Assembly: GCF_008386465.1 (NCBI RefSeq)
Contig: NZ_VUOD01000010.1
Location: forward strand, 1-64,000
DNA from: Arenimonas fontis
GTDB lineage: Bacteria > Pseudomonadota > Gammaproteobacteria > Xanthomonadales > Xanthomonadaceae
DNA length: 64,000 bases
Reading direction: 5' to 3'
The notes below the pieces were generated by a model. That model ran no database searches. It was not told where the DNA came from and saw only the letters and a list, made by a program, of their open reading frames with translations. Shown here piece after piece: positions 1 to 64,000 of this stretch. Numbering within the stretch: position 1 is the first letter of the stretch; each line of letters begins with the position of its first letter. The translations under genes and the position numbers were made by a program.

Positions 1-101
1 CTTCCAGCCACCCAGCTGGGACATACAATCCACTTCGGCCACGGCCGGCCCCGTTTTGTTGCCTCGAGAACAACAATTCTGCCGGGTCGGCCGTGCGCCT
101 C

Positions 102-132
102 TCTCCCCTCAGTTGGGAGAAGAACCATTTTT
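102..132 (+). terminator. Possible intrinsic terminator of a gene upstream of the window
   Basis: TCTCCC and GGGAGA form a perfect 6-bp stem around a 7-base loop, and a run of five T lies eight bases after the stem. The gap between stem and T-run is longer than usual, so this is weak. Otherwise bases 1-216 hold no gene I can support. Confidence 0.3.
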
Positions 133-216
133 CTGGGGGGCGGCACAATTTCACGCGGGATTGCGATATGTTTCCTGTCGATCGCGCCCCCCGGCGCTGG
201 AATCAGGAGCCTGTCG

Positions 217-1320
217 ATGACCCCAAGCCACCGCCTCGCCTGCCTTGCCGTCGTGATTTCGCTGGCGGCCCCCGCCGCCGCCCAGGACATCGGGCGTTCG
301 CTCAAGCGCACCGCCGAACGCGCGGTGCAGTCCGAGGTCGAGCGGGCGGTCGATCGTGAAGTGCGCCGCGTCACCCGCTGTGCGCTGGGCGACGAGCGCT
401 GCGCATACGAAGCCGAGCGCCGCGGCGAGGACGTGGAGTATGTCGATTCGCGCGGCCGCGTCGTGCAGCAGGCCCCTGCCGGCAGCCGGGGCCAGGCCGC
501 CAGCGGCCCGGCCTTCCGCGTGCTCCCCTACGCCGGGTCGAACGTGCGCGAGGAAAAGGTGCTTGCCTTCGACGCCTATCCGTTCGTGGTCGGGCGCGAA
601 AGCAACGGCGACCTGCGCACCCGCACCGTCGAAGGCCGCGTCACCAAGACCGTCTACGACAATCCCTCGGGGCGCTCGACCCTCGAGATCCTGCGCAACT
701 ACGAGCAGGCCCTGCTGGCCCAGGGCCTGGCCCGGGTCTACAGCTGCAACGGCCGCCGCGAGTGCGGCAGCAAGTGGAAGGAAGTGGCGGACATCAACGT
801 CGGCGTCGCGGGCGACATCCGCTACCTCGCCGCCGAGGGCCGGGTCGGGGCCAGCGCCATCAGCGTCGCGGTGATGGTCAATCCGCAGCGCAGCTGGGTC
901 TACGTGGTCGAGGCCGAGGCGATGCAGACCGGCCAGGCCGGCGTGAGCGCGGACGAACTGGCGGCCGAGCTCGCCGCGTCCGGCGCCGTGCGCCTGGACG
1001 GCATCTATTTCGACACCGGCAAGGCGACGCTCAAGCCGGAGTCGGGCGACTCGCTGGCGCAGGTGGCCGAGCTGATGCGGCGCGATCCGTCGCTGCGGCT
1101 GGAAATCGTCGGCCACACCGACGATGTCGGCGACGCCGCGGCCAACCAGCGGCTGAGCGAGGAGCGGGCCCTGGCGGTACGCTCGGCGCTGGTGATCGAA
1201 CACCGCGTGCCCGATCGCCGGCTGCGCTCGCGCGGCGCCGGCGAGAGCGAGCCGGTGGCGCCCAATTCCAGCGAGGCCGGCCGCGCGCTGAACCGGCGCG
1301 TCGAGCTGGTGAAGCAGTGA
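217..1320 (+). CDS. OmpA-family envelope protein with an N-terminal DUF4892-like region
   Basis: The 367-residue product has a signal peptide ending near Ala-Ala-Ala-Gln (about residue 23). The middle (about 95-185) resembles DUF4892, including a 'RNYEQAL' stretch and paired cysteines in 'YSCNGRRECG'. The C-terminal domain (about 255-367) is OmpA-like: 'IYFDTGKATLKP', 'IVGHTDD' and a terminal 'NRRVELV' are typical peptidoglycan-binding signatures. It probably sits in the outer membrane or periplasm and binds peptidoglycan. The ATG is preceded by CAGGAG at a good distance. The stop overlaps the next start (TGATG), so the two genes are probably translationally coupled. The OmpA domain is clear; the role of the rest is not known. 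Confidence 0.85.
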   Translation: MTPSHRLACLAVVISLAAPAAAQDIGRSLKRTAERAVQSEVERAVDREVRRVTRCALGDERCAYEAERRGEDVEYVDSRGRVVQQAPAGSRGQAASGPAFRVLPYAGSNVREEKVLAFDAYPFVVGRESNGDLRTRTVEGRVTKTVYDNPSGRSTLEILRNYEQALLAQGLARVYSCNGRRECGSKWKEVADINVGVAGDIRYLAAEGRVGASAISVAVMVNPQRSWVYVVEAEAMQTGQAGVSADELAAELAASGAVRLDGIYFDTGKATLKPESGDSLAQVAELMRRDPSLRLEIVGHTDDVGDAAANQRLSEERALAVRSALVIEHRVPDRRLRSRGAGESEPVAPNSSEAGRALNRRVELVKQ

Positions 1321-1856
1321 TGCGCGCCCTGTTGCCGGCGCTGCTGCTGGCCGCCGGACCGGCGGCCGCGGCCGAACCGTCGGCCTGGTGCGACGCGCTG
1401 TTCCCGGTGTCCGACATCGCCGCGGCGATCGGCGGGGCCCGCGCGGCTGGCGTCGAGCGACGCGCCAGCGGCGTCGTGGCCGAGGACGATCGCCACTGCA
1501 GCCGCATCTACAGCCAGGGTGGGGACCGCTTCAGCGACGAGCTGGTGTTCATGGTCTCGCCGGCGCGCGACGCCGCCGGCGCGGTGGCGACGATCAACGC
1601 GATGGCGCGCGAGGACGGCAGCCGTCGCTTCGGCCTGTCGCGGCCCGAGGGCCTGGGCAGCGCGGCGGTGCACTTCCGCAAGCCCGATCCGCTGGCCGAC
1701 CACCGCATGGAGTTCAACGTCAGCTTTGCGCTGGGCGACCGCGTGATCGAGCTGCGTTATTTCAACGTCGATGACGGCAAGCGCAACAAATTCCTGCAGG
1801 CCAGCAGCGAGCTCGAGGCCATCGCGCGGCGCATCGCCGAACGGGGCCTGCCGTGA
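1320..1856 (+). CDS. Small exported protein of unknown function
   Basis: The product has 178 residues and begins with a short signal peptide (hydrophobic residues 2-18, Ala-rich cleavage region). Two cysteines near residues 24 and 60 could form a periplasmic disulfide. I recognise no family. It starts on the last base of the preceding OmpA stop codon and its own stop overlaps the next start, so it is the middle gene of a tightly coupled three-gene operon. An envelope role is inferred from the signal peptide and the neighbours only. The reading frame is open further upstream, but only this ATG gives a signal peptide. Confidence 0.75.
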   Translation: MRALLPALLLAAGPAAAAEPSAWCDALFPVSDIAAAIGGARAAGVERRASGVVAEDDRHCSRIYSQGGDRFSDELVFMVSPARDAAGAVATINAMAREDGSRRFGLSRPEGLGSAAVHFRKPDPLADHRMEFNVSFALGDRVIELRYFNVDDGKRNKFLQASSELEAIARRIAERGLP

Positions 1857-3163
1857 GCCGCGCCGGCAAGGCCTTCGCCGTCGGGGCGGTCGTGGTATTC
1901 ACCGGCGCGGTGCTGGCGGCCACGGGCGTGCTGCCCAATCCCTTCGATCCGCCGCCGCCCGACGTGGTCGAGTCGGGCAGCAAGGACGCCGCCGCCGCCG
2001 GCGAGATCACGATGCCGCCGCCGGCCTCGGCCAGCGATCCGTTCGCGCCCAACGTGCCGGTCATCGAGTCGGGCAGCCCGGAGGCACGGGCACTGGCGGG
2101 CGAGGTGATCGAGAAGTTCGGCGAGCCGCCCAATCCCTTCGAGCTGCCGCCGGTGCCGGTGGTGGAATCGGGCACCGAAGCGGCCTGGCTCGCGCACGGC
2201 GAAACCTTCATCGACCTGGCCGAGGAAGAGCGGCTGGCGGAAATGCGCCGGCAGGTGGAAGCCAACTTCGTCGCCAACAGCCGTTTCCCGCCCAATCCCG
2301 AATCCGAGATGGGCCGGTATCGCTTTGACCTGATGATCCGCCAGCTCATCGATTCTTCCGAAGGGCTCGGCGAGATCACCTACTTCGTCAACAGCGCCGA
2401 CAACAGCCAGCTGTTCCTGCCCGGGCTGATGGGCAACTGGATGCCCGGCGGCGGCAATTTCGCGCAGGGCGAGGTGCATTTCGCGGTGCGCCAGGCCGAC
2501 GGTGACGTGTTCATCTGCGGCAAGCACCAGGAGATCGGCCCGGCCTGCCTGCTGCTCGGGGAGAACCTGGGCGCGGCCTTCGGCTGGCTGCGCGACACCA
2601 CCCTGCACCGCAACTTCCTGGCGTCCATCCCGCGCACGCCGCAGACCCTGGGCGAGGGGCCGGGCGGCAACGTGCAGGGCATCCGCGGCGAGGGCGACGG
2701 CATCATGCTGCAGATGTGGGTCAGCCGCCGCGCCGCGCCGGTTGCGACGCAGATGCCCTTCCTCGGCGCCGGCGTCGGCGTGATGAAGGACACGCGCATC
2801 CGCGCCAACCGCTTCGTGCATCGCACGCGCTGGGAGGGCGGTGATCTCGATGGCGGCGACCTGGTGTTCGACCTGCGCGAGATCGGCCCGGCCGAGCAGT
2901 CGGTGGACAGCAGCGACTACCGCTTCGTCACCGCCTTCACCGGCCAAGGCCTGGTCGAGGCGATGGCCTTCGGCAACCAGCTGCCGGCCTGGCAGGGCGA
3001 GGCCCGGGCGATCCAGGAAGCCCTCGACGCCTGTCCCTCCGGTCGTGCCGGCAGCGACTGCCGGAAGTTCAACCGCCAGCGCATGAAGGAACTCAACGAA
3101 CGCGTGCGCGACCAGGCCCTCGACTTCGGCCGCCGCCACGGCCTCCCCGTCGACGACGACTAA
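1853..3163 (+). CDS. Membrane-anchored unknown protein with three tandem PF/VESG repeats
   Basis: The product has 436 residues and starts at a GTG that overlaps the preceding stop by four bases (GTGA). An N-terminal hydrophobic segment (about 7-24) looks like an uncleaved signal anchor. Residues 29-120 contain three repeats of 32-33 residues, each with [N/D]-P-F, a proline-rich spacer and then V-[V/I]-E-S-G-[S/T]. The remaining 300 residues are a soluble region with paired cysteines ('FICGKHQEIGPACLL') and no motif I know. It is the last gene of the OmpA operon, so an envelope-linked function is likely but unproven. Its stop overlaps the convergent tatD stop by four bases. Confidence 0.75.
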   Translation: MSRAGKAFAVGAVVVFTGAVLAATGVLPNPFDPPPPDVVESGSKDAAAAGEITMPPPASASDPFAPNVPVIESGSPEARALAGEVIEKFGEPPNPFELPPVPVVESGTEAAWLAHGETFIDLAEEERLAEMRRQVEANFVANSRFPPNPESEMGRYRFDLMIRQLIDSSEGLGEITYFVNSADNSQLFLPGLMGNWMPGGGNFAQGEVHFAVRQADGDVFICGKHQEIGPACLLLGENLGAAFGWLRDTTLHRNFLASIPRTPQTLGEGPGGNVQGIRGEGDGIMLQMWVSRRAAPVATQMPFLGAGVGVMKDTRIRANRFVHRTRWEGGDLDGGDLVFDLREIGPAEQSVDSSDYRFVTAFTGQGLVEAMAFGNQLPAWQGEARAIQEALDACPSGRAGSDCRKFNRQRMKELNERVRDQALDFGRRHGLPVDDD

Positions 3164-3945
3164 AGCCCGAAGAAGGTGGCGGCGGTGGCGGTGGTGGCCG
3201 CCGCGGTCTGTTCGACGGGCTCGCCTCGGTCGCGGGCGAGCTCCTCGACGATGTGCGCCAGGTACATCGGTTCGTTGCGGCGATGGCTGGGCATCGGCCG
3301 CACGGTGCGCGGCAGCAGGTAAGGTGCGTCGGTCTCCACCATCAGGCGGTGACCGGGGATGTCCTTCACGAATTCGCGCAGGTGCCGGCCGCGGCGCTCG
3401 TCGCAGAGCCAGCCGGTGATGCCGATGTGCCAGTCGCGGTCGAGGTAGTCCCAGCACTCCTCGCGGCTGCCGGTGAAGCAGTGCACCACCACCGGGCCGA
3501 GCCGGCCCTCGAAGTCCTTCATGATCGCCAGGAAATCGGCATGGGCGTCGCGCTGGTGCAGGAACAGCGGCAGACCGGTTTCCGCGGCCAGCTCGAGCTG
3601 GCGGGCGAAGGCGGTGCGCTGCGCCGGGCGCGGCGAGAAGTCGCGGTGGTAGTCCAGGCCGCATTCGCCCGCGGCAACTACCTCGGGCTGCGCCTGCAGC
3701 GCACGCAGCTCGGCGATGGCTTCGTGGGTGCATTCGACGGCGTGGTGCGGGTGCACGCCGGCGGTGGCGTACAGCTGGCCCGGGTGCGCCCGGGCCAGCT
3801 CGAGCGCGCGCACGGAACCGGCCCGGCTGGCGCCGGTCACCACCAGCCGGTTCACCCCGGCCGCGCGGGCGCGCGCCAGCACGGCATCGAGGTCGTGGTC
3901 GAAACTTTCGTGGCCCAGGTTGGCGCCGATGTCGATCAGGTCCAT
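3160..3945 (-). CDS. tatD: TatD-family metal-dependent hydrolase / DNase
   Basis: The 261-residue product matches E. coli TatD over its length. It has the 'IDIGANL' start (TatD proper lacks the HxH seen in YcfH/YjjV), 'TAGVHPHH', 'GECGLDYHRDFS', 'HCFTGSREE', 'GITGWLCDERRG' and 'ETDAPYLLPR'. These supply the metal-binding His, Glu and Asp residues of the TIM-barrel hydrolase. Family members are Mg-dependent 3'-5' exonucleases linked to DNA fragmentation and peroxide damage repair; they are not part of Tat export. It is convergent with the upstream operon and divergent from the serine hydrolase across a 76-base gap. Confidence 0.92.
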   Translation of the reverse strand: MDLIDIGANLGHESFDHDLDAVLARARAAGVNRLVVTGASRAGSVRALELARAHPGQLYATAGVHPHHAVECTHEAIAELRALQAQPEVVAAGECGLDYHRDFSPRPAQRTAFARQLELAAETGLPLFLHQRDAHADFLAIMKDFEGRLGPVVVHCFTGSREECWDYLDRDWHIGITGWLCDERRGRHLREFVKDIPGHRLMVETDAPYLLPRTVRPMPSHRRNEPMYLAHIVEELARDRGEPVEQTAAATTATAATFFGL

Positions 3946-4021
3946 GCGGATTCCGCGGGCAGAAACCGGGATTTTATCGTCCCGGCGTCAACCCCGCGCG
4001 GCCCGGCGCGTTGGAACCGGC

Positions 4022-5068
4022 ATGAAGACCCTCGCCACGCTCGTCCTCGCCCTTTCCCTGCATGTCCCGGTGATATCGGCTGCCGAACCGGCCGCCTGCG
4101 CCGACCCGGTCGCCGACGTGCTCGAGCCACTGGTGGCCAGCCATGGCCTCGACGGGGCCTCGCTCCGGCTTTCCACGCGGCAGGGCCTGCCGGTGCGCTG
4201 GCACGCCGGCCGCCATGACGACGACACCCGCGTGCCGATCGCCTCGGCCAGCAAGTGGCTGGCGGCGCTGACCTTCGCGCGCCTGGTCGAGGCCGGACAG
4301 CTGCGCTGGAACAGCCGCGTCGGCGAGTTTTTCCCCGATGCGCCCCGGTCCACGCACGCCATCACGCTCGAGCAGCTGCTCTCGCACACCAGCGGCCTGC
4401 CGGCCGGGCCCGCGCCCTGCCTGTCGGGCCGCGGCGGCAGCCTGCAGGACTGTGCGCGGCAGATCCTCGCCGGCGGTCCGGTGGCGCCCGCCGGTACCGT
4501 CTTTGCCTACGGCGGCAACGGCATGCAGGTGGCCGGCGCCATCGCCGAGCGGGCGACCGGCCAATCCTGGGACACGATTTTCCAGCGCGAGATGGTCGAG
4601 CCGCTGGGACTGGCCGCCACCGACTGGCGGGCCTTGGCGCGGCGTCCCGGCTACGTGGGAAACCCCAACCCGCGCATCGCCGGCGGCGCGCGCTCGAGCC
4701 TGGCCGACTACGGCACGGTGGTGGACATGGTGCTCGCGCGCGGGCGTCACGCTGGCCGCGTCTTCCTGACGCCGGAGACGCTCGATTTCATGGCCCGCGA
4801 CCGCAGCGCCGGGCTTCGCATCGACAAGCAGCCCGAGACCGCCGCCGGCATGGGCTACGGCCTGGGCCAATGGGTCGAGGGGCGCGACGCGGGTGGCGGG
4901 CCAAGGCGCGTCTCCAGCCCCGGCGCCTTCGGCTTCACGCCCTGGGTGGACGAATCGGCCGGCGTGGCCGGCGTGCTGCTGGTGCGCGGGCGCGGCCGCG
5001 CGATGCGCCCGGCCATCGTGCGATTGCAGCAGGCTTGCACGGCCCGGGTGCTCGCCGACCCCGACTGA
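4022..5068 (+). CDS. Secreted serine hydrolase of the beta-lactamase/esterase (class C-like) family
   Basis: The product has 348 residues and a signal peptide (residues 1-20). The nucleophile motif SxxK is Ser75-Ala-Ser-Lys78. 'LLSHTSGLPAG' (about 119-129) is the signature block after it. The second motif is Tyr163-Gly-Gly-Asn, so the usual Y-x-N spacing is shifted by one. A third element 'SSPGAFGF' lies near the C-terminus. Cys133 and Cys144 could form a disulfide in the insertion after the SHTSG block. Such proteins are mostly esterases or D-aminopeptidase-like enzymes; true beta-lactam hydrolysis cannot be inferred. I chose the ATG that gives a signal peptide; the frame is open further upstream across tatD. 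Confidence 0.85.
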   Translation: MKTLATLVLALSLHVPVISAAEPAACADPVADVLEPLVASHGLDGASLRLSTRQGLPVRWHAGRHDDDTRVPIASASKWLAALTFARLVEAGQLRWNSRVGEFFPDAPRSTHAITLEQLLSHTSGLPAGPAPCLSGRGGSLQDCARQILAGGPVAPAGTVFAYGGNGMQVAGAIAERATGQSWDTIFQREMVEPLGLAATDWRALARRPGYVGNPNPRIAGGARSSLADYGTVVDMVLARGRHAGRVFLTPETLDFMARDRSAGLRIDKQPETAAGMGYGLGQWVEGRDAGGGPRRVSSPGAFGFTPWVDESAGVAGVLLVRGRGRAMRPAIVRLQQACTARVLADPD

Positions 5069-5101
5069 GCCTGTCCCCGGCGGGCGGCTACACTGCGCGC
5101 C

Positions 5102-7621
5102 GTGACGACGCCCGATTTCCCCATCCAGCCGCTGTTGCCCGAGGTGCTGGCCAGCCTCGAGGCCAGGCCGCGCCTCGTGCTCGAAGCGCCGCCCGGCGCC
5201 GGCAAGACCACCCAGGTGCCGCTGGCCCTGCTCTCGGCGTCCTGGCGCGGCGACGGCCGCATCCTGATGCTCGAACCGCGGCGCGTCGCCGCCCGCGCCG
5301 CCGCCGCTTTCATGGCCCGGCAGCTGGGCGAGCAGCCCGGCGACACGGTGGGCTATCGCATCCGCTTCGAGGCCAGGGTGTCGGCGCGCACCCGGATCGA
5401 GGTCGTCACCGAAGGCATCCTCACCCGGATGATCCAGGACGACCCCACGCTCGAGGGCGTGGCGGCGATCGTCTTCGATGAATTCCACGAGCGCCACCTC
5501 GCCGGCGACCTGGGCCTGGCGCTGGCGCTGGACGTGCAGTCGCAGCTGCGCGAGGACCTGCGCCTGCTGGTGATGTCGGCCACGCTCGACGGCGAGGCCC
5601 TGGCGCGTTTCCTCGATGCGCCGCGCCTCACCAGCGCCGGCCGCGCGTACCCGGTGCAGGTGGCGCACTTCCCGGCCAGGCGCGACGAAGGCTGGCTGCC
5701 GCAGCTGCGCCGCTGCCTGGCCGAAGCGCTGCAAAAGCACCCGGGCGACGTGCTGGTGTTCCTGCCGGGGCAGCGGGAGATCGGCGAGGCGATGTCCGGC
5801 CTTTCCCCTCTCCCCAACCCCTCTCCCGCAAGGGGCGAGGGGCTTTCCACCGGCGAGCCGGTGCTCCTGCCGCTGCACGGTGACCTGCCGATGGAGCAGC
5901 AGTCCGCCGCGCTCAGCCCCGATCCGCAGGGCCGTCGCCGGGTCATCCTGGCCACCAACGTCGCGGAAAGTTCGGTGACGCTGCCCGGCGTGCGCGTGGT
6001 CATCGACCTGGGCCTGGCGCGCGAGCCGCGCTACGACCCCAACTCGGGCTTTTCGCGGCTCGAGACGGTGGCGATCTCCCAGGCCTCGGCCGACCAGCGC
6101 GCCGGCCGCGCCGGCCGCGTCGCCGAAGGCTGGGCGTATCGCCTGTGGCCGCAAAGCCAGCGCCTGGAGCCGATGCGCACGCCCGAGATCGCCCAGGTCG
6201 AGCTGGCCGGGCTGGCGCTGGAGCTGGCCGCCTGGGGCGAGGCGAAGCTGCGTTTCGTCGATGCGCCGCCGACCGGTGCCCTCGGCGCCGCGCGCGAACT
6301 GCTGCAGCGCCTGGGCGCGCTCGACGCCGGCCAGCGCATCACCGGCTTCGGCCGCGAGCTGCTGGCGCTGGGCACGCACCCGCGCCTGGCGGCCATGCTG
6401 CGGGCCGCGCGTGATCCCGGCGATCGTGCGCTGGCCTGCGACCTGGCGGCCTTGGTCGAAGCGCGCGACGTATTGCGCGAGCGCAGCGACGCCCTGGTCG
6501 CGCGCTGGCAGGCGCTGGCGGCCTTCCGCGCCGGCCGCGCGCCAGGCAACGCCCATCGCGGCGCCTTGGCGGCGATCGATGCCGCCGCCCGGCAATGGCG
6601 CCGGCGCCTGCGCTGCGAGGTCGCGCCACCGGCGGAAGCGCCGGCGCACCGCCTCGGCGACCTGCTCGCCTTCGCCTTTCCCGACCGCATCGCCCGCCAG
6701 CACCCGTCCGATCCGCGCCGCTACCAGCTGGCCAATGGCCGCATGGCCCGGCTGCTCGATGACAGCGCCGTCTACGGCGAACCCTGGCTGGTCGCCAGCG
6801 AACTGCGCTTCGAAGCCCGCGACGCCCTGTTGCTGCGCGCCGCGCCGGTGGACGAGGCCTGGCTGCGCGAGGCCTTCCCGCGCCGCTTCAGCGAGGGCGA
6901 CGTCGTCCGCTGGGATCCGGAGGCGCGCGCACTGGTCCGCCGGCGCGAGCGCCGTTTCGATCGCATCGTCCTGGAAAGCCGCCCCGCCGGCCGGCCCGAT
7001 CCGGACCAGGCGGCGCAAGCCCTGTGCGACGCGGTGTGCGAGCTCGGCCTCGATGCCCTGCCTTGGACCGATGGCTTGCGGCAATGGCAGGTGCGCGTGC
7101 GCTGCCTGCGCGAATGGATGCCCGAGCTTGGCCTGCCCGACGTCTCCGACGAGGCCCTGCTGGCCAGCCGCGAGACCTGGCTCAAGCCCGCCTTCGCCGG
7201 CAAGACCCGCCTGGATGCGCTGTCGGAACAGGAGTTCGGCGAGGCCCTGCAGTCCGGCCTGGACTGGTCGCTGCGGCAGCAGCTGGACCGACTGGCGCCG
7301 CGCCGGATCGCCGTCCCCTCCGGCCTGGAGCGGCCGGTCGAATACCGGCATGGCCAGCCGCCGGTGCTGGCGGTGAAGCTGCAGGAACTGTTCGGCCTGG
7401 CCGACACCCCGCGTGTGGCCGACGGCCGGGTGCCGGTGCTGCTGCACCTGCTCTCCCCCGGCGGCAAGCCGCTGCAGGTCACCCAGGATCTGCGCAGCTT
7501 CTGGGCCAACACCTATCCGGAAGTCAGGAAGGAAATGAAGGGCCGCTACCCGCGCCACCCCTGGCCGGAGGATCCCTGGACGGCCGTCGCCACCCATCGG
7601 GCCAAACCGCGCGGGCGCTGA
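5102..7621 (+). CDS. hrpB: ATP-dependent RNA helicase HrpB (DEAH-type)
   Basis: The 839-residue length fits HrpB. Helicase motifs occur in order: Walker A 'APPGAGKTT' (29-37), 'LEPRRVAARA', DEFH (126-129), 'MSATLDG' (158-164), 'LVFLPGQREI' and 'QRAGRAGR'. The HrpB-specific C-terminal half follows. Residues 234-247 (PNPSPARGEG type) are encoded by a palindromic repeat inserted between 'LPGQREI' and 'LPLHGDLP', which makes this linker about ten residues longer than in E. coli. The start is a GTG with no Shine-Dalgarno, but TACACT (5089-5094) ends seven bases before it, suggesting a leaderless transcript. The cellular RNA substrate of HrpB is not well defined. Confidence 0.93.
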   Translation: MTTPDFPIQPLLPEVLASLEARPRLVLEAPPGAGKTTQVPLALLSASWRGDGRILMLEPRRVAARAAAAFMARQLGEQPGDTVGYRIRFEARVSARTRIEVVTEGILTRMIQDDPTLEGVAAIVFDEFHERHLAGDLGLALALDVQSQLREDLRLLVMSATLDGEALARFLDAPRLTSAGRAYPVQVAHFPARRDEGWLPQLRRCLAEALQKHPGDVLVFLPGQREIGEAMSGLSPLPNPSPARGEGLSTGEPVLLPLHGDLPMEQQSAALSPDPQGRRRVILATNVAESSVTLPGVRVVIDLGLAREPRYDPNSGFSRLETVAISQASADQRAGRAGRVAEGWAYRLWPQSQRLEPMRTPEIAQVELAGLALELAAWGEAKLRFVDAPPTGALGAARELLQRLGALDAGQRITGFGRELLALGTHPRLAAMLRAARDPGDRALACDLAALVEARDVLRERSDALVARWQALAAFRAGRAPGNAHRGALAAIDAAARQWRRRLRCEVAPPAEAPAHRLGDLLAFAFPDRIARQHPSDPRRYQLANGRMARLLDDSAVYGEPWLVASELRFEARDALLLRAAPVDEAWLREAFPRRFSEGDVVRWDPEARALVRRRERRFDRIVLESRPAGRPDPDQAAQALCDAVCELGLDALPWTDGLRQWQVRVRCLREWMPELGLPDVSDEALLASRETWLKPAFAGKTRLDALSEQEFGEALQSGLDWSLRQQLDRLAPRRIAVPSGLERPVEYRHGQPPVLAVKLQELFGLADTPRVADGRVPVLLHLLSPGGKPLQVTQDLRSFWANTYPEVRKEMKGRYPRHPWPEDPWTAVATHRAKPRGR
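5818..5842 (+). repeat. Palindromic repeat element read in frame inside hrpB
   Basis: CCCCTC pairs with GAGGGG, and the inner TCCC/GGGG extends the stem around a GCAA loop with one bulged C. Translated in this frame it gives PNPSPARGEG, a peptide I recognise from many proteobacterial proteins where an intergenic palindromic repeat has been captured in a coding region. Flanking bases 5801-5817 (CTTTCCCCTCTCCCCAA) look like part of the same element. Confidence 0.6.
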
Positions 7622-7717
7622 GGCCGATCCCACGGCCGCGACACGTTTCTCCGCACAGGCGTAAGCTGTGGTTCGGCACGCAGGTCGGTTCCCCACCCCT
7701 CCCCGGGAGAAACGCGC

Positions 7718-8119
7718 ATGAGCAAGACCAAGCAGATCGTGTCCGCCGCCAAGGCCAGGCTGGACCAGGCGACCAAGGCCTTCAAGAACGCAAGCCTGGC
7801 CAAGAAGGCCGGCGGCATTGCCGGCGTCGGCGCCGGCCTGGCGCTGGCGAAGAAGGGCGGCAGCGCCGCGGTGAAGACGGTGCGCAAGCATCCGGTCGGC
7901 GCAGCCGTGGCCACCGCCGCCCTGGCGGCGGTGGGAGCGGCGGTGTACGCGGCGCGCAAGAAGAAGGCGGCCGCGGCCAAGCCGGCGGCGAAGAAGGCAG
8001 CGGTGAAGAAGGCGCCGGCGAAAGCCTCCGCGACGAAGAAGGCGGCGGCGAAAAAGGTGCCGGCCCGCAAGCCCGCCACCAGGAAGGCGGCCCCGAAGAA
8101 AGCCGCCGGTCGTCGCTGA
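7718..8119 (+). CDS. Histone H1-like Lys/Ala-rich protein with an internal hydrophobic segment
   Basis: The product has 133 residues. Residues 1-60 are basic with small residues and a Gly-Ala run. A hydrophobic stretch of about 22 residues follows (about 61-82). The C-terminal 50 residues are almost only Lys, Ala, Pro and Arg in AKPAAKK/APKKAA-type repeats, like the tail of bacterial histone H1-like proteins. The tail would bind nucleic acid non-specifically. The hydrophobic segment could anchor it in the inner membrane, which would be unusual for a nucleoid protein. GGGAGA lies eight bases before the ATG. It is convergent with the methyltransferase that ends four bases away. Confidence 0.7.
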   Translation: MSKTKQIVSAAKARLDQATKAFKNASLAKKAGGIAGVGAGLALAKKGGSAAVKTVRKHPVGAAVATAALAAVGAAVYAARKKKAAAAKPAAKKAAVKKAPAKASATKKAAAKKVPARKPATRKAAPKKAAGRR

Positions 8120-8122
8120 GGC

Positions 8123-8881
8123 TCAGCGCGCGCCGGTGCGTCCGGCGCGCAGCGACAGCGGCCACCGCACCTCCCGTGGCCGTTCCGGGTCCCCCCAGGC
8201 TTCGCTGAAGGCCGGGGCAAGCTCGGCCACGGCATCGCGGCCCGTTTCCTTGAGAAAACGCTGGCTGGCCGACCAGCTGCGCAGGTAGTCGAGGTACTGC
8301 GTCAATGTCCACTCGTGCGCCATGTGAAAGCGCGGCGCCTCGGTGATCTCCGCCAGCGGGAAGGGCAGGTCGCGGTAGCCGCTTTCGATGTGCCGCCGTT
8401 CCGGCGGCCAGTAGCTGTCGAGGATGTCGCGGTAGAGCCGGAAATAGACCGCGTCCACCGCCGCATCCACTTCCGACAGCCCATAGCACCACACGGCGAG
8501 CAGGCCGCCCGGCCGCAGCACCCGCCGGACCTCGGCGATGAAGCGCTCGTGCTCGAACCAGTGGTAGGCCTGCGCCACGGTCACCAGATCGGCGCCGTGG
8601 TCGGGCAGGGAGCAGCGCTCGGCTGGTTCCACCCGCCAGGTGATGCGGGGATCGGCGGGCGCCGCGGCGATCTGGGTGGCGCTGGGATCGCTGGCGTGCA
8701 CGCGCCGGAAATGTCGGGCCAGGGCCAGGCTGGCCTGGCCGTTGCCGCAGCCCGCGTCCCAGGCCAGTTCGTGGTACGGGCATTGCCCGGACAGCCATTC
8801 GAACAGGGCCGCCGGATAGGTCGGGCGGGCCTGTGCGTACTGGCTGGCGTGGCCGGAAAAATGGTCCTTGAAGTCGGCCAT
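8123..8881 (-). CDS. Class I SAM-dependent methyltransferase
   Basis: The product has 252 residues with a Methyltransf_11-type core. It starts 'FKDHFSGHASQYAQARPTYP', has motif I 'AWDAGCGNGQAS' (about 40-51), an acidic residue in 'HASDPS', 'VTVAQAYHWFEHERF' and 'LRPGGLLAVW'. This arrangement is common in small-molecule methyltransferases. The substrate is unknown. It is followed on the same strand by no close gene and preceded by rluE 18 bases upstream, so the two may be cotranscribed. CGGAG precedes the ATG. Confidence 0.82.
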   Translation of the reverse strand: MADFKDHFSGHASQYAQARPTYPAALFEWLSGQCPYHELAWDAGCGNGQASLALARHFRRVHASDPSATQIAAAPADPRITWRVEPAERCSLPDHGADLVTVAQAYHWFEHERFIAEVRRVLRPGGLLAVWCYGLSEVDAAVDAVYFRLYRDILDSYWPPERRHIESGYRDLPFPLAEITEAPRFHMAHEWTLTQYLDYLRSWSASQRFLKETGRDAVAELAPAFSEAWGDPERPREVRWPLSLRAGRTGAR

Positions 8882-8899
8882 GTCGGCAGCTCCGGAGCG

Positions 8900-9445
8900 T
8901 CAGTGGTCCAGTTCGCGGAACTCGCCCGGCTTCAGGCCTTCCAGGCGATACGGGCCGATGCCGATGCGTACCAAACGCAGCGTCGGCAGGCCGACCGCGG
9001 CGGTCATGCGCCGCACCTGGCGGTTGCGGCCTTCGGTGATGGTCAGTTCGATCCAGCTGTCGGGTACGGACTTGCGGAAACGCACCGGCGGCGTGCGCGG
9101 CCACAGCCAGTCCGGTTGCCCCACCAGCGGCTGGGCCTTGGCCGGCCGGGTCGGCCCTTCCTTGAGCGTGACACCCGTGCGCAAGGCTTCCATCTGTTCG
9201 TCGCCGGGCTCTCCCTCCACCTGCACCAGGTAGGTTTTGGGCCAGTGGAACCGGGGCGAGCTGATCCGGGCGATCAGGGGGCCATCGTCACTGAGCAGCA
9301 GCAGGCCCTCGGAGTCGAAATCCAGGCGTCCGGCCGGATAAACCCCGGACGGCAGTGCGAAGCCGGCCAGGGTCGGTCGCGGTGGCTCGCGGCGGTCCGT
9401 GAACTGGCTCAAGACCCCGTAGGGCTTGTTGAAGGCGAGCAGCAT
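8900..9445 (-). CDS. rluE: rRNA large-subunit pseudouridine synthase, RluE type
   Basis: The 181-residue product lacks an S4 domain and carries the RsuA/RluE-family catalytic block 'YPAGRLDFDSEGLLLL' with the nucleophilic Asp. 'PKTYLVQVEG', 'EGRNRQVRRM' and 'LRLVRIGIG' follow in the expected order. E. coli RluE makes pseudouridine 2457 in 23S rRNA. The short length and absence of S4 support RluE over RluB/RluF/RsuA. In E. coli rluE lies beside icd; here icd is about 3.4 kb away. Confidence 0.88.
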   Translation of the reverse strand: MLLAFNKPYGVLSQFTDRREPPRPTLAGFALPSGVYPAGRLDFDSEGLLLLSDDGPLIARISSPRFHWPKTYLVQVEGEPGDEQMEALRTGVTLKEGPTRPAKAQPLVGQPDWLWPRTPPVRFRKSVPDSWIELTITEGRNRQVRRMTAAVGLPTLRLVRIGIGPYRLEGLKPGEFRELDH

Positions 9446-9540
9446 CCGTGCAGTGTAGTCCCGCCGGACGTTTTATGCCCGCCCGCTGGCCGGATGCGGT
9501 CGCCGGGCTTGACCGGCCCAGCCTTGCCCGCTGTCGGCCG

Positions 9541-12826
<3,286 letters not shown>

Positions 12827-12841
12827 GGGGTTTGAAGTAAG

Positions 12842-12872
12842 GGCCTTGGCCACGCAATGCGTGGCCAAGGCC
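12842..12872. terminator. Bidirectional hairpin between convergent katG and icd
   Basis: GGCCTTGGCCACGC and its exact reverse complement form a 14-bp stem with a 3-base loop (AAT). It fills the gap between the two convergent stop codons, which fits a shared terminator. There is no T-run on either side. Just before it the katG stop context TGAAGTAAGGG (12819-12829) is repeated at 12833-12843. Confidence 0.7.
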
Positions 12873-12874
12873 AC

Positions 12875-15181
<2,307 letters not shown>

Positions 15182-15231
15182 TCATTGTCGCGGTTCCGCC
15201 GGGTCGGGGAAAGCCGCGCCCGGTCGGCGCA

Positions 15232-15714
15232 TCAGTGCGCGTGCGTAGGGTCGTCCGGTGGCTGCGGGCCCGGCGGCGCCCCGCCAGGCAATGTCTGCAG
15301 GTCCGTGTCCGCAGCCGTCGGACGGAGGTGGTACTCGGCCCCCGCCGCCGGCAGTTGCACCGGCAGCATTGCCCAGTCTTCGGGGGTCAACGGCTTCAGA
15401 CCGTGGGCGATGCGGCCCTTGTCGCATTGCGGGCTGTGCCGGCCGAACTCCCAGGACGGTTCGACTTCCCGGCAGACCGAGGGCCGTTGCGGGTAGATGC
15501 CGCAGTGCCCGTCCACGCCGATGCTGCCGCGCAGGGCGATGCAGCGCGGGCGCGGGCCATCGGTGCCGCGCATGGCCAGTTCGTGCCGGCGCAGCGGCAC
15601 CACCATCTCTTCCGGTGGGCCGTCGGGATTCGTGGGTTGGGCTTCCGACCAGTGAAAGGAAACGCGGAAGGTGGCGCAGCAGGCGCCGCAACGCAGGCAG
15701 GGGTGGTGGTTCAT
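15232..15714 (-). CDS. YkgJ-family cysteine cluster protein
   Basis: The product has 160 residues and opens with 'CLRCGACC', the cluster of the YkgJ/UPF0153 family, thought to bind Zn or Fe-S. More cysteines follow in 'RCIAL', 'HCGIYPQRPSVCRE' and 'PQCDKGR', which matches the family pattern in order. The function of the family is not established. I start at the ATG giving M-N-H-H-P before the cluster; a start ten codons upstream (15744) is possible. It lies 36 bases after the lipoprotein gene upstream on the same strand. Confidence 0.82.
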   Translation of the reverse strand: MNHHPCLRCGACCATFRVSFHWSEAQPTNPDGPPEEMVVPLRRHELAMRGTDGPRPRCIALRGSIGVDGHCGIYPQRPSVCREVEPSWEFGRHSPQCDKGRIAHGLKPLTPEDWAMLPVQLPAAGAEYHLRPTAADTDLQTLPGGAPPGPQPPDDPTHAH

Positions 15715-15750
15715 GGCGCGTCGGCCCGACGCGACCGGGGGCACCGGCGG

Positions 15751-16239
15751 TCAGCGCACCTCGAAGGAACGGGTTTCGACCACGCGATCATTGATCGCGA
15801 CCTGGAACTGGTAACGGCCCGGCGGCCACGGATCGGGCTGCCGCAGGCTGAAGCTGGCCACGATGGGCGTGCTCGGATCGAGCGTTTGCCCGGCCCGGGC
15901 GATCTCGCGGCCGTCCGGGGCCAGCCAGCGACCCGACAGGGTCAGGCCTTCGCTGCTGCCGACGGTGACCACCGCGGCATGGATGCGGTCGCCGGGAGCG
16001 AACACCTCCAGCGGCTGCAGGACCTGGCCCTCCTCGTCCACCGCCGTGCCGAAGCTGATCGAAGCGATGCGGAAATCCCCGCCGGGCAGGGGCGGCAGCT
16101 CCGGCTCCGCCACCTCGGCTTCGGCTTCGGCAGCGGCTTCGACCGGAGCGGTCTCGGCCGGCGGCGCCGTCTCCTCGCGGCCGCAGGCGGTCAGGAGCGG
16201 CAACAGCAACGGCAGTGCGGCGAAGCGGACGGTGCGCAT
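15751..16239 (-). CDS. Lipoprotein of unknown function
   Basis: The product has 162 residues with a lipobox L-T-A-C ending at Cys19. A low-complexity Ala/Glu/Pro stretch runs to about residue 50. The C-terminal 110 residues look like a beta-sandwich ('HAAVVTVGSSEGLTLSGRW', 'PPGRYQFQVAINDRVV'). No catalytic motif is visible. It is preceded closely by queF (20-base gap) on the same strand. The signal peptide defines the ATG; longer readings enter queF in another frame. Confidence 0.75.
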   Translation of the reverse strand: MRTVRFAALPLLLPLLTACGREETAPPAETAPVEAAAEAEAEVAEPELPPLPGGDFRIASISFGTAVDEEGQVLQPLEVFAPGDRIHAAVVTVGSSEGLTLSGRWLAPDGREIARAGQTLDPSTPIVASFSLRQPDPWPPGRYQFQVAINDRVVETRSFEVR

Positions 16240-16259
16240 GACGTCTCCGGGCGGGTGGC

Positions 16260-17096
16260 TCACTGGCGGGCAGTACGCGGGTTGCCGGGCAGGGGCATGC
16301 CCGGGGTGGCGCGGAAGGGGTTGATGTCCAGGCCGCCGCGGCGGGTGTAGCGGGCATACACCGCCAGCCGCTGGGGCCGGCAGCGCTGCAGGATGTCCAT
16401 GAAGATGCGCTCGACGCACTGCTCGTGGAAATCGCGGTGCAAGCGGTAGGACACCAGGTAGCGCAGCAGGCCGTCGCGGGCGATGCGCGGCCCGGCGTAG
16501 CGGATCTGCACGCTGGCCCAGTCCGGCTGGCCGGTAACCGGGCAGTTGGACTTGAGCAGGTGCGAAACCAGCACCTCGTCGGCGCGCAGGTCCGGATCGG
16601 CCGAGAGGAAATCGGGTTGCGGCGGGCCGTAGTGGCCGATCTCCAGGGGCAGATCGTCGATCGGCTCGCCCTCCAGTGCTTCGATGGCGGCGGCGTTGGC
16701 GGAAGCGGCCGGGGTCAGCACCACGCTGACCGGAGCGCCGGCGACCGCGCTCAGGTCGCGTACCAGCTGCGCGCGCAGGCTGTCGGTATCGGCGAAGCGG
16801 GCCTGGGCGTAACTGCCCAGGTACAGCTTCAGGCTCTTGGACTCGATCAGGTGGCTGGAGGCCGCCGGCACCCGCAACTCGGCCAGGGCCACCCGCGGCT
16901 TGCCGCGGGCATCCAGCCAGCTCAGCTCGTAGGCGTTCCACAGGTCCACGCCGGTGAAGGGCAGCTCGCCCTCCAGGCCGAGCGCCGCCCGGCCCGTCGC
17001 CCGGGCGATCGGGAACAGCAGGCCGGGGTCGTATTCGGCCGGGTAGGCGACGGCCCTGCCCAGCGGGCCGAGGTCGGGGGAGCTCATGGCGCGCAT
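16260..17096 (-). CDS. queF: NADPH-dependent 7-cyano-7-deazaguanine reductase QueF (long form)
   Basis: The product has 278 residues, the size of the bimodular YqcD-type QueF. The '[12 protein letters not shown]' motif (85-96) is the QueF signature for NADPH binding. The catalytic cysteine is Cys185 in '[14 protein letters not shown]', with the catalytic Asp at 192. 'HRDFHEQC' follows. It reduces preQ0 to preQ1 in queuosine synthesis for tRNA. Two in-frame ATGs (17096 and 17087) could start it. No other queuosine gene is nearby. It is 16 bases downstream of nrdB on the same strand. Confidence 0.95.
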
Positions 17097-17112
17097 TTTC
17101 CCACAGCGCCGG

Positions 17113-18123
17113 CTAGAACGCGTGATCGAAGCCGACCTCCCCGGTCACCCCGACCTGGTAGGCCGAGACCCGCCGCTCGAAGAAGTTGGTCAGCTCCTGC
17201 ACATCCTGCAAGTCCATGAACGGAAAGGGGTTGCGGGCACCGAAGTGGCGGGGCAGGCCGAGCTGGGCCAGGCGCTGGTCGGCCACGTATTCCAGGTACT
17301 GGCGCATGTCACGGAGCGACAGGCCGGCGACGCCGCCGCTGAGCACGTCCTCGGCGAAGCGGTACTCGCAGTCCACCGCCTCGCACAGCATCCGCAGCAC
17401 CTGCGCCTTGAGTTCGTCGTCGAACAGGTCGGGCTCCTCCTCGCGCGCCACCCGGATCACCTCGAAGGCGAAGGCCATGTGCCCGCTCTCGTCGCGGAAC
17501 ACCCAGTTGGTGCCGCTGGCCAGGCCATGCAGCAGGCCGCGCGAGCGCAGGTAATAGACGTAGGCGAAGGCGCCGAAGAAGAACAGGCCCTCGATGCAGG
17601 CGGCGAAGCAGACCAGGTTGAGCAGGAACTGCCGGCGCTGGGCCCGGGTTTCCAGGCGTTCGAGCCGGTGCACGCTGTCCATCCAGCGGAAGCAGAACTC
17701 GGCCTTCCGGCGGATCGAGGGGATGTTCTCCACCGCGGCGAAGGCCTTGGCCCGCGCCGCCGGATCGGGCAGGTAGGTATCCAGCAGGGTCAGGTAGAAC
17801 TGCACGTGCAGCGCTTCCTCGTACAGCTGCCGTGACAGGTACATGCGCGCCTCAGGCGCGTTGACGTGCCGGTAGAGGTTGAGCACCAGATTGTTGGCGA
17901 CGATCGAGTCGCCGGTGGCGAAGAAGGCCACCAGCCGCTCGATCAGGTGCCGCTCGGCCGGGCCGACCTTGTGCCTGAGGTCGTTGAGGTCGAGCGAAAA
18001 ATCCACCTCCTCCACGGTCCAGGTATTGCGGATCGCATCGCGATAGCGTTCGTAGAACTGCGGATAGCGCATCGGCCGCAGCGTCAGTTCGAAACCGGGA
18101 TCCAGAAGCTTCGATGTGGTCAT
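17113..18123 (-). CDS. nrdB: Class I ribonucleoside-diphosphate reductase beta subunit
   Basis: The product has 336 residues of the ferritin-like R2 fold. Asp72, Glu103, His106 and Tyr110 occur with the same spacing as E. coli Asp84, Glu115, His118 and the radical Tyr122, so this is a tyrosyl-radical, di-iron type subunit. '[11 protein letters not shown]' and 'DESGHMAF' supply the second set of metal ligands. The C-terminus 'VSAYQVG' region would dock to NrdA. It follows nrdA by 64 bases and is probably cotranscribed under the NrdR/B12 control upstream of nrdA. Confidence 0.95.
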
Positions 18124-18187
18124 GGTGTGTTCCTCTGCTTGCCGGCGCCTCGCCGGCGTTTCGGCGGCGGCGGGCCGCAGTGCCGGA

Positions 18188-20560
18188 TCACTGGCAGGCC
18201 TCGCAGGACTCCGGGTTTTCCAGCGAGCAGGCGACGGCGGCGGCAGGAGCGTCCACGGTGGCCTTGGCGATGCGGGTGGCCGGGCGCGAACGCAGGTAGT
18301 AGGTGGTCTTGAGGCCCTTCTTCCAGGCGTACATGTACATGGACGAGAGTGCGCCGATGTTCGGGTTCTCCATGAACAGGTTCAGCGACTGGCTCTGGTC
18401 TATGAAGGCACCGCGGTCGGCGGCCATGTCGATCAGCGAGCGCATGGGGATCTCCCAGGCGGTGCGGTAGACCGCCCGCAGCTCGGCCGGGATCTCGGCG
18501 ATGGCCTGCACCGAGCCTTCGGCCAGCTTGATCCGGTCGCGCATTTCCGGCGTCCACAACCCAAGCTTCTTGAGCTCGGCCACCAGATGACGGTTCACCT
18601 GCAGGAAGTCGCCCGATAGCGTCTCGCGCTTGAACAGGTTGCTGACCTGCGGCTCGATGCACTCGTAGCAACCGGCGATCGAGGCGATGGTGGCAGTGGG
18701 CGCGATCGCCACCAGCAGCGAATTGCGCAGGCCGTGTTCGACGATGCGCTGGCGCAAGGCGTCCCAGCGCGCGGTGTCGGCCGGCCGTACGCCCCAGGCG
18801 TCGAACTGCAGTTCGCCGCGGGCGGCCCGGGTCTGGTCGAAGGCGGGGTGTCGGCCGCGTTCCTGCGCCAGTTCGCAGCTGGCTTGCAGGGCGTGGAAAT
18901 AGATCTCTTCGGCGATGCGCGCCGACAGTGCCCGCGCCTCCGGGGCATCGAAGGGCAGCCGCAGCCGGAAGAACACGTCCTGCAGCCCCATGCAGCCCAG
19001 TCCGACCGGGCGCCAGCGCAGGTTGCCGCGGCGGGCCGACTCGATCGGGTAGAAGTTCAGGTCGATCACCCGGTCGAGCTGGCGCACCGCCAGGCGCACG
19101 GTATCGGCCAGCCGCTCGAAATCGAAGCCGTCTTCGCCCAGGTGCCGGGCCAGGTTGATCGAACCGAGATTGCACACGGCCGTCTCGTCGGCGCCGGTCA
19201 CTTCCAGGATTTCGGTGCACAGGTTGGACAGGTGGATGACGTTGCCGGGCCGGGCGGTCTGGTTGCCGGCACGGTTGCACTTGTCCTTGAAGGTCATCCA
19301 GCCGTTGCCGGTCTGGGCCAGGGTGCGCATCATCTTTCCGTACAGCTCGCGGGCGCGCAGGCTGCGCACCGCCAGGCCGCGGGCCTCGGCCTGTTCGTAG
19401 GCGGCATCGAAAGCCTCGCCGTACAGGTCGGTCAGCTCCGGCACCCGGGCCGGATCGAACAGCGACCAGTGCTGGTCGGCCTCGACCCGGCGCATGAACA
19501 GGTCCGGGATCCAGTTGGCCAGGTTGAGGTTGTGCGTGCGCCGGGCTTCGTCGCCGGTGTTGTCGCGCAGTTCCAGGAACTCCTCGACGTCGGCATGCCA
19601 GGGCTCGAGGTAGACGCAGGCCGCGCCCTTGCGCCGGCCACCCTGGTTCACCGCCGCCACCGAGGAATCCAGGGTCTTGAGCCAGGGCACGATGCCGTTG
19701 CTGTGGCCGTTGGTGCCGCGGATCAGCGCGCCGCGCGAACGGACCCGGGTCCAGCCCACGCCGATGCCGCCGCTGAACTTGCTCAGCTTGGCGATGTCGG
19801 CATAACGCTCGTAGATGGACTCCAGGGTGTCCTGCGGCGAGTCGAGCAGGAAGCAGCTCGACAGCTGCTCGTGGCGGGTGCCGGCGTTGAACAGGGTCGG
19901 CGAGCTGGGCAGGTAGTCCAGGCCGGCCATGCGCCGGTACAGGGCCAGGGCCTCGGGCACGTCCTCGCTGAGCGCGCAGGCCACCCGCAGGAAAAACTGC
20001 TGCGGCGTCTCGATCACCGTGCGCGCGGTCGGATGCCGCAGCAGGTAGCGGTCGTACAGGGTACGCAGGCCGAAGTAGTCGAAACGCAGGTCGAAGGACG
20101 GGTCGAGGGCGTCGTTGAGCTTGCGCGCGTTGGCCTGGACGAAACCCAGCAGACGGTCGTTGACCAGGCCAAGGTCGTGGCCGCGCTGCACCGATTGGGA
20201 AAACGCGTGGATCTCCTGGCCGGCCACTTCCTTCTCGATCAGCCCGGCCAGCAGGCGCGCGGCCAGGCGGCCGTACTCCGGCTCTTCGCCCGAGAGCAGG
20301 GCGGCGGTGCGGATGGACAGCTCGTCCAGCTCGCGGGTGCTGGCGCCGTCGTACAGGCCGGAGATGGTGCGGGTGGCCACGCGCATCGGATCCACCGCAT
20401 GCAGGCCCTCGCAGCAGCGGGTGACGGCGCGGACGATCTTGTTCAGGTCCACCGGCTCGCGCCGGCCATTGCGCTTGGTGACGGTCATGCCGGCATTGGC
20501 CGGCGGCGGGGTGAGCTGGAAGGGCGGCGCCTCGGGGGCGGGGGCGACGGTCTGGTTCAT
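18188..20560 (-). CDS. nrdA: Class Ia-type ribonucleoside-diphosphate reductase alpha subunit
   Basis: The product has 790 residues. An ATP-cone lies at the N-terminus ('VTKRNGRREPVDLNKIVRAV'), which usually gives dATP inhibition of overall activity. The catalytic domain has 'SSCFLLDSPQDTLESIY', 'GIGVGWTRVRSRGA', 'NLCTEI' and 'CNLGSINL'. It ends in C-x-x-C (SCEACQ), the shuttle cysteines reduced by thioredoxin or glutaredoxin. It makes deoxyribonucleotides aerobically. The ATG at 20560 has GGAG nine bases upstream; the frame is open back to a GTG at 20764 but that extension has no protein-like composition. Confidence 0.96.
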   Translation of the reverse strand: MNQTVAPAPEAPPFQLTPPPANAGMTVTKRNGRREPVDLNKIVRAVTRCCEGLHAVDPMRVATRTISGLYDGASTRELDELSIRTAALLSGEEPEYGRLAARLLAGLIEKEVAGQEIHAFSQSVQRGHDLGLVNDRLLGFVQANARKLNDALDPSFDLRFDYFGLRTLYDRYLLRHPTARTVIETPQQFFLRVACALSEDVPEALALYRRMAGLDYLPSSPTLFNAGTRHEQLSSCFLLDSPQDTLESIYERYADIAKLSKFSGGIGVGWTRVRSRGALIRGTNGHSNGIVPWLKTLDSSVAAVNQGGRRKGAACVYLEPWHADVEEFLELRDNTGDEARRTHNLNLANWIPDLFMRRVEADQHWSLFDPARVPELTDLYGEAFDAAYEQAEARGLAVRSLRARELYGKMMRTLAQTGNGWMTFKDKCNRAGNQTARPGNVIHLSNLCTEILEVTGADETAVCNLGSINLARHLGEDGFDFERLADTVRLAVRQLDRVIDLNFYPIESARRGNLRWRPVGLGCMGLQDVFFRLRLPFDAPEARALSARIAEEIYFHALQASCELAQERGRHPAFDQTRAARGELQFDAWGVRPADTARWDALRQRIVEHGLRNSLLVAIAPTATIASIAGCYECIEPQVSNLFKRETLSGDFLQVNRHLVAELKKLGLWTPEMRDRIKLAEGSVQAIAEIPAELRAVYRTAWEIPMRSLIDMAADRGAFIDQSQSLNLFMENPNIGALSSMYMYAWKKGLKTTYYLRSRPATRIAKATVDAPAAAVACSLENPESCEACQ

Positions 20561-20784
20561 CCTGGTCTCCGGTGCGTGGCGCACGGGTCGCCGCCTTTCC
20601 CTCGAAGGCGGCGCACGGGGGCGGACACCGGCGCCGGGCGCCGCGCGACCACGCCCCCGCGGGCGTACGAGTCTGGCCAGGATGGAGGCAGGGTGTCGCA
20701 GGGCCCGCGACGGGGCGGCCCGGAGACACCGGCCGCCTCCCCCCGGAGACCCTGGGCCGGTCACCGCGCGGCGTGCTTCGCGCG
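20561..20784 (-). other. nrdA leader between riboswitch and start codon
   Basis: About 220 bases separate the B12 box from the nrdA ATG. They are very GC-rich. I see a 7-bp hairpin (20764-20785, arms CCGCGCG/CGCGCGG) next to the B12 box, no T-run, and no convincing small gene. How riboswitch state reaches translation or termination over this distance is not visible. Confidence 0.5.
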
Positions 20785-20970
20785 GCTGTCGGCAGGTCTT
20801 CGGGCTCGCGGACGCGAGGCGCGGACGCCTCTCCTACTGGCCGTCGCTTCCCGGGCCGCGGGGGCCCAGTGCCTGTGACGGCGGTCGTTTCCACATACCG
20901 CTGCGGGGCAGCGCCGGAGTCGCACCGGCTTCCCTATTAACCCTTCCGCCTCGGCGGCGGTCGGGACCGA
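20785..20970 (-). promoter_or_regulatory. Cobalamin (B12) riboswitch in the nrdAB leader
   Basis: Read on the minus strand the conserved core (20946-20896) contains GGGTTAATAGGGAAGCC, then GGTGCGACTCCGG, GCTGCCCCGCAGCGGTA, in the canonical order of AdoCbl riboswitches. The B12 box AGCCCGAAGACCTGCC lies at the 3' end (about 20807-20792). Only the peripheral arm between them varies. It should bind adenosylcobalamin in the mRNA leader and lower nrdAB expression. Such switches in front of class I reductases are known where a B12-dependent class II reductase is also present. Confidence 0.92.
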
Positions 20971-20973
20971 CGG

Positions 20974-21021
20974 CCACAAGATATAGGGGCCGTCGGAGAG
21001 CGTCAACGCAAGATATTGTTT
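20974..21021 (-). promoter_or_regulatory. nrdA promoter embedded in two NrdR boxes
   Basis: Two 16-base sites, at 20974-20989 and 21006-21021, match the NrdR consensus aCACwATATaTwGTGt at about 12 and 13 positions. They lie 32 bases apart, the three-turn spacing usual for paired NrdR boxes. Between and within them, on the minus strand, lies TTGACG (21006-21001), 17 bases, then TATCTT (20983-20978), a good sigma70 promoter. Transcription would start near 20971, directly ahead of the riboswitch. NrdR binding would block this promoter. Confidence 0.8.
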
Positions 21022-21076
21022 AGCCTGGCTGTCACCCCGCCCAAGCCCGGCACCGCTGCAGCGGCCGCGGCAGGGC

Positions 21077-22378
21077 TCAGCCGGCCTCGTGCAGGTAATC
21101 CAGGGCCACCTGCAGCATGGCCCGGGTGCCCACCTTGAGGGCCTGCTCGTCCAGGAAGAACTCGGGCGAGTGGTTGGACGGCGCCGTGAGCGGATCCTGG
21201 CCGGCCGGGGTGGCACCGACGAAGAAGAAGAAGCCGGGCACCTCGCGGGCGTAGTAGCTGAAGTCCTCGGCACCCATCACCAGGCCCATTTCCACCACGT
21301 TCTCGCGGCCGACCACCTTCTCCAGGCTGGGCACGGCGCGCGCGGTCAGGGCCGGGTGGTTCACCGTCACCGGATTGCCCTTGCTGTCCGGCACCTGAGC
21401 CACGGCGGTCGCGCCGTGGGCGTGGGCGACCGACTCGGCCACGTTCTTCAGGTCGGCGAACACCGCCTGGCGCATGCCCTCGTCGAAGGTGCGGATGGTG
21501 CCGACCAGTTCCACCTGGTCGGGGATGATGTTGTAGCGGATACCGCCGTTGATGGCGCCGAAACTGACCACCACCGGCAGGCGCGAAATATCCTGACGCC
21601 GGCTGACGATGCTTTGGGCGGTGCCGACGATGTCGGCCGCGGCGACGATCGGGTCTACCCCGCCCCAGGGCCGCGAGCCGTGCGTCTGCCGGCCCTTGAC
21701 CACGATGTTGAAGCGGTCGGAGGCGGCCATGGTCGGGCCGCTGCGGAAGCCGACCTGGCCGGCGTTGAGCGTGCTGAAAACGTGCAGGCCGAACACCGCC
21801 TCCGGCCGGAAGCGCTCGAAGACGCCCTGCCGCAGCATTTCCTCGGCGCCACCCTCCTCGCCGTCGGGCGGGCCTTCCTCGGCCGGCTGGAAGATGAAGA
21901 GCACCTCGCCGGGCAGCTCGTCCTTCATCGCCGCCAGGGCCTCGGCCACGCCCATCAGGATGCCGGTATGGGCGTCGTGGCCGCAGGCGTGCATCACGCC
22001 CGTGCTTTGGCCGCGAAAGACGGTCGTGACCTTCGAGGCGAAGGGCAGGCCGGTGCGCTCGGTCACCGGCAGCGCGTCCATGTCGGCGCGCAGGGCGATG
22101 CGCGGACCGGGCCGGCCGCCGCGCAGCACGGCGGTGACGCCGGTGGTGGCGATGCCGGTGCGCACGTCCTCCAGGCCGAGCGCGCGCAGGTGCTCGGCCA
22201 CCAGCCCGGCGGTCCGCACCTCGCGGTTACCCAGTTCCGGATGCTGGTGGATGTCGCGACGCCAGGCCTGGACCTTGGCGTCCACGGCGGCGGCCAGCGC
22301 TTCGACATCCGGTGTTCGCGCGGCGGCGGCGGACGACAGGGCGGCGGCGAGGGCGGCGGCAAGCAGCAAGTGGCGCAT
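21077..22378 (-). CDS. Exported M20-family amidohydrolase
   Basis: The product has 433 residues with a signal peptide (1-20). The M20 metal-binding residues appear in 'DIHQHPELGNRE', 'LRADMDALPV', 'MHACGHDAHTGILMG' and 'FQPAEEGP', and later in 'GAEDFSYYAREVPGFFFFVG'. This is the hippurate/N-acyl-amino-acid hydrolase subgroup, with a dimerisation insert in the middle. It probably cleaves N-acylated amino acids in the periplasm; the exact substrate is unknown. It stands alone, upstream of the nrdA promoter on the same strand. Confidence 0.88.
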   Translation of the reverse strand: MRHLLLAAALAAALSSAAAARTPDVEALAAAVDAKVQAWRRDIHQHPELGNREVRTAGLVAEHLRALGLEDVRTGIATTGVTAVLRGGRPGPRIALRADMDALPVTERTGLPFASKVTTVFRGQSTGVMHACGHDAHTGILMGVAEALAAMKDELPGEVLFIFQPAEEGPPDGEEGGAEEMLRQGVFERFRPEAVFGLHVFSTLNAGQVGFRSGPTMAASDRFNIVVKGRQTHGSRPWGGVDPIVAAADIVGTAQSIVSRRQDISRLPVVVSFGAINGGIRYNIIPDQVELVGTIRTFDEGMRQAVFADLKNVAESVAHAHGATAVAQVPDSKGNPVTVNHPALTARAVPSLEKVVGRENVVEMGLVMGAEDFSYYAREVPGFFFFVGATPAGQDPLTAPSNHSPEFFLDEQALKVGTRAMLQVALDYLHEAG

Positions 22379-22450
22379 GAGCGATCCTCCGGGAACGAGG
22401 CGGCCGGAGCGGCCGCTGTCGCGAATCTACCCCAGGTCGGAGCCGCCGGC

Positions 22451-23551
22451 TCAGGGCCGGTGCCCGCGCGCCAGGTATTCGGCGCTGCGCATCTCCACCA
22501 GGCGCGAGGCGGTGCGCTCGAACTCCTGGCGCAGCTTGTCGCCACCGTACAGCCACAGCGGGTCGGCGGCGGCGCTCAGCAGCAGGTTGACGTTGCGGTC
22601 GTACAACTCGTCCACCAGGTGCACGAAGCGACGGGCGGCGTTGTCGCTGCGGGCGTCCATCAGCGGTACGCCGGACAGCAGCACGGTGTGGAAATCGCGG
22701 GCGATTTCCACGAAATCGGCGGCCGAGCGCGGCCCCTCGCACAGGGCCGGGAAGTCGAACCAGGCAATGCCCTCGGCCAGGGCCCGCACCGGGATCGCCC
22801 GGCCGTTCACCACCAGCGGACCGGTTTCGCGCGCACAGTCGGCGGCCAGGCGCCGGTAGTGTTCGGCCAGGGCCTGTTCCGCCGCCGGGCCCAGCGGCGT
22901 CAGGTAGGTCTCGGCACGGGTCAGCTGGCGCAGCCGGTAGTCTTCGGCGCCGTCCAGCTCCAGCACGGCGCAGTGTCGCTCCAGCAAGGCGATCGCCGGC
23001 AGGAAGCGCTGCCGTTGCAGGCCGTCCCGGTACAGGCCGGCCGGCTCGATGTTCGAGGTGGTGACCAGTACCACGCCGCGCGCGAACAGCCGTTCCAGCA
23101 GCCGGCCCAGGATCATGGCGTCGGCGATGTCGTTGACCACGAACTCGTCCAGCACCAGCAGCCGCAGTTCCTCGGCCAGGCCGTCGGCGACCACGGCCAC
23201 GGTGTCGGCGGTGTCGTCCGGCAGCGCCTGGATGCGCGCGTGCATCTCGACCATGAAGCGGTGGAAGTGCCAGCGCCGGCGCGGCAGTCCGCCCAGGTGT
23301 TCGACCAGCAGCTCGGTCAGGAAGGTCTTGCCGCGGCCGACGCCGCCCCAGAGGTAGAGCCCGGGCACCGGCGCCGGCGGCGGGCCGAACCAGCGCCGCC
23401 AGCCGCGCCGGGCCTGGCCGGCCAGCAGGCCGCGGTGGATGCGGTCGAGTTCGGCCAGGGCCGGTTGCTGGGCCGGGTCCGGGCGCCAGCGGCCGGCGGC
23501 CACGCCGGCGGCGTAGGCCGCCGAGGGAAGCAGCACCGGGTTTTCAGTCAT
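22451..23551 (-). CDS. zapE: Cell division ATPase ZapE
   Basis: The product has 366 residues of the AFG1-like P-loop family. Walker A is 'GGVGRGKTFL' and Walker B 'LLVLDEFVVNDIADAMIL', both very close to E. coli ZapE. 'VTTSNIEPAGLYRDGLQRQRFLPAI' is another hallmark. ZapE associates with the Z-ring during constriction. Its start overlaps the end of the preceding alpha/beta hydrolase by eight bases, so the two are one transcription unit. Confidence 0.93.
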   Translation of the reverse strand: MTENPVLLPSAAYAAGVAAGRWRPDPAQQPALAELDRIHRGLLAGQARRGWRRWFGPPPAPVPGLYLWGGVGRGKTFLTELLVEHLGGLPRRRWHFHRFMVEMHARIQALPDDTADTVAVVADGLAEELRLLVLDEFVVNDIADAMILGRLLERLFARGVVLVTTSNIEPAGLYRDGLQRQRFLPAIALLERHCAVLELDGAEDYRLRQLTRAETYLTPLGPAAEQALAEHYRRLAADCARETGPLVVNGRAIPVRALAEGIAWFDFPALCEGPRSAADFVEIARDFHTVLLSGVPLMDARSDNAARRFVHLVDELYDRNVNLLLSAAADPLWLYGGDKLRQEFERTASRLVEMRSAEYLARGHRP

Positions 23552-24215
23552 TGCGCGGCGGCGGCAGGTTCTTGCGCACGCCGTTCTTGATGGCTCCGCG
23601 CAGGTCCATCAGCCGGCGGTGGAAGAAGTGGCTGGTATCGGGCATGCGCACCAGCGCCGGCTTCGGGTCCAGGCCCTCGATCCAGTCGTAGACCCCCTGC
23701 GGATCCACCACCTCGTCGGCCTCGGGCACGATCACCAGCCAGGGGCAGTCCGGCGGCAGCACGCCGGTGAAGTCGCGGAGCCCCACCGGCGGGGCGATCG
23801 AGATCATCTGCTTCACCGGCAGCTGCCGGGCCGCCTTCAGCGCCACCCAGCTGCCGAAGGAAAAGCCGGCCAGCCACAGGGCATCGCCCGGGCGTTGCTT
23901 CTGCGCCCAGGCCGCGACCGCCAGCAGGTCCAGGACCTCGCCGCGGCCGTTGTCGAAACTGCCCTCGGACTGTCCGACCCCGCGGAAGTTGAAGCGCACC
24001 GCCGGGATGCCCAACTCGCTCAGGGCGCGGGCGGTCATGGTGACCACCTTGTTGTGCAGGGTGCCGCCGTCCGGCGGGTTGGGATGGCAGACGATGGCCA
24101 CGCCGGCCCGGCCCGTGTCTTCCTCGGGCAGGTCCACCATCAGCTCCAGGCGGCCGGCCGGACCGGGCAGGTACAGGGAGCCGGACTCGGTCGGGAAGGC
24201 GGGCAGGGCGTCCAT
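23544..24215 (-). CDS. Alpha/beta hydrolase (COG2945-like)
   Basis: The product has 223 residues. 'CHPNPPDGGTLHNKVV', 'VRFNFRGVGQSEGSFD' and the nucleophile elbow 'AGFSFGSWVALK' are typical of small cytosolic hydrolases of the COG2945 group. 'VPEADEVVDPQGVYDW' supplies the Asp and 'DTSHFFHRRL' the His. The substrate is unknown. The frame is open far upstream, but the family start is at the ATG 17 bases after the nuclease gene stop. It overlaps zapE by eight bases. Confidence 0.85.
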   Translation of the reverse strand: MDALPAFPTESGSLYLPGPAGRLELMVDLPEEDTGRAGVAIVCHPNPPDGGTLHNKVVTMTARALSELGIPAVRFNFRGVGQSEGSFDNGRGEVLDLLAVAAWAQKQRPGDALWLAGFSFGSWVALKAARQLPVKQMISIAPPVGLRDFTGVLPPDCPWLVIVPEADEVVDPQGVYDWIEGLDPKPALVRMPDTSHFFHRRLMDLRGAIKNGVRKNLPPPRND

Positions 24216-24232
24216 GGCCGGGATGATAGCGG

Positions 24233-26002
24233 CTAGCGGGCCAGGTCGAGGCCCAGCAGCAGGGGATCGTGGTCGGAGGCCCGCCAGGGCTGGCCGCTGT
24301 CGTCGCGGCGGTAGTCGAAACCCTCGGCCTCGTCGGCATTGGCGTGCCAGGCCGCCACCCCGCGCAGGCGCGGCGCCAGGCCGGCGTCCAGCAGGGCGTG
24401 ATCCAGCCGGCCGGCCTGGCCGCGGTACACGTAGCTGTAGGGGCCTTCGACCCCGGCCAGGGCGAAGGCATCGGACCAGCCCTCGGCCAGCAGCCAGCGA
24501 ATCGGATCCTCGCGGGCATAGGCGTTGAAATCGCCCAGCAGCACGGTGCCGGCCGGGGCCGTGCCGGTCGGGTCGCCGGCCAGCCAGGCGTGCAGCCGGC
24601 GCGCCGACGCCAGCCGGGTGGCATTGAAGCAGGCCTGGCCGTCGCCCTGGTCGCGGTCGAGACCCGTGGCCTCGGCGCAACCGCCCTTGGACTTGAAGTG
24701 GTTGGCCACGACCAGGAACACCGGCCCGTCGCCCGCCCGGAACGCCTGCGCCAGCGGTGCCCGGCTCAGTTCGGCGAAGGGCCCGTCCTCGACCGTCGCC
24801 GGGGCGCCCACCGGCCGCAGGCGCTCGGCCCGGTAGATCAGCCCGACCCGGATCGGATCGTGCCCCGGACCCTGGCCGGCATCCACGAAGCGCCAGTCCC
24901 GGGCCGGTCCGGCCGCGTTCAGCGCCGCCACCAGTTGCGCCAGCGAGGAATCCGCGCCGTAGCCGTCGTTTTCCAGCTCCAGCAGCACCACGGCGTCGGG
25001 CGCCATGGCCTGCAGCGTCGCCACCAGCTTGGCCTGCTGGCGCCGATACTCGTCGGAGCTGGCCGCTCCGCGCGCAGTCGGAAAACCACCGCCCTTGCCG
25101 TCGCCGTTGAAGAGGTTGAGCAGGTTGAAAGCGGCCAGGCGCACCTCGCCGGCGACCGCGGGGGGCTCGGGCCGCGGCGCCTGCTCGACCGCATCCAGGC
25201 CTTCGGTCAACTGCAGCCGGTAGCTGCCGTGGCGCTGGTCCAGCACGCCGGTGGCGCCGCGCACCCGGCTGCCCGCCCGCAACGGCGCGGTGGCCGACAG
25301 CGGCTCGGGCAGGTACCAGATCCGGTCCGGATCGCGCCGGTCGCGGGCGTCGTCCAGGCGCAGGCTGCGGCGGGCGTTGTCCTCGGCCAGGGCGGCGGCA
25401 TCCTGGCCCGGCAAGGCCCGCTCGGTCGGGGCGAACAGCCGCTCGCCGAAGGCGACCAGCAGCTCCCCGTAGCGGCCCAGGTTCTCGTTGCCGCTGACCG
25501 TGACCGGTCCGGGCAGCCGCATCAGCATGCCTTCCAGCGCCTCCCAGTCGGCGGCGCTGGCCGGGGCGGCGGTCAGTTCCAGCGCCTGCGCTTCGGCCCG
25601 GCCGAGCAGCTCGACCTCGGCCCCGTCCAGAGCGGTCAGGCTGGCGCCCTCCTCGCCCAGTTCCACCACCTGGCCGCGGGCCCGCACGTGGTCGCCGGGG
25701 CGCAGGCGCGGGCCGGCCTCGGGGCTGCGGGTCAGATACAGGCCCTCGGCCGTGGCCGGATCCCCGTCCCCCTCCAGGGACTGGATGAACACGCCACCCA
25801 GGCCACGGGCGAAATTGCCGGTGACCACCCCTTCCACCTGCACCTCCTGACCCTCCAGCGGGCTGCGCGGGCCGCGGCCCTGGACCTCGGCGATGGCCGA
25901 CACCCCGGGCGTGGGCCCCGTGGCCGCGGGCGGCGGCGCCGGGGCCTCGCAGGCAGGCAGCAGCAGGGTCAGGAGCAGCAGGGTGGGCAGGCGCTGGCGC
26001 AT
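24233..26002 (-). CDS. ExeM/NucH-type extracellular endonuclease lipoprotein
   Basis: The product has 589 residues. The signal ends in a lipobox (L-P-A-C, Cys18). Residues about 35-280 form an OB-fold region of the YhcR/ExeM type. Residues about 285-589 form an endonuclease/exonuclease/phosphatase domain: 'LAAFNLLNLFNGDG', 'VLLELENDGYG', 'VVANHFKSKGG', 'LLGDFNAYAREDP' and the terminal 'ASDHDPLLLGLDL'. These supply the Asn, Glu, His and Asp catalytic set. Homologues degrade extracellular DNA, often to obtain phosphate or to disperse biofilm. It lies after cytochrome c5 beyond a hairpin. Confidence 0.9.
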   Translation of the reverse strand: MRQRLPTLLLLTLLLPACEAPAPPPAATGPTPGVSAIAEVQGRGPRSPLEGQEVQVEGVVTGNFARGLGGVFIQSLEGDGDPATAEGLYLTRSPEAGPRLRPGDHVRARGQVVELGEEGASLTALDGAEVELLGRAEAQALELTAAPASAADWEALEGMLMRLPGPVTVSGNENLGRYGELLVAFGERLFAPTERALPGQDAAALAEDNARRSLRLDDARDRRDPDRIWYLPEPLSATAPLRAGSRVRGATGVLDQRHGSYRLQLTEGLDAVEQAPRPEPPAVAGEVRLAAFNLLNLFNGDGKGGGFPTARGAASSDEYRRQQAKLVATLQAMAPDAVVLLELENDGYGADSSLAQLVAALNAAGPARDWRFVDAGQGPGHDPIRVGLIYRAERLRPVGAPATVEDGPFAELSRAPLAQAFRAGDGPVFLVVANHFKSKGGCAEATGLDRDQGDGQACFNATRLASARRLHAWLAGDPTGTAPAGTVLLGDFNAYAREDPIRWLLAEGWSDAFALAGVEGPYSYVYRGQAGRLDHALLDAGLAPRLRGVAAWHANADEAEGFDYRRDDSGQPWRASDHDPLLLGLDLAR

Positions 26003-26031
26003 GGCGGCGATCTTTCGGGTGGCGGAAACGA

Positions 26032-26055
26032 CGACGCCGCCCGAAGGCGGCGTCG
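26032..26055 (-). terminator. UUCG-loop hairpin after the cytochrome c5 gene
   Basis: On the minus strand CGACGCCGCC, loop TTCG, GGCGGCGTCG forms a perfect 10-bp stem 22 bases after the cytochrome stop codon, followed by TCGTTTCC. A UUCG tetraloop on a GC stem is typical of a terminator or a mature 3' end; the T-run is poor. Confidence 0.6.
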
Positions 26056-26077
26056 CGACACGGGCGTGGCGCCCAGC

Positions 26078-26593
26078 TTACTTGAGGTTGTCCAGCATCC
26101 ACTGCACGGTGGCGATGACCTGTTCGTCGGTCAGGGCCGGATTGCCGCCCTTGGCCGGCATCACCCCGGCTTCGCCCTGGAAGCCCTCGATGGCATGCCG
26201 GTTCAGGGTGTCTATGCCCTGGGCGATGCGGGCCGCCCAGGCCGCGCGCTCCAGCCTGGGCGCGCCGCCGGCGCCGGAGGTGTGGCAGGCGCCGCACAGG
26301 GCCTCGTAGATGACCTGGCCGTCCAGGGTGCCGTCGTAAGCCACCTGTCCGGCTGCCGCCTTGGCCGCGGCCTCGGCCGCCGCCGCCGCCGCGGCGGCGC
26401 CGGTGGCGCCGGCATAGACCTCGCCGACCGGACGGATGCGGGCCTCGGTGGCGGCCACCGCGACCGGGTTCTCCTCGGGTTCGATCCGGCTGTTGAAGTA
26501 CAGGCCCAGCAGGATCAGACCGATCATGACGACCACCAGGAAGGCGATCACCTGAGAGAAGTGCTTGAGGAAGACCAGATCGTGGTTGCGCAC
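26078..26593 (-). CDS. Membrane-anchored cytochrome c5-type protein
   Basis: The product has 171 residues. A transmembrane anchor lies at 14-33. An Ala-rich linker (about 65-82) precedes one haem c domain with C-x-x-C-H at Cys100-Gly-Ala-Cys103-His104 and the axial Met145 in 'GVMPAKGGN'. 'EQVIATVQWML' ends the fold. It carries electrons in the periplasm, possibly between the quinol-oxidising complex and a terminal oxidase. The start is a GTG giving M-R-N-H-D before the anchor. It is divergent from the MASE1 gene (171-base gap). Confidence 0.88.
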   Translation of the reverse strand: MRNHDLVFLKHFSQVIAFLVVVMIGLILLGLYFNSRIEPEENPVAVAATEARIRPVGEVYAGATGAAAAAAAAEAAAKAAAGQVAYDGTLDGQVIYEALCGACHTSGAGGAPRLERAAWAARIAQGIDTLNRHAIEGFQGEAGVMPAKGGNPALTDEQVIATVQWMLDNLK

Positions 26594-26764
26594 AGTGCTA
26601 CCCGGTTGGCGGGCCGAGCCCGGTGGGACAAGGCCGGCGATTATATCGGCCCCGTCCAGCCCGCGGAAGGCGCGGACCTGCCCCTTTCCGCGACCGCTGC
26701 GGCCTTGCCCCGGCGTTAGCATGTAGGCGGAATCTTCTGGCGGGCCGACAGGGGGCTTGGGCCA

Positions 26765-28399
26765 GTGCGACAGTCGCTCGCCTCGCTGCTGCGGGAGCAG
26801 GTGCCCGGCCGTAACGGCTTCTGGGCCCTGCTGGCGGTGGCCGAGATGCTGGCTTGGCTGGCCCTGGTGCCGGTGTCCGGGCAGCTCTGGTTCCTGCCGG
26901 CCGGCCTGCGCCTGGCCCTGCTGTGGCTGGTGCCGGCCCGGCGCTGGGGCTGGCTGCTGGCCGGCGAGGTCGCCGCGCATCTGCTGCGGACGCTGGCGCT
27001 CGGATTCCCGCTGCTCGGCCCGACCTTCCCGGCCGTGGCCTTCGCGCCCTGGCTCGTCTACGCCGCGGTGGTGTTCCTGCTGCGCGGACCGGCGCCCCTG
27101 CCCGGCCTGGACTCGCCGGCACGGATGCTCCTGTTGCTGCTGGCCGGCGTGCTCGGCGCGGCCGGCACGTCGCCGGTGCTGTGGTCGGTGCTGGCGACCG
27201 CGCCGATGAGCGCGGCCGACAGTTTCGCCAGCATCTTCGCCTTCATGTACGGCGACCTCACCGGGCAGTTGATGCTGGCGCCGCTGTTGCTGGCAATACT
27301 GGAGTCGCCGGCGGCGCTGCGGCCGCGCACCGGTGTCTGGCGCGACATCGGCCTGGCGTTGGCCGGCGCCCTGCTGGTGTTCCTGCTGCTGCGCCTGTAC
27401 CCGGGCCCGGCCGCCCACCTGTTGCTGCTGGCCTACGCGCCGCTGTTCGTGATCGGCTTCAGGCGCGGCTGGGAAGGCGCCGCGGCCGGCATCGCCGCGC
27501 TTGGCCTGAGCGCCCAGGCCCTGGCGGCGGGAGGCGCCTTGCAGGTGGAAGCGACCTTGCTGCAGCTGGTGCTGGCGGTGGTCGGGGGCGGCGCCCTGGT
27601 GCTGGGCACGGCGAGCGCGGCGTTGCGGCGCAGCCATGAAGCGCTGGCCGAGCGGCATCGCGAACTGCAGGCCAAGACCGACGAGCTGGCCGCACTGGCC
27701 GGCGAACTGCGCGAGGTGACTCGCCGCCTGGTGAGGATGGAGGAACAGGGCCAGCGCGAGCTGGCCGCGGAGCTGGACTACGAGCTCGGCCAGGCCATTC
27801 ATGCGCTCGGCACACGCATCAGCCTGGCCTTCCGCGAGGTGAGCGACCAGCAGGGCACCCGCCTGCTGGAGTCGCTGCGCGAGCAGGTGCGCGAAATCCA
27901 GGACAGCCTGCGCCGGGCCTTGCGCCAGTTGCGCCCGCCCCTGCTGGACAGCCACGGCCTGGTGCACACCCTGCGCAACGGTCCGCTGCGGGACATGCTC
28001 GACGACGCCGGCATCGGTTTCGAGACTGCGTTCGAAGGGCCGGTAGACGGTCTGGACGACGACGGCCGCGCGGCGGTCTACCGCATCTGCCAGGCGGTGG
28101 TGCGCGAGGCCATCCGGCTGGACGTGGTACGCGAGCTGCGGCTGCGGCTGGTCGTGCGACCCCTTGGCGACGAGGCGCCGCGGGCGACCCTGGATCTCGA
28201 CCTCGAGTACGCGCCCTTCCTGGAGGAAACGCCGTCGCCGCAGGCCCTGCCGGCGATCCGCGACCGCGTGCTGGCCATGCACGGCCGCTACCGGCTGCGG
28301 CCGCTGGCGAACGGCCAGCGCCATACGATCGATTTCCCCACCCGCGCCGAAGACGGTCGTGGCATAGTCGGAAGGAGCCCGCCGCGGAGCCCGACATGA
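26765..28399 (+). CDS. MASE1 membrane sensor with a degenerate histidine-kinase core
   Basis: The product has 544 residues and a GTG start. Residues about 15-285 hold some eight to nine hydrophobic segments like MASE1 sensor domains ('LWFLPAGLRLALLWLVPAR', 'YGDLTGQLMLAPLLL'). A coiled coil (about 288-328) follows. The HisKA_3 region reads 'AAELDYELGQAI'; the phospho-acceptor His is replaced by Asp338. The ATPase N-box reads 'QAVVREAIRL' with Glu448 in place of Asn, and no G-box is visible. It should therefore not autophosphorylate. It overlaps the NYN gene by four bases (ATGA), which suggests they work together. Confidence 0.8.
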   Translation: MRQSLASLLREQVPGRNGFWALLAVAEMLAWLALVPVSGQLWFLPAGLRLALLWLVPARRWGWLLAGEVAAHLLRTLALGFPLLGPTFPAVAFAPWLVYAAVVFLLRGPAPLPGLDSPARMLLLLLAGVLGAAGTSPVLWSVLATAPMSAADSFASIFAFMYGDLTGQLMLAPLLLAILESPAALRPRTGVWRDIGLALAGALLVFLLLRLYPGPAAHLLLLAYAPLFVIGFRRGWEGAAAGIAALGLSAQALAAGGALQVEATLLQLVLAVVGGGALVLGTASAALRRSHEALAERHRELQAKTDELAALAGELREVTRRLVRMEEQGQRELAAELDYELGQAIHALGTRISLAFREVSDQQGTRLLESLREQVREIQDSLRRALRQLRPPLLDSHGLVHTLRNGPLRDMLDDAGIGFETAFEGPVDGLDDDGRAAVYRICQAVVREAIRLDVVRELRLRLVVRPLGDEAPRATLDLDLEYAPFLEETPSPQALPAIRDRVLAMHGRYRLRPLANGQRHTIDFPTRAEDGRGIVGRSPPRSPT

Positions 28400-29208
28400 G
28401 CAGCCCGCCCGCCCTTCCGCGCGACCGTGCCGGCGACCAGCCGCACCTGGCCGTGCTGATAGACGCCGACAACGCCCAACCCGCGGTCATTGACGGCCTG
28501 CTGGCCGAGGTGGCGCGCTACGGGGTGGCCAGCGTCAAGCGCATCTACGGCGATTTCACCTCGCAACGACTGGCCGGCTGGAAACAGGCCCTGCTCAAGC
28601 ATTCCATCCATCCGGTACAGCAGTTCGCCTACACCAGCGGCAAGAACGCCACCGACAGTTCGCTGATCATCGACGCCATGGACCTGATGTACACCGGGCG
28701 TTTCGACGGCTTCTGCCTGGTCTCCAGCGACAGCGACTTCACCCGCCTGGCCCAGCGCCTGCGCGAAGCCGGCCTGATCGTCTACGGCTTCGGCGAACGC
28801 AAGACGCCCGATCCCTTCGTGCAGGCCTGCGACAAGTTCGTCTACACCGAAGTGCTGCGCCGGGACGAGCTCGCCGATGCGGCCGAGGCGGCGGAGAAGG
28901 CCGGCAAGCCGGGCCGGCGCGGCGCCACGACCAGGAAGGCGGGAAAGCCGGCCGATTCGGTGCCGGCCCGACGCGGCCTGCGCAAGCTGCTCGACCAGGC
29001 CATCGAGGAAGCCGACGACGACGAGGACGGCTGGGTGCAACTGGGTTCGGTCGGTACCTATCTGGGCAAGCTGCGCTCCGATTTCGATCCGCGCCTGTAC
29101 GGGCACAAAAAGCTCAGCGATTTGTTCCGAGCCCATCCCGACTGGTTCGAGCTGCAGGAACGCGGCAGCGGCGGCAACAAGGCGGTGTACGTGCGCAGCA
29201 AGCGCTGA
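28396..29208 (+). CDS. NYN-domain nuclease-like protein with C-terminal OST-HTH/LOTUS domain
   Basis: The product has 270 residues. Residues about 16-155 are a LabA/DUF88-type NYN domain of the PIN fold. The acidic set is Asp23/Asp25 ('LIDADN'), Asp87/Asp93 ('NATDSSLIIDA') and Asp112/Asp114 ('SSDSDF'). A basic linker (about 165-190) leads to an OST-HTH domain (about 192-268). That architecture is proposed for RNA cleavage with RNA binding. It is cytoplasmic. It overlaps the MASE1 gene by four bases, so expression is coupled. Confidence 0.9.
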   Translation: MSSPPALPRDRAGDQPHLAVLIDADNAQPAVIDGLLAEVARYGVASVKRIYGDFTSQRLAGWKQALLKHSIHPVQQFAYTSGKNATDSSLIIDAMDLMYTGRFDGFCLVSSDSDFTRLAQRLREAGLIVYGFGERKTPDPFVQACDKFVYTEVLRRDELADAAEAAEKAGKPGRRGATTRKAGKPADSVPARRGLRKLLDQAIEEADDDEDGWVQLGSVGTYLGKLRSDFDPRLYGHKKLSDLFRAHPDWFELQERGSGGNKAVYVRSKR

Positions 29209-29286
29209 GCGCGCCCTCCTCGCGCAGGCGCAACGCATGGCATAGTCGGGTCGGGCGCGATGGGCGGATGGACACGGGAGTCATGC

Positions 29287-30276
29287 ATGCGCGGGCAGGG
29301 GAAGACGGCGCTTGTCGCGACGCTGGTCATGGCGATGGCATGGACGACGGCGGCCATGGGGCAGGAAGGCGTGCAGGATGCGCCGGCGCCAGCCACGGAA
29401 GTCGCGCCCGCGGAGGTGGCCGAGCCAGGCGCCGACGCCGAAACCCCGAACGGGTCCGGGCCGCGGCCGATCCTCATCAGCAGATCCATCGTACGGGCTC
29501 CTGAAACCATGGGCCCCTGGCAACTGCAGGAAGCCAAGGGTTTCGTAGGCCAGCCCGAGTTGGGCTATGCGCTGATCTACCGCCATCACCAGCATCCCGA
29601 GGTGCTGGCCTCGCTCTACGTGTACCCGGCCGGACGCGTGGATCCCGACCAGGCGCTGGAGCAACAGATCGGCGAGATCCGCCGTTCCCTGGAATACTTG
29701 GTCGAGCAGGGCAACTACGACCAGGTACGTTTCGGCAAGGTGCGCCGCTTCGACCTGCCGCTGGCGGACGACGATCCGGTGCGGCAGGTCGTTCTGGAGG
29801 CGCAGCGCAAGGCCGACCTGATCCGCGAGGAACTGGGGGCGGCTGGAGGCGACACCCCGGCACGCGCGCGCTTCCGCATGCCCGACAGCATTCCCGGCCG
29901 CCGGATGGACGCGCGTGTCGTGCTCAAGGGCGTGCCCTACGAGTCGCGCGGCTACGTGCTCTACCGCAGCCTGTACTACTACAAGGGCCGCTTCTCCGCC
30001 CCGCGCGCCGCCATCAGCCCGCGGCAGCTGGACCGCCTGGCCGAGGAAGCCATGGCCCTGGCGGTGTCATGGATCACCGTGGACAGCACCGGCAGCTGCG
30101 CTGATTCAACGATCAACGTGAACCCGGAAGGTGACCTGAAGGCGCAGCTGGTTGCCGGTGTCCTGGGCCAGGAGATCCGCCAGGAGGCCGAGCGCTGCCG
30201 CGAAAAGCTGGACGAGTCGGTGCCCGAGGGCTATCGGCTGCTGAGCCTGGAGTTCTTGCCCCACCACTGGAAGTGA
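29287..30276 (+). CDS. Exported protein of unknown function
   Basis: The product has 329 residues. The ATG giving M-R-G-Q-G-K starts a clear signal peptide (to about residue 25, A-A-M-G-Q). Residues 27-60 are Ala/Glu/Pro-rich. The rest is soluble, with 'PWQLQEAKGFVGQPELGYALIYRH' and 'YRSLYYYKGRFSAPRAAISP' and cysteines near residues 275 and 308. I recognise no family. It starts 78 bases after the NYN gene and may have its own promoter. An earlier in-frame ATG (29260) would put charged residues before the signal. Confidence 0.7.
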   Translation: MRGQGKTALVATLVMAMAWTTAAMGQEGVQDAPAPATEVAPAEVAEPGADAETPNGSGPRPILISRSIVRAPETMGPWQLQEAKGFVGQPELGYALIYRHHQHPEVLASLYVYPAGRVDPDQALEQQIGEIRRSLEYLVEQGNYDQVRFGKVRRFDLPLADDDPVRQVVLEAQRKADLIREELGAAGGDTPARARFRMPDSIPGRRMDARVVLKGVPYESRGYVLYRSLYYYKGRFSAPRAAISPRQLDRLAEEAMALAVSWITVDSTGSCADSTINVNPEGDLKAQLVAGVLGQEIRQEAERCREKLDESVPEGYRLLSLEFLPHHWK

Positions 30277-30283
30277 GCGCCGC

Positions 30284-30826
30284 TCAGGCCGAGCCCGGGC
30301 GCCACAGGTCCACGGCGAAATCCCTTTCGTAGGGCGGCACCTTGCATTCGATGACGTCGGCCGGGGCGATCTTCAGGGTGAGGCCGACGATGTCGGCGCG
30401 CACCGGCAGCCGGTGCCGCTGCCGGTCCACCAGCACGGCCGCGTGCACGCTGGCCGGCTTCTGCGTGGCCAGCCACTCGAAAACGCGAAACAGCGAATAG
30501 CCCTGGTAGAGCACGTCGTCCACCACGATCACTCGCCTGCCCATCACGTTGACGCCGTCCGGTTCCTCCAGGGCGGTGTCCGGGTGCAGCAGCTCGAGGT
30601 TGTCGGCGTAGCGCTTGACCTTGAGGTCCAGGCGCGTGATGTCCGCCCAGGGCGCGTGCACTCGCAGGCGCTCGGCCAGGCGGTCGGCCAGCGGTGCGCC
30701 GCGGCGGAGCACGCCCAGCAGCACCGTCGGCGTGGCGTCCAGCAAGGCGGCCGTCTGCCTGGCCATGTCGTCCAGTACGGCCAGCAGGTCGGTTTCCGAA
30801 TAGAGGCGGTAGCGGTCGGCGGCCAT
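30284..30826 (-). CDS. PyrR-like phosphoribosyltransferase
   Basis: The product has 180 residues. The PRPP-binding loop is 'VIVVDDVLYQGYSLF' (about 97-111), with 'GVLRRGAPLADRLA' before it and 'VLVDRQRHRLPVRADIVG' after it, the order seen in PyrR and hypoxanthine PRTs. The last two stretches favour PyrR over Hpt. In many Gram-negatives such proteins lack RNA regulation and act as uracil PRT or have an unknown role. No pyr gene lies nearby. GGAGAG precedes the ATG. Confidence 0.8.
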   Translation of the reverse strand: MAADRYRLYSETDLLAVLDDMARQTAALLDATPTVLLGVLRRGAPLADRLAERLRVHAPWADITRLDLKVKRYADNLELLHPDTALEEPDGVNVMGRRVIVVDDVLYQGYSLFRVFEWLATQKPASVHAAVLVDRQRHRLPVRADIVGLTLKIAPADVIECKVPPYERDFAVDLWRPGSA

Positions 30827-30904
30827 GATGCTCTCCGGTGGGCAGGTGCCTAGCCTAGCCGGATCGTCCGGACTTTCCATGCGCGCCGCAGCGTCGCCGC
30901 GTGC

Positions 30905-32032
30905 TCAGGCCTTCAGCAGGAAGGCCGCCTCCGCCACCACCCGGCCGTTCACCTGCAGCTCGATCCGGTGCCGGCCGGAATGGTAGACGCGGGTCGTGAT
31001 CGGCTTGAGCGGATGCGTCTTCTCCAGCCGGCGCCGCTCGTGTGGCCCCAGTTCCAGCCTCCAGCCCTTGAACACCTTGGGCGAACTGCTGCCGTTGGCC
31101 TTCACGTGGTGCACCACGTAGTCCACCAGCAGCGACTGCGACCGGGCTGCGGCGGACACCAACTCCGCCCGAAGGCGCAGGCTGCCGCCCAGGGCCAGGC
31201 GCGCCGGCGTCACCGACAGCCTGGCCTCGCCGCGGAAAGGCCGGCCCAGACCCCAGGCGGCCAGCACCCGCGGCTGGCCCTGCTTGATGAGGCTGCGGCT
31301 GGCGTGGCGCAGCAGGGCGAGCCGTTCGGGTGAGGCGCCGGGCAGGTACCGCTGCAGCCAGTCGGCAACCAGGTCGGGATGGTCCTTGGCGATGTCGTTG
31401 AGATGATTGGCGACGCTGCGGCGCACGTAGGCGCTGGGATCGTCCTGCAGCGCCCGCAGCAGGGGCAGGGTCGGCGAAGGGTCGGCGACCAGCGAACGGA
31501 TTCGCAGGCCCCAGGGCAGGCGCGGGCGGGTGCCCTCGCTGGTCCATCGGCGCACGTGCGGATTGGGATCGCCGCTCCAGTGCCGCAGTTGCGCCAGGGT
31601 CAGGTCGAAGTGGTTGACCAGGAAGGGCCGGACGGCGAATTCGCTGGTGAAGCGCTGGGTCAGTTCGCGCAGGGCCCGCAGCGCCCGTTCCGGATGCGCC
31701 TGGCCGCGGCGGGCGATGAATTCGCCCAGCGGCCAGCCGATCCAGCCGGCCAGGCCGTCGGCGGTGATCCGGAACTCCATTTCGTCACCGGTCGCCGGCG
31801 GTGCCAGCGCCGCCTCGATCAGCCCGGCGGCATGATCGAAATCCTCCGGCAGGGTGGCCTCCAGCGCATCGGCGATGCGCATGGCCCGTGCCTTCATCTC
31901 CAGGCCGGTGAGGCCGGGCAAGGCCAGGGCCTCGAAACCGGCGCGGTCGAAGCGGCGCCAGACCCGCTGCAGATGCTCGCCGCAGGCGCGGACCAGTTCG
32001 GCATTGATCAGGTTCTTGAAGGGTTCGGCCAT
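30905..32032 (-). CDS. AlkC-like DNA alkylation repair protein (HEAT-like repeats plus Ig-like domain)
   Basis: The product has 375 residues. It begins 'EPFKNLINAELVRACGEHLQ' like AlkC proteins. Helical HEAT-like repeats fill about 15-265 ('DPNPHVRRWTSEGTRPRLPW', 'DPSAYVRRSVANHLNDIAKDHP'). The C-terminal 100 residues form an Ig-like beta domain ('LVDYVVHHVKANG', 'HRIELQVNGRVVAEA'). AlkC/AlkD enzymes excise positively charged alkylated purines such as 3-methyladenine. It lies 28 bases downstream of the MrfB-like gene on the same strand, in a DNA-damage cluster. Confidence 0.87.
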   Translation of the reverse strand: MAEPFKNLINAELVRACGEHLQRVWRRFDRAGFEALALPGLTGLEMKARAMRIADALEATLPEDFDHAAGLIEAALAPPATGDEMEFRITADGLAGWIGWPLGEFIARRGQAHPERALRALRELTQRFTSEFAVRPFLVNHFDLTLAQLRHWSGDPNPHVRRWTSEGTRPRLPWGLRIRSLVADPSPTLPLLRALQDDPSAYVRRSVANHLNDIAKDHPDLVADWLQRYLPGASPERLALLRHASRSLIKQGQPRVLAAWGLGRPFRGEARLSVTPARLALGGSLRLRAELVSAAARSQSLLVDYVVHHVKANGSSSPKVFKGWRLELGPHERRRLEKTHPLKPITTRVYHSGRHRIELQVNGRVVAEAAFLLKA

Positions 32033-32060
32033 GGCGGCATCGGGTTCGGGGTGCCGGCGT

Positions 32061-32852
32061 TCAAGGTTCGGCCAGCGCCAGCAGCAACTGCAACAGGCTG
32101 CGCACGTCGGTGCGGTTGTGCCGCAGTACCCGGCTCAGGTCGGTGGCGGAGCCGCCCCGCAGCCAGTCGCGCCAGGCACGCGGGGCCTCGCTGCCGGGCA
32201 GGTCGTCCTCGCGCACGAGGCCCAGCACCTGCCGTTCCAGCGTCGCCAGCCGGCAGTTTTCCCAGCGGTCGCGCCAGCGCCGGCGGGCCGGATGCAGCAG
32301 GTCCAGGTGGGCCAGCGGCGTGATCGGACAGGGCAGGCGCGCCAGCCGGTAGCGTGTCTTCAGCAGCGGCGCGTCGTAGCTGCGGCCGTTGAAACTGACC
32401 AGCACGGTGTCCGGCCGCAGCCAGCGCGCGAAGGTTTCCAGCATGGCGGTCTCGGCGGCGATGCTGGTGATCAGCAGCTGGCGGATGCGCAGCCGGCCGT
32501 CCGCCAGGTCGGCGGCGCCGATCATGAAGGCGCGGGTGCCGGTGCCGCCGGCCAGGCCGGTGGTTTCGGTGTCGAAACACAGCAGGTCGGCCACGGCCAG
32601 CTCGCCGAAGCCGCGGACGAACCCCGCGTCCAGCCGATCGGGCAGGCGCGGAGCCTGCTGCCAGGATTCCAGGTAACGCAGGCCCGGAGAGATCTCCTCA
32701 CCGGGGAGTTCGCGACCGCCACTGCGGGCATGGCCGCGCGCCGAAGCCGGCGGCGGGGAGATGGCGGTCGCTCCGGCGGCGGACAAGGGGCTGCCGCCGG
32801 CCTGCCGCTGCAGCCGGCGCAGCCGCTCGACCAGCAGGGCCTGCGCGCTCAT
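32061..32852 (-). CDS. MrfB/YprB-like RNase H-fold exonuclease
   Basis: The product has 263 residues. After a flexible N-terminal 60 residues, a DEDD-type nuclease domain shows 'LLCFDTETTGLAGGTGTRAF' (Asp-x-Glu), 'VSFNGRSYDAPLLKTRY' and, near the C-terminus, 'HNRTDVRSLLQL'. This is the YprB pattern. It overlaps the helicase gene by four bases. In Bacillus, YprA/YprB (MrfA/MrfB) repair mitomycin C adducts; by analogy this is the nuclease of the pair. The frame is open far upstream through the helicase gene, but the ATG here gives the family start. Confidence 0.86.
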   Translation of the reverse strand: MSAQALLVERLRRLQRQAGGSPLSAAGATAISPPPASARGHARSGGRELPGEEISPGLRYLESWQQAPRLPDRLDAGFVRGFGELAVADLLCFDTETTGLAGGTGTRAFMIGAADLADGRLRIRQLLITSIAAETAMLETFARWLRPDTVLVSFNGRSYDAPLLKTRYRLARLPCPITPLAHLDLLHPARRRWRDRWENCRLATLERQVLGLVREDDLPGSEAPRAWRDWLRGGSATDLSRVLRHNRTDVRSLLQLLLALAEP

Positions 32853-35356
32853 GCCGCCGACAACAGGCGCAGCACCCGCAGGGCCAGGGCGCGCGGCGTG
32901 GTGTCGGGACGCTCCTCGTCGGACGCCGGCACCGGGCCGACGCAGGCCGGGCAGCCGGCCTTGCAGTCGCAGCGCGCCACCAGGTCGCCCGCCGCCCGCA
33001 CCAGTTCGGCCTGGCGCCGCCACAGCGGCTCGCTCAGGCCGACGCCGCCGGGCAGGTTGTCGTAGAGGTAGACGGTGGGCGTGAAGCGCTCGGCGGCGCC
33101 AGGGTCGGCCGGCGCGCCGTCGCCGCGGTGCCAGGCGCCGCGGCCGCGGCCATCGGCCTGGGCGAACCAGGCGCCGTCGCCGCTGCCCACGGCCCGGGCC
33201 AGGTCGCGCGATTCGGCCATCACCGCCACCCGCGCCACCACGTGCAGGGCGTGGGCTGCGCCCAGGAAACCGTCCAGCGCGTCCTGGCGCGAGTCGAAGG
33301 CCGCTTCCAGCACGCCTTCGGGCAGCTGCCACCAGGCCGCGGTGGTGTGCAGTTCCTGGTCGGGCAGGTTCACCGGGCCGTAGCCGATGTTCTCGTGCGT
33401 GTAATAGCGGATCTTCTTGTAGCCGGCCACGCGCCGCAGCACGTGCACCTCGCCGTGGCCGGCGCTGCCGGCGCCGGCGATGCAGCCGGCGAAGCGTTCC
33501 AGCACCTTCAGCTTCGTGTAGTCGATGGCATCGGTGTAGTAGTCGGCGTGGGTGCGGGTGACGTAGGCCTTGCGGCCCACCCAGTCCAGCTTCTCCACCT
33601 GGTAGGGCGTGGATTGCACCATGTGGATGGCACCTTCGTACAACATCAGCGCCGCCGAGGCGTGGTCCACTTCGGCGATGATGCGCTGGCCGCCGTCGCT
33701 GCGGTCCACCACCACGAAGTTGCCGTCGGCGACCGAGCGCAGGCTGACGCTGTTGGCCGGGTAGCCGTCGGCGATCCAATGCCAGCGGCCGTCCTCGGCG
33801 TGCAGCACGCCGCTTTCGGCCAGCAGCTCCAGCCAGGGCGCCGGATCGACCGGGCCGAAACCTTCGCCCTGCAGGAAGGGCAATTCGAAGGCGGCGCAGC
33901 GCAGGTGGTCCAGCAGCACCAGCGGCTGGTCGGGCGCGATGCGCGCCTGCTCGGGGTTGGCCTGGCCGAAGTAGTCCGGATGCCGCACCAGGTATTGGTC
34001 CAGCGGATCGGAGCTGGCCACCAGCACGCCCAGGGCCGGCTTCTGCCGCCGGCCGGCGCGGCCGATTCGCTGCCAGGTGGCGGCCACCGAGCCCGGATAG
34101 CCGTTGAGCACCACCACATCGAGCGCGCCGATGTCCACGCCCAGCTCCAGGGCCGAGGTGGCGACGATGCCGTCCACCTTGCCCTCGCGCATGGACTTCT
34201 CGGCCTCGCGCCGCTCGCCGGGCAGGTAGCCGCCGCGGTAGGCGCGGATCCGGGCCGGTTTGCGCGGGTCGTGGTCGAACACGTCCTTGAGGTACCGGGT
34301 CAGCACCTCGACCATCGTGCGCGAGGATGCAAACACCAGGGTCTTGAGCCCGGCCTTGATGGCGGCGCGGGCGACGCGGGTGGACTGCGAGCGGGCCGAG
34401 GCGCGCAGGCCCAGGTCGGGATTGATCACCGGCGGATTCCACAGCAGCACATGCCGTTCGCCGCAAGGTGCGCCGGACTCGGCGATGGCGCGCACCGGTT
34501 CGCCAAGCAGAACCTCGGCGTGCTCCTTCGGATTGCCGATGGTGGCCGAGCACAGGATGAACTGCGGTCGGGCGCCGTAGAACGCCGCCACCCGCTTCAG
34601 CCGCCGGATCACGTTCGCCACGTGCGCGCCGAACACGCCGCGGTAGCCGTGCACCTCGTCCACCACCACGTAGCGCAGGTTCTCGAAGAACTGCGCCCAC
34701 CTGGTGTGATGCGGCAGGATGCCCTGGTGCAGCATGTCCGGATTGGAGACGACCAGGTCGGCGTGCAGGCGCACCGCCACCCGCGCGTCGGCCGGCGTGT
34801 CGCCGTCGAAGGTGTGGCAGCGCAGGCCGAGCTGGCCGGCCTTGCCCAGCTCCAGCAGCGAGGCCACCTGGTCCTGGGCCAGGGCCTTGGTCGGAAACAG
34901 CAGCAGGGCCTTGCCCTGTTCGCAGATGGCCGCCGCGGCCAGCGGCAGTTGGTAGCACAGGCTCTTGCCGGAGGCGGTGGGCGTGACCACCACGAGGTGC
35001 TCGCCGGACCGCGCCGCTTCCCAGGCTTCGGCCTGGTGGCTGTAGAGCCGTTCGATGCCGCGGGCGCGCAGCGCCGTCGCCAGCGCCGGCGGCAGGTCCT
35101 CCGGCAGCGGCGCGTAGCGGCCCTCGCGGGCCGGCAGCACGTGGTGGCCGGTGATGCGGTCGCGGTAGCGGACCCGGAGCCGGGCCGCCAGCCGGCCGGC
35201 ATCGGTGCCTTCGGCCCGGCGCCGTGCGCCTCCGGGCTCCGGTTCCCGATTGCCGGCGCCGACCGGGCGGGGGTCGTCCTGCACGATCCCGGCCACCTGA
35301 GACCCGGCCGGCCGGCCGGCGGAAAAGTCGTCCTCGGGAAACTCGAACGTGTTCAT
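32849..35356 (-). CDS. MrfA/YprA-like DEAD/DEAH helicase with Zn-binding C-terminus
   Basis: The product has 835 residues. Helicase motifs are 'TPTASGKSLCYQLP', 'VVDEVHGYRG', 'CSATIGNP', 'LVFASSR', 'ATSALELGVDIG' and 'WQRIGRAGR'. The DUF1998-type C-terminal domain carries Cys-x-Cys-x3-Cys-x2-Cys ('CDCKAGCPACVG'), as in MrfA/YprA. The Bacillus MrfA unwinds 3'-5' and acts with MrfB on mitomycin C damage. It is the first gene of an apparent operon helicase-exonuclease-alkC. The N-terminal 45 residues are low complexity. Confidence 0.9.
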   Translation of the reverse strand: MNTFEFPEDDFSAGRPAGSQVAGIVQDDPRPVGAGNREPEPGGARRRAEGTDAGRLAARLRVRYRDRITGHHVLPAREGRYAPLPEDLPPALATALRARGIERLYSHQAEAWEAARSGEHLVVVTPTASGKSLCYQLPLAAAAICEQGKALLLFPTKALAQDQVASLLELGKAGQLGLRCHTFDGDTPADARVAVRLHADLVVSNPDMLHQGILPHHTRWAQFFENLRYVVVDEVHGYRGVFGAHVANVIRRLKRVAAFYGARPQFILCSATIGNPKEHAEVLLGEPVRAIAESGAPCGERHVLLWNPPVINPDLGLRASARSQSTRVARAAIKAGLKTLVFASSRTMVEVLTRYLKDVFDHDPRKPARIRAYRGGYLPGERREAEKSMREGKVDGIVATSALELGVDIGALDVVVLNGYPGSVAATWQRIGRAGRRQKPALGVLVASSDPLDQYLVRHPDYFGQANPEQARIAPDQPLVLLDHLRCAAFELPFLQGEGFGPVDPAPWLELLAESGVLHAEDGRWHWIADGYPANSVSLRSVADGNFVVVDRSDGGQRIIAEVDHASAALMLYEGAIHMVQSTPYQVEKLDWVGRKAYVTRTHADYYTDAIDYTKLKVLERFAGCIAGAGSAGHGEVHVLRRVAGYKKIRYYTHENIGYGPVNLPDQELHTTAAWWQLPEGVLEAAFDSRQDALDGFLGAAHALHVVARVAVMAESRDLARAVGSGDGAWFAQADGRGRGAWHRGDGAPADPGAAERFTPTVYLYDNLPGGVGLSEPLWRRQAELVRAAGDLVARCDCKAGCPACVGPVPASDEERPDTTPRALALRVLRLLSAA

Positions 35357-35525
35357 GGCCCCTCCGCGCCGGCCTGCAGACCGGCATTGCAGGCGCCTGC
35401 CGTCTCACCGGCTGAGACGCGCCCGCTTGACCCGGGTCAACAATCGGGGCCGGCATCGGCGTAGGGTGAACACAGGCGCGGTCCGGCACGAACGCCACGG
35501 GATGCCCGCGCAACGGGAGGAGGCC

Positions 35526-36365
35526 ATGATCCGGGATCTGTTCGTCTATCTGCAGGGCGGCGCGCCCGATGTCGCCGCCGTGGACGCGGCCATCGCCCTG
35601 GCCCTCAGCCACGAGGCACGCGTGGTGGGCCTGGCCGCGGTGCTGCATCCGGTGCCGGTGGCCAGCGAATGGGGCCTGGCCGCGGCCGGGCCCGGCGCGG
35701 TGGAAATGGCGGCCGCCCGCGAGGCGGCCCAGGCTTGGGCCGCGGCCGCCCGCGAACGGCTGGAGCGCGCCGGCGTGCCGCACGAGCTGCGGCTGGTGGA
35801 TGCACCGCTGGCCTGGCCGGAGGAGATCGCCGCCCTGCACGCCCGTCACGCCGACCTGTCCGTCTTCGGTGGCGCCGCGCCGGAGCATCCGAACCCGCGC
35901 CACGCCCTGGGCTTCGACGCCCTGCTGATGCATGGCGGTCGGCCGGTGCTGCTGGTGCCGCCGGGCGCGCGCCTGCCGGCGCCGGTCAGGCACGTCTGCC
36001 TGGCCTGGCAGCCACGCCGCGAGGCCACCCGTGCCCTGCACGACGCCCTGCCCCTGCTGGCGCCCGGCGCGCAGGTGGACGTGGTGGTGGTGGATGCCGA
36101 GCCCAGCCTGCTCGGTCACGGCGAGCGGCCCGGCGCCGACATCGCCGCGCACCTGGCCCGACATGGCCTGGATCCGCAGGTGGTGGCGGTGTCGCGCGGC
36201 GACCGCAAGGTCGGCGGCGCCCTGGTGGACCAGGCCCGCGAATCGGGCGCGGAGCTGCTGGTGATGGGCGGCTTCAGCCACTCGCGCTGGCGCCAGCAGG
36301 TGTTCGGCGGCGTCACCCGCACGGTGCTGGCGCAGGCGACGCTGCCGGTGCTGTTCTCGCACTGA
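35526..36365 (+). CDS. Universal stress protein with two USP domains
   Basis: The product has 279 residues. The first domain (about 1-140) is diverged. The second (about 148-279) ends with 'LLVMGGFSHSRWRQQVFGGVTRTVLAQATLPVLFSH', here cited in parts: 'LVMGGFSHSR' and 'GGVTRTVL' match the G-2x-G-9x-G-[S/T] nucleotide site of ATP-binding USPs. It may bind ATP and respond to stress; a precise role is not known. GGGAGGAGG lies just before the ATG. It is divergent from the helicase operon. Confidence 0.88.
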   Translation: MIRDLFVYLQGGAPDVAAVDAAIALALSHEARVVGLAAVLHPVPVASEWGLAAAGPGAVEMAAAREAAQAWAAAARERLERAGVPHELRLVDAPLAWPEEIAALHARHADLSVFGGAAPEHPNPRHALGFDALLMHGGRPVLLVPPGARLPAPVRHVCLAWQPRREATRALHDALPLLAPGAQVDVVVVDAEPSLLGHGERPGADIAAHLARHGLDPQVVAVSRGDRKVGGALVDQARESGAELLVMGGFSHSRWRQQVFGGVTRTVLAQATLPVLFSH

Positions 36366-36373
36366 GCGGCGGT

Positions 36374-36763
36374 TCAGTCGCCGCGCAGGCAATCGGCCTC
36401 GATCTCCACCAGCCAGCCCGGGTCGATGAAGCGGCTGACCTCGACGAAGGTACAGGCCGGACGGACGCCGGCGAAGAATTCCCCGTGGGCCCGCGCCGCT
36501 TCCTGCCAGCGATCGATGTCCGTCAGCATGACCCGGGTCCGGATCACGTCCTCGAGCGCGAAGCCGGCCTCGGCCACGGCCCGGGCGATGATCTGCAGGC
36601 AGTGCCGGGTCTGTCCGTAGACGTCGCCGGGTGCCGCCACCGAGCCGTCGGCGGCGATCGGCGCCGTGCCCGAGATCGCCAGCACCTTGCCGTGGCCCGC
36701 GCCGCGGGAGAAACCGATCCGCGGTTCCAACGGCGACCCGGAGCCGACGCGGATGCGGCTCAT
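36374..36763 (-). CDS. RidA-family (YjgF) protein
   Basis: The product has 129 residues. 'VLAISGTAPIAADG', 'DVYGQTRHCLQIIARAVAEAGF', 'DVIRTRVMLTDIDRW' and 'WLVEIEADCL' follow the YjgF/Rid trimer fold in order. Classical RidA hydrolyses reactive enamine/imine intermediates such as 2-aminoacrylate. The catalytic Arg position is ambiguous here, so it may belong to another Rid subfamily. It overlaps the CPBP gene by four bases and is the last gene of a three-gene operon. Confidence 0.85.
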   Translation of the reverse strand: MSRIRVGSGSPLEPRIGFSRGAGHGKVLAISGTAPIAADGSVAAPGDVYGQTRHCLQIIARAVAEAGFALEDVIRTRVMLTDIDRWQEAARAHGEFFAGVRPACTFVEVSRFIDPGWLVEIEADCLRGD

Positions 36764-37692
36764 GCGCCGGGGCTCCAGCGCCGGATGAAGTCCGCCAGTT
36801 GCGGCAAGGTGTCGGTGAGCCCGTGCAGGGCCACCACCAGCGGCAGGCTGCGGGTGCGCGCCCAGAGTACGCCGAACAGGATGCCGGCCGGGGCGATCAC
36901 CACGACCGAATAGGCCAGGGCCCAGGCCAGGGTCGGATCGGCCTCGCCCTCCAGCAGGTTGGCGCCGCGCAGCAGCAGACCCGGCGCGTGCGCCAGGCCG
37001 AACAGCAGGGCGGCGATCAGGATCGCGGCCGCGTCGCTGCGCAGCACGCTGGCCAGCCGTTGCTGCAGGAAGGCGCGGAACAGCACTTCCTCGGTGAGGC
37101 CGGCCTCCAGGCACTGCCAGAGGAAACACAGCGGCACCGCCCATAGCAGGGTGAGCAGGGCCGGCTGCAGTTCGTCCAGCCGGGACAGGCCCCGACCGAA
37201 CACCGCCTGGAACGCCAGCAGGGCCAGGCCCACCAGCACCAGCGCCAGCCACTGGCTGCGGTGCCAGCCCCAGCGCGGGGCCTGCAAGGGCGAACCCAGG
37301 CCTAGCCGATGCAGCAGCCACAAGGGCAGCAGCACCATGGTGAGCCACTTCAGGGCCAGCGTCGCCAGCTCGCGGGCCTGTCCTTCCGGCAACCACTGCT
37401 GCAGCGCGCTGAACCCGAAACCCAGCACCAGCACGGCAAACAGGAACAGGTAGGCGAAGGTCACCGCCAGGCCACCGGCACCCGCCGCCGGTTGCGGCGC
37501 CCGTCGTGCCACCGCCGGCCGGGTGCCCAGCCAGGCCAGCAGCGGCATGCCGAGGCCGAGCACGCCGAGCACGAACAACGGCTCCACCAGGCTGAAACCG
37601 GGCCGTCCGGCCAGCACGACCAGCGAGACCGCGTAGGCCAGTACCGCGCCGGCGGCGATCAGCCAGAGCATCCGGGACCGCGCCTCAGCCAC
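36760..37692 (-). CDS. CPBP-family intramembrane glutamic endopeptidase
   Basis: The product has 310 residues with about eight transmembrane segments. The conserved motifs are 'EAGLTEEVLFRAF' (EExxxR), 'FGLAHAP' (FxxxH) and 'ALHGLTDT' (HxxxD), all in the second half. These form the catalytic site of Rce1-like membrane proteases. The target is unknown. It overlaps the upstream I78-inhibitor gene by eight bases and the downstream RidA gene by four. Confidence 0.9.
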   Translation of the reverse strand: MAEARSRMLWLIAAGAVLAYAVSLVVLAGRPGFSLVEPLFVLGVLGLGMPLLAWLGTRPAVARRAPQPAAGAGGLAVTFAYLFLFAVLVLGFGFSALQQWLPEGQARELATLALKWLTMVLLPLWLLHRLGLGSPLQAPRWGWHRSQWLALVLVGLALLAFQAVFGRGLSRLDELQPALLTLLWAVPLCFLWQCLEAGLTEEVLFRAFLQQRLASVLRSDAAAILIAALLFGLAHAPGLLLRGANLLEGEADPTLAWALAYSVVVIAPAGILFGVLWARTRSLPLVVALHGLTDTLPQLADFIRRWSPGA

Positions 37693-38050
37693 AGTAGGCG
37701 CGCGTGACGCGGTCCTGCTCGTCCACCTCGAGGTTCAGGCGGTCCTCGCGGTAGTCCATGGTGACCGCCATGCCCGGCCGGATCACCCGCACGCCCCGGG
37801 AGCCCGAGTCCGCTTTCGCCTTCGCCACCAGTGCCTCGTCGGCGACGCGTCCGATCGTCCAGGCCAGGGGTTCGGCATCGCAGGTCATGGCGGTTTCCTC
37901 GCTGAGGCCGGGCGCGTCCATGGCCGGCGGCGGTTGGGCTTCGTTGGCGAAGGGCCCGAGCCCGGCCCGGTCGGCACCGCCGCCGTTGGCGCAGGCGCAA
38001 AGACCGGTCATGGCCAGGGCGAGAGCGAGAGCGAGCGGACGAAGGCGCAT
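37685..38050 (-). CDS. Peptidase inhibitor I78-family lipoprotein
   Basis: The product has 121 residues. The signal peptide ends with cysteines around 18-20 ('LCACA'), probably a lipobox. The last 65 residues match inhibitor family I78: 'CDAEPLAWTIGR', 'SGSRGVRVIRPGMAVTMDYR' and 'RLNLEVD...YCG' with the two flanking cysteines. I78 proteins inhibit serine proteases such as elastase-like enzymes. It would act in the periplasm. Its gene overlaps the membrane protease gene by eight bases. Confidence 0.88.
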   Translation of the reverse strand: MRLRPLALALALAMTGLCACANGGGADRAGLGPFANEAQPPPAMDAPGLSEETAMTCDAEPLAWTIGRVADEALVAKAKADSGSRGVRVIRPGMAVTMDYREDRLNLEVDEQDRVTRAYCG

Positions 38051-38169
38051 CGGGGTTCTCCGGCGGGGCCCGGGGCAAGACTAGCAGGTCGGCGCGGCGG
38101 CTGAACGGAGCCGGCTTCGCCGGCCGGAACGGCATGGCAAGGCCGGATTCGCGGTGTGACAATCGCGCC

Positions 38170-39537
38170 ATGCCGATCCGATCGCGAACCCTGCTGCTGG
38201 CCGGGTGGCTGCTGCTGCTGGCCGCCTGCACCAGCCTGCCCGAACGTCCCGACCTGGTGCGCCTGTATGAGGCCGATGCCCGCCATCCGCGGCAGCCGCC
38301 GATCGTCCTGATCCACGGGCTGATGGGTTCGACCCTGGTCGAACGCGATACCGGCAAGGAGTACTGGCCGGGCGGCCTGAGTTCGCTGGCCTTCAGCACC
38401 TACCGCGATCTGGCGCGCATGCGCGACGTCGAGGCCCGCGGCGGCGAACTGGTTCCCGGCGACCTGTTCTACAGCGTCGGCCGCACCGACTACTACCGTG
38501 GCCTGACCGAGGCGCTGGAGACGGTCGGCCGCTTCCGTCGGGCCGAGCCCGGCACGCCGGTGGCCGGCCCGAGGGACCGGCGCCGCTACTACGTGCTGCT
38601 ATACGACTGGCGCAAGGAGAACCTGGAGGCGGTGCGCCAGCTGCACGCGCTGATCGACCGGATCCGCGAGGACTATGGCGATCCCGAGCTGCCGGTGGAC
38701 ATCGTCGCGCACAGCAACGGCGCCCTGATCGCCAACTACTACCTGCGCTACGGTCCGCGCGACGTGCTCGAGGCCCCGGCCTTCGTGCCCTGGGGTGAGG
38801 GCGCGCACCGGATCCGGCGGATCGTGCTGCTGGGCACGCCCAACCTGGGCGCCGCGACCAGCCTGGAGCGCCTGCAGCAGGGCTTCCGGATCGCCCTGCG
38901 CACGGTACCGGTGGAGGTGCTGGCCACCTTCGCCACGCCCTTCGAAACCCTGCCGCATCCGGATGCCCAGGTGATATACGACCCGGCCGGCCGGCCGCTG
39001 GACCTGGACATCTACGACCCGGAGACCTGGCGCTCTCGGCGCTGGTCGGTGTTCTCGCCCGAAGTCGAGGCGCGGGTGCGGGCGGCGGCGCCGGACCCGG
39101 CCACGGGTGAACGACAGGTGGCCGAGCTGCAGGCCCTGTTCGTGCGCCACCTGCGCCGGGCCGAACGTTTCCAGCGGGCGCTGTCGGTGCCGATGAACTC
39201 CAACGGCGTGGAGGTGGCCGCCTTCGGTGGCGACTGCATCCTGACCCCGGGCCGGGCGGTGCTGGACGTCGGACCCGAGGGCAACGAGAGGCTGGTGATC
39301 CGGCCCGAGCAGGTCCATGCCCGGGTCGAGGGGGTGGACTACGAACGCCTGCTGCTGCAGCCGGGCGACATGCTGGTGACCCGCGACTCGCAGATGGGCC
39401 GCGGCCAGGGCAAGGCCGGGCGGATCGCCCCGGCCTTTCCGGTCAGCCAGACCTTCTTCCTGTGCGAGCGGCACGACCAGCTGTCGGTCAACCCCTACTT
39501 CCAGAACAACCTGCTCTACTTCCTTCTGGTCCGTTGA
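38170..39537 (+). CDS. LCAT-type alpha/beta hydrolase lipoprotein
   Basis: The product has 455 residues. The lipobox is L-A-A-C at Cys20. 'PPIVLIHGLMGSTLVERDTG' (oxyanion region) and the nucleophile Ser182 in 'IVAHSNGALIANYYLRYG' place it in the lecithin:cholesterol acyltransferase/PGAP1-like group. 'RIVLLGTPNLGAATSLERL' is typical of these. It is probably a periplasmic lipase or acyltransferase. The ATG has no Shine-Dalgarno; TGTGACAAT ends six bases before it, so the mRNA may be leaderless. The frame is open 12 codons upstream. Confidence 0.85.
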   Translation: MPIRSRTLLLAGWLLLLAACTSLPERPDLVRLYEADARHPRQPPIVLIHGLMGSTLVERDTGKEYWPGGLSSLAFSTYRDLARMRDVEARGGELVPGDLFYSVGRTDYYRGLTEALETVGRFRRAEPGTPVAGPRDRRRYYVLLYDWRKENLEAVRQLHALIDRIREDYGDPELPVDIVAHSNGALIANYYLRYGPRDVLEAPAFVPWGEGAHRIRRIVLLGTPNLGAATSLERLQQGFRIALRTVPVEVLATFATPFETLPHPDAQVIYDPAGRPLDLDIYDPETWRSRRWSVFSPEVEARVRAAAPDPATGERQVAELQALFVRHLRRAERFQRALSVPMNSNGVEVAAFGGDCILTPGRAVLDVGPEGNERLVIRPEQVHARVEGVDYERLLLQPGDMLVTRDSQMGRGQGKAGRIAPAFPVSQTFFLCERHDQLSVNPYFQNNLLYFLLVR

Positions 39538-39572
39538 GCCCCTGGCCGCGGGGCCGGCATAGAATGGCCGCC

Positions 39573-40337
39573 ATGAAAGACCTGCGCGCCCTGCTGATCG
39601 ACTGCCGGATCGAGTTGCGCAAGCTCTCGCGCGACTTCCAGAAGACCGAGTTGTGCGAGCGCCTGGACCTGGCCATCCAGAACCTCATCAACGCCGAGAT
39701 GGCCCCGCCCCGGTCTTCCGAACCCGGCGCGGCGCCCGAGAAGGCCCAGACCGTCAGCCAGGTGGCCCTGGCCTGGCAGACGGCGGCGCGCGACCTCAAG
39801 TTCTCCGACCCGGCCATCCATGCCCGGCTCAGCGAAAAGGTGATGCGGCTGCTGGAAGCCAAGACCCTGGTGGACCCGGCCACCGAGATCCTGCAACTGG
39901 AAGCCGAGGTCGGAAAGCTGAAGCAGCAGCTGGCGGCCATGGAGAAATCCATGCAGACCCTGGGCGTCGAACGCGATGCCCTGCTCGGCGCCCTGGCCAC
40001 GGCCGTGCCCCAGCTCAAGGACGGCGGCGACCGCCTGGCGGTGGGCATGGCGCGCATCTCCTGGCTGAAGGCCGCGGCCGAGAAGGGCGCAGGCGATGCC
40101 GCCGCCGGCGCCGGCCCGGTGAAGAAGAAAGTGCCCGAACCGCAGGACACGGTGCCCGGTGCCGACCTGCTCGAGGCCGTCGCCGCTGGCGCCGCCACGC
40201 TCAGCAAGGAGCAGCGCGAATGGTGCGTGGGCGAGGCCATGGTGGTGTCCGGCTTCCAGTACACGCCGGTGGAACTCCTGGACAAGGGCGACGCTGCCAT
40301 CGCCCGGATGATTCTGGATGCACGCAAGCAGCCCTGA
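39573..40337 (+). CDS. Unknown cytoplasmic protein with a central coiled coil
   Basis: The product has 254 residues. The N-terminal 40 residues are charged helices ('DLRALLIDCRIELRKLSRDF'). A heptad pattern lies around residues 105-140 ('EILQLEAEVGKLKQQLAAMEKS'-type). The C-terminus has 'WCVGEAMVVSGFQYTPVELL'. No family is recognised. I choose the ATG at 39573 because TAGAAT (39560-39565) ends seven bases before it; an in-frame ATG at 39564 lies inside that hexamer. It overlaps the next gene by 20 bases. Confidence 0.7.
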   Translation: MKDLRALLIDCRIELRKLSRDFQKTELCERLDLAIQNLINAEMAPPRSSEPGAAPEKAQTVSQVALAWQTAARDLKFSDPAIHARLSEKVMRLLEAKTLVDPATEILQLEAEVGKLKQQLAAMEKSMQTLGVERDALLGALATAVPQLKDGGDRLAVGMARISWLKAAAEKGAGDAAAGAGPVKKKVPEPQDTVPGADLLEAVAAGAATLSKEQREWCVGEAMVVSGFQYTPVELLDKGDAAIARMILDARKQP

Positions 40338-41478
40338 GCACGTCGCCGCCCGGCGCACGGGAACGCGCCCGGCCCTGATCTCCTTCCTGCTGGCCATCGC
40401 CCTGGCCGTGCCCTTGCCGGCGCAGGAACCGCCCGCCGAAACCGGCGGGCCGGACGCCCCGGCAGACACCCGCGCCAGTACGGATCCCGCCGGGACCGAC
40501 ACCGGTCCCGCGGCGGATGGCGACGCGCAGGCGGCAGACGACGCGCCGGTCGCCGGCGAAGGCGAGGTGGTGCTGGACACCGTCGTGGTCACCGGCGAAC
40601 AGCCTGGCCCCGGCCTGTGGACGGTATCGCGCGACGGTCGGGTGATGCGGGTGCTGGGTTACGTCGGTCCGCTGCCGCGGCGTATGTACTGGAACTCGGC
40701 CGAGGTGGAGGCGCGCATCGCCGAATCCGGCGTGGTGCTGATGCCGCCGATCGTGCAGCTGCGGCCCAGGGGCGGTGCCATCACCGGCCTGTTCCTGCTG
40801 CCGTCCCTGCTCTCGGCGCGCAACAACCCCGACAAGGACAGGCTGCAGGACGTGTTGCCGCCGGAGGACTACGCGCGCTGGCAGCCCTTGAAACAGCGCT
40901 ACTTCGGCCGCGACCGCGGCATCGAAAAGCGCCGACCGCTGGTGGCCGCCATGGAGCTGCGCGAGAAGGCCTTCGAGGCCCACGACCTGACCGGCGCCGA
41001 CCTGGTGCTGCGCATGGTGCGCCGGGCCGCGCGCAAGGCAGGCGTGCCGCTGCGGCAACCGGCGCACGCGATCACCATCGAGGAACCGCGGGCGGCGCTG
41101 CGCGAGTTCCGCCGCACCGGCCTGGACGACGTCGAGTGCTTCCGGCGCAGCCTGGCCCAGGTGGAGAACGACCTGCCGACCCTGGCCACCCGCGCCAATG
41201 CCTGGGCCCTGGGCCGGCTGGATGTGCTGGCGAAGCTGGATTACACCGATGCCGCCGGCGCCTGCATGGAAGCGGTACTGCAATCCCGGCTGGCCGAGAA
41301 GCAGGGCCTGGCGGAAGCGCCGGCGCGGGTGCGCGCGCTCTGGCTGGAAGCCGCCGAGCAGGCCCTGGGCGAGCACGACGCCAGTTTCGCCGTGCTGCCC
41401 ATGAGCCTGTTGCTGGGCAAGGACAGCCTGCTCAGCGAGCTCGAGCGACGCGGCTACTCGGTTCAGCCGCCGGAGTAG
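40318..41478 (+). CDS. Exported TraB/GumN-family protein lacking both GxxH motifs
   Basis: The product has 386 residues. The signal peptide is long (to about residue 36, P-L-P-A-Q), then an acidic linker to about 85. The TraB/GumN fold is recognisable from 'PGLWTVSRDGRVMRVLGYVGPLPRRM' (cited here in parts: 'GLWTVSRDG', 'VLGYVGPLP') and from the C-terminal 'SLLSELERRGYSV'. The first GxxH is G-Y-V-G and the second is also missing, so the metal-dependent protease site proposed for the family is absent. Its last 47 bases overlap the convergent efflux gene. Confidence 0.75.
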   Translation: MHASSPEHVAARRTGTRPALISFLLAIALAVPLPAQEPPAETGGPDAPADTRASTDPAGTDTGPAADGDAQAADDAPVAGEGEVVLDTVVVTGEQPGPGLWTVSRDGRVMRVLGYVGPLPRRMYWNSAEVEARIAESGVVLMPPIVQLRPRGGAITGLFLLPSLLSARNNPDKDRLQDVLPPEDYARWQPLKQRYFGRDRGIEKRRPLVAAMELREKAFEAHDLTGADLVLRMVRRAARKAGVPLRQPAHAITIEEPRAALREFRRTGLDDVECFRRSLAQVENDLPTLATRANAWALGRLDVLAKLDYTDAAGACMEAVLQSRLAEKQGLAEAPARVRALWLEAAEQALGEHDASFAVLPMSLLLGKDSLLSELERRGYSVQPPE

Positions 41479-42904
41479 GCCGCGGCATCCGCTCCGGCCA
41501 GCCGCCGGCCAAGGCCGCGTGCAGGCCGACCAGGGCCTGGGCCTGGCGCATGCGCGCCGCTGCCGCCAGATCCTCGGCTTCCAGTCGCGCCCTTTCGGCA
41601 TCCAGCACGTCGAGGAAACCGGCCGCGCCGCCCTCGAAACGCAGCCGTGCCAGTTCGGCGGCGCGGGCGCTGGCCTGGGCCGCATCCTCCAGATGCCGGC
41701 GTTCGCGCTCGCTCTGGGCATAGCGCACCAGTGCCGTCTCCGTTTCCTCCAGCGCCCTCAGGCTGGCTTGCTGCCATGCCGCGAGCGCGGCACGGGCATC
41801 GGCGCCGGCGGCGTCGATGCGATCGCGCACACGACCGCGGTCGAGGAAGGACCAGTCGATGCCCAGCACCAGTCGGCGCCGTTCGCTGTCGCGGTCGAAC
41901 AGATCACCGGCATCGCCGGCCAGGCTGCCGATCAGCCCGTCCAGGCTGAAGCGCGGGTACAGGTCGGCGGTGGCGACGCCGATACGGGCCGTGGCCGCGG
42001 CCAGGCGTCGCTCGGCCGCGGCGACGTCGGGGCGGCGCGCCAGCAGGTCGGGCGGCGTACCCACCGCCAGCAGCCCGGGCAGCTCCGGCCAGGGCGCCGG
42101 TGCATCCAGCAGCTCGCCGAGCGCGCCGGGTTCGCGGCCGGTCAGCACGGCCAGGCGGTGCTGGGCGGCCTGCATCTCGGCGGTGAGGGCGGGCAGGCGC
42201 GAGAGTGTCAGTTCCAGCTGGGCGCGGGCGCGGGCACTGTCGAGTTCGGTGCCGCCGCCGGCTTCGGCGCGGGCCCGCACCAGCTCCAGCGAACGTTCCT
42301 GGTTGCGGGCGTTGTCGCGCGCCACCGCCAGCCGGGTCTGCAGGCCGCGCAACAGGTAGTAGTTGCGCGCGACTTCGCCGGCCACCGCCACCTGCAGCGC
42401 CGCCAGGTCGGCGGCGCTGGCATCGGACTCGCCACGCGCCGCCTCGACGCCGCGCCGCACCCGGCCGAACAGGTCCAGCTCCCAGCTCACCACGGCCTCG
42501 ACACCGCGGCTGTCGCCGTCGCGTTCGGAGCGCGGAACACCCGGCGCTTCGAAGGCAGAGGCGCGCTGCTCGCCGGCCCGGCCGCCGGCCCGCACCGTCG
42601 GCAGATAGTCGCGGCCGGCCTCGCCGAGCAGGGCGCGGGCGCGCTCGAGCCGGGCCAGGGCGATGTGCAGCTCGCGGTTGTCGCGCAGGGCGTCCTCGAT
42701 CAGCTGCGCCAGCACCGGATCGCCGAGGCGTTCCCAGAAGGCGTGCTCGGTTTCCGAAGCGCGGGTGAGGACCAGGTCGGCGCGGTGGAACTGGGCGGGC
42801 GCGTCCATGGTCGGCCGCACGTAGTCGGGGCCGACGGCACAGGCGGCGAGCAACGAGGCAAGCACCGCGGCTGCCAGCGGGCGGGGAAGCAAGGCATCAG
42901 TCAT
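41432..42904 (-). CDS. RND efflux outer-membrane lipoprotein (NodT/OprM family)
   Basis: The product has 490 residues. The lipobox is L-L-A-A-C at Cys22, followed by 'AVGPDYVRP', the usual start of these factors. Two repeats of the outer-membrane efflux domain follow, with long amphipathic helices ('ALRDNRELHIALARLERARALLGEAG' type, cited 'DNRELHIALARLE'; 'LARRPDVAAAERRLAAATARIG'). It forms the TolC-like exit duct of the pump. It overlaps the pump gene by eight bases and is the last gene of the operon. Confidence 0.93.
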   Translation of the reverse strand: MTDALLPRPLAAAVLASLLAACAVGPDYVRPTMDAPAQFHRADLVLTRASETEHAFWERLGDPVLAQLIEDALRDNRELHIALARLERARALLGEAGRDYLPTVRAGGRAGEQRASAFEAPGVPRSERDGDSRGVEAVVSWELDLFGRVRRGVEAARGESDASAADLAALQVAVAGEVARNYYLLRGLQTRLAVARDNARNQERSLELVRARAEAGGGTELDSARARAQLELTLSRLPALTAEMQAAQHRLAVLTGREPGALGELLDAPAPWPELPGLLAVGTPPDLLARRPDVAAAERRLAAATARIGVATADLYPRFSLDGLIGSLAGDAGDLFDRDSERRRLVLGIDWSFLDRGRVRDRIDAAGADARAALAAWQQASLRALEETETALVRYAQSERERRHLEDAAQASARAAELARLRFEGGAAGFLDVLDAERARLEAEDLAAAARMRQAQALVGLHAALAGGWPERMPRPTPAAEPSSRVARAR

Positions 42905-45900
42905 GGGAAGCTCCCGTCGCCGGCGCCAGGACGGCGGCGCCCGCCGCGCGCTCGCGGCGGCTCACCAGCTTGCGCAGGGCGACATAGAACACGGGGGTGA
43001 GGAACAGGCCGAACAGGGTGACGCCGATCATGCCCGCGAACACCGCCGTGCCCAGCGCCTGCCGCACTTCGTAGCCGGCGCCGGAGGCCAGCACCAGGGG
43101 CACCACCGCCGCGGTGAAGGTGATCGAGGTCATGATGATCGGGCGCAGGCGCAGTCGGCAGGCCTCCAGCGCCGCTTCGACGATGCCCCTGCCCTGCATT
43201 TCCAGCTCGCGGGCGAATTCGACGATCAGGATGGCGTTCTTGCAGGCCAGTCCCATCAACACCACCAGACCGACCTGGACGAAGATGTTGTTGTCGCCGC
43301 CGCCGAACCAGACGCCGATCAGGGCCGAGAGCATGCACATCGGCACGATCAGGATCACCGCCAGCGGCAAGGTCCAGCTTTCGTACAGTGCCGCCAGCAC
43401 CAGGAACACCAGCAGCACCGCCAGCGGGAACACCACCAGGGCGGCACCGCTCTGGTTGGCTTGCTGGTAGCTCAGGTCGGTCCAGGAGATGGCCATGCCG
43501 TTGGGCAGCACCTGGTCGGCGACGTTCTGCAGCACGTCCATGGCCTGGGCCGAAGACAGCAGGCGCGGATCGGATTCACCGGCGATGTCGGCGGCCGGAT
43601 AGCCGTTGTAGCGCAGCACCGGGTCGGGCCCGAAGCTCTGCCGGACGTCCACCATGGCACCGATCGGCACCATTTCGCCGTCGGCGTTGCGCACCCGCAG
43701 CCTGGCGATGTCCTCGACCCGCCCGCGGAAGCGGCCGTCGGCCTGGGCGATCACCTGCCAGGTGCGGCCGAACTGGTTGAAATCGTTGACGTAGGCCGAG
43801 CCCAGGTAGACCTGCAGGGTCTCGAACAGGTCGGTCAGCGGCACGCCCAGGGCCTTGGCCTTGACCCGGTCCACCTCGGCGTCCAGCTGCGGCACGTTGG
43901 CCTGGTAGCTGGTGATCGGGAAGCCCATGCCCGGCACTTGCGACACCGCGCCCTGGAAGTTCTTCACCGCTTCCTGCAGGGCGCCGTAACCCAGTCCGGC
44001 GCGGTCCTCGATGAACAGCTGGTAGCCCGAGCCGTTGCCCAGACCGAGGATCGGCGGCGGCATGAAGGAGAAGGCAAAGCCCTCCTGCAGGCCGGCGATC
44101 TTCATGTTGATCTCGGCGTTGATGTCGGCGGCGGTGCGGCCCGGCCGGTCGCCGAAGTCTTCGAGCGGGAAGAACACCACGCCGGTGTTGGGTGTATTGG
44201 TGAACTGCAGGGCGTTCAGGCCGGGAAAGGCGACCGCGTGCGACACGCCTTCGGTTTCCATGGCGATCTCCGCCACCTTCGATAGCAGGGCGTCGGTGCG
44301 CGACAGCGAGGAGCCCTCCGGAAGGATCACGCCGGCGATCAGGTACAGCTTGTCCTGCACCGGGATGAAGCCCGGCGGCACCAGCCTGAACATCAGCCCG
44401 GTGGCCAGCAGCAGGCCGCCATAGATGGCGAACACGGCGCCGCGCCGCATCAGCGAGCGGCCGACCGAACGTTGGTAGGCCTCGGAGCTGCGGCCGAAGA
44501 AACGGTTGAACGGCCGGAACAACCAGCCGAGGGAGCGCTGGATGAACCGTTCGATCACGTCCTTGGGCGCGTCATGGCGTTTGAGCAGCCGGGCCGCCAG
44601 GGCCGGCGACAGGGTCAGCGAGTTGATCGTCGAGATCACCGTCGAGATGGCGATGGTGACGGCGAACTGCCGGTAGAACTGGCCGGTGACACCGTCCAGG
44701 AAAGCCATCGGCACGAATACCGCGCACAGCACCAGGCCGATGGCGATGATCGGTCCGGACACTTCCCGCATGGCCTGATGGGTGGCCGCCAGCGGATCCA
44801 GCCCCTCTTCGATGTTGCGTTCGACGTTCTCGACCACGACGATGGCGTCGTCCACCACGATGCCGATCGCCAGCACCAGGCCGAACAGGGTCAGGGTGTT
44901 GACCGAATAGCCCAGCAGGTACAGCACCGCGAAGGTGCCGACCACCGACACCGGCACCGCCAGCAAGGGAATGATCGAGGCGCGCCAGGTCTGCAGGAAC
45001 AGCAGCACCACCAGCACCACCAGCACCACCGCTTCCAGCAGGGTGCGGATCACCGAATTGATGGAGTCGCGCACGAAGATGGTGGTGTCGTACACCGCCT
45101 CGTACTGCATGCCCGGCGGGAAGTGCTGCGACAGCTCTTCCATGTGGGCGATCACCTGGTCGCGGATCTGCAGGGCGTTGGCGCCCGGCGCCTGGAAGAT
45201 GCCGATGGCGACCGCGTTCTTCCCGTCCAGGTTGCTGCGCAGGGTGTAGCTGTGCGCGCCCAGCTCCAGGCGGGCGACGTCGGACAGGCGCACGACCTCG
45301 CCGTTGTCGCCGACCTTGAGCACGATCTGGCCGAACTCCTCCTCGGTGCGCAGCCGGCCCTGGGCGTTGATCAGGGTGAGGAACTGGCTGTCCGGCATGG
45401 GCTCGGCGCCGAGCTGGCCGGCGGAGACCTGCACGTTCTGCTCGCGCATGGCGCGGATCACGTCGCCGGCGCTGAGGCCGCGGGCGGCGATGCGGTCCGG
45501 ATCCAGCCAGGCGCGCATGGCGTAGTCGCCGCCGCCGAAGACCTGGGCGTCGCCGACGCCGGGCACGCGCGCCAGCACGTCGCGGACGTGCAGGCGGGCG
45601 TAGTTGCGCAGGTAGAGGGTGTCGTGCTCGCCGCCGGGCGAGGTCAGATGCACCACCATCAGGAAGGTCGGCGACTGCTTCTGCGTCGTCACGCCCTGGC
45701 GGCGCACGTCCTCGGGCAGGCGGGCCAGCGCCTGGCTGACCCGGTTCTGCACCTTGACCGCGGCGTCGTCCGGATCGGTGCCGGGCCGGAAGGTGACGGT
45801 CATCATCAGCACGCCGTCGGAGCCGGCGACGGACTTGATGTACATCATGTCCTCGACGCCGTTGATGGCCTCCTCCAGCGGCGTCGCCACCGTCTCGGCG

Positions 45901-46079
45901 ATCACCTTCGGGTTGGCGCCCGGATACACCGTCTGCACCACCACCGAGGGCGGCACCACTTCCGGGTACTCGCTGATCGGCAGCTGCGGCAAGGCGATCA
46001 GGCCGGCGACGAAGATCAGGATGGACAGGACCGCCGCGAAGATCGGACGGTCGACGAACAGGCTGGAAAAGTCGCGCAT
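42897..46079 (-). CDS. RND multidrug efflux pump, HAE1 family (AcrB/MexF-like)
   Basis: The product has 1060 residues, normal for HAE1. It starts 'FVDRPIFAAVLSILIFVAGL' and 'GVEDMMYIKS'. The proton relay is complete: Asp-Asp in 'GIVVDDAIVVVENVER' and Lys in 'KNAILIVEFARELE'. 'FIPVQDKLYLIAGVILPEG'-type sequence (cited 'FIPVQDKLYL') and the two periplasmic loops are present. It exports hydrophobic compounds from periplasm and inner membrane using proton motive force. Substrates cannot be read from sequence. Confidence 0.95.
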   Translation of the reverse strand: MRDFSSLFVDRPIFAAVLSILIFVAGLIALPQLPISEYPEVVPPSVVVQTVYPGANPKVIAETVATPLEEAINGVEDMMYIKSVAGSDGVLMMTVTFRPGTDPDDAAVKVQNRVSQALARLPEDVRRQGVTTQKQSPTFLMVVHLTSPGGEHDTLYLRNYARLHVRDVLARVPGVGDAQVFGGGDYAMRAWLDPDRIAARGLSAGDVIRAMREQNVQVSAGQLGAEPMPDSQFLTLINAQGRLRTEEEFGQIVLKVGDNGEVVRLSDVARLELGAHSYTLRSNLDGKNAVAIGIFQAPGANALQIRDQVIAHMEELSQHFPPGMQYEAVYDTTIFVRDSINSVIRTLLEAVVLVVLVVLLFLQTWRASIIPLLAVPVSVVGTFAVLYLLGYSVNTLTLFGLVLAIGIVVDDAIVVVENVERNIEEGLDPLAATHQAMREVSGPIIAIGLVLCAVFVPMAFLDGVTGQFYRQFAVTIAISTVISTINSLTLSPALAARLLKRHDAPKDVIERFIQRSLGWLFRPFNRFFGRSSEAYQRSVGRSLMRRGAVFAIYGGLLLATGLMFRLVPPGFIPVQDKLYLIAGVILPEGSSLSRTDALLSKVAEIAMETEGVSHAVAFPGLNALQFTNTPNTGVVFFPLEDFGDRPGRTAADINAEINMKIAGLQEGFAFSFMPPPILGLGNGSGYQLFIEDRAGLGYGALQEAVKNFQGAVSQVPGMGFPITSYQANVPQLDAEVDRVKAKALGVPLTDLFETLQVYLGSAYVNDFNQFGRTWQVIAQADGRFRGRVEDIARLRVRNADGEMVPIGAMVDVRQSFGPDPVLRYNGYPAADIAGESDPRLLSSAQAMDVLQNVADQVLPNGMAISWTDLSYQQANQSGAALVVFPLAVLLVFLVLAALYESWTLPLAVILIVPMCMLSALIGVWFGGGDNNIFVQVGLVVLMGLACKNAILIVEFARELEMQGRGIVEAALEACRLRLRPIIMTSITFTAAVVPLVLASGAGYEVRQALGTAVFAGMIGVTLFGLFLTPVFYVALRKLVSRRERAAGAAVLAPATGASHD

Positions 46080-46091
46080 GTCGGCGGCTCC

Positions 46092-47300
46092 TCAGTGCGA
46101 GCCCGCGGCCGCGGCGACGGCCGGCGGCGCGCCCATGGCCACTTCGACCGGCTGCACCGGCATGCCCGGGAAGAACACCTTCTGCACGCCGTGCACGATG
46201 ATCTTCTCGCCCGGTTCCAGGCCGGATTCGACCACGCGCAGGCCGTCCAGCTCGCGACCGAGCCGGATGTCGCGGCGCTGGGCGGTGTTGTCGGCGCCGA
46301 GCACATAGACGTAGCGGCGGTCCTGGTCGGTCAGCACCGCCTTCGGATCCACCAGCAGCGCCTTCACCGGCTCGGGTCCGAGCAGGCGCACCCGGGCGAA
46401 CAGGCCGGGAGTGAACTGCCGGCCGGCGTTGTCCAGCACGGCGCGGGCGACGATGGTGCCAGTGGCCGGATCCACGTGGTTGTCGACGAAATCCAGCACG
46501 CCCTCGTGCGGAAAGCCTTCCTCGCCGGCCAGGCCGACCTGCACCGGGCTGCGCCGCTTGCCCTCGGTGCGGGCCTCGCGGGTGAAGCGCAGGTAGGTCA
46601 GCTCGTCGCCTTCGAACACCACATGCACCGGGTCCACCGAAACGATGCTGGTCAGCACGCTGGTTTCGGGGCCGACCAGATTGCCCGGCGTCACCAGGGC
46701 TCGGCCGGCGCGGCCGGCGATCGGCGCGCGCACTTCAGTGAACTCCAGCTCCAGCGCGGCCACGTCGCGGGCGGCGGCCGCGGCCCGAACGGCGGCCTGG
46801 GCGGCGGCGGCGGCGGCGCGGCGCTGGTCGAGTTCCTCGGTCGAGATCACCCGCTGGCCGGCCAGGCGCTCGGCGCGGGCGGCTTCGCTGCGTGTCAGTT
46901 CGGCCTGGGTACGGGCGCGGGCCAGCTCGGCCTCGGCCCGGGCCAGGGCGGCGCGGTAGGGACGCTGATCGATGACGAACAGCACCTGGCCCTGGCGGAC
47001 TTCCTGGCCTTCCTCGTAGGCGATGCGTTCGATGTAGCCGGATACCCGCGGCCGCAGCTGCACGGTCTGGACGGCTTCGATGCGGCCGGTGAATTCGCTC
47101 CAGGGCCGGATCTCGCGTTGTTCGACCGTGGCCACGCTGACCTCTGGCGGCGGTGGCATGCCTTCACCGGGCGCGGCCTCGCTGGCGCAGCCGGCGAGGC
47201 CCAGCAGGCCGGACAGGGCCAGTAGGCCGATCGCCCAGCGACTGGCCACCTGGCGGACGGGACGGAAGAGTCGGTCTTGCCGGTTCGTGCTCGCGTTCAT
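46092..47300 (-). CDS. RND periplasmic adaptor lipoprotein (MexE/AcrA-like)
   Basis: The product has 402 residues. The signal ends in a lipobox (L-A-G-C). 'EFTGRIEAVQTVQLRPRVSGYI' (beta-barrel/lipoyl start), a hairpin of Ala/Arg/Glu-rich helices (about 95-175), 'IRAPIAGRAGRALVTPGNLV'-like sequence (cited 'APIAGRAGRALVTPG') and the C-terminal 'VVESGLEPGEKIIVHGVQKV' are all in order. It links the pump to the outer-membrane factor. It lies 12 bases upstream of the pump gene. The frame is open further upstream but the ATG gives the signal peptide. Confidence 0.93.
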   Translation of the reverse strand: MNASTNRQDRLFRPVRQVASRWAIGLLALSGLLGLAGCASEAAPGEGMPPPPEVSVATVEQREIRPWSEFTGRIEAVQTVQLRPRVSGYIERIAYEEGQEVRQGQVLFVIDQRPYRAALARAEAELARARTQAELTRSEAARAERLAGQRVISTEELDQRRAAAAAAQAAVRAAAAARDVAALELEFTEVRAPIAGRAGRALVTPGNLVGPETSVLTSIVSVDPVHVVFEGDELTYLRFTREARTEGKRRSPVQVGLAGEEGFPHEGVLDFVDNHVDPATGTIVARAVLDNAGRQFTPGLFARVRLLGPEPVKALLVDPKAVLTDQDRRYVYVLGADNTAQRRDIRLGRELDGLRVVESGLEPGEKIIVHGVQKVFFPGMPVQPVEVAMGAPPAVAAAAGSH

Positions 47301-47317
47301 GGGGGGAGAGCCTCTGT

Positions 47318-48079
47318 TCAAGTGGGGTTCGTGGCTGCGGTCGGCGGGGTCGCCGACGGGCGTGGCGAGGGGAAGAGCCGACGGACCGCCTCGTGCGAGT
47401 GGGCGTCCGCCAGCGCGATGCAGACCTGATGGCCGACGTCGAGCGCACTGGGCCATTCCGGACAGGCGGGCTCGTCATGCCGGCCGCTGCAGACCGGCGA
47501 ACCGATCACCAGCTGCTGTACCCGCACCGGTTCGCCGGCCAGCTCGTCGTGCAGCACGCGCAGCAGCATCCGTTGCGCCGCCGCCGCCACCGAATGCTGG
47601 CCGTAGCCGGCCCAGGGCACGTCGGCCGCCGGACCGCCGATCACCAGGAAGGGCAGGCCCTTGCCGGCCGCCGCCAGCAGCGGAACCAGGTGGCGGGCCG
47701 CCACCAGCACCGGCGTCACGTTTTCGTTCAGCGTCCGCTCCAGGAAATCGGCCGGCTGTTCGATCAGCCGGCCGCGCTGGCGCGGACCCGACAGGCAAAC
47801 CACCACCCCGCCCAGGGGGCGGCGGAAGGCCCTCAGCACGGCGGCCAGTTCCTCGCCTTCGGCATCGCTGGCCAGGGATGCCGGAATGACGCCCAGGCGC
47901 GGGTCCGGACCCGTGCCCATGCGCAGCTCCGCCAGCCGGGTGGCGTCACGCGCGACGGCCAGCACCGGCGTGCCGGCCTCCAGCAGAGCGGCGACCACGC
48001 CCCGGCCGATGTGGCCGGTGGCGCCGATCACCACCACGGGAGTGCCGTGCAGGGTGGCGTTGCGGGGGGAGGGATTCAT
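47318..48079 (-). CDS. SDR-like NAD(P)-binding protein with an altered catalytic motif
   Basis: The product has 253 residues. The Rossmann motif 'VVVIGATGHIGRGV' (about 15-28) is intact, with 'NENVTPVLVAARHLVPLL' and 'PFLVIGGPAADVPWAGYGQHS' after it. The usual SDR Tyr-x3-Lys reads Y-G-Q-H-S, so the Lys is missing. It may not be a normal oxidoreductase. It is the first gene of the efflux operon, 17 bases before the adaptor. By position it recalls MexS next to MexT in Pseudomonas, though that is a different family. Confidence 0.8.
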   Translation of the reverse strand: MNPSPRNATLHGTPVVVIGATGHIGRGVVAALLEAGTPVLAVARDATRLAELRMGTGPDPRLGVIPASLASDAEGEELAAVLRAFRRPLGGVVVCLSGPRQRGRLIEQPADFLERTLNENVTPVLVAARHLVPLLAAAGKGLPFLVIGGPAADVPWAGYGQHSVAAAAQRMLLRVLHDELAGEPVRVQQLVIGSPVCSGRHDEPACPEWPSALDVGHQVCIALADAHSHEAVRRLFPSPRPSATPPTAATNPT

Positions 48080-48158
48080 GACGACCTGGCCCGTTGGCAA
48101 AGGTCGCTGAATGTTATGGACGCATACGAGCGTGGATTAGACGGCAAACCAGGGAAAA

Positions 48159-48180
48159 ATTGTCTCGGAGGCGAGACAAT
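48159..48180. promoter_or_regulatory. Perfect dyad, candidate LysR operator between the regulator and the efflux operon
   Basis: ATTGTCTCG and CGAGACAAT are exact complements around a GAGG centre (22 bases). It contains a LysR-type T-N11-A frame. It lies 80 bases from the SDR start and 135 from the LysR start, in the A/T-richest part of the divergent region. A regulator bound here could control both directions. Confidence 0.6.
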
Positions 48181-48314
48181 GCGCGCGCGATTCGGTGACA
48201 GAATGGTGTCGCACCAGGGACAATCGTTCGCAGCGCCGGCGTCCGGCCGGTAGCCGTCCGGATGTTCCCGCCCGGATGCCCCCGCATGGGCGTCCCGCAC
48301 GAGGGAGAACAGGC

Positions 48315-49397
48315 ATGGCGCGCGATCTCAACGACACGCTGATCTTCGTGAAGGTGGTGGAGCAGGGCAGCTTCACCGCGGCGGCCCGGCAACTGGGTTT
48401 GCCCAAGACTACGGTCAGCCGCAAGGTGCTGGAGCTGGAGGCGCGCCTGGGCGCGCAGCTGCTGATGCGCACCACCCGCCGGCTCGGACTGACCGAGGCC
48501 GGCACCGTGTACTACGAACATTGCAAGCGCATCGCCCGCGAACTGGAGGAGGCCGAGGGCGCGGTCAACCAGTTGCAGAGCGGGCCGCGCGGCTGGCTGC
48601 GGGTCACCGTCCCGGTGTCCCTGGGCCTGATCGCGCTGGGACCACTGCTGACCGAATTCCGCTCGCGCTACCCGGAGGTGCGACTGGATCTGGTGCTGAG
48701 CAACGACGTGCTCGACCTGATCGGCGACGAGATAGACGTCGCCCTGCGCTTCGGCTCCCTGCCGGACTCCACCCTGGTGGCCCGCAACCTGGGCAGCTAC
48801 CGGCCTTACATCTATGCCAGCCCCAGCTACATCGCCCGTCATGGCGAGCCGCTGACGCCCGAGGATCTGGAGCACCACCATGCTCTGGTGATGCCGCACC
48901 ACCGGCGCGGCCAGCGTTGGAGCTGGGCTCTGGGCGACGGCGACCACAGCGGCGACTTCGGAGTGCGGCCGATGATGGTGGCCAACGACCCCTTCGCGCT
49001 GAAGCCGGCACTGTTGGCCGGCGAAGGCCTGATGCTGGCCACGCCGATGGTGGTGGGCGGCGAACTGGCCAGCGGCTGCGTGCGGCGGGTGCTGCCGGGC
49101 TGGGCCGGACCGATCGTCGAGCTCAACGCGGTGTTTCCGCGCGGCTCGGTGCTGTCACCGAAGGTGCGCGCCTTCGTGGATTTCCTGCTCGAGCGCATGG
49201 AGCTGCGCGAGCTGGCGCTCAGGCGCCTGGGTTTCGGCGACACCATCTGCCGCAAGGAACAAGGCCGCGTCAGTTGCGAGGAGTTGCAGGCGGCGCTGGC
49301 GATGCATCCCGAACCCGTGCAGGCAGCCGGCGGCAAGGGCAAGGCCCGCACGGAAACGCCGCCGGCGCAGGAAGCGGTGGAAGCGGAAACCGACTGA
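48315..49397 (+). CDS. LysR-family transcriptional regulator
   Basis: The product has 360 residues. The winged helix-turn-helix is at 1-62 ('FTAAARQLGLPKTTVSRKVLELEARLG'-type, cited 'AARQLGLPKTTVSRKV'). The effector domain follows ('LRVTVPVSLGL', 'IDVALRFGSLPDSTLVAR'), close to the CrgA/AaeR-like group. Residues after about 310 form an unusual Gly/Ala/Lys/Glu-rich tail that adds about 50 residues to the normal length. It is divergent from the efflux operon and is the likely regulator of it. GAGGGAG precedes the ATG by nine bases. Confidence 0.9.
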   Translation: MARDLNDTLIFVKVVEQGSFTAAARQLGLPKTTVSRKVLELEARLGAQLLMRTTRRLGLTEAGTVYYEHCKRIARELEEAEGAVNQLQSGPRGWLRVTVPVSLGLIALGPLLTEFRSRYPEVRLDLVLSNDVLDLIGDEIDVALRFGSLPDSTLVARNLGSYRPYIYASPSYIARHGEPLTPEDLEHHHALVMPHHRRGQRWSWALGDGDHSGDFGVRPMMVANDPFALKPALLAGEGLMLATPMVVGGELASGCVRRVLPGWAGPIVELNAVFPRGSVLSPKVRAFVDFLLERMELRELALRRLGFGDTICRKEQGRVSCEELQAALAMHPEPVQAAGGKGKARTETPPAQEAVEAETD

Positions 49398-49450
49398 GCC
49401 GCCGCGGCCTCATCCGGCGGGGCGGAGTCCGGCCGTTCGCGGATGCCTGC

Positions 49451-49852
49451 TCAAGCCGCCTGCCGGCGCGCCGCCAGCACCAGGACCAGGACGCCGTCGA
49501 AGCGGTCCAGCTCGCCCTCGTCGGAGCGGGCGCGGGCGTATTCCTCGGGGCTGTCCAGAACGTCGAGCACGACGCAGCGGGCATCGCCCTCTTCGCCGAA
49601 TTCCAGCCGCGCCTCGTAGACGCAGGTGCGCGGGCCGGCCAGCCAGCAACGCAGCACCCCTCCGTCCAGCCAGACCGCCCAGCGGTCGTCCAGGCCGCGC
49701 GGCCACAGGCCCTCGCGCAGGCGGGCGACGTCCTCGGCGGCAAAGCGGCGGTTGGCCCGGATCGGCCAGCGCGGCCCGGCCAGCGGCCGCAGCAGCGCCT
49801 GCCATTGCTGGCGTTCGTCGGATTCGGGGGTCGTCGTCATGTTCATGGCCAT
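49451..49852 (-). CDS. Small protein of unknown function
   Basis: The product has 133 residues with no signal peptide and no membrane segment. It contains 'RWPIRANRRFAAEDVARLREGLWPRGLDDRWAVW' (cited 'FAAEDVARLREGLWPRG') and an acidic middle. Three alternative ATGs within five codons (49852, 49846, 49840) make the exact start uncertain. The protein-like composition and good coding bias support it as real. It stands alone, convergent with the LysR gene. Confidence 0.6.
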   Translation of the reverse strand: MAMNMTTTPESDERQQWQALLRPLAGPRWPIRANRRFAAEDVARLREGLWPRGLDDRWAVWLDGGVLRCWLAGPRTCVYEARLEFGEEGDARCVVLDVLDSPEEYARARSDEGELDRFDGVLVLVLAARRQAA

Positions 49853-49982
49853 CCCTGGCTGAAACGCAATCCGGGGCCGAAAGCAGTCTCGCCGGCCGCA
49901 GGCTCACGGGCCGAGACTGAGCGGAAGGTCGCGCCCGCCGCCCGTCGGGGGCCGGGATTGTAACGATCCGGCCGCCGCGGTC

Positions 49983-50996
49983 CTACCCGGCGGAGTCCGG
50001 GCAATGATGGATCTCGATGGTCGAGTGCACGATTTCCGGATGTGCCGCCAGCCTGCGTCTGGCGGCATCGGCGCCAAGCGACCGATCGTGCGTCACCAGG
50101 ACGACGGCGCAGGCGTAGGCATGCCGGCCGACCCGCCAGACGTGCAGGTCGGTGACGCGGGTGTCGCCGGCCCCGGGCCCGGATTCCAGCGCCGCCCGGA
50201 TCCCTTCCACCACGGGATGGTCCATTTCGCGGTCGAGCAGCACCTTGCCGGTGTCGCGGATCAGCCCCTTGGCCCAGACCGCCACCAGCACCGCGCCGAC
50301 GATGCCCATGACCGGATCCAGCCAGGCCCAGCCGTACAGCCAGCCCCCGGCCAGGGCGACGATGGCCAGCACCGAGGTCGCGGCGTCGGCGATCACGTGC
50401 AGGTAGGCCGAACGCAGGTTGAGGTCGTGGTGGCGGGGCTCGGCATGATCGTGGCCGGACTCCCGGCCGTGGGCGCGGCCATGATGGTGGCCGTCGTCAT
50501 GACGATGTCCGTGACCGTGGGGGTGGCCGTGGCCGTGGTGGTGCGCCCGGCCCAGGATCAGGGCGCAGGCGAGGTTGACGCCCAGGCCCAGACCGGCGAC
50601 CGCGATCGCCTCCCGGTAACGGATCGGTTCCGGCGACAGCAGCCGCTCGAGCGAACCGATCACCATCATCGCCGCCACGCCGAGCAGGAAGATGGCGCCG
50701 GCGAAACCGCCGAGCACCTCGATCTTCCAGGTGCCGAAGGCGAAGCGCGGATCCCGGGCGTAACGGCGGGCCGCCGCATAGGCGGCGGCGGACAGGCCGA
50801 TCGCCAGCGCGTGCGAGCTCATGTGCCAGCCGTCGGCCAGCAGTGCCATCGAGTTGAACCACCAGCCGGCGGCGATCTCCACCGCCATCGCCACCGCCGT
50901 GATCCACATCACCAGGCGCGTGCCGCGCTCGGCGGCATGGCTGCCGGTATCGAAGACGTGCTCGTGTTGCCAGCGGGAAAGGTTCTCGGCATGCAT
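49983..50996 (-). CDS. dmeF: CDF-family metal efflux transporter, DmeF type (Co/Ni)
   Basis: The product has 337 residues. It begins 'LSRWQHEHVFDTG' as in DmeF. Six transmembrane helices are interrupted by a long His/Gly/Asp loop (about 155-200, repeated H-G-H-x-H). The transport site is His-x3-Asp-like in TM2 ('ALLADGWHMSSHAL', with Asp and His) and TM5 ('HVIADAATSVLAI'). It would expel Co2+ and Ni2+ from the cytoplasm. No DmeR regulator is adjacent. I choose the ATG at 50996 because it gives the family start; the frame is open 11 codons upstream. Confidence 0.88.
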   Translation of the reverse strand: MHAENLSRWQHEHVFDTGSHAAERGTRLVMWITAVAMAVEIAAGWWFNSMALLADGWHMSSHALAIGLSAAAYAAARRYARDPRFAFGTWKIEVLGGFAGAIFLLGVAAMMVIGSLERLLSPEPIRYREAIAVAGLGLGVNLACALILGRAHHHGHGHPHGHGHRHDDGHHHGRAHGRESGHDHAEPRHHDLNLRSAYLHVIADAATSVLAIVALAGGWLYGWAWLDPVMGIVGAVLVAVWAKGLIRDTGKVLLDREMDHPVVEGIRAALESGPGAGDTRVTDLHVWRVGRHAYACAVVLVTHDRSLGADAARRRLAAHPEIVHSTIEIHHCPDSAG

Positions 50997-51206
50997 GGCG
51001 ATATCCGCTCGGGGACGTGGCCGCGGCACGGGGCCGGGACAAGGGGCGGCGACGGGGAAGAACCGGGCCGGCGATCATGTTACCGGCCGGGCAGCACCCT
51101 GAGATCGTCCGGCACGGGCATCGGCCGCAAGGCGGCGCTACTCTGGGCCTCGTCATGGCGGGAAGGTCTAGCCGGGGCGCTGGGCCATGGAGACCAGGAG
51201 CGGAAC

Positions 51207-51839
51207 ATGAGCGGCAAACCGGAGCCTTCGCCGCAGGACCACTGGGAAGACGTGTACCAGCGCAAACCGGCCGATACCCTCAGCTGGTACAGGCCGCACC
51301 TGGAGACCTCGCTGGCCTTGCTGGAGCAGGCCGGGCTGGGGCCGGACGTGCGGCTCATCGACGTCGGCGGCGGCGCATCCACCCTGGTGGACGACCTGCT
51401 GGATCGCGGCGTGGCCGCGATCACCGTGCTGGACCTGTCGCGCCAGGCCCTGGACCTGGCCCGCGCCCGCCTGGGCGACCGCGGTGCCGGCGTACGCTGG
51501 TTGGCCGCCGACCTGCTCACCGCCGACTTGCCGGCCGCCGGCTTCGACCTGTGGCACGACCGCGCGGTGCTGCATTTCCTCACCGCCCCGGAGGCGGCCG
51601 CCGCCTATGCGGCGCAGGCGGCGCGGGCGCTGCGTCCGGGCGGCCACGCGGTGATCGGCGGCTTCGCTCCCGACGGCCCGGAGCGTTGCAGCGGCCTGCC
51701 GGTGGCGCGGCGTTCGGCCGGGGACATCGCCGCGCTGATGGGTCCGGCCTTCCGCCTGGTGGGCCAGCACCGGGAGGTGCACACCACGCCGGGCGGCCAC
51801 ACGCAGGCTTTCGCCTGGGCGGTGTTGCGGCGGGAGTGA
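51207..51839 (+). CDS. Class I SAM-dependent methyltransferase
   Basis: The product has 210 residues. It starts 'DHWEDVYQRKPADTLSWYRPH', a pattern of a small methyltransferase group. Motif I is 'LIDVGGGASTLVDDLL' (about 48-63), followed by 'TVLDLSRQALDLARARLG', 'DLWHDRAVLHFL' and 'LRPGGHAVIGGFAPDG'. The substrate is unknown; relatives near metal genes are sometimes called thiopurine/tellurite-type methyltransferases, but I cannot support that here. GGAGCGG precedes the ATG. It is divergent from dmeF. Confidence 0.82.
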   Translation: MSGKPEPSPQDHWEDVYQRKPADTLSWYRPHLETSLALLEQAGLGPDVRLIDVGGGASTLVDDLLDRGVAAITVLDLSRQALDLARARLGDRGAGVRWLAADLLTADLPAAGFDLWHDRAVLHFLTAPEAAAAYAAQAARALRPGGHAVIGGFAPDGPERCSGLPVARRSAGDIAALMGPAFRLVGQHREVHTTPGGHTQAFAWAVLRRE

Positions 51840-51874
51840 GTCGCCCCGGTTCCGGACACCGTGAAACGGCGCCG

Positions 51875-51888
51875 GGCTTCGGAAGCCG
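51875..51888 (+). repeat. 14-base copy of the tRNA-Arg anticodon arm at the edge of the AbiE patch
   Basis: GGCTTCGGAAGCCG here is identical to 54364-54377 inside tRNA-Arg(CCG) and in the same orientation. The two copies bracket the AbiE pair and the pRiA4b-type gene. The sequence is itself a short hairpin and lies 36 bases after a gene end, so it could instead be a terminator. The rest of 51840-52130 (291 bases) holds no gene and is A/T-richer than its surroundings. Confidence 0.4.
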
Positions 51889-52094
51889 TGAAAACTCAGC
51901 TGCGGCAATGGATTGCAGACCGCCTCCTTCCGTCCGAAGCGGTCTGCCCTGCTTTGGCGCCGACCCGAGTCGGCCTGCGACGAGGTCACTTGGAGCCATT
52001 CTGCACCGCAGTCCAAGGCTCTTGTCGGCACATTCGCGGGAGTAAAGGCCAGTTCCAAACCTGGTGGCGGGGTGTTACAAAAACACACACATTA

Positions 52095-52123
52095 TTGACA
52101 TAGATGTAGCAATTAGAACACTC
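52095..52123 (+). promoter_or_regulatory. Possible promoter of the abiE operon
   Basis: A perfect -35 TTGACA (52095-52100) lies in the A/T-rich stretch before abiEi. The -10 at 17 bases (ACACTC) is poor. A start 6-7 bases further would fall at the GTG itself, so the transcript may be leaderless. No clear inverted repeat for AbiEi autoregulation is visible. Confidence 0.35.
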
Positions 52124-52130
52124 TCGGTGC

Positions 52131-52727
52131 GTGGATCCCCACGCCAAAGCCAAGCGCCTGCTCGAAGTCCAGGGCACTGCCCGGGCCCGTGACCTCCGGG
52201 CCGCCGGGCTGGAGGGTGCCCAGATCACTCGCCTGGTGCAAAGGGGCGAACTGGTCAGGCTCGCGCGTGGGGTCTACTCACTGCCCGGTCGGGCGCCGTC
52301 GGCGGACGAGGGGCTGCAGATCGTCGCGCGCCGCGTGCCCGACGGCTTCTTCTGCCTCCTGACGGCGCTGCGCTTCCACGGGCTCACGACACAGGCACCG
52401 CACTCGGTCTGGCTGGGTATCGCCGCCGGGCGGCACACGCCCAAGCTGGACTGGCCTTCGCTGCGGGTCGTTCGGTACTCGGGTGCCGGCCTCTCGACTG
52501 GAATCGAAACCCACGTCCTCGACGGCGTGCCGCTCCGGGTTACCGGGGTCGCCCGGACCGTCGTGGATTGCTTCAAGTTCCGCAACAGGATCGGTTTGGA
52601 CGTGGCGCTGGAGGCGCTCGCCCAGGTGCGCCGCGAGCGTCGAACGAGCAACGACGAAATCTGGCGGCTGGCGAGTCAGCTTCGGATGGCAAATGTCATG
52701 CGCCCCTATCTGGAATCGGTGGTATGA
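52131..52727 (+). CDS. abiEi: AbiEi-family antitoxin (type IV toxin-antitoxin)
   Basis: The product has 198 residues with a GTG start. The N-terminal 50 residues are a winged helix ('ARDLRAAGLEGAQITRLVQRGELVRLARGVY'-type, cited 'ITRLVQRGELVRLARGVYSL'), typical of AbiEi and used for autorepression. The C-terminal part ('FHGLTTQAPHSVWLGI', 'GVARTVVDCFKFRNRIG', 'ALAQVRRER') matches the AbiEi antitoxin domain. It overlaps the toxin gene by four bases (ATGA). Antitoxins of this type are thought to counter the toxin without direct binding. Confidence 0.92.
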   Translation: MDPHAKAKRLLEVQGTARARDLRAAGLEGAQITRLVQRGELVRLARGVYSLPGRAPSADEGLQIVARRVPDGFFCLLTALRFHGLTTQAPHSVWLGIAAGRHTPKLDWPSLRVVRYSGAGLSTGIETHVLDGVPLRVTGVARTVVDCFKFRNRIGLDVALEALAQVRRERRTSNDEIWRLASQLRMANVMRPYLESVV

Positions 52728-53593
52728 GCAGTCCCTTGCCAGCACGGATTGATTCGATCCGCCAGCGACTGCTGAACCACGCGAAGCAGGCAGGGGAGGA
52801 GTTCCAGCTGACGCTAGACCGCTATGCCGTCGAGCGCCTGCTGTATCGGCTGTCGATCTCGCGCCACCGGGCTGACTTCCTGCTCAAGGGCGCCATGCTT
52901 TTCCGGCACTGGTTCGGCCAGGAGCACAGGCCGACGCGCGACGCGGACTTCCTGGGCTTTGGCACTCCGGATCCGGCGCGAATCGAAGCCATCGTCCGCG
53001 AACTCTGCGAACTTGAGGTCGACGACGGCCTGGCTTTCGACCTCGCGGGCCTGCGCGTCAGCGAGATCCGGGAAACGGCGCGCTACGACGGCCTGCGAGT
53101 GAACCTGCGTGCCCGACTGGGGACGGCGGAGTGCCTGGTCCAGTGGGATATCGGGTTCGGGGATGCCGTGACGCCCGGGCCCGAGGACGCCGAGCTGCCG
53201 ACCTTGCTCGATGACCTGCCCGCGCCCTCGTTGCGCATCTATCCGCGGGAAACCGTCTTCGCCGAGAAGCTGCAGTCGATCGTCGTGCTCGGTATGACCA
53301 ACAGCCGGATGAAGGATTACTTCGATCTGCTCAGCCTGGCCCGGGAGGGCCGGCTCGATCCGACGGTGCTTCGAAACGCCGTGTCCGCCACGTTCGCGCG
53401 ACGGGACACCCCAATGCCTGGTTCCCTGCCGGTGGGGCTGACGGAGGCTTTCGCCTCGGACAACGCCAAGCAAAGGCAATGGCGGGCCTTCCTCGAAAGG
53501 GGTCGGCTGGAGGCGCCTGGGCTTGCAGTGGTGGTGGCCGAGTTGGCTGGCGTCGTGGCGCCGCTTCTTGGGAAGCCGCCGGCCTCCCGATAG
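52724..53593 (+). CDS. abiEii: AbiEii-family nucleotidyltransferase toxin
   Basis: The product has 289 residues (DUF1814). 'LYRLSISRHRADFLLKGAMLF' (cited 'FLLKGAMLF') and 'RPTRDADFLG' carry the nucleotidyltransferase motif (Lys-Gly and Arg-x-Thr-x-Asp-x-Asp). 'LRIYPRETVFAEKLQSIVVLG' and 'MKDYFDLLSLA' are the other conserved blocks (cited 'ETVFAEKLQS', 'RMKDYFDL'). AbiEii/MenT-like toxins add nucleotides to tRNA ends or use GTP, and give abortive phage defence. All key residues appear present, so it should be active. It forms one operon with abiEi. Confidence 0.92.
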   Translation: MSSPLPARIDSIRQRLLNHAKQAGEEFQLTLDRYAVERLLYRLSISRHRADFLLKGAMLFRHWFGQEHRPTRDADFLGFGTPDPARIEAIVRELCELEVDDGLAFDLAGLRVSEIRETARYDGLRVNLRARLGTAECLVQWDIGFGDAVTPGPEDAELPTLLDDLPAPSLRIYPRETVFAEKLQSIVVLGMTNSRMKDYFDLLSLAREGRLDPTVLRNAVSATFARRDTPMPGSLPVGLTEAFASDNAKQRQWRAFLERGRLEAPGLAVVVAELAGVVAPLLGKPPASR

Positions 53594-53614
53594 CCAGGGG
53601 CAGCCCGCCGGCTA

Positions 53615-54238
53615 TCAACGTTGGGACGCAATATAAGCCAGCAGCCGCTTGAGCCGCGGCGCCGGGTTGGCGAACTTCACCTGCTGTTCGTCGAAGGCCT
53701 CGGGATCGAACTTGCCGCGCCTGCCCTTCTGGCGGCTGGCCCAGACGTGGGACGCCTTGTGGTCCGGGTCTTCCGGGTCGGCCAGGGTTTCGAGAAGGCT
53801 TTCGTAACCGCCCGGGCCGCCGCAGTCGTCGGGCGGCGCCGAACGCTCGCCGGCCGTGCAGCGCGGATACTTCTTGCCTGGCGCCGCTTCGAGGACGTCC
53901 TCGAGCACGACCGCGTGTTCCCAGCCGTCGCCGAAGTCGTATTCGTATTCCAGCCGAGGATTGGCCCGGCTCAGGACGTCGGCCACGCGGTGCTCCCAGC
54001 CGGGCAGGGGCGGATCGTCGTCGAACTCGTCCAGCGGCATGCCGAAGCGCGGATGGCCGCCGCGCCGGCCCCAGGGCCGGAACTCGTGCAGGTGGGTGTC
54101 AGTCCAGGCGAAGGCGCTCTGGATGGCGACGTGCAGGTCCCAGAAGGTGTAGTCGCCCGGCACCTGCAGGCGGCGCCAGATCAGCGGCTCGATCCCCCGG
54201 AGTTCGACCCGGATCTGGAGAACCTTCGAAGTCTTCAT
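53615..54238 (-). CDS. Plasmid pRiA4b ORF-3 family protein
   Basis: The product has 207 residues. 'LQIRVELRGIEPLIWRRLQVPGDYTFWDLHVAIQSAFAW' (cited 'IEPLIWRRLQVPGDYTFWDL'), 'THLHEFRPWG', 'EYEYDFGDGWEHAVVLE' and 'CTAGERSAPPDDCGGPGGY' are the conserved blocks of this family. The molecular function is unknown; genes of this type are often found with mobile elements. It converges with abiEii (21-base gap) and lies next to tRNA-Arg. Confidence 0.9.
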   Translation of the reverse strand: MKTSKVLQIRVELRGIEPLIWRRLQVPGDYTFWDLHVAIQSAFAWTDTHLHEFRPWGRRGGHPRFGMPLDEFDDDPPLPGWEHRVADVLSRANPRLEYEYDFGDGWEHAVVLEDVLEAAPGKKYPRCTAGERSAPPDDCGGPGGYESLLETLADPEDPDHKASHVWASRQKGRRGKFDPEAFDEQQVKFANPAPRLKRLLAYIASQR

Positions 54239-54328
54239 GCCGGCCTTGCCTCGCCCCAGTGTCCTATCAGGATGAAGGCGACAGCTTGCCCGGGATCGGA
54301 TGCGGTCCCGGACCTGTCGCGGGGGAAC

Positions 54329-54405
54329 TGGCGCGCCTGGAGGGATTCGAACCCCCGACCAACGGCTTCGGAAGCCGCTACTCTATCCGGCTGAGCTACA
54401 GGCGC
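54329..54405 (-). tRNA. tRNA-Arg (anticodon CCG)
   Basis: The 77-base minus-strand sequence folds as a cloverleaf. The acceptor is GCGCCTG/CAGGCGC with discriminator G and an encoded CCA. The D arm includes GCTC-AGCCGGATA-GAG. The anticodon arm has a TTCCGAA loop giving CCG (Arg codon CGG). The T arm contains GGTTCGAATCC. A second copy of its anticodon arm lies at 51875-51888. Confidence 0.97.
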
Positions 54406-54622
54406 GTGTTTCGGCGCTCCCGGCACCGGCGGAGCCCGGTGCGGTGCGGGCCGGTCATTCTCGCAGGTAGCCGCCGGCATGGGAAGCCGGGCCGGGCCCG
54501 GAAAGCGGGCGGCCAAGCTGAACGGCTCGTCCTTCGAGGCGCCGGTCTGTGCGCTGGCGCACAGCAGGGCCGGCAGTCCTGTGACAGAACAATGGCGAGG
54601 TCCATCCTTGGGGAGGCCATTG

Positions 54623-57391
54623 TTGTCCGCATTCACCGCCAGCCTGTTGCAGCATCCGGTTCGCCGCGCCCTGTTGGTTCTGGACGCGGAAGGCCGGGTA
54701 CTGGGCGGCAACTCCCGTGCTGCCGAGCTGGTCGGCCCGGCCCGTGAACCCTTGCTGCGGGAGGCGTTGGCGCAAGGCATCCGGCAGCTGGCCGATCATC
54801 CCGACCGGGTGGTCGGGCACCGGCATGAGGACGCCGACGGCGTGCTGGAATGCCTGCTGCGCGCCGTGCGCGACGACCGCGGCGATCTGCAGGGCTATAC
54901 CGTCAGCCTTCACGACGGCGACGACGGCGCGGAACCGGCCGAGGCGCCGGATGCGGCCCGCTGGCGCTTCGCCCTGGAAGGCGCCCGCGACGGCCTCTGG
55001 GACTGGGACGCCAGCACCGGCAAGGTATACCGGTCCGGCCGCTGCTTCAGCATGCTGGGCTACCCGCACAACGCCTTCGACGGCAGTTTCGATGCCTGGC
55101 AGGCCCTGATCCATCCGGACGACCGCCCGCGCGTCGCCGAGGCCCTGCATGCCCACCTGGCCGGCGAACGCGAGAACTATCAGGTGGACTACCGGGTGCG
55201 CGACGCCAATGGCCGCTGGCGCTGGATCCTGGACCGCGGCCGCGCCCTGCGCTGGGACACGCACGGGCGGCCCCTCCGGGTGATCGGCACCCACACCGAC
55301 ATCCACGACTACAAGCAGATCGAACTGCAGTTGCGCGAGCGCGAGCTGATCCTCAACCAGGCCCAGCACGTGGCCCGCCTGGGCAGCTGGAGCTGGGACG
55401 CCGAGGCCGATGTCCTGTGGTGGTCGGACGAGCTGTACCTGATCGCCGGCCTGCGGCCGGGCAGCACGCCGCCGCCGTTCCGTTCGCAGAAGCACCTGTT
55501 CACGCCAGAGTCCTACGCCCGCCTGCGCGAGGCCTCCATCGCCATCCTGCGCGAGGGCAAGCCCTACGCGCTGGAACTGGAGATGGTGCGGCCCAACGGC
55601 GAACGCCGGGTGGTGCAGGCGCGTGGCGAGGGCATTCCCGGTCCGGACGGGGTGGTGCGGCGGCTGGTGGGCGTGCTGCACGACATCACCGAACAGCGAC
55701 GGAGCGAGGAAACCGCGCGCTGGCGCAACGACCTGCTCAACCGCATCGCCGCCGTCGGTCGCATCGGCGGTTTCGAATTGATCCTGGACACGGACGAGCT
55801 GCACTGGACCGACGAGAACTACCGCATCCACGGCATCCCGTCCGGCACGCCGCTGCGTTTCGAAGACACCCTGCCCCACTACGCGCCCGAGTCGCGGATG
55901 GAGCTGCGCGAAGCGCTGTCACGGCTGGTCGCCGGGGTGACGCACGAGGAAACGCTGGAAGCCTGCTACTTCACGCCTGACGAGCGGCGCATCTGGTTGC
56001 GCATCACCGCCCGCATGGAGCGGCGCGACGGCCAGCCCTACCGCGTCACCGGCCTGACCCAGGACATTACCGAAGAGCACGAGGCCAACGAACGCATCGA
56101 GCAGCTGGCCCACTACGACGTGCTGACCGGCCTGCCCAACCGCTATCTCTTCGAGGCCCAGGCCAGCGCAGCGGTGGCGCTGGCGCGGACCTCCGGCAAG
56201 CCGCTGGCCCTGCTGTTCCTCGACCTGGACCGCTTCAAGTTCGTCAACGACACCCAGGGCCACGAGGCCGGCGACCGGCTGCTGCGCGAGGTGGCCGGCC
56301 GGCTGAAGGCCTGCGTGCGTGGTTCGGACATGGTCGGCCGGTTGGGCGGCGACGAATTCCTGGTGCTGTTGCGTGAGGTGGCCAGGCCCGAGGACGCGGC
56401 CCTGGTGGCGCGCAAGATCATCGATGTCCTGGGCATGCCGGTGGACCTGGGCGGCACCGAGGCGCGCATCGGCTGCAGCGTCGGCATCGCCCTGCTCAAC
56501 GACGGCATCCGGGATCTCGACGCGCTGATGCGGGCCGCCGACACCGCCATGTACGCGGCCAAGGATGCCGGTCGCAACACCTATCAGTTCTACAACGACA
56601 CGTTCTACGAAAAGGTGCGGCGGCGGGTGGCGCTGGAGCAGGAGCTGCGCGGTGCGGTGGAGCGCGGCGAGTTTCATCTGGTATTCCAGCCCACGCTGCG
56701 CCTGGCCGACGGGCGGGTCGGGGTGATCGAGGCCCTGATGCGCTGGCGCACCGCCTCAGGCGAACTGCGCAACCCGGCCGAGTTCATTCCGATCGCCGAA
56801 GAAAGCGGCGAGATCCTCGCCATGGGCCGGTGGGCCCTGGAACAGGCCTGCCGGCAGGCCCGCCGCTGGCACGAGCAGGGCCTGGCCTTCGAACGAATCG
56901 CCGTCAACGTGTCCGCGCTGCAGTTGCGCGATCCCGAGTTCGCCACCCAGGTCGTGGCGACCTGCCAGCGCACCGGCTGGGCCACCGACCGGCTGCAACT
57001 GGAAATCACCGAAAGTTCGCTGATGGCCGACTCCGAGACCCTGCGCCGCAGTTTCGAGTTGTTCCGGCGCCACGGCATCGGCCTGGCCATCGACGATTTC
57101 GGCACCGGCTTCTCCAACCTCGGCTACCTGCACCGCTTCCCGGTGCGGCACCTGAAGATAGACCGCAGTTTCGTCTCGCAGATGGGCGAACAGGCCAACA
57201 TGCTCGAGCTCACCCACGCGGTGGTCAGCCTGGGCCATGCCCTGGGCCTGAGCGTAGTGGCCGAGGGCGTGGAGACCGAGGCGCAGCAGGCCCTGCTCAA
57301 GGCCCAGGGCTGCGACGAGGCGCAGGGTTATCTCTACACCCGCCCCTTGGCCGGGCCCGAACTCGCCGACTGGCTGCGTTCACGCCGCTGA
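54623..57391 (+). CDS. PAS-GGDEF-EAL cyclic-di-GMP signalling protein
   Basis: The product has about 922 residues. Four PAS-like sensory blocks (about 10-90, 115-245, 250-375, 375-505) precede the diguanylate cyclase domain. Its active site is 'RLGGDEFLVLL' and the inhibitory I-site RxxD (Arg-Gly-Ser-Asp) sits five residues before it. The EAL domain follows with 'VIEALMRW', 'NVSALQLR', 'DDFGTGFSNL' and 'KIDRSFV', all catalytic residues present. Both synthesis and breakdown of c-di-GMP look possible. There is no membrane segment. I choose the TTG at 54623, which has GGGGAGG upstream; an in-frame ATG at 54479 and a GTG at 54581 are alternatives. Confidence 0.9.
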   Translation: MSAFTASLLQHPVRRALLVLDAEGRVLGGNSRAAELVGPAREPLLREALAQGIRQLADHPDRVVGHRHEDADGVLECLLRAVRDDRGDLQGYTVSLHDGDDGAEPAEAPDAARWRFALEGARDGLWDWDASTGKVYRSGRCFSMLGYPHNAFDGSFDAWQALIHPDDRPRVAEALHAHLAGERENYQVDYRVRDANGRWRWILDRGRALRWDTHGRPLRVIGTHTDIHDYKQIELQLRERELILNQAQHVARLGSWSWDAEADVLWWSDELYLIAGLRPGSTPPPFRSQKHLFTPESYARLREASIAILREGKPYALELEMVRPNGERRVVQARGEGIPGPDGVVRRLVGVLHDITEQRRSEETARWRNDLLNRIAAVGRIGGFELILDTDELHWTDENYRIHGIPSGTPLRFEDTLPHYAPESRMELREALSRLVAGVTHEETLEACYFTPDERRIWLRITARMERRDGQPYRVTGLTQDITEEHEANERIEQLAHYDVLTGLPNRYLFEAQASAAVALARTSGKPLALLFLDLDRFKFVNDTQGHEAGDRLLREVAGRLKACVRGSDMVGRLGGDEFLVLLREVARPEDAALVARKIIDVLGMPVDLGGTEARIGCSVGIALLNDGIRDLDALMRAADTAMYAAKDAGRNTYQFYNDTFYEKVRRRVALEQELRGAVERGEFHLVFQPTLRLADGRVGVIEALMRWRTASGELRNPAEFIPIAEESGEILAMGRWALEQACRQARRWHEQGLAFERIAVNVSALQLRDPEFATQVVATCQRTGWATDRLQLEITESSLMADSETLRRSFELFRRHGIGLAIDDFGTGFSNLGYLHRFPVRHLKIDRSFVSQMGEQANMLELTHAVVSLGHALGLSVVAEGVETEAQQALLKAQGCDEAQGYLYTRPLAGPELADWLRSRR

Positions 57392-57406
57392 GCCGGCGCC
57401 GCCCGC

Positions 57407-57643
57407 TCAGCGCGACGGGCTGTACACCGCCGCGTGGATGCAGGACAGGATGGCCACCAGCACGCCGCCGAAGGGCAGCAAGCCCAGCGACAGCAGGAAG
57501 GTGATGCCGTAGCCGATACCGGCCAGGACGAACCAGAACAGGGCCCACAACACCCGGCCCTGCACGAGCTGGCCCAGGCCTGGAATGATCAGGCTGCAGA
57601 TGGCGGCGATGACGTTGCCGGTGGAACCCTGGCCTGCGCTCAT
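57407..57643 (-). CDS. Small two-helix membrane protein
   Basis: The product has 78 residues with two hydrophobic segments (about 10-25 and 30-70). 'ICSLIIPGLGQLVQGRVLWAL' (cited 'IIPGLGQLVQGR') is a 'PGLGQ' motif common to many small membrane proteins of unknown role. I start at the ATG before M-S-A-G-Q; the frame is open about 40 codons upstream but that part is Arg/Pro-rich. It converges with the c-di-GMP gene. Confidence 0.7.
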   Translation of the reverse strand: MSAGQGSTGNVIAAICSLIIPGLGQLVQGRVLWALFWFVLAGIGYGITFLLSLGLLPFGGVLVAILSCIHAAVYSPSR

Positions 57644-57853
57644 GAAGCTCGCTCCTGTCGGGGTGGGTGAGATGCTCACAATGGGGGCGTTCCGCCGACC
57701 GGGCAAGGGGCGGTGGTCACGGCCGGCGCGCAGCACCGGTGCGCAACGCCGGGGCGCGGCGCCGGTACGCATTCCCGAGGGAAGCGCCCGGAGGATCCGT
57801 CACCGCTTTGGCCGGCGATGCCTGGCGCCGGACCGCCCTGCTAGGCTTTCGCG

Positions 57854-58768
57854 ATGGCTTACGAATACGAACGCTACGCCAAGCCGACACCGCCGCCGCC
57901 GCCTCCGAGCTGGCGCAAGCGCATGGATGCCTACTGGCGGCTGCTGCGCGGCGACCGCCCGGTCGGCACCCTGCTGCTGCTCTGGCCCACCTGGTGGGCG
58001 CTGTGGCTGGCGGCCGAAGGCCTGCCCCCGTGGAAGCTCCTGCTGATCTTCACTGCCGGCGTCTGGCTGACCCGCTCGGCCGGCTGCGTCATCAACGACT
58101 ACGCCGACCGCTGGCTGGATCCGCAGGTCGAGCGCACCCGCGGCCGGCCCCTGGCCACCGGCGAAGTCTCCGCCACCGAAGCGCTGCTGATCTTCGCGGC
58201 GATGATGCTGGCGGCGTTCGGCCTGGTGCTGCTGACCAACCGCCTGACCGTGCTGCTGAGCATCGCCGGCGCCTTCCTGGCCGCCAGCTATCCCTTCCTC
58301 AAGCGCTACACCTACCTGCCACAGGTCTACCTGGGCATCGCCTTCGGCTGGGGCATACCGATGGCCTTCGCGGCGGTGCAGGGCACGGTGCCGGCAATCG
58401 CCTGGCTGCTGTTCCTGGCCAACCTGCTGTGGACCACCGGCTACGACACCTGGTACGCCATGGTGGACCGGGAGGACGATCTGAAGGCCGGGGCGAAATC
58501 CACCGCCATCCTGTTCGGCGATGCCGACCTGATCGCCCAGACGGTGCTGTTCGGCGGCTTCCTGCTCGGCCTGGGCCTGCTCGGCGGCCGGGCCGGGCTG
58601 GGCCTGTACTACTACGTGGCCCTGGGCGTGGCGGCCGTGCTGGTGCTGCGGCAGTTCTGGGTCGCCCGCGGTCGCGGCCGGGCCGAGTGTTTCCAGGCCT
58701 TCCTGTCCAACCAGTGGGTCGGCCTGGCGGTGTTCGCCGGCATCGCCGGGCACTACGCCCTGGACTGA
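57854..58768 (+). CDS. ubiA: 4-hydroxybenzoate polyprenyltransferase UbiA
   Basis: The product has 304 residues with eight to nine transmembrane helices. The first Asp motif is '[23 protein letters not shown]' (cited '[10 protein letters not shown]', 81-90); the second is '[14 protein letters not shown]'. This matches UbiA, which attaches the polyprenyl tail to 4-hydroxybenzoate in ubiquinone synthesis. A run of seven prolines (12-18) precedes the first helix. There is no Shine-Dalgarno; TAGGCT (57842-57847) ends six bases before the ATG, so the mRNA may be leaderless. Confidence 0.95.
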
Positions 58769-58842
58769 GCGCGCGGCGGATTCTTCCGGCGGCAGGCCTG
58801 CGGCCGTCCACGGCCGCATGAAGGCGTTGCGCGCTCCTTCGC

Positions 58843-59718
58843 TCAGCCAGGCGGCGGCGCCCGGGCCAGCGCCCACAGGTCCACCCGTCGCACGCCGGCC
58901 GTGCGCAGCACCCGCGCGGCTTCGTCCAGGGTGGCGCCGGTGGTCATCACGTCGTCGAACAGGGCCAGGTGATCCGGCAGCGGCACCCCTGCCGGCACCG
59001 CGAAAGCGCCGCGCACGTTGCGGCGGCGTTCCCGGGCCTCGAGTCCGGACTGGGCTGCGGTGGCCCGGCGGCGCCGCAGGCCACCGGTCAGCAGGGGCAG
59101 GCCCAGGGCCCGGGCCAGGGGCCGGGCCAGTTCCAGGGCTTGGTCGAAGCCGCGCCGGCGCAGGCGCGAGCGGTGCAGCGGCAAGGGCAGCAGGGCCTGC
59201 GGCCGGGGTGCCGCCATGAACGCCGGCAAGGCCAGCTGCGTCAGCAGCCGACCCGCGGCCAGGTCGGCATGGAACTTGAGCCGCGGCAGCAGCCGGTCCA
59301 GCGGCGGGGCGTAGAGGAAGGCGGCCACCGCCCACGCCTGCACCGGCGGCCGTGCCAGGCAGCGCCCGCAGACCTCGCCGGCCGGTGCCGGCAGGGCGCA
59401 CCGCGGGCAGGCCGGTGGCAGACGCGGCAGGGCAGCCAGGCAAGCCGTGCACAGGTCCAGGCCGGCCTCGCCCGGGAGGCCGCAGAGCAGGCAGCGCGGC
59501 GGCAGCAGCCAGGCGGCCAGGCGTGTCAGCGCCCGGCCCGGCCAGGGCGCCGGCCTGAACGCCGCCCCGATTCCGCAAATCGGCTCCGTGGATGGCCCCG
59601 ATACAGGCCTGCCGGGCTCCGGCCCCGACCGTGCAGGGCTGGGGTTACGGACGTGACGGGCGGAACCGCCGGCGCCGTCAACCAGCCGCCCCGGCGTTTG
59701 GTTGACAGGTCCGGACAT
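58843..59718 (-). CDS. comF: ComF-family phosphoribosyltransferase-like protein
   Basis: The core (about the last 225 residues) has a zinc-ribbon with four Cys pairs ('PPRCLLCG', 'CTAC', 'CPRC', 'CGRC') and the PRPP loop '[14 protein letters not shown]'. ComF/GntX proteins serve DNA uptake or DNA-use for carbon. The start is a problem: between the ATGs at 59736/59718 and the first Cys there is no ATG, GTG or TTG, so either a 65-residue low-complexity N-terminus is real or a rare start (for example ATT at 59580, giving 245 residues) is used. Using either ATG puts the BirA operator inside the gene. Confidence 0.82.
59677..59706. promoter_or_regulatory. BirA (biotin repressor) operator of the bio operon
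   Basis: GTCAACC and GGTTGAC are exact complements separated by 16 bases, the same spacing as in the E. coli bio operator (TGTAAACC-type arms). The right arm contains TTGACA (59702-59707), a likely -35 for bioB, so BirA bound to biotinyl-AMP would block this promoter. The left arm offers TTGACG on the other strand towards comF. Confidence 0.8.
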
Positions 59719-59767
59719 GCTCACCAGACTGCCCATCCCCTGGCCGCCGCGCCGTCAGGAAACCGCC

Positions 59768-60793
59768 ATGCCCGCCGTCATCCGCCATGACTGGACGCGC
59801 GAGGAAGTCCTCGCCCTGTTTGACCTGCCCTTCCCGGAGCTGCTGCACCGCGCCGCCAGCGTGCACCGCGAGCGCTTCGATCCGGCCGAGGTCCAGGTGT
59901 CGACCCTGCTGTCGGTGAAGACCGGTGGCTGCCCCGAGGACTGCGCCTACTGCCCGCAGGCCGCCCGCTATCACACCGGCGTGCAGGCAACGAAGCTGAT
60001 GAGCGCCGATCAAGTGCTGGAGAAGGCCCGCCAGGCCAAGGCCGCCGGCGCCACCCGCTTCTGCATGGGCGCCGCCTGGCGCAGCCCCAAGGACCGCGAC
60101 ATCCCCAAGGTGGCCGAGATGATCCGCGGGGTGAAGGCCCTGGGCCTGGAAACCTGCGCCACCCTCGGCATGCTCAGCGCCGACCAGGCGCGGGCCCTGC
60201 GCCAGGCCGGCCTGGACTACTACAACCACAACATCGACACCGACCCCGAGTACTACGGGCAGATCATCAGCACCCGCGAGGTGGAGGACCGCTTCCGCAC
60301 CCTGGAGCACGTGCGCGAGGCCGGCCTGAAGACCTGCTGCGGCGGCATCGTCGGCATGGGCGAGCGGCGCGAGCAGCGCGCCGGCCTGCTGATGGCCCTG
60401 GCCAACCTGCCGGCGCACCCGGATTCGGTGCCGATCAACCGGCTGGTGGAAGTGGCGGGAACGCCCCTGGCCGAGCGGCACACCGCGGCCGAGCTGGACC
60501 CGTTCGAATTCGTCCGCACCATCGCCGTGGCCCGCATCCTGATGCCGGCCTCGATGGTCCGCCTCTCGGCCGGCCGCGCCAGCATGAGCGACGAACTGCA
60601 GGCGCTGTGCTTCCTCGCCGGCGCCAACTCCATCTTCTATGGCGAGCAGCTGCTGACCACCGGCAACCCCGACACCGAGGCCGACCAGGCCCTGTTCGCC
60701 CGCCTGGGCCTGCGGCCGATGCACGTGACGCAGGAATCGGGCACCGTCCACGCCGACATCGTCGAGCCGGCCAAGCCGGCCTGCGCGGCCTGA
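59768..60793 (+). CDS. bioB: Biotin synthase BioB
   Basis: The product has 341 residues. The radical-SAM cluster motif is Cys55-x3-Cys59-x2-Cys62 ('[12 protein letters not shown]'). '[12 protein letters not shown]', 'CATLGMLS', '[12 protein letters not shown]' and '[15 protein letters not shown]' are BioB signatures, the second Fe-S cluster being held by cysteines in the middle. It inserts sulfur into dethiobiotin. The ATG has AGGA eight bases upstream; the frame is open to a TTG in the operator. It leads the operon bioB-F-H-C. Confidence 0.97.
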
Positions 60794-60795
60794 GC

Positions 60796-61989
60796 ATGGC
60801 CAGGCAGCGGCTGTCGGACCGGGTCGCCGCGGCACGGGCCGAACGCGCCGCGCGTCTGGCCCTGCGCCGGCGCCGCGAGGTGGAAGCGCGCGAAGGCGCC
60901 CGCGTGCTGGTGGACGGCCGGCAACTGCTCAGCTTCTGCTCCAACGATTACCTGGGCCTGGGCCAGCACCTGGACGTGGTGGCGGCCCTGCAGGAAGCGG
61001 CCGCCTGGCACGGCCTCGGCAGCACCGGCTCGCCGGCGGTCAGCGGCCACCACGGCGAGCACGCCGCCTTCGAACGCGAGATGGCGCAATGGCTGGGCTA
61101 CCCGCGGGCCTTGCTGCTGGGCAGCGGCTACCTGGCCAACCTGGCGGTGCTGCAGTCGCTGCTGCGCGAGGGCGACGTCTGCGTGCAGGACAAGCTCAAC
61201 CACGCCTGCCTGATAGACGGCGCGCGCCTGTCCGGCGCCGAGCTCAAGCGTTACCCGCACCTGGATGTCGAGGCCGCGCTGCGCCAGTTGATGAGCCGGC
61301 GCGATGGCGCGGCGATCCTGGCCACCGACGGCGTCTTCAGCATGGACGGCGATTCCGCGCCGCTGGCCGATTTGGCCCTGGTGGCGCGTGCCCAGGGCGC
61401 CACCCTGTTCGTGGACGATGCCCATGGCATCGGCGTGCTCGGCCCCGACGGCCGTGGCAGCGTGGCCGCCGCCGGCCTCGGCCCGAGGGAAGTGCCGCTG
61501 CTGCTGCTGCCGCTGGGCAAGGCCTTCGGCGGCCAGGGCGCGGTGCTGTTGGGCCCCGAAGACCTGGTCGGCCATGTAGCCGAGACCGCTCGGCCCTACC
61601 TGTATTCGACCGCGCCGGCGCCGGCCATGGCCGCGGCCATGCGCGCCTCGCTGCGGCTGATCCGCGGCCAGGCCTGGCGCCGGGCCAAGCTGGCCTCGCT
61701 CGTGGCGCGGTTCCGTCGCGGCGCGGCCGCGCTCGGCCTGCCGCTGCAGGAATCCTTCACGCCGATCCAGCCGCTGCTGCTTGGCGAGAACCGGCGCGCG
61801 CTGGAGGTGGCGGCGGCGCTGGAGGAACGCGGCTACCTGGTCGCCGCCATCCGTCCGCCGACCGTGCCCGAGGGCCAGGCGCGCCTGCGCATCACCCTCT
61901 CGGTGGACCACAGCGAGGCCGATGTCGATGGCCTGCTGGCGGCCCTGGCCGAGGCGGTGAAGCCGCCGACCCGGCCCGTCACGATCTGA
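60796..61989 (+). CDS. bioF: 8-amino-7-oxononanoate synthase BioF
   Basis: The product has 397 residues, a PLP alpha-oxoamine synthase. '[12 protein letters not shown]', '[12 protein letters not shown]', 'DGVFSMDGD', '[11 protein letters not shown]' and the PLP lysine in '[11 protein letters not shown]' match BioF. It joins pimeloyl-ACP and alanine. It starts two bases after the bioB stop. Confidence 0.95.
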
Positions 61990-62003
61990 GTCCTTCCCCC
62001 GCA

Positions 62004-62774
62004 GTGGAGCTTCACCACGACATTCGCGGCGCCGGCCCCGACCTGGTGCTCCTGCACGGCTGGGCCATGCATGCCGGCGTGTTTGAGCCACTGGTCGAAC
62101 GCCTGTCCTCGCAGTTCACCCTGCACCTGGTGGACCTGCCGGGGCACGGACGCAGCGCGGGCAGTGGCATTCCGCTGCGCCTGGAGGACACCGCGCAGGC
62201 GATCGCCGCCGTGGTGCCGGAGCAGGCGCTGTGGCTGGGCTGGTCGCTGGGCGGTTTGGTGACGCTGCACGCGGCCGCGTCCGGCGCCGCCAGCGCCCGT
62301 GGCCTGGTGCTGCTGGCGTCCAGTCCGCGTTTCGTACGCGCCGAGGACTGGCCGGCCGGCATGGACCCGGCCGTGTTCGAAGGCTTCGCGCAGCAGCTGG
62401 CCGCCGACTGGCGCGGCACCGTCGACCGCTTCCTCGCCCTGGAAGTGCACGGCAGCGAGAATATGCGCGAGGAGCTGCGCCTGCTGCGCGCCATGGCCTT
62501 CGCCCACGGCGAGCCGGAGGCGACGGTGCTGGCCGATGGCCTGGCCCTGCTCGCCCGGGGCGACCTGCGCCCGGCGCTGCCCGGACTGTCGGTGCCCTCG
62601 CTGTGGATCGCCGGCCGCCGCGATCGCGTCGTGCACCCCGATGCCATGCGCGCCGCCGCCGAAGCCGCGCCCGGCGCGTGCTTCCTGGAAGTGCAGCGCG
62701 CCGGCCACGCACCCTTCCTCACTCACGCCGACGTCGTCGCCGACGCGGTTGCCGATTTCGCCGCCAGCCTCTGA
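62004..62774 (+). CDS. bioH: Pimeloyl-ACP methyl ester esterase BioH
   Basis: The product has 256 residues with a GTG start. 'LVLLHGWAMHAGVFEPL', 'VDLPGHGRS' and the nucleophile Ser81 in 'GWSLGGLV' are BioH-like; the Asp in 'AGRRDRVV' and the His in 'RAGHAPF' complete the triad. It removes the methyl group from pimeloyl-ACP methyl ester at the end of the BioC-dependent route. It is 14 bases after bioF. Confidence 0.93.
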   Translation: MELHHDIRGAGPDLVLLHGWAMHAGVFEPLVERLSSQFTLHLVDLPGHGRSAGSGIPLRLEDTAQAIAAVVPEQALWLGWSLGGLVTLHAAASGAASARGLVLLASSPRFVRAEDWPAGMDPAVFEGFAQQLAADWRGTVDRFLALEVHGSENMREELRLLRAMAFAHGEPEATVLADGLALLARGDLRPALPGLSVPSLWIAGRRDRVVHPDAMRAAAEAAPGACFLEVQRAGHAPFLTHADVVADAVADFAASL

Positions 62775-62776
62775 CC

Positions 62777-63652
62777 GTGAACGACGTGTTCGACCGCCGC
62801 CAGCTCCGCCGCGCCTTCGGCCGCGCCGCGCCACGCTACAACGAGGTGGCGCGCCTGCAGCAGGAGATCGAACAGCGCCTGCTCGAGCAGCTGGAGTACC
62901 TGGACGACCGCCAGCCCGGCCGCATCCTCGACCTGGGCTGCGGCCCCGGCCGCGCCGCCGGCGCCATGAAGAAGCGCTGGCCGCGCGCCGAGGTGATCGC
63001 CCTGGACGCGGCCCTGCCGATGCTGCGGGAAGTGCCGCGGCACACCCGCTTCTGGCGGCCGGTGCGGCGGATCTGCGCCGATGTGATGCGGCTGCCGCTG
63101 GCCGACCAGTGTGCCGACCTGCTGTTCTCCAACCTCTGCCTGCAGTGGGTGGACGACCTGCCGGCGGTGCTGTCGGAGTTCCGCCGCGTGCTGCGGCCCG
63201 ATGGCCTGCTGCTGTTCACCACCTTTGGCCCCGACACCCTGATCGAGCTGCGCGAGGCCTACCTGGCCGCCGGCGAGGAGCCGCCGCTTTCGCCCTTCGC
63301 GCACATCCAGCAGGTGGGCGACGCGATGATGGCCGCCGGCTTCCGCGACCCGGTGCTGGACCGCGACGAGCTCACCCTCGAATACCCGGACGTGCATGCG
63401 CTGATGCGCGAGCTGAAGGCCATCGGCGCCGGCGATGCCCGCCGCGACCGCCCGCGCGGCCTGGCCGGCCGCGGTCGCCTGCAGCGGGTGACCGCCGCCT
63501 ACGAGCAGCAGCGCCGCAATGGCGTGCTGCCTTCCACCTGGGAAGTGATCACCGCCCAGGCCTGGGGCCCGCAGCCCGGCGCACCGCGGCGCGAGCGCGG
63601 CGCCGACCTGGCGGCCTTCCCCGCCGACCGCATTCCGGTGCGGCGCCGTTGA
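62777..63652 (+). CDS. bioC: Malonyl-ACP O-methyltransferase BioC
   Basis: The product has 291 residues with a GTG start. 'FGRAAPRYNEVARLQQEI', the SAM motif 'ILDLGCGPGRAAGA' (50-63), 'LPLADQCADLLFSNLCLQWVDDL' (cited 'FSNLCLQWVDDLP'), 'TFGPDTLIELREA' and 'VLPSTWEVI' match BioC. It methylates malonyl-ACP to start pimelate synthesis. It begins two bases after bioH. With bioB and bioF this leaves bioA and bioD to be found elsewhere. Confidence 0.93.
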   Translation: MNDVFDRRQLRRAFGRAAPRYNEVARLQQEIEQRLLEQLEYLDDRQPGRILDLGCGPGRAAGAMKKRWPRAEVIALDAALPMLREVPRHTRFWRPVRRICADVMRLPLADQCADLLFSNLCLQWVDDLPAVLSEFRRVLRPDGLLLFTTFGPDTLIELREAYLAAGEEPPLSPFAHIQQVGDAMMAAGFRDPVLDRDELTLEYPDVHALMRELKAIGAGDARRDRPRGLAGRGRLQRVTAAYEQQRRNGVLPSTWEVITAQAWGPQPGAPRRERGADLAAFPADRIPVRRR

Positions 63653-63745
63653 AGCAACTGCGCCCGGTGTCGGCCGGGCACAGCCTTCGCGGCGGCGGCG
63701 TTACACTGCCGGAGCCGCCGGCCGGCGGTGTCACCGGAGTCCGCG

Positions 63746-64000
63746 ATGTCCACCGCCCGCCTGCTGCTCGCCGCCGCCTGCGCCGCCGCCCTTGCCGCCT
63801 GCGCCGGCCAGGAAACCCGCGTGATCGCCGACAGCGGCGACATCGTCACCGACACCGACTGGTACGAGCAGTCGCCCACCGCCGGCCAGGCCGCGCCGGC
63901 GCCGCAGGCGGTGCTGCGCCTCGGCGAGGGCCGCTTCAGCCTGCGCGGCCCCTGCAACAACCACACCGGCGCCTGGCGCAACGACGGCGGCACCTGGACC
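63746..64000 (+). CDS. META-domain lipoprotein, cut off by the window end
   Basis: The first 85 residues are visible. The signal peptide ends in a lipobox (L-A-A-C, Cys19). 'RLGEGRFSLRGPCNNHTGAW' (cited 'LRGPCNNHTGAW') resembles the HslJ/META pattern with the conserved G-x-C-N-N. GGAG precedes the ATG by eight bases. The rest lies beyond the window. TACACT at 63701-63706 may be part of its promoter. Confidence 0.7.
   Translation, partial: MSTARLLLAAACAAALAACAGQETRVIADSGDIVTDTDWYEQSPTAGQAAPAPQAVLRLGEGRFSLRGPCNNHTGAWRNDGGTWT

Follow-up and report, generated by a model that had tools for sequence, protein, structure and literature searches.

The leader of the oxygen-dependent class I ribonucleotide reductase operon nrdAB in our window (the whole 64,000-nucleotide stretch of DNA that was analysed) carries a cobalamin riboswitch aptamer, and the 213 bases between this aptamer and the nrdA start codon (20774 to 20560) form three hairpins, H1, H2 and H3, each with C[GNGG]G at its loop (Table 1). 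With a little more than even confidence, we propose that nrdAB is governed by an NrdR-controlled promoter and by a cobalamin riboswitch whose tandem L13-like hairpins, seen by comparison with relatives, would serve as docking partners of the aptamer.

Table 1. Positions of the features of the nrdAB locus in the window.
Feature	Position	Strand	Evidence
nrdB, class I reductase small chain	17113..18123	-	PF00268, 264.8 bits
nrdA, class I reductase large chain, ATG start	18188..20560	-	TIGR02506, 732.9 bits (cut-off 341.05); ATP-cone domain
Small hairpin GTGCG-CCA-CGCAC, directly before Shine-Dalgarno GGAG (20567-20570)	20572..20584	-	base-paired in the leader's minimum-energy fold
H3, start-proximal L13-like hairpin, loop GAGG at 20600-20603	20587..20616	-	12 pairs, -18.5 kcal/mol
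H2, second L13-like hairpin, loop GCGG at 20657-20660	20650..20667	-	local fold -15.3 kcal/mol; similar to the metE-leader H2 hairpin
H1, first L13-like hairpin, loop GGGG at 20741-20744	20730..20759	-	both-sided changes in 8/9 consensus pairs; local fold -18.7 kcal/mol
Hairpin CCGCGCG-AAGCACGC-CGCGCGG between aptamer and H1	20764..20785	-	both-sided changes in 6/7 consensus pairs
Cobalamin riboswitch aptamer, L5 = CCCCG; GACCTGCC, part of the B12 box, begins at 20798	20774..20986	-	RF00174, 98.4 bits
NrdR-like box 2, CCCCTATATCTTGTGG, overlaps the -10 element	20974..20989	-	4 mismatches to the assumed consensus; second best site of the window
Sigma-70-type promoter TTGACG-N17-TATCTT	20978..21006	-	1 found, 0.0 expected from shuffles
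NrdR-like box 1, AAACAATATCTTGCGT	21006..21021	-	3 mismatches to the assumed consensus; best site of the window

The two genes form a class I operon on the minus strand, and in a quick tree of NrdA the rows nearest to the window were two Arenimonas sequences. The genome (2.63 Mb in 32 contigs, completeness listed as 99.97%) also encodes both proteins that the sequence-only reading had proposed to look for, namely NrdR (TIGR00244, 203.6 bits against a cut-off of 124.65) and a second large reductase chain, NrdJ (TIGR02504, 566.5 bits against 399.95; nrdA itself scores 354.1 on this profile). A B12-repressed isozyme pair calls for a B12-dependent counterpart in the same genome, and NrdJ is that counterpart. 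The NrdJ frame (L004:1189-4461, contig C5) has an in-frame insert with a LAGLIDADG domain (PF14528, E 1.2e-24) between its two halves; by its look it is an intein, and an intein-splicing model scored under its cut-off on it. The NrdJ matches of six relatives (G003, G020, G040, G051, G052 and G070) are interrupted at the same profile position, within one long frame. Searches of the window's own genome for MetE and for CobQ gave no match, and the cell therefore probably imports B12 and depends on the imported B12. Two cobalamin riboswitches are present in the genome, one at nrdAB and the other upstream of what reads as a TonB-dependent receptor gene.

Upstream of the operon, only one promoter-like site was found in 20500-21100, the one already proposed from the letters, and its -10 element falls inside NrdR-like box 2. 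The two 16-mers that had been pointed out over this promoter, 32 bp apart, proved to be the two best sites of the window when scored against ACACWATATATWGTGT, which we take to be the NrdR consensus; the third-best site in the 64 kb has 6 mismatches. Among the 77 nrdA loci used (of 80), box pairs exactly 32 apart occur in 62 at no more than 6 mismatches and in 46 at no more than 5. The next commonest spacings at the looser threshold, 34 (17 loci) and 30 (16), are offsets of 2 on the same sites, and a 2-base self-overlap of NrdR-like sites, seen in 40 loci, was left out of the ranking. An nrdR gene in the genome and a 16-bp box pair at fixed spacing over the promoter, the marks of an NrdR regulon, are thus both found here, with the assumed consensus as the yardstick. 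The nrdJ gene likewise has NrdR-like sites (no more than 5 mismatches) in its upstream region in 23 of 51 loci, that of the window's own genome included. Judging from the promoter spacing, transcription would start at the first bases of P1, so that the RNA would begin with the aptamer.

The claim of a cobalamin riboswitch in the nrdA leader is borne out by Rfam, in which the RF00174 match is full-length (model positions 1-189, B12 box present; E 2.4e-23 for the whole window) against a gathering score of 31.5; only two other Rfam families matched the leader, both far under their gathering scores. The expression platform of class I corrinoid riboswitches carries a loop, L13, with which loop L5 pairs, as the accessible text of PMC10653944 and PMC11260477 describes. 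The cobalamin class is characterized by a C-rich L5 and by a P13-L13 hairpin whose loop is G-rich, and both are seen here: L5 is CCCCG (as in 61 of 62 leaders, the window included) and H1 has a GNGG loop. The described cases have a single L13, whereas the window has three L13-like hairpins; these extra hairpins, whose docking is proposed, set the variant apart and do not exclude the leader from the class. H1 is taken here to be the ordinary L13, with H2 and H3 as additional L13-like loops, because their GNGG or GGNGG loops offer NGG to the CCCCG of L5. The gap of about 200 bases between riboswitch and ATG, said earlier to lack a T-run, gave no terminator-like site in a search of 20500-21100, and an intrinsic terminator in the leader was rejected. 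The sequence-only reading had left the output mechanism open; it had missed the conserved hairpins in this gap, and the tandem L13-like hairpins now provide a candidate answer.

The predicted link to a B12-dependent reductase holds beyond this genome. Counting as riboswitch a match within 2 kb before nrdA, and as nrdJ a match over the cut-off, 58 of the 77 loci have both, 12 neither, 3 nrdJ only (L025, L054 and L076) and 4 the riboswitch only. The last four comprise a locus whose NrdJ is in two frames (L042), one with a partial match under the cut-off (L051), a metagenome bin of 2.5 Mb (L061) and a record labelled Tolypothrix (L046). The nrdA of the latter, labelled Tolypothrix campylonemoides, groups with Lysobacter, and the record is probably a contamination. 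On the tree, at least 4 changes of the riboswitch label are needed, 3 of them forced by well-supported branches. The 12 'neither' cases amount to about two independent events, since ten are Stenotrophomonas and the others are L038 and L039; nrdJ over the cut-off is absent in 10 of the 11 riboswitch-less Stenotrophomonas loci and in these two. The co-occurrence count has to be read with caution, as 10 of the 12 genomes scored as nrdJ-less have a diverged NrdJ-like frame of 551 to 923 aa that matches TIGR02504 in part and under the cut-off (in Stenotrophomonas G010, G013, G015, G017, G022, G025, G028, G029, G032 and G036). The exception within the genus, Stenotrophomonas sp. ISL-67 (L025), has an nrdJ with an insert over the cut-off and an nrdA without riboswitch.

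Decay of the switch can be followed in Stenotrophomonas. Three loci (L015, L018 and L022) retain H1 along with the beginning of P1 and a B12 box that has mutated, two others (L025 and L041) retain H1, and in L020, L027, L030, L033, L034 and L037 no C[GNGG]G motif was found within 300 nt of the start. The start-proximal loop is absent from all 11 aptamer-less loci, in favour of tandem docking; H1 is kept in 5 of the 11, and this persistence counts against it. We had at first read this persistence of H1 in five loci as a sign that it works apart from the aptamer, a reading dropped in favour of L13 given the L5/L13 pairing in the accessible text of PMC11260477. This series, in which nrdJ is missing, the aptamer is degraded stepwise and the start-proximal loop has been lost, amounts to a natural experiment. 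It suggests that the switch persists where a substitute that depends on B12 is present.

To see how common the hairpins are, we compared 62 nrdAB leaders with 80 riboswitches fetched from the same relatives, 18 at metE and 62 in other cobalamin leaders. With bulges allowed, at least two L13-like hairpins occur in 50 of the 62 nrdAB, 16 of the 18 metE and 1 of the 62 other leaders. Leaders with 0, 1, 2 and 3 hairpins number 1, 11, 35 and 15 for nrdAB; those with 1, 2 and 3 number 2, 13 and 3 for metE, and those with 0, 1 and 2 number 8, 53 and 1 for the others. Mean hairpins per leader were 2.03 against 0.24 in shuffles for nrdAB, 2.06 against 0.13 for metE and 0.89 against 0.15 for the others, most of which have a single such hairpin, for example CTCGC[GGTGG]GCGAG. 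The contrast rests partly on bulged stems, since only 17/62, 12/18 and 4/62 leaders, respectively, keep two or more hairpins when a stem must have at least 5 pairs and no bulge. Such bulge-free C[GNGG]G hairpins still number 80 in the 62 nrdAB leaders against 3.7 in shuffles, and stems of at least 6 pairs have a density of 1.47 per kb in nrdA leaders against 0.084 per kb on the same strand elsewhere in the 80 loci, counts that are not independent as the leaders are kin. In the fetched stretch, 18/18 metE leaders and 13/62 other leaders have one or more bulge-free GNGG tetraloop hairpins; for the others this stretch often runs into coding sequence. The covariation of H1 (Table 1) comes from 54 sequences, of which 14 and 13 have a break or gap at two outer pairs.

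The metE leaders (L139, L146, L147, L185, L186, L197 and others) carry, besides GNGG hairpins, a strongly conserved H2 hairpin, TTCGCCCGNGGGGGCGAAGGTC. Near their start, TTCCTC followed by GAGGA, seen by eye, looks like a hairpin that would hide the Shine-Dalgarno sequence. Of 200 genomes of the order, 33 had a match to an H2-type pattern, against 7 matches of the reversed control pattern. Loci were obtained for 30 of these 33 sites: 24 belong to metE leaders, preceded by a cobalamin core and B12 box (23 assigned by motif, L225 read by eye), and the other 6 lie elsewhere and have no B12 box. The exact pattern is not matched by the window's own H2, and the match in its genome (L232) is elsewhere. 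As most sites are metE leaders behind a cobalamin riboswitch, the GNGG hairpins were rejected as a free-standing motif. They were likewise rejected as a general reductase element, given that GNGG hairpins with at least 5 pairs are absent from 42 of the 51 sequences before nrdJ; the nrdJ of the window's genome is among the nine that have them, with two, a point against the tandem-L13 reading.

These data also bear on the idea that the GNGG hairpins are sites for an RNA-binding protein (CsrA/RsmA-like or unknown), through which nrdAB and metE would receive a third input. Hairpins in tandem that share a constant loop, the H1 hairpins without aptamer in Stenotrophomonas and the pair at the window's own nrdJ are what such sites would look like. 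A protein would, however, leave unaccounted for the placement of the H2-type pattern behind cobalamin riboswitches (24 of 30 loci), the scarcity of such hairpins before nrdJ and the fit of the loop to the L13 complement of L5, and we regard this explanation as highly improbable.

Further loci were sampled from the class and phylum, and 8 of 51 have at least two L13-like hairpins before the first reading frame. Six of the eight (L278, L282, L285, L287, L291 and L295) are among nine loci of one proteobacterial family (f56), before TonB-receptor-like genes. In five of them the loops lie at +46 to +59 and +147 to +159; in L287 they lie at +133 and +232, the position of the box being unsure. In the six leaders the second loop is 17-23 nt before the start. 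Some Myxococcota leaders (L084 and L212) also have two L13-like hairpins.

The placement of the loops points to two anchors. Of 55 leaders, 48 have a loop 46-62 nt downstream of the B12 box (5.0 in shuffles) and 44 have a C[GNGG]G loop 38-50 nt upstream of the start codon (2.7 in shuffles, maximum 8 in 200 rounds), while the lengths of these leaders range from 100 to 387 nt. The L13-like hairpins are anchored at both the aptamer and the start codon, the loop of H3 in the window being about 43 nt before the nrdA ATG. All 44 terminal loops sit on hairpins of at least 6 pairs, 42 of them within 2 kcal/mol of the local optimum, in constrained local folds that lean towards the hairpin tested. There are 15 different 5-nt arms among the 44 with the C[GNGG]G loop kept. 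Two results count against tandem docking: RNAalifold returned no consensus structure for the alignment of the terminal hairpin, and the invariance of L5 leaves no L5-L13 covariation to see.

It could be that only H1 is a true L13 and that H2 and H3 are structural elements with similar loops (spacers, nuclease shields, or pause or anti-Rho elements); output would then run through one kissing loop followed by Rho-dependent termination or Shine-Dalgarno occlusion downstream. The published cobalamin riboswitches have one L13 in the text accessible to us, no terminator-like site was found in 20500-21100, and many Gram-negative cobalamin riboswitches show RNA-seq signs of transcriptional action, according to the accessible part of PMC12121620. 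A merely structural H3 would nevertheless be hard to reconcile with a loop that stays constant while its arms vary, with the fixed distance to the start codon and with its loss from every aptamer-less locus. We therefore consider this simpler explanation rather unlikely, and keep to tandem docking hairpins as the preferred reading.

In the minimum-energy fold of the isolated leader, H1 is open and its 5' arm lies on the Shine-Dalgarno sequence, which also counts against tandem docking. The small hairpin before the Shine-Dalgarno sequence is paired in this fold and was seen in relatives by eye only. H1 might then act in this species mainly as an anti-Shine-Dalgarno element, its 5' arm GGUCUCCGG pairing with CCGGAGACC at the nrdA ribosome-binding site and the closure of H1 freeing that site. 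The duplex has -19.2 kcal/mol in the window and -13.4 and -13.6 in L006 and L007. Over 45 leaders, however, own pairs were no better than swapped ones (1225 of 5000 permutations as low), so a conserved role of this kind was rejected; moreover, H1 stabilised by B12 would activate nrdAB, contrary to the expected logic. This explanation appears improbable even for the window.

The preferred model, with tandem docking hairpins, would work as follows. By analogy with the known NrdR system, NrdR would block the nrdAB promoter through its two boxes when dATP is high. RNA escaping this block would start with the riboswitch, and B12, on binding the aptamer, should switch nrdAB off, since NrdJ can then do the work. 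The signal would leave the aptamer through L13-type kissing hairpins, of which three are on offer, H1 near the aptamer, H2 in the middle and H3 near the ATG, each presenting NGG to the CCCCG of L5. The B12-bound aptamer could dock H1 during RNA synthesis, and a later docking of H3 beside the start codon would stop translation even with the aptamer more than 200 nt away.

The look-alike hairpins after the switch suggest an undescribed route for the B12 signal to reach the gene. That they represent a variant cobalamin riboswitch architecture, in which two or three kissing-loop acceptors follow in tandem, an L13 fixed to the aptamer and another to the start codon, is a tentative proposal that we put just short of an even chance. 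If true, one aptamer would act over 200-300 nt, perhaps on transcription first and then on translation, and the tandem architecture would be shared by nrdAB and metE leaders of Xanthomonadales, some Myxococcota and the TonB-receptor-type leaders of another proteobacterial family. For long leaders without terminator, L13-like loops in tandem, fixed at two anchors, make a concrete hypothesis that is testable by single-base changes.

Some parts of this system have known parallels. The Streptomyces nrdABS operon (Borovok 2006) is reportedly a class I operon under a B12 riboswitch and NrdR control with NrdJ in the genome; it is alike by description, with the difference that its leader is actinobacterial. 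Another is nrdAB of Propionibacterium acnes, with an NrdR box on the promoter, an annotated cobalamin riboswitch in the leader, nrdJ elsewhere and a regulation explained by B12; it has one NrdR box where the window has two, and repeated leader hairpins go unmentioned in the accessible text (PMC3848588). Double control by NrdR and a cobalamin riboswitch is thus of an already known kind, as it has been described for P. acnes. Its reading in the window, with the regulation that it predicts, is supported by the Rfam match, by the presence of nrdR and nrdJ and by the co-occurrence of riboswitch and nrdJ. For tandem L13 loops, we found no report in the open-access literature searched, which covers few subscription papers and is no proof of novelty. 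The nearest counterparts of the hairpins are the metE riboswitches of P. megaterium, in which L5 CCG pairs with L13 CGG (PMC10653944), and of M. tuberculosis, in which L5 CCC pairs with L13 GG (PMC11260477), both shown by mutation in the accessible text. As in our leaders, a C-rich L5 is paired there with a G-rich L13, and the internal loop of P. megaterium P13 resembles the 5' bulge of H1 (PMC10653944). Both differ from the nrdAB leaders in having, as far as the accessible text of PMC10653944 and PMC11260477 goes, one L13, whereas here two or three L13-like hairpins stand in tandem, one of them at a fixed distance from the start codon.
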